This document shows, one piece after another, positions 1-35,005 of a stretch of 35,005 nt of DNA. The position numbers and the translations under genes were made by a program. The notes beneath the pieces are model-generated. The model was not told the DNA's origin, did no database searches, and was given only the letters and a program-made list of their open reading frames with translations. Origin of the DNA: a virus; IMG/VR virus record IMGVR_UViG_3300043410_001649, positions 1-35,005 of that record, one strand, 5' to 3'. How positions within the stretch are numbered: position 1 is the first letter of the stretch; each line of letters starts with the position of its first letter.

Positions 1-1331
1 ACGCCATTGGGACTTGTGTAGTTTAACTGACCAATAATGTCTTGCTCAACGTTAATAACGTTTGTTGCTTCATCAATTAACTGAATAATACCAACCATGT
101 CTGGGTTGCTACCATCTTGATAGTATAAACGATCTAAGATAGCTGTATTAACAGGAACTGGCTTATAAGTACCAGTGAAGTCAAGGTAAAATGATGTAGA
201 GCCAAATGTAACTCCACTCTTAATAAACACACGGCTATTACGGTTAACAATATCCTGTGGTTGTAGTTTAATTACGTAGTCGTCGTCAACTGGTTCTAAT
301 ACGATTGTCCATGTGCCATCACGGCGTGCATCCGGAACTGTTGGGCCACCATCAAATAAATCACTATCAAAACCAAAGTCACCAAAGTCAAAGTCGCCAG
401 GGGCTTCCCAATATGACTCATCATTGTAGTCACCAACGAATACAATTGTTTTACGATCTAAGTTAACTTTCTGGCCATCAAACACATCAGGATGTTGCTC
501 AAGCAACACACTCAGCATTGCGTTTTGAACTTCAGTGTATGGCATCGAAACTGCATAATCAACACTTGCAGCCAATGGCATTTGATCAAATGAGTTTTGT
601 GCTCCTTTAGGTGGAACATTAAAGATTACTTGACCAATACTTGCACCGTTGTTTTGCACACCAAATACATTTCGTGTGTTCACGTTATGTTGTGTAAGCT
701 TTGTACCGGTTACGCCAGGTTCAGTTTGAATCCAGAACTTGTTACCAGTTTGTGACAAGTTGAATTTGTATGTGCCACCACGAGCTAAAGTTAGTACAGG
801 ATTTGCACCTAGACCGTGGCCAGTGAAATTATATCCAGTAACGCCAGTGTTACGAGTTACTGAGAATGTTTCGTTGTAAGGAATATTACCCGAGAAAACA
901 TTCACAGCGTCCGGGCCGTTAGGTAACCAGTAGTAATTGTTATAGTTACTAAATTTGTCAAAGTCAAACAACCCACCGAATGTATAGCTTTCGTTACTAA
1001 ACAAACGGCTGTGGTCTTTAGTATTGCCGCCAAGCACACTAATTTGATTTAACAAATCAGGGTATGTGCTGAATAAACTTACCGAGTCTGCAGATTTATT
1101 CTGCACAACAACAGATGGTTCCAATTGATAGTTTCGACGCAGAGCATCGGACTCAGTAACATAGTTGTCACCACTTTTAAAAGTTGGTGCAAACTTTCTA
1201 CCAATATACCCGTTTACTCTTACTAAGTCAGCATCTTTGATTAACTGATCCAACGTAGCATTTAAAAACTTTTTGTTGGTATCAGTCTGGAAGATTGATG
1301 GTAAGAACGGTAGAGTACTTGTAACAGCCAT
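1..1331 (-). CDS. Large virion structural protein, gp7 position (C-terminal part outside window)
   Basis: An open frame of about 443 codons runs from ATG at 1331 to the window edge, so the C-terminus is missing. The start lies 2 bases after the TAA of gp6, so the two are co-transcribed. The visible protein begins MAVTSTLPFLPSIFQTDTNK and is rich in Asn, Tyr, Gly and Asp, like a beta-rich structural protein. A segment encoded at about 720-800 (LTLARGGTYKFNLSQTGNKF, then WIQTEPG) resembles the cupredoxin-like module seen in large virion proteins of marine T4-like phages (recalled, not searched). In T4 the gene after gp6 is the wedge protein gp7, so a baseplate-periphery role is inferred from position; I see no direct similarity to T4 gp7. 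Confidence 0.75.
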   Translation of the reverse strand, partial: MAVTSTLPFLPSIFQTDTNKKFLNATLDQLIKDADLVRVNGYIGRKFAPTFKSGDNYVTESDALRRNYQLEPSVVVQNKSADSVSLFSTYPDLLNQISVLGGNTKDHSRLFSNESYTFGGLFDFDKFSNYNNYYWLPNGPDAVNVFSGNIPYNETFSVTRNTGVTGYNFTGHGLGANPVLTLARGGTYKFNLSQTGNKFWIQTEPGVTGTKLTQHNVNTRNVFGVQNNGASIGQVIFNVPPKGAQNSFDQMPLAASVDYAVSMPYTEVQNAMLSVLLEQHPDVFDGQKVNLDRKTIVFVGDYNDESYWEAPGDFDFGDFGFDSDLFDGGPTVPDARRDGTWTIVLEPVDDDYVIKLQPQDIVNRNSRVFIKSGVTFGSTSFYLDFTGTYKPVPVNTAILDRLYYQDGSNPDMVGIIQLIDEATNVINVEQDIIGQLNYTSPNG

Positions 1332-1333
1332 TA

Positions 1334-4300
1334 TTATATTCCGATTTGTGTGCTAGTTGTAGTTGTTTGGTTTAAGTGAGCAGCAGTAATTGCAGAAATA
1401 ACTTCTACGTTGTTTACAGTCGCAGCACTTGTGATAATTTCATTGGCTTCGGCATTAATTTGATATAAAGAACCAAATTGGATACGTGGGTCAGATGATA
1501 CAATGATAATAGAGGCAACCATTGGTGTTAGTGCTTGGTGCAGATATGCACTTAGTTCACTGAAATAGAATGACTCACCAAAGTCCCAGTTGTTAATATC
1601 AAAGTAACGATTAATTGCTGCAACAACCGAGCTCTTAATTTCGCTGTCGCTAACAACAATGTTAGGGTTAGGTACAACCTTAAATGTAGCCTGTAAACTA
1701 GTGTCGGCTTTAGTACCAAACAAAGGTTTAAATTTAGCAGGGTTGTACACAATAGTATCGCTTAGAGCTTTATAGTTATTTAAATCTTGATAAGCAGCAG
1801 ACAATTCTTCTGTTGTTGGTGGCAACGGTTCGGCCAACGATCCGCTAGTATCAGCGATCCATGCAGAATAATCTGTACTGTATTCTTTTGTTAAAATATA
1901 CAAGTCCATAATGTTGTTTGGCGCTGGGTCAATACGACGATTGTTTGGACTGTTGTGCTTATATTGGAAACTTAAACTTTGGCGACCAGTATATGCAACA
2001 TAGTTTGCCAATGTAGTTACGTTAGGCGACAATTGATTATTGTTTGTTAAGTTATAAAATACGTTTTCAGCAAAAGCGTAGAAAATAGTACCAACCGGAT
2101 ACTTACTTGCAATTAACAAGATATCGGCTTTTGTTGTATAGTCAGTTACAATAGTAGTATTGTCAATTGGCTGCAAATTCATAAATGACCCGTCAGTTGG
2201 ATCTGGAATTTGTTTGAAGAATACTACTTTGCGGGCCGAACTAATAGATGGATCCACTACAGTTTTAAATAGATCCGGATCATCTGGCACGCCATCATTG
2301 TCGCTGTCAGGGAATGTTACCAAAACACGACTAGGGTCCTGATAGCCATCGCTTGCAACTACGTTGCTGTAAATCTGCCATGTAATATCTTGCCCAAGTG
2401 GCGTAGATAAATCTGGACCTGGATTAATTTTTAGAATCTTAATCTGGTCACGTACAGTTTGTGCAGACTTACTGTCATATACTTTAACACCAGAGTCAAA
2501 GTAGAACGTTGTTTCTGCTAAACTCTCGAAGATATAGTTTAAGCCTCTGTGTGTAACAGTGTAAACACCGTTGTTATAGATAACTGTGATTAACCAACTT
2601 GAATCTAATCCACTACCAGATGTGTCACCAGCATATTCTAAGTTAAATGCATCTGCGGTATTCAAGTTTGAAATAGTAATTAATTTCCATGTTCGAGACG
2701 GAATATCGTATCTAATTCCAAAACTATTATACCCACGGATTAGTGTAGACAAACGTAGAATAGTTGCTTCATCAACGTTAGTTGAAGAATACGTAAAATC
2801 GTTTGCCATTACAGGAATAACATATCCAAGGATAGCACCAGTTGGTACCTGTTGATTAATTGTAACTACGCCTGTTGTTGTGTTTACACGCTCGACAGTA
2901 GCATAGATATAGTTAGATTCACCTTGGTACTGTGCAGTACCGGTTTTTAATACTCGTTGTGCTGTAAAATATTGACCAGCTGGTGCAGTGAACTTAATCA
3001 TTGCGCCTTCTTCAATGTATTGGCGATTTGACTCTGCTGGGGCCAAGCCTGGACCAAAACTAATTGTTGCGCCACCGGAGCTATCACGCACGGTACCGAT
3101 ACTACCGTTAGTAATGTCAGAGCTATGGTTCCATGTTACAACGCCGCCGTTGTTAGTTACAGGATAGCGCGGTGTATTTTCTAATCTAAAATGCGTAACT
3201 TTTTGTAAACTTAGAATCGGACGTAATTTGTTATCAATAACATCATTAACATCACCAACTGTTTCAAATGTAAACGTAAATTGGTCACCAGCATTTGTGT
3301 CACGATATAGATAACCATCGTCACAGAAAATGTTTGTACTAGAGTACTTGCCTGTTACGTCTAGTACATCAAGGAAACGACTTACGCCAGAACTAGTACG
3401 GTTAACTGCTTTAACTTTTAATACGCTGTTGTATAAGCTAAATGGTAAGATGTTATAATCTTCGCCAGTAATCATACGGTTTTGTGTGTAATATGCTTGT
3501 GGTGCATTGGCACGAACTGCATTAGTCGATTCTGCACTTGTGCTATTAGACACAGTGTAATATAAGCTTGCCGTAACTGTTAAAGTTTCAACACGTCCAG
3601 ATCTGCTTACATACGAGATTGGTATGCTTACGCGATTTAATTCACTTGGAGAAATCTTATAGTTTAAGCCATTGCTTTGACGGTAAATGAAACGATAGTT
3701 ACCTTGCGGTGTATTTGCAAAAACGCCATCGCCAAAAATTAAATCAAGTTGGTCATTTGCACGAGTGTTAACTTGATAAATGTTACGGTCACTGCTTCGG
3801 TTGTACGTTACGTTAATACCTGCAACTGCACTAACTTTCGACCACGGGGTGGAAACTGCGTTTTGCGAGTTTAACCCATATAACCATGTATCGTCGTTGT
3901 TAATGTTATTAAAGTTAATTGCAACAGTGCGGTTAGGAATGCTCTCAGTTAACGAGAAATCAACTTTGTTCAATGAACCTTGTTTAAACTGAATAAAGAA
4001 GCCAGTATTGTTACTGCCGTTGCCCAAGCTATCATTGCGATATAAAATATTAAAAATACTACGTGGGATAGGTGGCGGTTCAAAAATACTTAAGGAGTTA
4101 GTAGTTGAAGAACTAACTGCCTCAAACGACATTGTTTTGTTTTCTACTGTTGCGGTGAAACTGTACACCGGAGTTTGTCCTGGCACGATACTAACACTGT
4201 ACGTATCAGTTAGTATGTTATTAATAGTTGCACTGCTAGCAGGCTTACCAACAACCTGTGTGTTAACAAATGTTGCATTTAAAATTGCATTCATTTGCTC

Positions 4301-4759
4301 CTGCCAGTTGTCGTTGCTGCTGTCATTCCAGTTTACAACGCTGTTAGTTAAATCTGTACCATTACTGTCGTAAACAGTTTCGGTTGTGCTAACATTATCG
4401 ATCTTTAAAAGACCGCTAGCACCAATGTTACGCTTTGGGCTGTAACCAACCAAACGGCTTAATTTAAATACGCTGTCTTGACGTTGTGCGGTGTCAATGA
4501 AGTTTTCACGGGCATTTAAATCTGCACGGAAAGCAAGACTTTGCCCCATAAAAGCAATTAAATCAATTAGGGCAATATATTCACTGCTATCAGTAAAGTC
4601 GTTAAAATCTTCAGGATAATTTGTACGCAAGTAATCGACCATTGTCTTGCGTAGAGTTTCAAAGTCGTAGCTAGAAAAGTCTGCTGACTGGAAAGTCTGA
4701 TAAATTTTTGTCCAATCCTGCTGGATTAAAAGACTAGTTTGACGTGTAGTTAAAGCCAT
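1334..4759 (-). CDS. 6: Baseplate wedge subunit gp6
   Basis: This is the wedge protein that, in T4, dimerises into the ring holding the baseplate wedges together. The N-terminus (residues 1-120) carries the gp6/Baseplate_J-like signature: SEYIALIDLIAFMGQSLAFR followed by DLNARENFIDTAQRQDSV and GYSPKRN. The protein is 1141 residues against 660 in T4, so roughly 480 residues are extra, mostly in the middle. Residues 818-829 (DSDNDGVPDDPD) form a thrombospondin-type-3-like calcium-binding pattern inside the extra part. The C-terminal region (about 1030-1115) resembles the conserved gp6 C-terminus. A TATAAATA late-promoter motif lies 19 bases upstream of the start. The gene sits between gp25 and a gp7-position gene, matching T4 order. 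Confidence 0.9.
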   Translation of the reverse strand: MALTTRQTSLLIQQDWTKIYQTFQSADFSSYDFETLRKTMVDYLRTNYPEDFNDFTDSSEYIALIDLIAFMGQSLAFRADLNARENFIDTAQRQDSVFKLSRLVGYSPKRNIGASGLLKIDNVSTTETVYDSNGTDLTNSVVNWNDSSNDNWQEQMNAILNATFVNTQVVGKPASSATINNILTDTYSVSIVPGQTPVYSFTATVENKTMSFEAVSSSTTNSLSIFEPPPIPRSIFNILYRNDSLGNGSNNTGFFIQFKQGSLNKVDFSLTESIPNRTVAINFNNINNDDTWLYGLNSQNAVSTPWSKVSAVAGINVTYNRSSDRNIYQVNTRANDQLDLIFGDGVFANTPQGNYRFIYRQSNGLNYKISPSELNRVSIPISYVSRSGRVETLTVTASLYYTVSNSTSAESTNAVRANAPQAYYTQNRMITGEDYNILPFSLYNSVLKVKAVNRTSSGVSRFLDVLDVTGKYSSTNIFCDDGYLYRDTNAGDQFTFTFETVGDVNDVIDNKLRPILSLQKVTHFRLENTPRYPVTNNGGVVTWNHSSDITNGSIGTVRDSSGGATISFGPGLAPAESNRQYIEEGAMIKFTAPAGQYFTAQRVLKTGTAQYQGESNYIYATVERVNTTTGVVTINQQVPTGAILGYVIPVMANDFTYSSTNVDEATILRLSTLIRGYNSFGIRYDIPSRTWKLITISNLNTADAFNLEYAGDTSGSGLDSSWLITVIYNNGVYTVTHRGLNYIFESLAETTFYFDSGVKVYDSKSAQTVRDQIKILKINPGPDLSTPLGQDITWQIYSNVVASDGYQDPSRVLVTFPDSDNDGVPDDPDLFKTVVDPSISSARKVVFFKQIPDPTDGSFMNLQPIDNTTIVTDYTTKADILLIASKYPVGTIFYAFAENVFYNLTNNNQLSPNVTTLANYVAYTGRQSLSFQYKHNSPNNRRIDPAPNNIMDLYILTKEYSTDYSAWIADTSGSLAEPLPPTTEELSAAYQDLNNYKALSDTIVYNPAKFKPLFGTKADTSLQATFKVVPNPNIVVSDSEIKSSVVAAINRYFDINNWDFGESFYFSELSAYLHQALTPMVASIIIVSSDPRIQFGSLYQINAEANEIITSAATVNNVEVISAITAAHLNQTTTTSTQIGI

Positions 4760-4777
4760 ATCTGTACCTTATAGTTG

Positions 4778-4785
4778 TATTTATA
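4778..4785 (-). promoter_or_regulatory. T4-type late promoter motif for gp6
   Basis: The minus strand reads TATAAATA, the exact T4 late-promoter element recognised by gp55-containing RNA polymerase. It ends 18 bases before the gp6 ATG. It lies in the 47-base gap between gp25 and gp6, one of the few real gaps in this operon. Confidence 0.65.
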
Positions 4786-4806
4786 AGAGTACAAAAACGG
4801 CTTACT

Positions 4807-5181
4807 TTAAGAATGTGTTAATTTTTGCGTAGCAGAATCAAAATTCATTAGCAATGCATCAACTTGATTAGTGTTTGTATACGTAAGTGTAATTAGTATT
4901 TGCAAGCCGTATTCTTGTTGGTTAACTTCAACATTGTTCACTTGAACTCGCGGATCATAGCTAATAATTTGAGTTATATCTGCAACTACTGCGTTCTTTA
5001 AATCATTTGTAAGGGGTTCAAATAGTAAACCCCAAATGATTGTGCCAAAATCAGGTTGCATGAGTTTCTCACCTTTGCGGATATTAAAGTGATTAATTAA
5101 ATCTTGCTTTACTAATGCCGCATCGGTGACTTTAAACCGTTTGTTATTATTAACTGTGCTAAACCCGCGATATGTACTCAT
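4807..5181 (-). CDS. 25: Baseplate wedge subunit gp25
   Basis: A 124-residue protein of the GPW/gp25 family (T4 gp25 has 132 residues), which joins the baseplate wedge to the first sheath ring. The family core is visible: FNIRKGEKLMQPDFGTIIWG (about residues 34-53), then LLFEPL, then SYDPRVQVNNVEV (about 74-86) and a final beta strand. It is preceded by gp5 and followed by gp6. An AATAAATA sequence overlaps the end of gp5 just upstream, but is too close to the ATG to be a confident promoter. Confidence 0.93.
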   Translation of the reverse strand: MSTYRGFSTVNNNKRFKVTDAALVKQDLINHFNIRKGEKLMQPDFGTIIWGLLFEPLTNDLKNAVVADITQIISYDPRVQVNNVEVNQQEYGLQILITLTYTNTNQVDALLMNFDSATQKLTHS

Positions 5182-5189
5182 AATATTAT

Positions 5190-8100
5190 TTATTCAGTGT
5201 TTTTGTTGTTCGGAGTCCAGCTAGCTAGCTGAATATGTACTGGGTCAGGAGTAATAAATGTACCACCCCAACGCAATCCAAACTTAGATAAGTCAATAGT
5301 CTTGGATATTTCAGCCGCTTGTTGTCCACAATCAATAGCAACACCCGAACCGTGTGCGTTTACTTTGCCGCCCATACTTACAGGAAGTGCAGGTGTAGTA
5401 ATTCCGGCCGCTGTTGGGGTACCAGGAACTTTACCGCCCGCGGCTTGCCATGTTTTGTATAAACGCTCTTGCTCAGAGTCCGGACGATATAAACTCGCAA
5501 CAACAATCTTTTTACCGCTTGCATCTTTATATGCTTTAGCTGCTAATAGTAGGGCATTTTTAAAGTTTGTAGCAAGCAAATCAAAACTATCTTTACTTGC
5601 ATTGCCGGAGCCAAATTGCAATACTTCGTCAGGAATAATACCTGTTGTGCTCGGCGATGTTTCGCTACGGCCAATACCAGTTACACTTAGTACGTCAATT
5701 GCGTAACGACCTTCGTTGTAAGCATCAATTGGTGTTTTGCCTGCATACGTAATACCGGTGTTTGATTTTCTCCAGCGAACAGCTTCGTCAATCATTGCAT
5801 CTAAGTTGCTACCAGCTCTCTTAGACACTGCACTTCTAAACAAGTATGTAACGTAAATCATGCCTGCAACTGCACAAACACTGTCACCACCTTTAATACC
5901 GGCCGGACTATATTTTGACAGGGCTTTGTGTGCATCTTTTACAAAAGCAACCATAACTTCATCCTGTGATGCTACTGACTTTAACAAGTCATCTTTGCTG
6001 TTTACGCTGTCTTTTCCAGTCCAGGCATTTTTATCTACTAATGCTAGTCCTTTGTACTTGTCTAGATAATCGGGTTTGATATACCCATACTCTGCTAGTA
6101 CCACAGCATTTAGTCCATAACGGCCAATACGTTCCCCGCCATTATAATCCGACGCAAAGTCACTTTCGCTGTATGCAATCTGTGTTAGTAATGCAGTTAC
6201 TTGCGGTGCTGTTAAGCCCGGTATGTAATTGTCGTCACCATAGCTACCAATGCCCTCAACAGAAGCTCCGGTGTTAGGTGCATTTGTGCGCTTCATTATT
6301 TCAGCTGGTGCCTGTTTTGTTACACTCTTGCCAGATGCCGCTTGGATACCTTGATCTGGCTCATCTGCTGCGCCAGTTTTAATCGGGTTGCCGGAACCAT
6401 CCGTAATTACAGTACCTGACCCACTCTTAACTACGCCACCGCCATCTTTATGCAAGAATTTCCATTGTGCTTTTAGTGCTTCTTTAGTTGGACCAGTTTT
6501 GCCTTTAGCGTGATTTGTTCCTTGTCCATCATAACGACCACGTACAGGGTTTAACTGCGGATCTTCAATACTTGCCCACTCGCCCGCAGTTGCACTACAT
6601 GCATTTAATAGAGCCGCTTCGTCGTTGGGGTCACCACCACTTAAGTATGTGTTAATCTTAGGTTGTTTTGTTTTGCATAGATAGTTAACGAAGATGTTAT
6701 CTTGAATGTCTCTGCTAAACTTTGAAGTTGTGGGGATGTTCAACTTCTTGCAGGCGCCGCGAAGTGTGTCGGGAATACACTGATAACGACCTACAGCAAA
6801 CAAACGTTGTCTAGGGTCGATGCTAGCCATTAACGCAAGAATTGCATCAATAGTCATATTCTCCAAGTTCATCGATTCACGTGGACTACCAGTGCCTGGT
6901 GGGGGACTTGATCCACGGTTAAACGCATTGTATCCAGCACCACCAGATTCAAATCCAGCAATAAAGTCACCAAATGGTCCTGCGCCTCCCGGCGAAACTT
7001 GACCAGCAGGTCCAGTTGAACTAGGTTGGTCTACGCACACATTTTTAAATGATGTTAGCGATACTGCTGATGCAGGAACTACAGGAGCCCCGCGATCATA
7101 CGGCTCGTGTGTCGGTGCCTTAGTAACGATACTTGTTAGTGTGCCACCGGCAGCTTCCCACAGTCCGTTAGGAGCTTTATTTGCGTCATGGTGTAAGTTA
7201 TCCTGTATATCACCGGGGTCGCTAACTTGTGCAACATCGCCGTCATTTAATTTAATTGCTGCGCCATTTAATAGCAATGTTCCGTTTGCCCCAACGCCCA
7301 CAGTGCCGCCACTTGTTAGCATAGTTGAGCCACCCGAACCAATACCAACCTTGGCCCCAAACAACGTCATGTTGCCGCTTGAGTGTACATCTAACGTTTG
7401 TGCAGACACTTTCATGCCTGCTGTTGCTTTCATGTTAATCGAAGAGCCTTGAATGTTCACCGTAGTGTCGCTGTGCAAGTTCAATGCACCTTGTGTACGC
7501 AAAGCAAATCCGCTTGTGCTGTACATTTGTATTGCGCCGCCGCTGTCAAATTCTAACCAAGATGTACCAGCAGAGTTTGCAATGTACAGTACTTGTTCTT
7601 TGTCATTCATTAAAATTTGGTGACCACCTGCTGTACGTAGTCGAATGCCTTGATCAACACCATCCTTGTCGCCATCATCCATAACAAAAGAATGACCGCC
7701 GCGACGTATAGTGGGAACTACATCACCAGGAGAAGATGGGCGACCCGGTGTACTAATCCCGAATACGCTACTAGGTGCTTCACGTAAACTACTTGACGTA
7801 GTTGCCCCACGGACTGGATCAGTGTCAAGGCCCTGGTTAATAATAATCTCTGCTTGGTACTGATGTACAGGGATCTTGTTTGCTAAGAACGTACCACTAA
7901 TGTTACTTTCACGAGTTTCGTTGAATTCACTTAGTGGCAAGTATGGCTTTCTATCAACACGAGATAAACTAGCCTCTACTAGGCCACCTGCACTAGTTTT
8001 ATCGACTTGATCTGCAAAGCGCGACGATACTCCTGGTACCATGTTGTGACTTAACTTAGTAGTTGTTGCTACTGCAAACCAATAGCCCTTACCCGAGTCA

Positions 8101-8438
8101 CCGTTAATAAATGTACACAATACTGTGTTGCCAACGTCAGGCGGAACGAACCACATACCATAAGTATGCTCCGATTGCTCATCTGTGTTGTCTGTATTGC
8201 TTTTAGGATTGTGTGTAGATCCATAGAATGGACTTGCATAAGTTACCCATTTCCAGTTATCCTCAACATCCTCATCGCCGCCGTAATCCGGAATCCACAC
8301 ACGCAAACGACCCATACGCAATGGGTCTACGTTTTGTTTAACAATTCCCGCATACGTACCAGGTGTAAACTTCATCCCCGGTGTGCGATTCTGGTCTGCC
8401 CAGTCTGGTAATCTTAACCCTACTCTAGTATCTGCCAT
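5190..8438 (-). CDS. 5: Baseplate central spike gp5 with several peptidoglycan-degrading domains
   Basis: This is the hub spike that pierces the outer membrane and digests the wall. The 1082 residues (T4 gp5: 575) appear to contain: an OB-fold N-domain (about 25-130; TYAGIVKQNVDPLRMGRLRV); a needle-type beta-helix region with repeating short strands (about 245-400); a lysozyme/transglycosylase-like domain (about 490-670) with E497 in FESGG and GRYQ at 550-553; a second lysozyme-like region (about 720-930) with E758 in YSESDF and GRYG at 772-775; and a C-terminal M15-type peptidase (about 945-1075) with likely zinc ligands H1029 and D1036 (HGSGVAID) and H1068 (VHIQ). The start has an AAGGAA ribosome site. 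The OB-fold, needle and M15 assignments are clear; the second lysozyme-like domain is less certain. Confidence 0.9.
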   Translation of the reverse strand: MADTRVGLRLPDWADQNRTPGMKFTPGTYAGIVKQNVDPLRMGRLRVWIPDYGGDEDVEDNWKWVTYASPFYGSTHNPKSNTDNTDEQSEHTYGMWFVPPDVGNTVLCTFINGDSGKGYWFAVATTTKLSHNMVPGVSSRFADQVDKTSAGGLVEASLSRVDRKPYLPLSEFNETRESNISGTFLANKIPVHQYQAEIIINQGLDTDPVRGATTSSSLREAPSSVFGISTPGRPSSPGDVVPTIRRGGHSFVMDDGDKDGVDQGIRLRTAGGHQILMNDKEQVLYIANSAGTSWLEFDSGGAIQMYSTSGFALRTQGALNLHSDTTVNIQGSSINMKATAGMKVSAQTLDVHSSGNMTLFGAKVGIGSGGSTMLTSGGTVGVGANGTLLLNGAAIKLNDGDVAQVSDPGDIQDNLHHDANKAPNGLWEAAGGTLTSIVTKAPTHEPYDRGAPVVPASAVSLTSFKNVCVDQPSSTGPAGQVSPGGAGPFGDFIAGFESGGAGYNAFNRGSSPPPGTGSPRESMNLENMTIDAILALMASIDPRQRLFAVGRYQCIPDTLRGACKKLNIPTTSKFSRDIQDNIFVNYLCKTKQPKINTYLSGGDPNDEAALLNACSATAGEWASIEDPQLNPVRGRYDGQGTNHAKGKTGPTKEALKAQWKFLHKDGGGVVKSGSGTVITDGSGNPIKTGAADEPDQGIQAASGKSVTKQAPAEIMKRTNAPNTGASVEGIGSYGDDNYIPGLTAPQVTALLTQIAYSESDFASDYNGGERIGRYGLNAVVLAEYGYIKPDYLDKYKGLALVDKNAWTGKDSVNSKDDLLKSVASQDEVMVAFVKDAHKALSKYSPAGIKGGDSVCAVAGMIYVTYLFRSAVSKRAGSNLDAMIDEAVRWRKSNTGITYAGKTPIDAYNEGRYAIDVLSVTGIGRSETSPSTTGIIPDEVLQFGSGNASKDSFDLLATNFKNALLLAAKAYKDASGKKIVVASLYRPDSEQERLYKTWQAAGGKVPGTPTAAGITTPALPVSMGGKVNAHGSGVAIDCGQQAAEISKTIDLSKFGLRWGGTFITPDPVHIQLASWTPNNKNTE

Positions 8439-8448
8439 TGAAATTCCT

Positions 8449-11319
8449 TTATGCCTGGCCTAAATTTAAATCTGGCAGGACTTGCGGAGCATCAGCGTTA
8501 ATTACCGGCTGGTCAACCGGATCACTATCTTGCTCACTATTATATTCACTAATGTCCATTTCTTCAGCGGTTTCGTCTACCCCGTACAACTCGCCATCGT
8601 CGGTATTCCACTCATCGTCATCAGGTATAGTAGTATCAGGGTCATCAACTAATTCAACATCGGGGGTATCTGGATCAGGAGCATCACCTATGTCGTATGC
8701 TGCATCCATATCTGCACCGCTTGCACCGCCCGATGGTACTTCGCCCATATCGTATGCTGCATCCATATCTGCACCGCTTGCGCCAGATATTGGTTGTCGA
8801 GCGCCCGGCGCTGTAGCATTAGGCGCTTCTTCAGTTTTTTCAGATGTGCTAGCTTTTTCTACATCAGGTACACGCACCATATCAACAGTTTGTTCAAAGC
8901 GGCCGCCTTGGAACACATTAGAAACAGTTAACATTCTGTAGTATCCGGAGAATATACTTTTGTTTGCATCAGCGCCCACTCTTGGTAACCCAGTTGTCTG
9001 ATCCATATCAACAATAGTTCTGAAATTAACCTGTGCAATTACTTCGCCACTATCCATTGGAATACTTCCATTATCCATCACAGGTGAATTAGCTTGGTCG
9101 GCGTACCCGCCTTGGGCCGGATTTGTGTAGATATCGTCTTGCTTAATCAATTCAGGGTCGCCGACAATTTTTAACTTCAAGTTAAGCATGTCGCCACGGC
9201 TGTTACTATACTGACTCTTTTGTATGTCTGCTGCAAGAATCTGTTCAGCCGAACCTTGTTGTCCACCTAATCCCTGTTGTTGAGGTTGCGTAGATATTAA
9301 ACGCAATTGTCTAGTAACTAATGCTTTAGCAGTGGGACCTTTAGTCACCGCGGCGTTTTGTGCATCATCGAGTTGTTGTTTTGCTTTTTGAATTTGATCC
9401 GCTTGCCATTTAGCAGATCCAGCAGTCACCGCAGTATAAAACAATGTATCAAAGTCAATCTGTAAATCTAAGACATCAACGTTTTTACCAGTGTAGCTGT
9501 AGTTATATTCCTTAATTGCGCCTTTAGGCGTAGTAACCGGCCCGTTGGGGTGTTTACTATCATATACAATATACGGAACGATGTGGTATGTTGTTTCTGT
9601 TGAGAACTTATTAATAGCGTAATCAAACTTCCCTGCTTTAACGCTAGGAATAATCTTGTACCAATACAACGGCTTCTTTAATTTTTCAGCAAGGTCAACT
9701 GGCTTAGTATCTTTGGGGTCTGAAATCTGGTCCGTAATATAAGAACTATTACGCATTACCATGTCAATGACGTGCAGCACACTAGTACCAGCAGCAACAG
9801 GGAATGCCATTGCATCACCAAATACCTTTTTAGTGGTGTCATTACTTTGTTCTTTAGCTTCCTTGGGATCTGATGTTGTAGTTGCACTACGACTAACATC
9901 TTTACGTGCAGGAACAGTGATCTTTGCGTCACGGATCTTTTCCACCGGAACTTCTGGGGTGCCGTGGAACTCTACTAGTATTTTATCCGCAGTTGCACGT
10001 AGTCGTTTTGCAGTTAAGTCGGTGTACCAACCATTCATGCCACCACAGAAGCTTTTAACCGCATACGCTTTGCCGATAATCGCTTGGTTTTCTTTTAATG
10101 TCTCTGACTGTGCAGTAGTTCTAGCTGACTTATCGGGTTCTGTTTTATTTCCTGCAACCCGCGGGTCATTTGCCGCAGTACGTCTACCACTTTTATCTAG
10201 CTTTTCTTCGGCAGTGTTTTTCTCAATACGTTGATTTTGGTCTTGTGCGTTTAACTTAGCAAGGTCTTGCTGTGCAATAGATTCAAAGTCCTCTTCGTTA
10301 TTAGCAAAAAACTCGGACACTTTAGATGCCGAAACTTCAATGTTAATAGGAGTGGATGCAGAGCTTTGACTCAAAGCTTGGTGCGACCACGGTACTGCTT
10401 TAATTGCGTATTCAGAACCTTTGGTGCTTACTTTAATCTTAAACTCAACGATTTGAATTGGCATACGTTTTCGTTGATTGTCAAGTTTAGACGCATTTCC
10501 TTTATCGTCGTAGCCATAGAAGTCAATTTCTAACATGTACGGCATTGCCTTAAAGTTTGGCGCTTGCATGTCGTTTGCTGTATCAATGATACGATCTAGC
10601 AAACTCATACCGTATGGCTCAACTACCGTAAACGAAATTTCAATTGCATTTGACGCTTTGCTTCTATTGTTTAATCCAATAACCGTAGTCATTTGCAAAT
10701 TGTCAAAATAGAAATCATCCTGGAAATTATCGTTACGTTTGTACGGGCCGCTATTCTTCCCGCCACTAGCAATCAAACAAGTATTCTTCCCGCCTGCGCT
10801 AGGCACCCAGGTCTCAGGGCTCGCTGTTAACTGGTTAATATCTGCTTGTGACAAAATGTACAATGCAATGCTATAGGTATATGTTGCGTAATCGTGTAAT
10901 GGGTTTTTACGAAGTTCCTTAACTGGAACATAGTTAACTTCTTTTTTATAATCCGCCGTTGATGTACCTGCTGCCTTTGATTTTTCTTCTTCCGACATTG
11001 ATGCAAGGACATCTGCTTCAGTTGGACTTGGTCGCTCATCTTTAGACATGTTCTCCCACGCATCGGCAAACGGATCTTTTTCGTCGCTGCCGCCGGCGTT
11101 GTCTTTTAACTGTTGCGTTTCATCCTGACTAAGTCCTTCTGTAGTTTCTCCTACACCATCAGAATCAATTTTCGATGCTGCGGTATCACCGCGTCTAGCA
11201 TCAATTGCTGCAATTTGTTTTTCAATCTCCGAGGGAGTGGCGTTTGGATCGACCCCGCCATTGCGTTCGATCTGTATCTGTCGAAGTGCTTGAAAATCCG
11301 CTTCTGTTGGCAATGCCAT
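8449..11319 (-). CDS. Probable baseplate hub protein (gp27-like)
   Basis: A 956-residue protein between gp53 and gp5. Two ordered parts are suggested: about 130-330, ending in a strand-rich segment (EIDFYGYDDKGN, then KRMPIQIVEFKIKV), and about 500-820, ending in SGYYRMLTVSNVFQGGRFEQ and TVDMVRVPD. That last pattern is typical of the end of gp27/gpD-type hub proteins, which form the ring on which gp5 sits. The rest is low complexity and acidic (about 20-130, 345-420, 825-956). Near the C-terminus the segment GASGADMDAAYD occurs twice. It follows gp53 with a 1-base gap. T4 gp27 has only 391 residues, so the assignment rests on position plus the C-terminal pattern; a fusion or another hub component is possible. 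Confidence 0.6.
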   Translation of the reverse strand: MALPTEADFQALRQIQIERNGGVDPNATPSEIEKQIAAIDARRGDTAASKIDSDGVGETTEGLSQDETQQLKDNAGGSDEKDPFADAWENMSKDERPSPTEADVLASMSEEEKSKAAGTSTADYKKEVNYVPVKELRKNPLHDYATYTYSIALYILSQADINQLTASPETWVPSAGGKNTCLIASGGKNSGPYKRNDNFQDDFYFDNLQMTTVIGLNNRSKASNAIEISFTVVEPYGMSLLDRIIDTANDMQAPNFKAMPYMLEIDFYGYDDKGNASKLDNQRKRMPIQIVEFKIKVSTKGSEYAIKAVPWSHQALSQSSASTPINIEVSASKVSEFFANNEEDFESIAQQDLAKLNAQDQNQRIEKNTAEEKLDKSGRRTAANDPRVAGNKTEPDKSARTTAQSETLKENQAIIGKAYAVKSFCGGMNGWYTDLTAKRLRATADKILVEFHGTPEVPVEKIRDAKITVPARKDVSRSATTTSDPKEAKEQSNDTTKKVFGDAMAFPVAAGTSVLHVIDMVMRNSSYITDQISDPKDTKPVDLAEKLKKPLYWYKIIPSVKAGKFDYAINKFSTETTYHIVPYIVYDSKHPNGPVTTPKGAIKEYNYSYTGKNVDVLDLQIDFDTLFYTAVTAGSAKWQADQIQKAKQQLDDAQNAAVTKGPTAKALVTRQLRLISTQPQQQGLGGQQGSAEQILAADIQKSQYSNSRGDMLNLKLKIVGDPELIKQDDIYTNPAQGGYADQANSPVMDNGSIPMDSGEVIAQVNFRTIVDMDQTTGLPRVGADANKSIFSGYYRMLTVSNVFQGGRFEQTVDMVRVPDVEKASTSEKTEEAPNATAPGARQPISGASGADMDAAYDMGEVPSGGASGADMDAAYDIGDAPDPDTPDVELVDDPDTTIPDDDEWNTDDGELYGVDETAEEMDISEYNSEQDSDPVDQPVINADAPQVLPDLNLGQA
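8687..8792 (-). repeat. Two-copy tandem repeat in the hub protein C-terminus
   Basis: Two nearly identical copies, about 39 bases each, encode GASGADMDAAYD followed by (M/I)G(E/D)(V/A)P. The copies differ at a few third positions. They lie in a disordered acidic tail, so this looks like recent local duplication of a linker or docking segment. Confidence 0.75.
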
Positions 11320-11320
11320 G

Positions 11321-11623
11321 TTATAGTCCCAGGTCTTGAGTTATTTGATCTTTTGACGGAATGTAGATACTTCTACCAGCACGGAAATCACCAATCGGGT
11401 CTTGGATTATGTTTGGGTTACGCTGTGCAAACACCCACCACAATTGTGGTGTGCCATATAAGTCATGCGACAATAAGTCAGGGCGATATTCATACACCTT
11501 GTCTATTTTGTAAAGTACATCGCTACCCTTGGGTGTAATCTTTCGATCAACCATTACATCTAAGAATTTACCCCATTGTGGTGTGTCATGGTACGGACTT
11601 GTTTTTGAAAAACTAGAAGCCAT
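11321..11623 (-). CDS. 53: Baseplate wedge subunit gp53
   Basis: A 100-residue protein with the gp53 family core: LYGTPQLWWVFAQRNPN (about 56-72), then DPIGDFRAGRSIYIPS, a LysM-like ending. T4 gp53 has 196 residues; the shorter form is common in marine T4-like phages. In T4 gp53 binds the gp6/gp7/gp10 wedge and completes it. Its ATG overlaps the TAA of the upstream gene (TAATG), indicating translational coupling. Confidence 0.9.
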   Translation of the reverse strand: MASSFSKTSPYHDTPQWGKFLDVMVDRKITPKGSDVLYKIDKVYEYRPDLLSHDLYGTPQLWWVFAQRNPNIIQDPIGDFRAGRSIYIPSKDQITQDLGL

Positions 11624-12636
11624 TAGATGAATCCTCCCTTGCTACCAGGGATAACCATTTTGCCTGCTGCGTAATCGTCAAGGTTAAACTTGCTAACCGC
11701 TTGTCTACTGTATACAGGTTGTAATGTTACTGATAACTGGCTAACCGTTGGCATACGTGTACTTGGGCCTGCACCAAATGCGCCGCCCGACAATTGTCCA
11801 ATTAGTTGGTTTACGCCATTGCCGGCTGCACCCATAGTGGAACCAAGAACACTGTTTACACCTGCGCCAAGAGCGCCTTTAACTGCATCCATGTTACCGT
11901 CAAGTGCCCCACCGATACCTTGTGTAAGTGCGCCGCCAATACCTGCTGCCCCTGTGCTACCTGGTATAACTGCTGGGATTTCAACGTAGTCGCAGTCACT
12001 AGGCATTGTGTGACTAAAGCTAGTAATAACACACGGCACGTTAGGTAGGTAGTTTGCCCCATATCCGTTTAAGTAAACCATTGGTGGCGGGAACCCGTTC
12101 ATTGAAGAATTTTTACTAGATCCAAACCACATTTTAGTCGCAGCCCTAAAGAACGTAATTGCAGCCAGTAAGTACTGCCCTTCGATTACGTTTTGCACTG
12201 TAAAGTCGCCAGAAATAGAAATAGCAGCAACTTCAGAGTTCTCGTAGTAGTACCCGGGATAGTTGCTATGTGTGAATTTTTGTTGCGAGTAACTTGCTGT
12301 ATGCGTTACTTGAACTTGTGGAGTATACGGAAATACAACGCCGTTTTGTGTGGGACTACTAAACAACGGACTCATGATGCCCTTGTCAGCAGGGCTTTGC
12401 GAATTGTAAAAATACTTTGCTGACTCAGCTAGACTAACTCGCACACGCCAGTCCGGCAATCCGCCGCTTAGGTTTACGTTAATCTTTGCACCACCGATAC
12501 TAAAGCCCAAGCTGCCGCCAGGTATTAGCCCCGCCACTGCTAGTCTAGCAGCAGACGGATCTGCGCCAATAGCACTAGCCGCACTGTTTAATGCTGACCC
12601 TGCTGCGCCACTTAATGCTCCGTCAAATAAACCCAT
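11623..12636 (-). CDS. Baseplate tail-tube cap/initiator protein (gp48/gp54 type)
   Basis: A 337-residue protein, the first gene of the leftward baseplate operon. Residues about 55-230 look like a tail-tube-type beta fold (PDWRVRVSLAESAKYFYNSQ; VVFPYTPQVQVTHTASYSQQ; PCVITSFSHTMPSDCDYVEI). The N-terminal 50 residues and residues 230-300 are rich in Gly and Ala and may be flexible or partly buried. T4 gp48 (364 residues) and gp54 (320 residues) start tail-tube polymerisation on the hub; the length and the gp53 neighbour fit, but I cannot separate gp48 from gp54. An AGGA ribosome site precedes the ATG. Confidence 0.65.
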   Translation of the reverse strand: MGLFDGALSGAAGSALNSAASAIGADPSAARLAVAGLIPGGSLGFSIGGAKINVNLSGGLPDWRVRVSLAESAKYFYNSQSPADKGIMSPLFSSPTQNGVVFPYTPQVQVTHTASYSQQKFTHSNYPGYYYENSEVAAISISGDFTVQNVIEGQYLLAAITFFRAATKMWFGSSKNSSMNGFPPPMVYLNGYGANYLPNVPCVITSFSHTMPSDCDYVEIPAVIPGSTGAAGIGGALTQGIGGALDGNMDAVKGALGAGVNSVLGSTMGAAGNGVNQLIGQLSGGAFGAGPSTRMPTVSQLSVTLQPVYSRQAVSKFNLDDYAAGKMVIPGSKGGFI

Positions 12637-12654
12637 AGTAATTCCTGTTTCTAA

Positions 12655-12662
12655 TATTTATG
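12655..12662 (-). promoter_or_regulatory. Late promoter motif for the leftward baseplate operon
   Basis: The minus strand reads CATAAATA, one base from T4 TATAAATA, 18 bases before the ATG of the first baseplate gene. It sits in the divergent gap facing gp55. Confidence 0.6.
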
Positions 12663-12704
12663 TGTTTCGAAATAGGCTACTATAAAGGTTTTTTATTACA
12701 TTGG

Positions 12705-12734
12705 TTGACTTTTGTAGTTTAAATATGTTATTCT
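12705..12734 (+). promoter_or_regulatory. Sigma70-like promoter for gp55-gp47-gp46 operon
   Basis: TTGACT at 12705-12710 and TATTCT at 12729-12734 are 18 bases apart, upstream of gp55 at 12762. The late motif is absent on this strand, so this operon is probably read by host-type RNA polymerase earlier in infection. Confidence 0.5.
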
Positions 12735-12761
12735 ACTTGTAATAGAAGGAACCCCACAACT

Positions 12762-13670
12762 GTGACCATTTTAATAACCCCTAAGGTTAAAAACTACCTT
12801 AACAACAAAGACATTCTTAAAGAAATCCACAAAAGTAAAACATCGTACTGCACGTATATGTCCCCAGAAGACGCAGACTACGACATGATTTTACCAAGCA
12901 TAGATAAAATTAATAAGAAAAACATCTTACAAGCTCGCAAGGATAGAGCAGAACGTTTAACTAAATTAGCGTTTGATCAAGCAAATGCAGATGGCTCAGC
13001 AAAAGCAAACAAGAAAAAATTAGAAGATTTTGAAGTTAAACTTAGAGAAGTTGCCCAAGAAGACGTTGTATTTAGAGTTATGACTTGGGAGCATGTACCA
13101 ATGGTTGAGGCAAAGCCCAAAAAAGGTGCAATTATTATTGAAGAAGAGACAGAACCACTAAGTGAGTACGACGAGCCAGAAGTAGTTAAAGTGCCAACAA
13201 AGTACACTAAATGCAATTTTCCGCCGTTCCAGCATTATAGAGTCGATGCCGAAGGCGTGCCTATTTTAGTAGGCAAATCCCACTGGAAAGGTGACATTGT
13301 TACAGGGGAATTTAGTAAAGATCACGGGCAAATGACTAAAAAGCTAGCACACATGTTTATGAAGCTGTGTGAGCGTTATGCTACTAGAAGCAACTGGCGA
13401 GGATACACTTACAATGACGAAATGCGTTCGCAAGCTCTACTACAACTTAGTCAAATTGGACTACAGTTCGACGAGTCCAAGAGTCAAAACCCTTTCGCGT
13501 ACTATACGGCGGCTATTACAAACAGTTTTACAAGGGTGCTCAATATTGAAAAGCGTAGTCAAAACCTCCGAGACGATATTCTTGAGATGAACGGACTTAC
13601 CCCAAGTTACACACGCCAGGGGCAATCTAGCTGGGGTGGCGGCGGTGGCGGTTACGACTCAGATGATTAA
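12762..13670 (+). CDS. 55: Late-transcription sigma factor gp55
   Basis: A sigma70-family protein that directs RNA polymerase to late promoters. The recognisable part is at about 200-280: MFMKLCERYATRSNWRGYTY, then NPFAYYTAAITNSFTRVLN and EKRSQNLRDD, which matches the sigma region 2-like core of gp55. It is 302 residues against 185 in T4; the extra length is an N-terminal half with Lys/Glu-rich helices (about 60-150) and an acidic stretch. The C-terminus ends in six glycines and YDSDD; in T4 the C-terminus of gp55 holds the sliding-clamp contact, and I cannot recognise that motif here. The neighbours gp47 and gp46 also lie next to gene 55 in T4. Confidence 0.88.
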   Translation: MTILITPKVKNYLNNKDILKEIHKSKTSYCTYMSPEDADYDMILPSIDKINKKNILQARKDRAERLTKLAFDQANADGSAKANKKKLEDFEVKLREVAQEDVVFRVMTWEHVPMVEAKPKKGAIIIEEETEPLSEYDEPEVVKVPTKYTKCNFPPFQHYRVDAEGVPILVGKSHWKGDIVTGEFSKDHGQMTKKLAHMFMKLCERYATRSNWRGYTYNDEMRSQALLQLSQIGLQFDESKSQNPFAYYTAAITNSFTRVLNIEKRSQNLRDDILEMNGLTPSYTRQGQSSWGGGGGGYDSDD

Positions 13671-13713
13671 AAAACATTTGAGTTCACTACATTGTTTTTG
13701 TTAAACTGCATAC

Positions 13714-14730
13714 ATGAGTAACCTTTTTAAGAAGGCTGCGATCTTTACTGACATTCACTTTGGATTAAAGAGTAACAGCCAATTACATAACGACGACTGT
13801 TTAAACTTTGTTAAATGGGCAACTGCCAAAGCAAAAGAGGAAGGGTGCGAAACGTGCCTTTTCCTCGGAGACTGGCACAACAACCGAGCTAGCATTAACA
13901 TTCTTACGCTAGGATACAGTCTTAAAGCATTGGAACACCTAAATGCAAACTTTGATCGAGTATATTTCATTCCTGGTAATCACGATTTGTATTATCGTGA
14001 CAAGCGTGATGTTCAGTCAGTTGAATGGGCGAAACACCTTCCCAACGTCCAAATTTGTAACGATTGGTTTTCAGACGGCAATGTGGTTATCGCTCCTTGG
14101 CTTTGTGCTGACGATCATAAGAAACTGCCTAAGCTAAAAGGACAGTATTTGTTCGGGCATTTTGAATTGCCCGGTTACTTAATGAACGCAATGGTTGCTA
14201 TGCCAGATCACGGTGAGTTTGATGTTAACGCATTAAACGGATTCGGGCATGTGTTTAGTGGACACTTCCACAAGCGCCAAACTAAAAAGAATGTTACGTA
14301 TATCGGCAACGCTTTCCCGCATAACTACGCAGATGCTGGCGACGACGATCGCGGGTTAACTATTTTAGAATGGGGTAAAGATCCCGAATATCATGCATGG
14401 CCCGATCAACCCAAGTACCGTGTGTTCCAACTTAGTGATGTCGTTAACCACACCGAATCTATGCTAAAACCCGGTATGCACGTTCGTGTTAACTTAGACA
14501 TTGACATCAGCTACGAAGAGTCTACTTATATTAAAGAAAAATTTGTAAGTGATTACGGTTTGCGAGAGCTAACTCTCATTCCTGCAAAAGTCACAAACTT
14601 AACTGAATACGAAACTCAAGGCAACATCGAGTTCGAAAGTGTAGACCAGATTGTAGCAGGACAGTTGAACAGTATTGCTAGCGACAAGTTTAACAAGGCA
14701 TTACTGCTAGACATTTACCGACATCTATGA
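13714..14730 (+). CDS. 47: Recombination endonuclease subunit gp47 (SbcD/Mre11-like)
   Basis: The nuclease subunit of the gp46/gp47 complex, which resects DNA ends for phage recombination and recombination-dependent replication. All calcineurin-type phosphoesterase motifs are present: FTDIHFG (D13, H15), LGDWHNNR, IPGNHDLYY, LFGHFE and FSGHFHKRQ. Length 338 residues matches T4 gp47 (339). It ends in ATGA overlap with the next gene (a radical SAM protein), so the two are translationally coupled. Confidence 0.95.
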   Translation: MSNLFKKAAIFTDIHFGLKSNSQLHNDDCLNFVKWATAKAKEEGCETCLFLGDWHNNRASINILTLGYSLKALEHLNANFDRVYFIPGNHDLYYRDKRDVQSVEWAKHLPNVQICNDWFSDGNVVIAPWLCADDHKKLPKLKGQYLFGHFELPGYLMNAMVAMPDHGEFDVNALNGFGHVFSGHFHKRQTKKNVTYIGNAFPHNYADAGDDDRGLTILEWGKDPEYHAWPDQPKYRVFQLSDVVNHTESMLKPGMHVRVNLDIDISYEESTYIKEKFVSDYGLRELTLIPAKVTNLTEYETQGNIEFESVDQIVAGQLNSIASDKFNKALLLDIYRHL

Positions 14731-15602
14731 TAGCGTTAGACGCAGTTAAATGGTTACAAGTCGAAGCAACTAGTAAATGCAATGCATGGTGCCCGGGCTG
14801 CGCTAGAAATAAAAACGGCTATGGGTTAGCTGACGATTTAGTAGTTGAGGATTTAAAAACCGAACGTTTTGAAGAAGTACTTAAGTTATTTCCTAACTTA
14901 CAAACAGTAGACTTCTGTGGAACGTTCGGCGATGCCATTGCTGCTAGTAATGTAATTGAATTAACCCAGTTGGCTATGCAACATGCCCCGGATGTGTTGG
15001 TAAGAACAAATGGCAGTTTGCGTAGCGAAGATTGGTGGCGGGACTATGCAAAACTACTAGGCAACCACAAACATAATGTATGGTTTTGTTTGGATGGTTT
15101 AGAAGATACACACCATTTATACCGCCAGGGAACAGACTATCACAAGATTCTACGCAATGCAAAAGCATTTATTGATGCAGGCGGGTACGCCACGTGGCAG
15201 TTCATTCCATGGGCACACAACGAGCATCAAATTAAAGATTGCATACGGTTAAGCCAAGAGCTAGGTTTTAAGAAGTTTGAATTAATCCGTAATGTACGTG
15301 CCAAGTTTAATGCACAGAATTATAGAACAGGCGAACCGTATAAAGTTGTATCGTGGAGTAAGGATAAGAAAGTAAATCGACTTGCACACGAAAAAACAAC
15401 AATCGAACCAAGCGGGTGTATGCACATGACTTTACCTAGCATGTACTTAAATGCTAGCGGAAAACTAAATGTTTGTTGCTTCTTTAACAAGTATCATGCA
15501 CACAACGATGTGACTAAATTAATGGATATTCCGGTACTAATATCCAACAATAGCACTGCACCACAGGTTTGCCTATATCATTGCGGCAAGCTAGACCAAT
15601 AA
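14727..15602 (+). CDS. Radical SAM protein A (SPASM-like C-terminus)
   Basis: A 291-residue radical SAM enzyme. The cluster-binding motif CX3CX2C is C18, C22 and C25 (SKCNAWCPGCARN), following the usual first strand. The middle contains VWFCLDGLEDTHHLYR and WQFIPWAHNEHQIKD, typical later barrel strands. The C-terminal 65 residues hold further cysteines (CMHM, VCCFFN, C282, C286) that could bind an auxiliary Fe-S cluster as in SPASM/twitch enzymes, which often modify peptides. The gene is coupled to gp47 by ATGA and is followed by gp46, an insertion between two subunits of one nuclease. A paralogue follows gp46. The substrate is unknown. Confidence 0.85.
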   Translation: MIALDAVKWLQVEATSKCNAWCPGCARNKNGYGLADDLVVEDLKTERFEEVLKLFPNLQTVDFCGTFGDAIAASNVIELTQLAMQHAPDVLVRTNGSLRSEDWWRDYAKLLGNHKHNVWFCLDGLEDTHHLYRQGTDYHKILRNAKAFIDAGGYATWQFIPWAHNEHQIKDCIRLSQELGFKKFELIRNVRAKFNAQNYRTGEPYKVVSWSKDKKVNRLAHEKTTIEPSGCMHMTLPSMYLNASGKLNVCCFFNKYHAHNDVTKLMDIPVLISNNSTAPQVCLYHCGKLDQ

Positions 15603-15618
15603 GTTAAAATATTACAAT

Positions 15619-17388
15619 ATGTTTAAAATAAAAGATATCACAGTTAAGAATTTTATGAGCGTGGGCAACGCAACCCAAGCAGTCAACTTTGATAGAAGAG
15701 ACTTAACCCTGGTACTAGGCGAGAACTTAGATTTAGGGGGCGATGACTCTGGAGCACGTAATGGTACGGGTAAGACAACCATTATTAATGCCTTGTCCTA
15801 TGCCCTATACGGCAACGCCCTCACCAACATTAAGAAGGACAACTTAATCAATAAAACTAACGGCAAGAACATGTTAGTTACTATTGATTTTGAAAAGGAC
15901 GGTATTGACTATCGTATTGAGCGTGGCCGCAAACCTGGCATTATGAAGTTCTTTGTTGCAGGTAACGAAAAAGAGATTACTGACGAAGCGCAAGGCGACA
16001 GTAGAGAAACACAAGCAGAAATTGAGCGTATGCTTGGCATGAGCCACGATATGTTTAAGCACATTCTTGCGCTAAACACTTACACAGAGCCGTTCTTAGC
16101 ACTGCGAGCCAACGATCAACGCACTATCATTGAGCAATTGCTAGGCATTACTATGCTCAGTGAGAAAGCTGAATCATTAAAAGAGTTAATTAAGTCAACA
16201 AAAGATGCAGTTACACAAGAAGAATTCCGCATCAAAGCTGTACAAGATGCAAACACACGTATCGAAGAACAAATTGAAAACTTAAAACGCAGACAACGCA
16301 TGTGGACTACTAAACATAACGAGGATATTAGTAAACTACAATCTGCGTTTGACGAGTTAAGCACCTTAGACATCGAAGCAGAACTTTCGGCACACTTAGC
16401 TCTTACATCGTACAATGATAAAGCTAAGAAAATCAACGAAGTAAACACATGGATCAAACGCTGTGAGCTTGACGAAAGGCGCGAACTAAAATTAATCGAT
16501 CATCTAAAAGCAGAAATTGCTAGTTTAGAAAATCACACCTGTCACAGTTGTGGGCAAGCATTCCATGACGATAAACAAGAAAAGTTACTAGACGACAAAC
16601 GCAAGGCATTACAGGAAGCCGCATTACAAGCACTAGCAACAAACACACAGTTATTAGAGCACCAAGATTCGCTTAAGGATCTCGGTGAACTAGGGCCACT
16701 TCCGCAAGTATACTACGACAACGAGTCCGATGCGTTTGAACATCGTTCAAGCATGGGCGCAGTACTAGCCCAGCTATCCGCTAAAGAAGCCGAGCATGAC
16801 CCGTATGCAGATCAAATTACAGAAATGCAAACACAGGCAGTTGAAGAAATTGACTATGCTATAATGAACGACTTAGTGAGTTTAAAAGAACACCAAGAGT
16901 TTTTGCTTAAGCTGTTAACAAACAAAGACAGCTTTATCCGCAAGCGTATTATTGATCAGAACTTAAGCTATCTAAATGCTCGCCTGGGACAATACTTAGA
17001 TCGCATCGGTCTCCCACATACAGTTAAATTCAACAACGACTTGACTGTAAGCATTACAGAACTAGGACGTGATCTAGATTTTGACAACTTGTCACGTGGT
17101 GAACGCAATCGCTTAATCTTATCTCTAAGCTGGGCATTCCGTGATGTATGGGAAAGCTTATACCAACCTATTAACTTGTTGTTCATTGATGAGCTAGTTG
17201 ACTCAGGTATGGATAGCTCAGGTGTTGAGAATAGTCTTGCTATCCTTAAGAAAATGGCACGTGAGTCTAATAAGAGTATTTGGCTTGTATCACACAAAGA
17301 CGAACTTGCAGGTCGTGTAAACAATACCTTGCACGTTGTTAAAGAAAACGGATTTACTACTTACAACACCGATGTTGAAATTGTTTGA
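15619..17388 (+). CDS. 46: Recombination endonuclease subunit gp46 (SbcC/Rad50-like ATPase)
   Basis: The ATPase partner of gp47. The 589 residues (T4: 560) show Walker A GARNGTGKTT (from residue 45), a long coiled coil (about 185-460) broken by a zinc hook CHSC (C308, C311), the ABC signature SRGE at 492-495, Walker B LLFIDE with D524 and E525, and a D-loop/H-loop ending WLVSHKDE. All residues needed for ATP use and hook dimerisation are present. It overlaps the second radical SAM gene by 17 bases. Confidence 0.96.
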   Translation: MFKIKDITVKNFMSVGNATQAVNFDRRDLTLVLGENLDLGGDDSGARNGTGKTTIINALSYALYGNALTNIKKDNLINKTNGKNMLVTIDFEKDGIDYRIERGRKPGIMKFFVAGNEKEITDEAQGDSRETQAEIERMLGMSHDMFKHILALNTYTEPFLALRANDQRTIIEQLLGITMLSEKAESLKELIKSTKDAVTQEEFRIKAVQDANTRIEEQIENLKRRQRMWTTKHNEDISKLQSAFDELSTLDIEAELSAHLALTSYNDKAKKINEVNTWIKRCELDERRELKLIDHLKAEIASLENHTCHSCGQAFHDDKQEKLLDDKRKALQEAALQALATNTQLLEHQDSLKDLGELGPLPQVYYDNESDAFEHRSSMGAVLAQLSAKEAEHDPYADQITEMQTQAVEEIDYAIMNDLVSLKEHQEFLLKLLTNKDSFIRKRIIDQNLSYLNARLGQYLDRIGLPHTVKFNNDLTVSITELGRDLDFDNLSRGERNRLILSLSWAFRDVWESLYQPINLLFIDELVDSGMDSSGVENSLAILKKMARESNKSIWLVSHKDELAGRVNNTLHVVKENGFTTYNTDVEIV

Positions 17389-18235
17389 AACTGCTAGGAT
17401 CTTGCATGTTGAGTCAACTGATGTATGTCAGGCGGCTTGTCCTGCGTGTGCCCGCGAAACAGATGTAAATTTTAACAAAGAACTAAAACACAGTTACAAA
17501 CTACACGACTTCAAAGAACTTGTGCCTGAGAAGTTAATTTACAGGCTAGACAAAGTGTTTATGTGTGGAAACTACGGCGATCCTGCTGCTAATGCTGCAA
17601 GTAAATCTATACTGTCGTATGTTAGAGAAGTAAACAGTAGTATCGTGCTAGGTATGAATACTAACGGCGGGCTGCAAGATACATTGTGGTGGGCCGACTT
17701 AGCTAACGTAATGCACAAGTCTAACGACTATGTTGTGTTTAGCATCGACGGCTTAGAAGATACTAACCACATTTATCGCAAAAACGTGTCGTGGTCGCGT
17801 ATAATGCACAATGCTAAGACATTTATAGAGTCAGGTGGCAATGCCCAGTGGGACATGTTAGTGTTTAAGCATAACGAGCATCAAGTTGACGCTTGTGAGC
17901 AACTTGCCCGGGACCTGGGATTTAAATGGTTCCGTGCCAAAGTTAGCAAACGCAAACATTACGGTGGCACTGAGCGCCCTATTAATTGGTCTAGGCCCGT
18001 TGCGTCGGGCCCAATTCGTTGTCAAGCATTGCGAGACAATGGGTTATTTTTAGATGCACAGGGCAGATTCAGCCCATGCTGTTGGCTAGGTGAGGCTGAC
18101 CCAACAGCAGACTTTGAAGCTGTTCAAGCTAGCTGGTACACAGATACACCGCATAAAACATGCAAAGAGATCTGTAGTTCCAGCAATCTTACTAGTAATT
18201 TCGAGTCCCAGTGGCGACGAATTACTGAGTTTTAA
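17372..18235 (+). CDS. Radical SAM protein B (paralogue of A)
   Basis: A second radical SAM enzyme, 287 residues from the ATG at 17372. I chose this over an in-frame ATG at 17336 because protein A begins at the matching place before its CX3CX2C. Cluster cysteines are C19, C23 and C26 (TDVCQAACPACARE). It aligns with protein A along its length: MCGNYGDPAANA with FCGTFGDAIAAS, FSIDGLEDTNHIYRK with FCLDGLEDTHHLYRQ, and FKHNEHQVDACEQLARDLGF with WAHNEHQIKDCIRLSQELGF. C-terminal cysteines (CQAL, CCWL, C-x3-C) suggest an auxiliary cluster. It overlaps the gp46 end by 17 bases. The substrate is unknown. Confidence 0.85.
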   Translation: MLKLFETARILHVESTDVCQAACPACARETDVNFNKELKHSYKLHDFKELVPEKLIYRLDKVFMCGNYGDPAANAASKSILSYVREVNSSIVLGMNTNGGLQDTLWWADLANVMHKSNDYVVFSIDGLEDTNHIYRKNVSWSRIMHNAKTFIESGGNAQWDMLVFKHNEHQVDACEQLARDLGFKWFRAKVSKRKHYGGTERPINWSRPVASGPIRCQALRDNGLFLDAQGRFSPCCWLGEADPTADFEAVQASWYTDTPHKTCKEICSSSNLTSNFESQWRRITEF

Positions 18236-18278
18236 TAATATTTTATCATGGCACATACAGGCATAACTACACATTACA

Positions 18279-18710
18279 ATGTGGATATATCAAGGAACCC
18301 AAGTAGAAACTCTTCCAGAAGACTGCGTGGGATTCGTGTATCTCATTACAAATAATGTATCAGGGCGCAAATACATAGGCAAAAAATTAGCTAAATTTCA
18401 AAAAACATCTACCAAAACAGTAAAGCTTAAAAACGGCACAAAGAAAAAGAAAAAAGTCCGCACCAAAGTGGACAGCGACTGGCAAACATATTATGGCTCA
18501 AGTCCCGAATTAAGTAAGGACGTAGAAACACTAGGTACAGAAAACTTCTCTAGAGAAATTCTGTATTACTGCAATTCAAAATCAGAGTGTAGTTACGTCG
18601 AAGCTAGGGAACAATTCTCAAGGCGTGTTTTGGAATCAACAGATTATTATAACGGACACATCCAAGTCCGTGTACATGGCTCCCACATTTTAAATAAATT
18701 ATCAGTTTAA
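18279..18710 (+). CDS. GIY-YIG-type endonuclease
   Basis: A 143-residue protein with the GIY-YIG nuclease core: GFVYLITNN (VYL at 20-22) and GRKYIGKK (YIG at 32-34), a basic lysine-rich insertion (about 40-66), DSDWQTYYGSS, then an alpha-helical end with a plausible catalytic Glu in YVEAREQF (about residue 108). Small enzymes of this group in T4-like phages act as homing endonucleases or degrade host DNA (T4 EndoII is also of this fold). No ribosome site is evident before the ATG. It is the last gene of the gp55 operon and abuts the candidate structured RNA, as homing nucleases sometimes do. Confidence 0.72.
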   Translation: MWIYQGTQVETLPEDCVGFVYLITNNVSGRKYIGKKLAKFQKTSTKTVKLKNGTKKKKKVRTKVDSDWQTYYGSSPELSKDVETLGTENFSREILYYCNSKSECSYVEAREQFSRRVLESTDYYNGHIQVRVHGSHILNKLSV

Positions 18711-19092
18711 GGCTTGCACTGGCTTATATCAAGTGCCCAACATTAAGATAACTGGACATTAGTGTCGCAGGGACGGAAGACTCTATGCTGACTAGAGCGC
18801 TCAATCACTATCCTTTACAGGACGAAGATCGCAAATTGCCGCGGTTTGATTGTTTGAACAGGAATAAAAGCAGGTTACTTGCCATGAGTGCAGTAATCGT
18901 TAAAGGCTAAAAAGACGCTACAGTGATGTAGCAGGTTTGTATAATGTGTTAGCGTATGTTGTACAAATTGCCGTTGTTATAAAGACGCAACTCGAGGTAC
19001 CGGACAACCGCCTCTGTAATTGTTGTAACGCTATGTGGCTGTATGAACTCAGATGAAGTTACAGTTTTTATCTTTGCCCTGTGCGGGCAAAG
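18711..19092 (+). ncRNA. Candidate large structured non-coding RNA
   Basis: No convincing gene is seen in 18711-19251, yet most of it can be folded into adjacent stems. Stems seen by eye: 18714-18720 with 18732-18740 (2-base bulge); 18740-18746 with 18759-18765; 18781-18785 with 18793-18797; 18802-18807 with 18847-18852, enclosing 18811-18814 with 18819-18822; a 6-bp GGTTAC/GTAATC stem in 18873-18898; 18917-18922 with 18927-18932 closing a GTGA (GNRA) tetraloop; 18936-18941 with 18962-18967; 18994-18997/19001-19003 with 19008-19014; 19024-19029 with 19058-19063; and 19072-19079 with 19085-19092 (8 bp). Two stems contain G-T pairs that would be A-C on the other strand, which favours the plus strand. 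The word AAAGACGC occurs twice (about 18912 and 18982). Size and phage setting recall ROOL/GOLLD-type RNAs, but no sequence match is claimed. Confidence 0.5.
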
Positions 19093-19138
19093 TGTGACCA
19101 TTGAATCTAGATGAAACGTATAATCGCTTCGCTCTTAG

Positions 19139-19243
19139 TTTTAAAACAAATGAAACCAATTAATTAGTTTTTAGTTAATTGATTTGATTTGTTTAAAATA
19201 TGTTGTGAGCGATAGCGATACAACAGATGTCTGTAAGACATCT
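19139..19243. terminator. Hairpin cluster between convergent operons
   Basis: Three inverted repeats lie in a row: an AT-rich imperfect hairpin of over 20 pairs (19139-19198), TGTTGT/ACAACA (19201-19206 with 19220-19225), and a perfect 8-bp stem with a GTA loop (19225-19232 with 19236-19243). They separate the rightward GIY-YIG/RNA unit from the leftward gp26 unit, so two-way transcription termination is the likely role. None has a clean T-run, so the mechanism is inferred. Confidence 0.5.
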
Positions 19244-19251
19244 CTAAATAG

Positions 19252-19632
19252 TTAATAAATTTTCTCTTCTATGATACTGCTATTGGTTAAGATGTTAATT
19301 TCTTTTTTAATAGCAGCACGGAGATCGTTTTTAATATAAACTTTACGGGCTAGTTCGATAAATGCTTGGTCGAACTTCTGCATCTTTTCGTGATGCCTCT
19401 TGCTATCCTCAATTATCCACAGTTCTGCGTTAATTGAGTGCAATTTCTCTTTGAGCTCTGATATTTTATTGTTATGCGGTAACTGATCAAACAGAGTTTG
19501 CAGTTGCCCTAATTCCACGATAATATTCTTTAGGCGATTAAAGTCGTCTGTCTTAGACTGTTTGATTTCAAGTATTGTGATTTTGTCTACTAGCTCACCT
19601 ATACTAATAGGGGCCATTACAGTATTTTTCAT
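19252..19632 (-). CDS. Conserved hypothetical protein, DUF6165-like
   Basis: A 126-residue, mostly helical protein. The N-terminus MAPISIGELVDKITILEIK (from Met6) and the segment AELWIIEDSKRHHE followed by FIELARKVYIKNDLRAAIKK resemble a small bacterial and phage family of unknown function (DUF6165, recalled from pattern). The frame opens at ATG 19632, 2 bases after the preceding stop; Met6 (19617) is an equally likely start. It is the last gene of the gp26 operon. No function can be assigned. Confidence 0.7.
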   Translation of the reverse strand: MKNTVMAPISIGELVDKITILEIKQSKTDDFNRLKNIIVELGQLQTLFDQLPHNNKISELKEKLHSINAELWIIEDSKRHHEKMQKFDQAFIELARKVYIKNDLRAAIKKEINILTNSSIIEEKIY

Positions 19633-19634
19633 AT

Positions 19635-19853
19635 TTAAAAGAATGGTAGTCCGGATTTCTTAGTTGTATCTAAGTTCTTATCAATGATCTTCTTAATAGC
19701 AGCTCTATCGTCGTTGCTTAATAACATAGCATCATCGTAGGATATGCTTCCACGCATAAACCAACACAGTGTGAGTATGTCATCCCTAACGGCTTTTGAC
19801 TCCCTATCCATCTTGTCTAACCAAGATATGATCTTCTCATTGGGCAGTGCCAA
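19635..19853 (-). CDS. Small protein between gp26 and a DUF6165-like gene
   Basis: A 72-residue, charged, helical protein (IISWLDKMDRESKAVRDDIL; LSNDDRAAIKKIID; KKSGLPFF at the end). The best start is TTG at 19853, with AAGG 5 bases upstream, 5 bases after the gp26 stop. In T4 the gene after 26 is 51, a small baseplate hub assembly factor, so a hub-assembly role is possible from position only; I see no sequence support. Confidence 0.7.
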   Translation of the reverse strand: MALPNEKIISWLDKMDRESKAVRDDILTLCWFMRGSISYDDAMLLSNDDRAAIKKIIDKNLDTTKKSGLPFF

Positions 19854-19858
19854 AAGCC

Positions 19859-20701
19859 TTAGCCGAAAAAATTTGATTGATCGAATTCTAAGTTGTTTGT
19901 GTATTCTTTAGTACACTCTTCACATTGTAGCGTAATTGGTTGTAACTTATTATTGCCAATGAGTTTGGTAATACGATCCTTAAGTTCAGTATACACTTCT
20001 CTACTTGAGTTCTCGATAAACTCAGCAATCATCTTTGGATCAGTTACTACAACTTCGTCCTCGGTTGTAATGCTTTCGATGCTAACAACTAGGGTGTTGA
20101 TGTTCATTGTTTTTAAACGTTCAAAGCTTTCTTTAAACATTGCACCTTTTTGCTCGTCAGTTAAGTCGGGGTTATTAATAATACCGTCGATTAGACGCTG
20201 TTCTTCAAAGTTAATTAAGTTAACATCGTTGATATCTTTGTATAGTTGTGGCTTAAACTGGAACTTAAGATTGTTAATAAACGCAGGCTTTGTGAAGTCG
20301 GCACGTTTTGCATCTGCTAAAATTACACGTAAATCCAACGCATGTTCGTTGCCATGTTTGCAGTGTGGGCACTCTGTGTTAATGTCCATAGCGTGACCGT
20401 AACTAGCAATACGAATAGCAATAAACAGCGGATCAACATCAACAGCGGGGACTTGCCAAGCGTTTTTAATGTTTGGGCAGCAACTTTGTATAATGTCCAC
20501 CATGCCCTGCCCGTTAAGCAACGCATCCGGGGTTTTAAGCGTTAATTCGTCCTTAACTGTCATTGGATATACTGGGATTTCGCCAGTTACTGGAAAATCA
20601 ATGCTCCCTTCAGCATAATACTGACCGCCAGATGGCAATTTTAAGTAAATTGCAGGCTGTCTAAAATGTTTGAATAGCGGGTTACTTGCCGGGTTCGACA
20701 T
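19859..20701 (-). CDS. 26: Baseplate hub assembly protein gp26
   Basis: A 280-residue protein of the T4 baseplate gp26 family (T4 gp26 has 208 residues), used in building the hub. Diagnostic segments: GGQYYAEGSIDFPVTGEIPV, MTVKDELTLKTPDALLNG, then QSCCPNIKNAW and FIAIRIASYGHAMDI. Two CxxC pairs (CPHC near residue 118 and CEEC near 264) could bind a metal. The start is ATG 20701 with GGAG upstream; a longer frame reaching 20767 would overlap the divergent tape-measure start and lacks a ribosome site. Transcribed away from gp29. Confidence 0.88.
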   Translation of the reverse strand: MSNPASNPLFKHFRQPAIYLKLPSGGQYYAEGSIDFPVTGEIPVYPMTVKDELTLKTPDALLNGQGMVDIIQSCCPNIKNAWQVPAVDVDPLFIAIRIASYGHAMDINTECPHCKHGNEHALDLRVILADAKRADFTKPAFINNLKFQFKPQLYKDINDVNLINFEEQRLIDGIINNPDLTDEQKGAMFKESFERLKTMNINTLVVSIESITTEDEVVVTDPKMIAEFIENSSREVYTELKDRITKLIGNNKLQPITLQCEECTKEYTNNLEFDQSNFFG

Positions 20702-20713
20702 GGTTTTGATCTC

Positions 20714-20721
20714 CATAAATA
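20714..20721 (+). promoter_or_regulatory. Late promoter motif for tape measure gene
   Basis: CATAAATA on the plus strand, 30 bases before the gp29-like ATG. It faces the opposite motif at 20734-20741 within the same 50-base gap. Confidence 0.55.
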
Positions 20722-20733
20722 GATGTATAACTC

Positions 20734-20741
20734 TATTTATC
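20734..20741 (-). promoter_or_regulatory. Late promoter motif for gp26 operon
   Basis: The minus strand reads GATAAATA, 32 bases before the gp26 ATG. Only 12 bases separate it from the opposing motif, so the two 5' leaders would overlap. Confidence 0.55.
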
Positions 20742-20751
20742 GCGAAAAAAT

Positions 20752-23124
20752 ATGGCTGGTGTAACAATTAACATTCCGAACATAGGCAACATTAGTGCTG
20801 ATAATGCAGCCACGGAAGATACCCTACAGAAAATCCTGCAGGCTATTCAAAAGTCGGGAGGCGCCAGCGGCGGCACTAAACCGGGCAATAGTAAAGAGGA
20901 AAAAGATCTTAAAAAAGTTCGTGAAGACGAAGCTAAACAACTTAAGAAGGATCTTGAAGAAACTAAAAAAGCCGGAACTGAACAAACTAAAACAAACAAG
21001 CATCTAGCGGCATTTGGGAACTACCTTAAAGGGGTTGGCTCCGGAATGTCTACTGGGTTTGGGCAAATCACAAGTGCATCAGTTGGGTTAGCTAAGACGT
21101 TTGCACTAACTGCTACAACAGTTGCTACAGCGTTCATGACTAGCTATGATGCTATGGCTAAGGACCCAATTGGTGCTGCGTCAACAATGATGGCAACACA
21201 AATTGATGTGTATGCATCGGTTGCTAAAGCCGCAGTTGATGTGTTTGCTGGTGGCATTAAAGCTGCTGGTGGGGTACTTGGTCCGTGGAGTCAAACAGCA
21301 AGTGGTGCAGCAGATGCATTAAGTTCAGCCGCAAAAGCAGCAATTGACTTTGCAGCCGCAGTTTTAAAAGTTGCTAACCAGGTATTTGCGACCGAATTTA
21401 AGAAGTCAGTTGATGCTTTAAACAGTTATGCTAAGGCAGGTGCAAGCTTTGCTGGCGGCATGACGGAAATGCGTAATACAGCCAATCGAGCTGGGTTAAG
21501 CTTAGAAGTATTAAACAAATCTACATTAGCATCTGCTGAAAGTATTCGTGCTTCCGGTTTAACCATGGGCGAAGGCGCTGGCATGGTTGCTAAAGGTATG
21601 GATGCTGCTAGAAAGACTATCGGTAAGTCTGGTATGACTATGCGAGATGAAATGCTTGCATTGGGTTTTAATTACGAAGAACAAGGCGAGATTGTTGCTA
21701 GCTTAGGTGCCCAAATGAAAGCGTCTGGGCAAGATATTAGAAACTTAGCCCCTGCCGATCTAGCAAAACAAACTAAAGAATACGCAACAAACTTGAAAGT
21801 AATGTCTGACATTACTGGACAAGATGCTAAGAAGTTAATGGAAAAAGCCCGCTCTGAAAGTATGCGCGGCGCTTTAATGAACAAGCTTGATAAAGATCAA
21901 CGTGACAACTTTACTAAAGCGCACACTATGCTTGCTAAGTATGGGCCAGAAGTGCAAAATGCTCTTATCCAGCAAATTGCTGGCGGTACTATAACTGATG
22001 CAAAGGTTGCAGCTAACGCAGACCTAGTGCAAATGATCCAGGACATTGCAGGTAATGTCCAGCAAGCCGGTGGTGATATTGTTGAGTCTACTGGTCAAGC
22101 AATGGGCGATGCACGTAAACGATTGGAAAGCAGTTCAGTTGCAGGTGCAACTGACATGGCAGCAGCATTGGGGTCATCTGGCTTACCGGCAGCTATGGCG
22201 GGTATCACTAACAACATTTTAGCATCAGGCTTTACGCCAGAAATGGCAAAGACTAGTAAAGATGCAGCAGTGGCTATGTCTGAGAATATGGATTCTGCTG
22301 CAAAGAATTACGCTAAGATAACATCAGAAGCTTCTGACTTTGCAGTAAAGATGGAAACTCTAGTTGGTGAGAACTTAGGTACTTACAGCAAAATGCTAGC
22401 AGACACTTACTCTAAGACATCTGAAATGATGACTAAAGTTGTTGAGGGTGTTGACCAATTATTAAAAGTAGCCAAGGGCGAGGGACTAGAGGGATTAAAC
22501 GAAAACAGCCAAGACACTAAGATTGAAAAGAATCTGCAAGGATTCTGGGAAAACTTTGAGCATTACAGTGCTAGGGCTGTTGAGAAAACCGGTGACGGTA
22601 TTGCTGGTGCGTTAAAAATGGCTGGCGCTGAAACACTAGGCGGATGGGTGGGCAAGTTAACTGATTCAGCTAAAGACGAACGCCGCAAGAACGAAACTGA
22701 CTACATGAAAAAGGAAGGCCGCACCGGCTTTGCTTTGGGCGGCATTGCGTCGGGTCCAACATCGGGGTTTGAAACATTGCTACACGGCACTGAGGCAGTT
22801 GTTCCTTTGCCAGACGGTAAATCAATCCCAATTGATATGAGTGGTACAATATCCCAATTAGTGGCAAGCACACAGGGTAACTCGCAACAGGCAGCAGTTG
22901 CTTACACAGAAAGCATGAAAATGCTATCAGATAAGCTAGATTCGATGATTGCGGCTATGTCACATAAGGACACATCTGCTAATTCAGTGTTTGCTGAGGT
23001 AGCATCGCACCTAGGCGAGCTAAAAGAAACAGCGTTAAAACAGTTAGATGCACACGATATTATGAAGCGTACACTAGCTGACAGCAAGGATAACTTGTCT
23101 GGTATTTTAAATAATATCATGTAA
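20752..23124 (+). CDS. 29: Tail tape measure protein (gp29-like)
   Basis: A 790-residue protein that would set tail length and sit inside the tube. The N-terminus (about 45-80) is a Lys/Glu-rich coiled coil; about 100-250 is Ala/Gly-rich with hydrophobic helices; the middle is helical and rich in Met, Ala and Lys. The end carries GFALGGIASGPTSGFETLLH followed by GTEAVVPLPDGK, a widespread mark of tape measure proteins. T4 gp29 has 590 residues, so a tail somewhat longer than T4 is inferred. No clear ribosome site precedes the ATG. It lies beside gp26 but upstream of the portal gene, unlike the T4 order. Confidence 0.85.
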   Translation: MAGVTINIPNIGNISADNAATEDTLQKILQAIQKSGGASGGTKPGNSKEEKDLKKVREDEAKQLKKDLEETKKAGTEQTKTNKHLAAFGNYLKGVGSGMSTGFGQITSASVGLAKTFALTATTVATAFMTSYDAMAKDPIGAASTMMATQIDVYASVAKAAVDVFAGGIKAAGGVLGPWSQTASGAADALSSAAKAAIDFAAAVLKVANQVFATEFKKSVDALNSYAKAGASFAGGMTEMRNTANRAGLSLEVLNKSTLASAESIRASGLTMGEGAGMVAKGMDAARKTIGKSGMTMRDEMLALGFNYEEQGEIVASLGAQMKASGQDIRNLAPADLAKQTKEYATNLKVMSDITGQDAKKLMEKARSESMRGALMNKLDKDQRDNFTKAHTMLAKYGPEVQNALIQQIAGGTITDAKVAANADLVQMIQDIAGNVQQAGGDIVESTGQAMGDARKRLESSSVAGATDMAAALGSSGLPAAMAGITNNILASGFTPEMAKTSKDAAVAMSENMDSAAKNYAKITSEASDFAVKMETLVGENLGTYSKMLADTYSKTSEMMTKVVEGVDQLLKVAKGEGLEGLNENSQDTKIEKNLQGFWENFEHYSARAVEKTGDGIAGALKMAGAETLGGWVGKLTDSAKDERRKNETDYMKKEGRTGFALGGIASGPTSGFETLLHGTEAVVPLPDGKSIPIDMSGTISQLVASTQGNSQQAAVAYTESMKMLSDKLDSMIAAMSHKDTSANSVFAEVASHLGELKETALKQLDAHDIMKRTLADSKDNLSGILNNIM

Positions 23125-23131
23125 TTTTTGC

Positions 23132-23139
23132 GGTAAATA
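23132..23139 (+). promoter_or_regulatory. Late promoter motif for portal gene
   Basis: GGTAAATA, 19 bases before the gp20 ATG. The same octamer precedes three other plus-strand late units here. Confidence 0.5.
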
Positions 23140-23158
23140 TCGCATAACGAGATAATAT

Positions 23159-24874
23159 ATGGCAACCTGGAAGAAATATTTTAAGACTAGTCCAACACAA
23201 CTTGGAAGTCCTATTAGTGGCAGTACTGCGGTTAGTGGCCAACGCCCTGATCCAGGCTATCGCAACTATCAAAGTACATTACCTGAAGTTTATGTTGGGC
23301 ATCCTAACCGTGTTGAACGTTACAATCAATACGAACAAATGGATATGGACAGCGAAATTAATGCTGCCCTTGACATCTTAGCAGAGTTTACTACCCAAAA
23401 GAACAAAGAAAACGGTACTGCTTTTGAAGTTGATTTTAAGGATACGCCAACAGACAACGAAGTTAAGATCATTAAAGAACAACTACAGCAATGGGTTACA
23501 TTAAATGATTTAAACAAGCGTATCTTTAAGATTGTGCGTAACACAATCAAATACGGCGATCAAGTGTTTATCCGTGATCCAGAGAACTTTAAGTTGTATT
23601 GGACTGAAATGTCTAAAGTAACGAAAGTTATTGTAAACGAGAACAAGGGCAAAGAGCCCGAGCAATACATTATTCGTGACTTAAACCCTAACTTCCAAAA
23701 CTTAACTGTTACTGCGGTTGCTACTAGTGACTCTTTCTCTAATAGCCCACAAATTGGTGGTCCGCAAGGCAGTTATATGTCCCCAAACGGCCCAACAACA
23801 AGTGGTAGTCGTTTTAGTCACCAACAAAACGAAGCAGTAATTAACGCTGAACACATTATCCACTTAAGTTTAACTGAAGGCTTAGATGCTTTCTGGCCAT
23901 TTGGTACTAGCGTATTAGAAAACGTATTCAAAGTTTTCAAACAAAAAGAATTGCTCGAAGACTCGATTATTATCTATCGTGTGCAACGTGCGCCGGAGCG
24001 CCGTATCTTTAAGATTGACGTAGGTAACATGGTTCCGCACATGGCTATGGCATTCGTTGAGCGTATTAAAAACGAAATCCACCAGCGCCGTATTCCCACA
24101 CAAACAGGTGGCGGCGTTAATATGATGGATGCTACATACAACCCGTTAAGTACAAACGAAGATTACTTCTTCCCTGTTACAGCAGACGGTCGCGGTTCTG
24201 ACGTTACTACACTAGCCGGGGGTCAAAACCTAGGCGAAATCACTGATTTGCGCTTCTTTACTAACAAGTTATTCCGTGGTTTGCGTATTCCTAGTAGCTA
24301 TTTGCCTACTGGGGTCGACGATGGCACACAGAGCTTTAGTGACGGGCGTACTGGCACAGCACTAATCCAGGAATGGCGTTTTACACAATATTGCAAGCGT
24401 TTGCAAGCAATGATTGTGGATAAGTTAGACGAAGAATTTAAGATGTTTATGCGCTGGAGAGGCATTAACATCGACGGATCGTTGTTTGATTTAAAATTTG
24501 AAGAACCCCAAAACTTTGCAAGTTATCGCCAAGCTGATATTGACTCTGCACGTATTGCAACATATACACAGTTGGAAGCATATCCGTATTTCTCTAAGCG
24601 TTTCTTAATGAAGCGTTACTTAGGATTAAGTGAAATGGAAATGGCTGAAAACGAAATGATGTGGAGTGAGGAACAGGGCGATGTTGAAGCAGCACCGGTT
24701 GAGCATCCAAGCTTGCGTGGCATGGGTATTAGCCCAGGTGGCATCCAAACAGATCTTGAACAAGCTACTCCGGATGAAGCTGGTGACGGTATGGCCCCAG
24801 ATGGTGGCGCAGCGCCAGTGGGTGTTGGTGAACCGGGCGGATCAGCTGCTGGCGGCGGCGCAGCACCGACCTAA
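23159..24874 (+). CDS. 20: Portal vertex protein gp20
   Basis: The dodecameric portal through which DNA is packaged and the head joins the tail. The 571 residues (T4: 524) show gp20 hallmarks: YNQYEQMDMDSEINAALDIL, KYGDQVFIRDPENFK, HLSLTEGLDAFWPFGTSVLE, YRVQRAPERRIFKIDVGNM, and LRIPSSYLPTGVDDGTQSFS. The last 70 residues are a Pro/Gly/Ala-rich tail that looks disordered and is not seen in T4. It is followed by a gp67-position gene as in T4. Confidence 0.96.
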   Translation: MATWKKYFKTSPTQLGSPISGSTAVSGQRPDPGYRNYQSTLPEVYVGHPNRVERYNQYEQMDMDSEINAALDILAEFTTQKNKENGTAFEVDFKDTPTDNEVKIIKEQLQQWVTLNDLNKRIFKIVRNTIKYGDQVFIRDPENFKLYWTEMSKVTKVIVNENKGKEPEQYIIRDLNPNFQNLTVTAVATSDSFSNSPQIGGPQGSYMSPNGPTTSGSRFSHQQNEAVINAEHIIHLSLTEGLDAFWPFGTSVLENVFKVFKQKELLEDSIIIYRVQRAPERRIFKIDVGNMVPHMAMAFVERIKNEIHQRRIPTQTGGGVNMMDATYNPLSTNEDYFFPVTADGRGSDVTTLAGGQNLGEITDLRFFTNKLFRGLRIPSSYLPTGVDDGTQSFSDGRTGTALIQEWRFTQYCKRLQAMIVDKLDEEFKMFMRWRGINIDGSLFDLKFEEPQNFASYRQADIDSARIATYTQLEAYPYFSKRFLMKRYLGLSEMEMAENEMMWSEEQGDVEAAPVEHPSLRGMGISPGGIQTDLEQATPDEAGDGMAPDGGAAPVGVGEPGGSAAGGGAAPT

Positions 24875-24886
24875 TTATTAGATTTG

Positions 24887-24894
24887 GGTAAATA
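24887..24894 (+). promoter_or_regulatory. Late promoter motif before the gp67-position gene
   Basis: GGTAAATA ends only 5 bases before the ATG at 24900. If the start of transcription lies 6-7 bases downstream, as for T4 late promoters, the message would be leaderless. Confidence 0.4.
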
Positions 24895-24899
24895 ACACT

Positions 24900-25145
24900 A
24901 TGCATTTGTTTGAATTAGGATTAGTAAAACCGGATTACGAAGGTCGTCAAACCGAAAAGGATGACAACAGCGTAATGAAATTAAGCGACATACGTAAGTC
25001 ATCTCGCTTAACTTTGGCACACTTGAACCGTCTACGTATAGCACATGATGTACGTAAATTTGAACACGAGAAAAAACTACAATCGGTAGCAAAACAATAC
25101 AAAGCACCGGCCGCAGCGCCCGGTGCTGGTCCCGGCGGCGTTTAA
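24900..25145 (+). CDS. Small prohead core protein (gp67 position)
   Basis: An 81-residue basic helical protein (SRLTLAHLNRLRIAHDVRKF followed by EHEKKLQSVAKQY) with an Ala/Pro/Gly tail. T4 gp67 is 80 residues and lies directly after gene 20, so length and position both fit a prohead core peptide precursor; sequence similarity is not evident to me. No Shine-Dalgarno is seen. The Ala/Pro/Gly tail resembles that of the portal just upstream. Confidence 0.65.
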   Translation: MHLFELGLVKPDYEGRQTEKDDNSVMKLSDIRKSSRLTLAHLNRLRIAHDVRKFEHEKKLQSVAKQYKAPAAAPGAGPGGV

Positions 25146-25199
25146 ATTGATAAAAACCGCCAAAAAACACCTATATTACCACTAAAAAGTACGTAGTTA

Positions 25200-25207
25200 A
25201 GTAAATA
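25200..25207 (+). promoter_or_regulatory. Late promoter motif for prohead core/protease genes
   Basis: AGTAAATA, 33 bases before the ATG at 25241, in the 95-base gap after the gp67-position gene. Confidence 0.45.
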
Positions 25208-25240
25208 ACTACACAAAGCCACTTGACTAAAGGAGTTCTT

Positions 25241-26338
25241 ATGAACAAGTATGAAAAGTTAATTGAATATATCATTAACGAAAACGAACAAAAGGCTCGT
25301 GAATTATTTCACGAGATCGTAGTAGAAAAGAGTCGTGACATCTACGAAAGTTTGATGGACGAAGAACAAGTCGAAGAAAATTTTGGCAACGCTGACCCAG
25401 CTGGCCAAATGATCAACGATGTAGAAAACCAAACTGATGAAACTGCTGGTTTAGGCGAAGACGACGATGAAGGCGAAGAGTTTTCATTGGGCGACGAGCC
25501 AGGCGCTGAAGGCGGTGACGAATTAGGCGGCGAATTAGGCGGTGACGACCTAGGCGACGAATTAGGCGGTGACGACCTAGGCGGCGACGAAGGTGGCATC
25601 CGTGCTGAGTTAGAAGCTATTAGCGACAAGATTGACCAATTGCTAGCTGACGTTGGCGGTAGCGATCTTGACAGCGATGAAGACATGGGTGCTGGCGACG
25701 AAGAAGCTTTCGGCGGTAGCGACGATGAAGCCCCAGCTGAAGTTGGCGCATCCGATGATGGTGCTAGCGACGAAGAAGAAACACCATTTGCAGAAGGCAA
25801 GCAACCACCATGGTTGAAGGGTTCTGGCGCAAGCGGCTCTGGTAAGAGCGGTAGCGGCAAGTCTGGATCTGGTAAGAGCGGTTCTGGTAAAGGATCTGGT
25901 TCTGGCGTAGCTGAAAGCAAGTCTGTTGCACAATTAATGCGCGAATACGTTGACACAATCGGTCAAGTATACGGCGGCGAAGGCGACAACGCTGAAGGTA
26001 CTGAGTCCGGCAACGGCAAGAAAGTTCCTGTAAACACTAAGTCTATCAGCCGTACAAGCGGTCCTGACTTTGGTGGTACAAGCAAGAACATCTTGAACAA
26101 GACTGGTGCTACTGAAGAGTCTCCAGACGGTAAGCAAACACCAAAGCCAAACAACGAGTACAGCAAAGGCGAAGGCAAGTTCTCTAAAGAGAAGTTCCAA
26201 AACGTAGCTGGCGGTACTAAGAAGCAATCTGCTGTTGGTAAGAACTGGGAAAAAGAGAACGGTGCTGAAGGCCAAACTACAAGTGGCAAAGTAACTGTTG
26301 CATCTAAGTCAGTTCAGACACAAAACACTGGCAAATAA
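25241..26338 (+). CDS. Acidic low-complexity prohead core protein (gp68 position)
   Basis: The ATG at 25241 has a GGAG site 6 bases upstream, better than an in-frame TTG at 25223. The 365 residues begin with an ordered helix (NKYEKLIEYIINENEQKARE, then LFHEIVVEKSRDIYESLMDE), followed by an acidic Gly/Asp/Glu region with a repeated ELGGDDLG unit, a helix at about 125-140, more acidic sequence, then GSGKS repeats (from residue 199) and a Lys/Gly/Ser-rich C-terminal third. Charge therefore runs from strongly acidic to basic. T4 gp68 (141 residues) occupies this place between 67 and 21; a prohead core role is inferred from context and composition. Confidence 0.75.
   Translation: MNKYEKLIEYIINENEQKARELFHEIVVEKSRDIYESLMDEEQVEENFGNADPAGQMINDVENQTDETAGLGEDDDEGEEFSLGDEPGAEGGDELGGELGGDDLGDELGGDDLGGDEGGIRAELEAISDKIDQLLADVGGSDLDSDEDMGAGDEEAFGGSDDEAPAEVGASDDGASDEEETPFAEGKQPPWLKGSGASGSGKSGSGKSGSGKSGSGKGSGSGVAESKSVAQLMREYVDTIGQVYGGEGDNAEGTESGNGKKVPVNTKSISRTSGPDFGGTSKNILNKTGATEESPDGKQTPKPNNEYSKGEGKFSKEKFQNVAGGTKKQSAVGKNWEKENGAEGQTTSGKVTVASKSVQTQNTGK
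25531..25583 (+). repeat. 27-base tandem repeat encoding ELGGDDLGD
   Basis: A 26-base identical block occurs at 25531-25556 and 25558-25583, period 27 bases (nine residues). It lies in the acidic region of the core protein. Confidence 0.8.
25835..25908 (+). repeat. GSGKS pentapeptide repeats in core protein
   Basis: About four consecutive GSGK(S/G) units followed by GSGSG. Each unit uses different codons for Gly and Ser, so the repeat is kept at protein level rather than being a fresh DNA duplication. Confidence 0.75.
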
Positions 26339-26352
26339 TTAGGATATAGCAC

Positions 26353-26985
26353 ATGTACCTAAGAGAAAATTTATCATTTGACAGAGCAGGGATCCAAGTT
26401 CTAAACGAGGACTCCGGTGATGGCACAGGTAAAAATTGGTACATGAAGGGTATCTTCATTGAGGGTGGAGTTAAGAACCACAATCAACGTGTATACCCTG
26501 TCAATGAAATTGAACAAGCTGTATCTTCGATTAACAACCAATTAAAGGATGGTTATAGCGTTTTAGGCGAACTAGACCATCCCGATGACCTAAAAATTAA
26601 CCTAGACCGTGTATCGCATATGATTTCACACATGTGGATGGAAGGCAATTACGGTATGGGCAAGTTAAAGATTTTACCTACTCCGATGGGCGAGCTAGTG
26701 AAAGCTATGTTAACAAGTGGCGTTAAGCTAGGTGTTAGCAGCCGTGGATCGGGACAAGTAAATGAAGGCAGTGGCCACGTTAGTGATTTTGAAATCATTA
26801 CAGTGGACATTGTAGCACAACCTAGCGCACCTCATGCTTATCCTAAAGCAATTTATGAAGGCTTGATGAATATGCGTGGTGGTGCTCAAGTATTCGAGAT
26901 GGCACGTGACGCCACTCAAGATCAAAAAGTACAGAAGTACCTGAAAGAAGCTGTAACAAAGCTAATCAAAGACTTGAAAGTCTAA
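26353..26985 (+). CDS. 21: Prohead core protease gp21
   Basis: The serine protease that matures the prohead by cutting core and capsid proteins. The 210 residues (T4: 212) contain NHNQRVYPVNEIEQAV, GELDHPDD with catalytic His76, GVSSRGSG with the likely catalytic serine at 129 or 130, and SDFEIITVDIVAQPSAP. The His-to-Ser spacing matches T4 (85 and 140). It stands directly before gp22 and gp23 as in T4. Confidence 0.95.
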   Translation: MYLRENLSFDRAGIQVLNEDSGDGTGKNWYMKGIFIEGGVKNHNQRVYPVNEIEQAVSSINNQLKDGYSVLGELDHPDDLKINLDRVSHMISHMWMEGNYGMGKLKILPTPMGELVKAMLTSGVKLGVSSRGSGQVNEGSGHVSDFEIITVDIVAQPSAPHAYPKAIYEGLMNMRGGAQVFEMARDATQDQKVQKYLKEAVTKLIKDLKV

Positions 26986-26988
26986 ATA
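26981..26988 (+). promoter_or_regulatory. Possible late promoter motif before gp22
   Basis: TCTAAATA overlaps the gp21 stop codon and lies 16 bases before the gp22 ATG, which has its own AGGAG ribosome site. It departs from the other motifs at position 2 (C), so it is a weaker candidate. Confidence 0.3.
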
Positions 26989-27004
26989 AACAGGAGAGAA
27001 CCGA

Positions 27005-28111
27005 ATGTTAGATGCTATCAAACCATTGTTAGACAGTGGCATCGTAAACGAAAGTACTCAACAAGCTATTAACGAAGCTTGGGAAACCAAGCTGGTTGAG
27101 GCACGCGAATCTATCCGTGCCGAGCTTCGTGAGGAATTCGCTGGACGCTACGAACATGACAAACAAGTAATGGTTGAAGCTCTAGACAAAATGGTTACAG
27201 AATCTCTAACAGCAGAACTTGCTGAGTTCCAAGCAGAGAAAAAGTCGTTGGCTGAAGACCGTGTGCGTTTCAATATGCACATGACTGAAAGCGCCGACAA
27301 GTTCAATAACTTCATGGTTACTAAACTAGCCGAAGAAATTAAAGAACTTCGTGCAGATCGCAAACAATACGAGAATAGCATCGCTAAACTTGAGTCGTTT
27401 GTTATCAAGGCACTTGCTGAAGAACTAAAAGAATTTGAACAAGACAAACAAGCCGTAGTGGAAACTAAGGTTCGTTTAGTAGCAGAAGCTAAGACAAAAT
27501 TAGCTGAACTACAACAAACGTTCATCTCTCGTGCAAGTCAAGCAGTAAAAGAATCTGTAGCTACTAAGCTAGAGTCTGAATTGACTCAATTGAAAGAAGA
27601 CATCCACACTGCTCGTGAGAACATGTTTGGTCGTCGTCTATTCGAAGCGTTTGCAAGTGAATTTGCTGTTACTCACTTAAATGAGAACAAAGAAATCCGT
27701 AAATTGCAAGCAGCAGTTGCTGATACAAATCGTAAGTTGGCTGAAGCGGTTCAGACAGCCCAAGATAAAGAAGCGATTGTTGAGTCGAAAGAAAGAGAAA
27801 TCCGTGTTATTAAGGAATCTGCAGAACGCAAGCAAATGCTTGACAGTATGTTGAAGCCTTTGAACAAGGAAAAGGCTGCTGTTATGGCAGACCTACTGGA
27901 ATCTGTGCAAACTGCAAAATTGCAATCTGCATATGAAAAGTATCTTCCAGCAGTACTAAACAACGGTACAGCAAAGATCAATGTTGCTCCACAAAAGCAA
28001 ATGATCGCTGAGAGCCGTAGTGCAGTAACTGGAGATAAAACTGCTAAAACCGTCGCAAAAGATCAAGATACCAACGTTGTTGATCTAAAGCGTTTAGCAG
28101 GGCTAAAGTAA
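27005..28111 (+). CDS. 22: Prohead core scaffolding protein gp22
   Basis: The main internal scaffold on which the capsid assembles, degraded by gp21. The 368 residues (T4: 269) are almost wholly Lys/Glu/Ala-rich coiled coil. The start MLDAIKPLLDSGIVNESTQQ followed by INEAWE is the family signature, and the C-terminus ends NVVDLKRLAGLK. The extra 100 residues are in the coiled coil. AGGAG precedes the ATG. Confidence 0.93.
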   Translation: MLDAIKPLLDSGIVNESTQQAINEAWETKLVEARESIRAELREEFAGRYEHDKQVMVEALDKMVTESLTAELAEFQAEKKSLAEDRVRFNMHMTESADKFNNFMVTKLAEEIKELRADRKQYENSIAKLESFVIKALAEELKEFEQDKQAVVETKVRLVAEAKTKLAELQQTFISRASQAVKESVATKLESELTQLKEDIHTARENMFGRRLFEAFASEFAVTHLNENKEIRKLQAAVADTNRKLAEAVQTAQDKEAIVESKEREIRVIKESAERKQMLDSMLKPLNKEKAAVMADLLESVQTAKLQSAYEKYLPAVLNNGTAKINVAPQKQMIAESRSAVTGDKTAKTVAKDQDTNVVDLKRLAGLK

Positions 28112-28140
28112 GCAACCCCTAAAAGGAAAAAGGAAACAAA

Positions 28141-29304
28141 ATGACACAAGCATTATTAGAAAGCCGTTGGGGCGAGACCAAAGACGCCCTGTTAGAAGGC
28201 TTACAAGGCTCTAAGCGCACGTCTATGAGCGTGATCTTAGAAAACACACGCAAGCACTTGGCTGAAAGTGCAACTACTGGCGGTACAACTGCAGGTAACA
28301 TCTCTACACTTAACCGTGTAATTCTACCTGTTATCCGTCGTGTAATGCCAACAGTTATCGCTAACGAAATCGTTGGTGTACAGCCAATGACTGGCCCAGT
28401 ATCTCAAATCCATACTCTACGTGTTCGCTACGCTGATAGCGCAGACATCGTAAACGCTGGTGATGAAGCACTAAGCCCATTCAAGATCGCTACTAGCTAC
28501 TCTGGTACTGGTTCTGATCCTGCTGGTAAAGCAGTATCTACAGCTTCTATGGAAGGTGTACCAGGTCGTCGTATCAACGTTCAAATCTTGAAGCAAGTGG
28601 TTGAAGCTAAGACTCGTAAGTTAAGCGCTCGCTGGACTTTCGAAGCTGCTCAAGACGCTCAAGCTATGCATGGTATTGACGTTGAAGCAGAAATCATGGC
28701 TGCTCTAGCACAAGAAATCACAGTTGAAATCGACCAAGAGATCCTAGGTTCCCTACGTGCTCTATCTGGTTCGACATACAGCTACAACCAAGCTACCGTT
28801 TCTGGTACAGCTACATTCGTTGGTGACGAACACGCTGCTTTAGCAGTTGTTATCAACCGTGCTGCTAACTTGATCGCACAACGTACACGTCGTGGCGCAG
28901 GTAACTGGGCTGTTGTATCTCCAGCTGCATTGACAGTATTGCAATCTGCAACTACTTCTGCATTTGCTCGTACAACAGAAGGTACATTCGAAGCTCCAAC
29001 AAACACTAAGTTCGTTGGTACACTAAACGGCGCAATGCGTATTTACGTAGACAGCTATGCAAGCGACAGCACAAACGTTCTAATCGGTTACAAAGGTTCG
29101 AGCGAAGCTGATGCGGCAGCTTTCTATTGCCCATACGTACCTCTAATGAGCTCTGGCGTTGTTCTAGATCCAGCTACTTTTGAACCAGTAGTTGGCTTCA
29201 TGACACGTTATGGTTATGTTGAGTTGACAAACACAGCTAGCTCATTGGGCAACGCTGCTGACTACCTAGAAAGCATTGCTGTAAGCAACTTGTCTTTCCA
29301 GTAA
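28141..29304 (+). CDS. 23: Major capsid protein gp23
   Basis: The hexamer-forming shell protein. Recognisable segments are TLNRVILPVIRRVMPTVIAN, EIVGVQPMTGPVSQIHTLRV, SARWTFEAAQDAQAMHGID and FMTRYGYVELTN. A gp21-type cleavage site L-A-E|S lies at residue 42, so the first 42 residues are probably removed. At 387 residues it is much shorter than T4 gp23 (521), missing most of the T4 insertion domain. Codon use is biased and the ribosome site is purine-rich (AAGGAAAAAGGAAACAAA), both as expected for a very highly expressed gene. Confidence 0.97.
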   Translation: MTQALLESRWGETKDALLEGLQGSKRTSMSVILENTRKHLAESATTGGTTAGNISTLNRVILPVIRRVMPTVIANEIVGVQPMTGPVSQIHTLRVRYADSADIVNAGDEALSPFKIATSYSGTGSDPAGKAVSTASMEGVPGRRINVQILKQVVEAKTRKLSARWTFEAAQDAQAMHGIDVEAEIMAALAQEITVEIDQEILGSLRALSGSTYSYNQATVSGTATFVGDEHAALAVVINRAANLIAQRTRRGAGNWAVVSPAALTVLQSATTSAFARTTEGTFEAPTNTKFVGTLNGAMRIYVDSYASDSTNVLIGYKGSSEADAAAFYCPYVPLMSSGVVLDPATFEPVVGFMTRYGYVELTNTASSLGNAADYLESIAVSNLSFQ

Positions 29305-29349
29305 TCGGAAAACAAAAACTTTTTACCCTCGGGATGGGAAGTTTACACT

Positions 29350-29372
29350 AAAGGGCCGCAAGGCCCTTTTTT
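29350..29372 (+). terminator. Rho-independent terminator after gp23
   Basis: AAAGGGCC and GGCCCTTT pair around a GCAA tetraloop (29350-29369), followed by three more T. It also lies just past the end of the opposing 58-codon gene and could stop both transcripts. Confidence 0.9.
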
Positions 29373-29378
29373 GTTGGC

Positions 29379-29555
29379 TCAGCGATAACGTAGTTGCAAG
29401 AAAGATGCAATAGCGCAATCTGGTAATGTAATAGAATACCCGTCACTTAGTTTACTAAATGGCTCGTGTTTAACTTTGTTAACACGAAGCAACTCGATTA
29501 CTGATTGAATGTTTTGTGCCGGTATCTATATAGTAACTAATTTAGCTGTATTCAT
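29379..29555 (-). CDS. 58-codon gene with in-frame TAG at codon 10
   Basis: The frame begins ATG at 29555, overlapping the end of the upstream gene by 14 bases, with an AGGA-type site (GAGGA) about 8 bases upstream. It reads MNTAKLVTI, then TAG at 29528-29526, then IPAQNIQSVIELLRVNKVKH and continues to DCAIASFLQLRYR and a TGA at 29381-29379. The frame after the TAG is open for 48 codons, looks like ordinary helical protein, and has no other start near its beginning. The gene fills an otherwise empty stretch and ends beside the terminator. A CUA-anticodon tRNA is encoded at the head of the same operon, so readthrough to a 58-residue protein is the simplest reading. Function unknown. Alternatives are a pseudogene or a sequencing error. 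Confidence 0.55.
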
Positions 29556-30123
29556 ACGGTGTATCCTCGTCTGAATAATCGGCATTAATGTAGGTACTCT
29601 TGCTGTCGTATTCTTGAAAGTAATGCTCGTTGGGCATAAGAATTCTAAACTCGTTAGCATGTTTTAGTGCTAGCATAGTCATTTCACTCTTATCAAGAAT
29701 GTCACACACAACAAACTCGCTACTACATGCACCTTCGATAGTCTTGAACTTACTGTGCTGAAACTCTCGTTTCTTCAAAGCCTTGTGCAAGTCGCTGTCG
29801 GGTCGGAACATAATTCTAGTCGTGCCAATCTTTTGATTGCGTAGACGGAACTTGTCTCTTACAGTTAGTTTAGTGAGTGTTGCCTCATTGTTTGAATCGA
29901 TGACGACTAGTGCATCTTTAAACTTGAGACTGCCTTTAGTATGTGAATTATTAGGAGTTTCCTTTGTTGTCCACGGTAACATTGCATTAACGTGATTCAC
30001 ATAAAAAGTTTCACCATGGAATTTTAAGACCCACATGGGAATGGTCTGGTCTTCTAGATGTTTCTTGTTAAAGTGGAAGACAACCTCTTTACAAGCAAAT
30101 TCATTGATCTACGATTGTGACAT
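29542..30123 (-). CDS. 193-codon gene with in-frame TAG at codon 5
   Basis: The natural start is ATG at 30123: it overlaps the previous stop (TAATG) and has AAGGAG 8 bases upstream. The frame reads MSQS, then TAG at 30111-30109, then INEFACKEVVFHFNKKHLED, QTIPMWVLKFHGETFYVNHV and on to TPYEYS and TAA. The next in-frame ATG is only at codon 30 (30036) and has no ribosome site, and the stretch between TAG and that ATG looks like normal protein. With the amber-suppressor tRNA upstream in the operon, the product is probably 193 residues with an inserted amino acid at position 5. If the TAG is a true stop, a 164-residue protein from 30036 is the fallback. The protein is soluble, of mixed strands and helices; no known family is recognised with certainty. 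Confidence 0.6.
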
Positions 30124-30359
30124 TACTTTTTCTCCTTGGTGTTAGTGTCAAACGTTGGGGCAACTCTTGCTGCCTCTTCGGCGGTCATAAAGCGAGCATT
30201 GTTATCATGGAACCAATGCGGAGTTAATGACCAGCCAAAACTTTTCCAGTATTTGTGGATGATATTATTGGCAGTAACAATTGCAATTAAAATTATAATT
30301 AACCCAATTGCATACAAAATAGTGCCGGCTAAAAATGCTGCGGCGTTATCGATGTCCAT
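30123..30359 (-). CDS. Small single-pass membrane protein
   Basis: A 78-residue protein with one strong transmembrane helix (about residues 7-30; FLAGTILYAIGLIIILIAIV) and a charged C-terminal part of about 45 residues that probably faces the cytoplasm. Its ATG overlaps the stop of the GroES-like gene (TAATG) and its own stop overlaps the next ATG. Part of the tRNA-led operon. Function unknown. Confidence 0.75.
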   Translation of the reverse strand: MDIDNAAAFLAGTILYAIGLIIILIAIVTANNIIHKYWKSFGWSLTPHWFHDNNARFMTAEEAARVAPTFDTNTKEKK

Positions 30360-30640
30360 TAATTCTTCTCCACAACTAATAAGATATCCGATTCTTTAAC
30401 AACCAGATATTCTTCTTTATTTAATGTAACTGCAATAGCAGCTCCGACATTATACAGAACAACATCACCTTCTGCAACAGTAGGGGCAATTCTAACCCCT
30501 TCTGGAGTTAAACGACCGGCACCAGTCTTAATTACAGTAGCTTTGACGCTTTCGTCTGCATACGGGATATAAAATCCGCTTGATGTTTTTTGTTCTGGCT
30601 CAATCTTTTTGAGCATTACTCTGTCGTGCATTACTTGCAT
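30359..30640 (-). CDS. GroES-like co-chaperonin (functional analogue of T4 gp31)
   Basis: A 93-residue Cpn10-fold protein: HDRVMLKKIEPEQKTSSGFY at the N-terminus with the mobile-loop position after KTSSG, then VIKTGAGRLTPEG, EGDVVLYN, and the end EYLVVKESDILLVVE. Bacterial GroES has about 97 residues. T4 makes its own co-chaperonin (gp31) because gp23 needs it for folding with host GroEL, so a capsid-folding role is likely. AAGGA lies 5 bases before the ATG, directly against the CCA end of the tRNA. Confidence 0.88.
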   Translation of the reverse strand: MQVMHDRVMLKKIEPEQKTSSGFYIPYADESVKATVIKTGAGRLTPEGVRIAPTVAEGDVVLYNVGAAIAVTLNKEEYLVVKESDILLVVEKN

Positions 30641-30650
30641 AGATGTCCTT

Positions 30651-30725
30651 TGGTGCGCTAGACAGGAATCGAACCTGCTTTCTCGAGCTTTAGAGACTCT
30701 TGCTATACCATTTAGCCTCTAGCGC
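30651..30725 (-). tRNA. tRNA with CUA anticodon (amber suppressor), CCA encoded
   Basis: The minus strand folds into a complete cloverleaf. The acceptor GCGCTAG (30725-30719) pairs with CTAGCGC (30661-30655), then discriminator A and an encoded CCA (30653-30651). The D stem GCTA/TAGC has GG in its loop. The anticodon stem has three Watson-Crick pairs, a T-G pair next to the loop and an A-G mismatch at its top. The seven-base loop is CTCTAAA, with U33 followed by CTA (30693-30691). A five-base variable loop and a T arm GCAGG/CCTGT with TTCGATT complete it. Shifting the anticodon stem by one base breaks pairing, so CUA is the only sensible anticodon. The loop equals that of the classical supF suppressor. 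The short variable loop rules out a bacterial Tyr, Ser or Leu type. The discriminator A and G1-C72 do not fit the usual Gln identity; the amino acid cannot be told. Confidence 0.92.
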
Positions 30726-30735
30726 AATGAGTACT

Positions 30736-30763
30736 ATTATATATGATAACGGATTAATGTCAA
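30736..30763 (-). promoter_or_regulatory. Consensus sigma70-type promoter for the suppressor tRNA operon
   Basis: On the minus strand TTGACA (30763-30758) and TATAAT (30741-30736) are both perfect consensus, 16 bases apart. The tRNA begins 10 bases past the -10 box. Such a promoter would be read by unmodified host RNA polymerase, so early expression is expected. Confidence 0.85.
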
Positions 30764-30771
30764 CACAAAAC

Positions 30772-30779
30772 GGTAAATA
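30772..30779 (+). promoter_or_regulatory. Late promoter motif for the virion protein at 30856
   Basis: GGTAAATA, 76 bases upstream of the ATG. The intervening leader contains CTCT/AGAG hairpins (about 30790-30805) and an AAGGAGAAAAGAA ribosome site. Confidence 0.45.
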
Positions 30780-30855
30780 TAGTGTTCGCTCTTAAATGAG
30801 AGTTCGCGGAGAGCCACTTCGCGTAGCTTAGAACGCTAATACAAGGAGAAAAGAA

Positions 30856-31497
30856 ATGGCAAACAAATTAAAAATCGCAAAAAATAACGCAACCACAGAC
30901 AAGTACGTAAGTCCTATTCTAGTTGGTGGTAGCCCAATTGGTGGTGTAGGTGGTGATACTAGTCAAGCTGGCTATCAAATCCAACCACAAGTATATTGCA
31001 CCGGCGGTAGTTCTGTTGCTGGTAGCATTGTGCGTCAAAAGGGCGCTCACAAGTTCTTGTGTACTGATGGCACACGCACACAGACTTTGACATTAGTTAA
31101 CAACCCTAACCTAGCAGCCGGCCAAATGAACATTTTAGTTAACTTGGCTACACTAACAGCTAACGTTGCAGCGGCTAACGTTGCAGGTGGTGCTACATCT
31201 ACATACGTAACATGGACTGCCACACCAACTGGCCCAGTTACAACACCTCGTGTAGGCGACTACATTATTGGTTTTGCAGGTGCCGCAGCAGTTGCAGCAG
31301 TAACCGCAGTTAACACATCAAGCAATGTAACAATCGCAGTTTCTGGTAACGTAGCAGCACAAACTGGTGTATCTATTACAGACAGCACATACGCTACACG
31401 TATCACTAACCGTACTGTAACTGATTTTGGTGGCAACCGCTTCTTCTATCGTTTAGGTGGTCCGACAACTACTTACGTACAAGTAAACCGCGCTTAA
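30856..31497 (+). CDS. Virion structural protein
   Basis: A 213-residue Gly/Ala/Thr/Val-rich, beta-type protein without charged helices. An IVRQKGAHKFLCTDGT segment (about 54-69) resembles a motif I recall from structural proteins encoded near gp23 in marine T4-like phages. It has a strong ribosome site, its own late motif and its own terminator, consistent with an abundant single-gene unit. A head-decoration or fibre role is possible; not recognised further. Confidence 0.75.
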   Translation: MANKLKIAKNNATTDKYVSPILVGGSPIGGVGGDTSQAGYQIQPQVYCTGGSSVAGSIVRQKGAHKFLCTDGTRTQTLTLVNNPNLAAGQMNILVNLATLTANVAAANVAGGATSTYVTWTATPTGPVTTPRVGDYIIGFAGAAAVAAVTAVNTSSNVTIAVSGNVAAQTGVSITDSTYATRITNRTVTDFGGNRFFYRLGGPTTTYVQVNRA

Positions 31498-31514
31498 TTT
31501 TTAAGCAATCTAAG

Positions 31515-31541
31515 AATAGCACCTTCGGGTGCTATTTTTTT
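31515..31541 (+). terminator. Rho-independent terminator
   Basis: AATAGCACC and GGTGCTATT form a perfect 9-bp stem with a TTCG tetraloop, followed by a run of T to 31541. Confidence 0.95.
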
Positions 31542-31564
31542 GGCGGAACCTAATTTTTAAACTG

Positions 31565-31572
31565 CATAAATA
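31565..31572 (+). promoter_or_regulatory. Late promoter motif for tail-fibre cluster
   Basis: CATAAATA, 21 bases before the ATG at 31594 and just after the preceding terminator. Confidence 0.55.
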
Positions 31573-31593
31573 TAACAATAATGGAATTGTCTA

Positions 31594-32217
31594 ATGAGTG
31601 CAAATAAACGACTTAACACCAGTTATACGTTAACAACTATCAATAACACTGATACTGTGACGTTTAACACAAGTTTAGTTACAGTAACTGGTAACCTAGT
31701 GGTTCTTGGTGCCCAGACTGCAATCGAAACTTCTAATACTACAATTTGGGATAACATTATCACGCTTAACGCTGGTTTGAGTCCCGGAATTGACCCAACT
31801 CTTAATGCTGGGGTCGAAGTTGATCGTGGCACACAAGCTAACGTAGCATTGCGCTGGAATGAAACACTAAAGACTTGGCAAATCACTGACCAATTTGGTT
31901 ACTACTCAAACATTTCATACACCGCAGGACTCGGCTCGGCGTCAAGCTTAGTAAGTGACCCGGCCCCATCTATTTCTGGTAACCTAAATACCTGGAATTA
32001 TGCTATCTATAGTAACACACAGCCTGTGGTTTACTTTAACGACAACATTGCAGTATCAACAACTAGCGTTGCACCGACTGCAATTACTAACAACGTTGTT
32101 GTTTACGGTAGTGATGTTAGTGGGGGCGGCTCTGGATTGTATACTGCTACGGCTAGCGGTAATAACGAATTAGCGACTAAGAGTGCCGCAATTAAGTACT
32201 CAATTATTTTCGGTTAA
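31594..32217 (+). CDS. Tail-fibre-like structural protein
   Basis: A 207-residue, Asn/Thr-rich beta protein. Residues about 28-95 (VTVTGNLVVLGAQTAIETSN followed by TTIWDNIITLNAG and LRWNETLKTWQI) form a module repeated in the gene starting at 34362, a pattern typical of phage fibre proteins. It starts a close-packed set with the next three genes (12-, 2- and 8-base gaps). The stop TAA is followed directly by an in-frame TAG. Confidence 0.7.
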   Translation: MSANKRLNTSYTLTTINNTDTVTFNTSLVTVTGNLVVLGAQTAIETSNTTIWDNIITLNAGLSPGIDPTLNAGVEVDRGTQANVALRWNETLKTWQITDQFGYYSNISYTAGLGSASSLVSDPAPSISGNLNTWNYAIYSNTQPVVYFNDNIAVSTTSVAPTAITNNVVVYGSDVSGGGSGLYTATASGNNELATKSAAIKYSIIFG

Positions 32218-32229
32218 TAGGATAAACAA

Positions 32230-32541
32230 ATGGCTATACAAAATACAGCAGTGACAAACGGCGCGGCAACAAGCATCTACACTAGCTCTGGTGCAAGTGC
32301 AATTACCACAGTTCACTTAGCAAACTACACTAACGCAACTGTGGTTGCAAACATTTATGTTGTGCCAAGCGGCGGTTCGGCAGGTAACGCCACAGTTATC
32401 TATCCTAACTACAGCATCACAGCATATAACACTTTAATCATTTACCAAGAGAAGTTCATTCTAGGTAACGGTGATGCAGTAATGGCAAACTGTTCAGCAG
32501 CAAACTCAATTACTGCAACTGTAAGTTCGATTGGAATTTAA
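32230..32541 (+). CDS. Small structural protein in the fibre cluster
   Basis: A 103-residue beta-type protein rich in Ala, Asn, Thr and Ser (VHLANYTNATVVANIYVVPS; LIIYQEKFILGNGD). The strand pattern suggests a compact sandwich domain. It lies 2 bases before the next ATG. Virion location is inferred from context only. Confidence 0.7.
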   Translation: MAIQNTAVTNGAATSIYTSSGASAITTVHLANYTNATVVANIYVVPSGGSAGNATVIYPNYSITAYNTLIIYQEKFILGNGDAVMANCSAANSITATVSSIGI

Positions 32542-32543
32542 TA

Positions 32544-32966
32544 ATGGCACGATTACTAAAGAACCCTGACATTGCACCGGGTAGTCTTGGTGTTCGTCTA
32601 CCAATTGGCGCAACATCACTAAGTGATGCTCCAGTTGATGGTCTTATTCGTTTTAACCAATCTACCAGCAAAGTTGAATTATACTATGCCGGACAATGGA
32701 ACGTAATTGCAAAAGTTGGTACAGTTAACATTGTAACCGATACTTTTACAACACAGGATGGCGTAACTACCTATGGACCGATGTCTTATGCTTATGACAG
32801 CGGACAAGAAGCTAGTGTATTGGTATTTGTCGGTGGCGTACAGCAAAAGCCGGTTGTTAACTATACTTTCAATGGTACAACGTCCATTAGTTTAAATCCA
32901 ACTACTGGCACAGCAAATCAAACGATTACTATCTTACACAATTTTAACAGCACTAACGCTGTCTAA
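32544..32966 (+). CDS. Fibre-associated structural protein (module shared with next gene)
   Basis: A 140-residue protein. The first half (VRLPIGATSLSDAPVDGLIR, then FNQSTSKVELYYAGQWNVI) and second half (SVLVFVGGVQQKPVVNYTFN) match the C-terminal third of the following protein (GLPVGTNANKPAGYAGETRF, NSDLLVIEFYNGAQWVPV, and GILVSINGTVQAPGIAYTCN), so the two share a duplicated domain. Probably a fibre or baseplate appendage part. Confidence 0.7.
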   Translation: MARLLKNPDIAPGSLGVRLPIGATSLSDAPVDGLIRFNQSTSKVELYYAGQWNVIAKVGTVNIVTDTFTTQDGVTTYGPMSYAYDSGQEASVLVFVGGVQQKPVVNYTFNGTTSISLNPTTGTANQTITILHNFNSTNAV

Positions 32967-32974
32967 GGATTCAC

Positions 32975-34288
32975 ATGGCAATTGGTAAGATATCAGGTCC
33001 AATGCTGCAAACCAACTTGGAACGCCAAGGGGTTGATCTTTCTGTTGACACAAACGTAGCATACTTTGATGTAACCAATAAGCGCCTTGGTATTAATAAC
33101 TCGTCGCCTACTAGAACTTTAGATGTAACCGGTAACGCAGTAATTGCAAACGTTATAATTGCCGGTAATACTATTTCGTCTACTGTTGGTAAACTGCACT
33201 TAGGTACTATTGACGATATCTATATCGGTGGTGGCTTACCGAATTATATTGTTTACACTGATGGCTCTGGTAATTTATCGTTTGGTAACCTGGACTTATT
33301 ATCTGGTGTAGAAGGCTTTACGGCAAACTTTATTGAACTAGGGTCTAATAGCATTGGAAGTTTTAGTAATGCAGTAACCTTTACTGAAGGTATGTCTGTA
33401 ACTAATGCGTTGTCAATACTAAACCTTAATGTCGGCAATGTTACTGCAAACGTCCAAGATTTACAACGTAGAGCCTATGCTAACGCAAACGTAGCATCTT
33501 ACCTACCAATATATTCTGGCAATGTTACGGCAAGTAGTGTAATAGTTTCAACAGGGTTCAATGGTAACGTTTATTCTGATTACATTGGTCCTAATGTTGC
33601 AACTTCGGTTAAGTTTACAGGCACTTCGGGTATTGGATTGCCTGTTGGTACTAATGCCAATAAACCTGCAGGATATGCCGGGGAAACTCGTTTCAATTCT
33701 GACTTATTAGTTATCGAATTCTATAATGGAGCGCAGTGGGTTCCAGTAACAAACTCAGTCACATCACAACAGATTGTGCCGGACGGGTTTGGTACAGATT
33801 ACATGTTAACGCAAAGTTCCACTAGTGCTGGTATATTGGTTAGCATTAACGGTACCGTGCAAGCACCGGGGATTGCATATACTTGCAACGGATCTATTAT
33901 TAGTTTTTCTGAAATTCCTCAAACAACTGATCTAATAGATGTTCGTTACCTTGCAACAGCAGTAACGTCTAATGTTGATTACGAAACCATTGACACAGCC
34001 AACGTAACAGTTGGTACTGGAACAACTATTGTTGACAGTTTTAGCAGCACATTGTTTAGAAGTGTGAAATATACTATATCTAGTTCTAATTCTGATGCAC
34101 AATTTTACGAAGTAATGTTAACTCAGTATAATGGCGCGACAGCAATTGCAACTACGTCAAACGTTCGCACAGGATCAAACTTTATTACATTTACAGCTAA
34201 CGTAAATGGCAGTACTGTTAATTTGATTGCTCAAGGCAGTGCAGCGTCAAATAATCTAAGAATTAAGCGAGTTTACTTTAATATCTAA
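32975..34288 (+). CDS. Tail-fibre-like structural protein
   Basis: A 437-residue, Asn/Thr/Ser/Val-rich beta protein. The N-terminus (MAIGKISGPMLQTNLERQGV; YFDVTNKRLGINNSSPTRTL) has the 'DV-x-NKRLGIN' pattern seen in fibre proteins of marine myoviruses. The middle is repetitive GNVTAN-type sequence suggesting a shaft; residues about 222-330 carry the module shared with the preceding gene; the last 100 residues may be a separate sandwich domain. Host recognition or fibre attachment is the likely role. Confidence 0.72.
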   Translation: MAIGKISGPMLQTNLERQGVDLSVDTNVAYFDVTNKRLGINNSSPTRTLDVTGNAVIANVIIAGNTISSTVGKLHLGTIDDIYIGGGLPNYIVYTDGSGNLSFGNLDLLSGVEGFTANFIELGSNSIGSFSNAVTFTEGMSVTNALSILNLNVGNVTANVQDLQRRAYANANVASYLPIYSGNVTASSVIVSTGFNGNVYSDYIGPNVATSVKFTGTSGIGLPVGTNANKPAGYAGETRFNSDLLVIEFYNGAQWVPVTNSVTSQQIVPDGFGTDYMLTQSSTSAGILVSINGTVQAPGIAYTCNGSIISFSEIPQTTDLIDVRYLATAVTSNVDYETIDTANVTVGTGTTIVDSFSSTLFRSVKYTISSSNSDAQFYEVMLTQYNGATAIATTSNVRTGSNFITFTANVNGSTVNLIAQGSAASNNLRIKRVYFNI

Positions 34289-34323
34289 CGTAATTTAGCC
34301 TGCAAACCTTTTCTTTTGTTGTT

Positions 34324-34331
34324 GGTAAATA
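34324..34331 (+). promoter_or_regulatory. Late promoter motif for last fibre gene
   Basis: GGTAAATA, 30 bases before the ATG at 34362, in the 73-base gap between the two fibre genes. Confidence 0.5.
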
Positions 34332-34361
34332 TACATATTACCAATTAGGACAACATCAGGT

Positions 34362-35005
34362 ATGGCTAACATTACTAGAATTAAGAATAACCAGATCACA
34401 GATTCCACAATCACGTACTCAAAAATTGCACCGGGTACGCTTGTTGGTTCGGTTTTCAACTCAAATCTAACGTTAAATTCAAACGTTACGATCCTTGGAA
34501 ATTTAACGATTTCCGGAACCCCGACTACAATTCAGTCCACAAATACCTATGTTAACGATCCATTGGTTGTTTTCAACAACGGGTACGTTGGCTCACCGAG
34601 TTACGATATTGGTATTATTGCTAACCGCAACTTGCAAACTTTGGCAGGATATGGCTCAGTTAACGTTGGTTGGGTTTGGGAAGAAACCGCTGCACAGTGG
34701 CAAGCTATTGCTACAACTGAAACTGGTTCAACAACTGGTGTAATTAATAATAGCGGTTGGTCAAACGTTCGTGTTGGTAACTTAATTTCGGTCTCTAGTA
34801 ACATTACTGGAGCATTATTGGTTAATGGGGCAACGACCTTAGCTGGTACTACTAACTTAGTTGGTGCAACAACGTTTACTACTGCAACTGGTGGTGGATT
34901 ACAAGCTGTAGCAATTGGTAACGTAACTCCTGGTACAGGTGCGTTTACTACTGGTACATTTAACACTGCCACTACCGGTGGTTTACAAGCTGTAGCAATC
35001 GGTAA
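34362..35005 (+). CDS. Tail fibre protein, C-terminus outside window
   Basis: An open frame from ATG at 34362 runs through the window edge (214 codons visible). It starts MANITRIKNNQITDSTITYS and then GNLTISGTPTTIQSTNTYVN, which aligns with the module in the gene at 31594. From about residue 174 a 28-residue repeat begins (GLQAVAIGNVTPGTGAFTTG), typical of long repetitive fibre shafts. Confidence 0.8.
   Translation, partial: MANITRIKNNQITDSTITYSKIAPGTLVGSVFNSNLTLNSNVTILGNLTISGTPTTIQSTNTYVNDPLVVFNNGYVGSPSYDIGIIANRNLQTLAGYGSVNVGWVWEETAAQWQAIATTETGSTTGVINNSGWSNVRVGNLISVSSNITGALLVNGATTLAGTTNLVGATTFTTATGGGLQAVAIGNVTPGTGAFTTGTFNTATTGGLQAVAIG
34881..35005 (+). repeat. 84-base tandem repeat in fibre gene
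   Basis: A unit starting at 34881 recurs at 34965 (period 84 bases, 28 residues) with about 7 differences in the 41 bases visible of the second copy. The array continues outside the window. GGLQAVAIGN is identical in both copies. Confidence 0.8.

Follow-up and report, generated by a model that had tools for sequence, protein, structure and literature searches.

In phages of the genetic code 15 type, such as the crAss-like and Lak phages, a phage-encoded CUA tRNA reads UAG codons lying within genes while the host uses the standard code (PMC9523058, PMC13037316), and in selenocysteine and pyrrolysine decoding a stop codon is likewise read by a dedicated tRNA in a few genes. Amber suppressor tRNAs have also been reported from the phages XacN1 (PMC5852040) and Summit (PMC9022506), where their targets could not be identified. 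A UCA tRNA has been reported from Agrobacterium phage Atu_ph07 (PMC6102473), and the sections consulted of that paper and of the RsoM2USA paper name no specific target gene. For the PTH2 proteins of jumbo phages a part in ribosome rescue has been proposed, and for HD-type phosphatases a part in RNA-end repair (PMC7824862). Here we analyzed a 35-kb fragment from IMG/VR (35,005 nucleotides; hereafter the window, to which coordinates refer unless another sequence is named), whose capsid protein is nearest to those of Rak2-, CBB-, 121Q- and Vibrio 2.275-like jumbo phages, and compared it with related loci and with cultured phages.

Layout of the Amber-tRNA Unit

An earlier note on this DNA had described a minus-strand unit made up of a promoter, a CUA tRNA, a GroES-like gene, a membrane-type ORF and two ORFs bearing an in-frame TAG, and this layout was recovered as first described (Table 1). 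The promoter that it called consensus matches in full, ARAGORN confirmed the CUA anticodon within 30640-30740, and the genes overlap at their junctions as claimed, with TAATG both between the GroES-like gene and the membrane-type ORF and between the latter and gene 3, while gene 3 and g4 share 14 nt. The GroES-like gene belongs to the GroES/Cpn10 family, scoring 71.3 bits against a Cpn10 cut-off of 21.1, and the membrane-type ORF frequently adjoins the tRNA in relatives. The hairpin assigned to the unit as its terminator does exist, but it scores as a terminator on the plus strand only and therefore may serve the convergent capsid gene.

TABLE 1. Features of the amber-tRNA unit in window coordinates.
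Feature	Position	Strand	Basis or remark
Promoter-like site TTGACA-16-TATAAT	30736..30763	-	12/12 sigma-70 consensus match
Suppressor tRNA, anticodon CUA, encoded CCA	30651..30725	-	ARAGORN and sequence
GroES-like co-chaperonin, 93 aa	30359..30640	-	Pfam Cpn10 6.9e-20; phrog_3188 3.2e-19
Small membrane-type protein, 78 aa	30123..30359	-	Hydrophobic sequence; homologues in many relative loci
Shine-Dalgarno AAGGAG, 8 nt 5' of the gene 3 ATG	30132..30137	-	Sequence; spacing similar in relatives
Gene 3, stop-gated, MSQS[TAG]INEFACKEVVFHFNKK..., 193 aa if the amber codon is read through	29542..30123	-	
Putative gating amber, codon 5 of gene 3	30109..30111	-	Kept at codons 3-10 in relatives with intact 5' ends
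g4, small ORF, weak relative of the gene 3 C-terminal domain	29379..29555	-	
In-frame TAG, codon 10 of g4	29526..29528	-	K, R or V there in homologues
Hairpin separating the unit from the convergent capsid gene	29350..29369	.	Terminator score on + strand only

Conservation of the Start-Proximal TAG in Gene 3

A search of IMG/VR with gene 3 returned 44 loci, 43 of them usable and one cut before the 5' end. In all 43 loci with an intact 5' end, a Shine-Dalgarno sequence and an ATG were followed after one to eight codons by TAG, which thus occupied codons 3-10; since the search patterns sit downstream of the TAG, the search did not select for it. Retrieval by the GroES protein alone added eight further loci with gene 3, all eight gated in the same way, so that 51 of 51 metagenomic homologues whose 5' end is intact keep the TAG. 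The earlier note had named relatives with a start 3' of the TAG as evidence that would speak against recoding, and the opposite was found. An unannotated, shorter homologue, MSEFM[TAG]NESCREVIFHFNK, lies just before the tRNA-CUA of a cultured phage, Rhizobium phage RHph_I1_18. In addition, an early-stop scan that made no use of homology picked out gene 3 as the clear gated ORF in all four lineage genomes, and its TAA and TGA controls gave scattered noise. The presence of the TAG in every relative whose 5' end is intact indicates that, in gene 3, it is more than chance.

Over the 25 codons 3' of the TAG, 33 distinct sequences gave a summed pN/pS of 0.097, which indicates strong purifying selection; the stretch is therefore taken to be translated and constrained at the protein level. 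No ATG occurs in gene 3 between the TAG and the Met of IPMW. Expression of gene 3 appears to hang on the CUA tRNA of the phage itself. The proposal that the phage tRNA gates two products, with both TAG-bearing genes as its targets, fared well for gene 3 and less well for g4, whose TAG is not conserved: its homologues carry a sense codon at that position, mostly for K or R, and the nearest relative (L002) is without g4. The TAG of g4 is therefore the weaker candidate for a second target of the suppressor.

A conserved start followed so soon by a stop could also be a leader peptide, an ORF of 2-9 codons behind which the protein would start by reinitiation or at a non-standard codon such as AUU, with control exerted by termination. 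Regulation through short start-stop leaders is known, and the codon after the TAG is ATT in most gene 3 homologues. That codon nevertheless varies, being ATT, ATC, ATA or AAC in gene 3 and AAT, ACC, GTT or ATA in the Pth2 and HD genes described below, and the stop moves over codons 3-10 whereas the Shine-Dalgarno sequence is fixed to the ATG. Such a leader, moreover, would not require the type of stop to match the anticodon of a suppressor, yet a match is seen. We consider a leader peptide improbable.

Use of TAG across the Phage Genomes

The possibility that the unit marks a phage-wide recoding, also raised in the earlier note, did not survive comparison with whole genomes. Under a code of the genetic code 15 type, TAG would stand for an amino acid throughout the phage and the gated genes would be mere examples; an in-frame TAG together with a phage CUA tRNA is what such a code displays, and in the window TAG ends none of the main genes and 0 of 25 long ORFs. 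In the whole lineage genomes G001, G002 and G003, though, TAG ends 4.4, 4.3 and 7.4% of long ORFs, and the range of 2-9% found in suppressor-bearing jumbo phages compares with 6.7% in RaK2, which has no suppressor. In G001-G003 and the window, no conserved gene other than gene 3 has an SD-ATG-TAG start. The first scan for in-frame TAG across genomes had returned mostly antisense shadow ORFs, and these were removed by a best-overlapping-gene filter. Given that TAG still ends 2-9% of genes, the phages do not follow code 15, and we hold reassignment throughout the genome to be very improbable.

The profile search for a matching synthetase with PF00152 (LysRS-type class II) gave nothing convincing, the one weak partial match being in Phosso. 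Among candidates for a matching release factor, short RF-1-domain ORFs were present in G002 and G005 and absent from seven other genomes, and so they are not a general part of the device; these ORFs (G002 231273-231590, 189 aa; G005 19924-20211, 130 aa) are possibly ArfB-like ribosome rescue factors.

Start-Proximal Stops in Pth2-like and HD Genes

Whole genomes were then compared with cultured phages bearing lone suppressor tRNAs, and this revealed a second family, which is unrelated to gene 3 and has the same start-proximal stop. It consists of Pth2 and HD genes, some fused and some separate and not always in the same order, in which TAG is the third, fourth or fifth codon. In GAP32, CBB, BF, SNUABM_49, Kaldavass and XbC2 the PTH2-like gene starts M(A/T)(Q/H)[TAG]N(E/D)KTWIYVFVRTDLP and is overlapped by an HD-domain gene whose codon 47 is a second, conserved in-frame TAG, ELDTG[TAG]GDP (GAP32 290461-291027 and relatives); both genes are annotated as fragments in this group. 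The HD genes of ME3 and Arash are without an in-frame TAG, and the second TAG of the GAP32 HD gene aligns, by eye, with V in Arash. An HD-PTH2 fusion in XacN1 and RAS14 starts MK[TAG], as does a protein with the reversed domain order in Tenacibaculum phage pT24, while the starts are MT[TAG] in Acinetobacter phage ME3 and ML[TAG] in Salmonella phage Arash. Three uncultured megaphages, whose suppressor tRNAs are unconfirmed, have putative gates reading MTH[TAG], MNT[TAG] and MKN[TAG]. Against PF01981 (cut-off 23), Phosso (60.6 bits), pT24 (32) and XacN1 (25.3) scored above the cut-off, GAP32, ME3 and RAS14 fell below it, and Arash gave no match. The motif GK-[LI]-A-x-Q with its conserved lysine is present in Phosso and Atu_ph07 and replaced in the GAP32/XacN1 group.

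A search of IMG/VR with the Pth2 alignment yielded 25 loci. A gating TAG was found in 20 of them, 19 with a tRNA-CUA within the fetched stretch; as to the rest, L269 was ambiguous, RaK2 was ungated and has no suppressor, and L278, L280 and L281 were ungated despite a CUA tRNA. In two Pth2 groups the pN/pS of the first 25 codons after the stop was 0.094 and 0.096.

The two families meet in Phosso and Atu_ph07, where the N-terminal domain of gene 3 forms the third gene of an operon headed by the gated Pth2, with overlapping stop and start codons. An ungated copy of this domain lies between tRNA genes in Paenibacillus sp. FSL H7-0326 (L316, about 7974-8225), in a locus with no suppressor. On account of these operons and this cluster, we conclude that the gene 3 domain moves together with tRNA genes and tRNA-maintenance functions. 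Gene 3 itself did not prove to be a PTH2 family member, and its sole link to that family is the context of the Phosso and Atu_ph07 operons. Gene 3 of the window had no Pfam match at E 0.1, and a PDB sequence search and Pfam on all gene 3 members gave nothing convincing. An AlphaFold2 model built on 34 sequences (pLDDT 78) had no Foldseek match at E<=0.001, and its best match in VIA-align reached Z 5.1 (rmsd 4.1, 76 aligned). An RRM-like fold was rejected, as the Z of about 3-4.6, for residues 83-166 only, is too low to mean anything, and a model of just the N-terminal domain (pLDDT 84) gave no match exceeding Z 2.6.

Stop Codon and Suppressor Anticodon

Phosso, which has two CUA tRNAs, carries a Pth2 gene starting MKY[TAG]VEEKL. 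Atu_ph07 has one UCA tRNA and no CUA tRNA, and its orthologous Pth2 starts MIGEHF[TGA]INYEELGYE, with TGA as codon 7. RaK2, with eight tRNAs and no suppressor among them, has a Pth2-like gene without a gating stop. Judged from these sequences, the type of stop pairs with the suppressor anticodon, the opal side being a single case; this pairing is predicted by a readthrough gate and by no other reading considered here. For the three ungated Pth2 loci (L278, L280 and L281) the contig nevertheless carries a CUA tRNA. DLP_5, a 96-kb siphophage, has a CUA tRNA at L259 270-343; the early-stop scan found no candidate there, nor did any of three frames of a 480-bp gap near its tRNA-Sup hold one.

Position and Anatomy of the Suppressor tRNAs

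ARAGORN predicted a tRNA-CUA in 40 of the 43 gene 3 loci, on the same strand as gene 3 in 40/40 and upstream of it in 39/40. The distance was 250 bp or less in 10, and the idea that decoder and targets share one transcript, although it stands for the window, thus describes a local arrangement. Each whole lineage genome (n = 3) has exactly one CUA tRNA. Where tRNA and gated gene adjoin each other, as in L003, L006, L022, L040 and RHph, the pair might be seen as a retained cassette, in which the tRNA stays in the genome because a gene has come to depend on it, with no regulatory role. In XacN1, RAS14 and Atu_ph07, however, the two are about 200 kb or more apart, and chance dependence would not predict that one class of genes is gated across unrelated phages. 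Retention of this kind is unlikely to be the explanation. Permuted two-piece tmRNA genes, mostly with ALAA-type tags, occur in many of these phages (L019 10536-10915, L020 10537-10952, G001 320035-320428, L117 37201-37621) and lie directly at the end of gene 3 twice; a 2.5-kb unannotated gap beside the tRNAs of XacN1, considered as a suppressor target, holds a tmRNA. RAS14 (OP752703.1) has a predicted tRNA with a UUA anticodon at 302428-302502, in addition to the CUA one.

The label 'tRNA-Pyl' is printed by ARAGORN for any CUA anticodon. The window tRNA does not have the architecture of tRNA-Pyl, in which D arm and variable loop are shortened: its sequence shows a 7-bp acceptor stem, a 7-nt D-loop with GG and a 5-nt variable loop. 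Its acceptor stem starts with GCG, and it has A73, A37 and a U31-G39 wobble. Across suppressor tRNAs A37 is universal and A73 nearly so, and the 31-39 position sets them apart. A Watson-Crick pair was present there in 21% of 53 distinct suppressor tRNAs vs 90% of 461 tRNAs of other kinds from these same loci and genomes, and a non-Watson-Crick combination in 79%, mostly C-A (27/53), vs 10% (Fisher p 3e-27, on sequences that are not independent). The UCA tRNA of Atu_ph07 also has C-A at this position. The mismatch may tune suppression.

We take GCG, A73 and U35 of the window tRNA to fit the identity elements of Lys better than those of Gln. These elements and the K or R found in g4 homologues point weakly to Lys as the inserted residue. 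The residue inserted at UAG could itself be what matters, placed site-specifically close to the N terminus, rather than any gating, and the near-N-terminal position is indeed kept. That position nonetheless ranges from codon 3 to codon 10 among varying flanking residues, K, R or V stands at the TAG position in g4 homologues, and one phage uses UGA and a different tRNA. A role of this sort is hardly credible.

Discussion

The anatomy of these loci and its conservation are solid. Readthrough of the gating stop itself is strongly implied, and a regulatory purpose, including timing, is the best available interpretation. A translation gate worked by the suppressor tRNA very probably explains the stops in gene 3 and in the Pth2 and HD genes. 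Ribosomes would initiate at an ordinary SD-ATG and meet UAG, or UGA in one phage, within the first codons. As long as the phage tRNA is missing, a host release factor would terminate after a few residues, an inexpensive OFF state that leaves no truncated domain behind; after transcription and processing of the suppressor tRNA and its charging by a synthetase of the host, some ribosomes would read through and make the full protein. Message and decoder would thus form an AND gate, i.e., a coherent feed-forward arrangement. The gated genes mostly belong to what would be a tRNA-maintenance or ribosome-rescue module, namely a Pth2-like hydrolase, an HD phosphohydrolase and, in the lineage of the window, the gene 3 domain. 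A gate that opens only with a suppressor made and charged would tie this module to the phage tRNA pool, and the module is likely withheld until that pool is functional. Points against the gate are the three ungated Pth2 loci with a CUA tRNA, the ambiguous L269, DLP_5 with its CUA tRNA and no candidate target in the scan, the ungated domain copy in Paenibacillus, the opal match from one phage, the g4 TAG that is not conserved and a gene 3 that gave neither a Pfam match nor a confident fold.

Beyond the first reading of the window, unrelated phages and an unrelated gene family contain the device as well, with a stop type that matches the anticodon. That many large phages without close relationship share it, for the most part in genes of tRNA maintenance, suggests an on/off switch of natural origin. 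On balance we favor a general class of phage switch, not a code change, in which a suppressor tRNA would open a start-proximal stop placed independently in Pth2, HD and gene 3 domain genes; stop and anticodon would co-evolve, and the lone suppressor tRNAs of many large phages would be explained. Opening start-proximal stops is the likely answer to what these tRNAs do. For XacN1 and Atu_ph07 one clear candidate target each is now at hand, that of Atu_ph07 bearing the very stop expected to be read by its unusual UCA tRNA. Standard gene callers do not reveal the pattern, because the gated genes are annotated as fragments or not at all.

The gated genes include the same PTH2-like and HD-type proteins as the jumbo-phage PTH2 and RNA-repair genes described previously, and a text search of that description found no mention of stop codons (PMC7824862). 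Targeted literature searches, with most subscription journals outside their coverage, returned no paper describing a stop-gated Pth2 gene. The chemistry of phage suppressor recoding is known; its use for one start-proximal gate, in which stop and tRNA are matched, appears to be undescribed. Unlike in code 15 phages, one start-proximal stop is found here in one or two specific genes while TAG elsewhere is a normal stop, and one phage uses UGA with a UCA tRNA in the same way. Unlike in selenocysteine and pyrrolysine decoding, the phage tRNA is of ordinary shape, the position of the stop is variable, and the PF00152 search found no dedicated synthetase. A further likeness is to a synthetic leak dampener, likewise a coherent feed-forward design, in which a suppressor tRNA permits nonsense readthrough in a regulated gene and for which TGA is also treated in a section (PMC7969014). 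The dampener is engineered and the phage arrangement is natural and conserved; if readthrough is confirmed, the phages would have a natural equivalent of that synthetic loop and, in it, a simple timing device coupled to their own tRNA pool.
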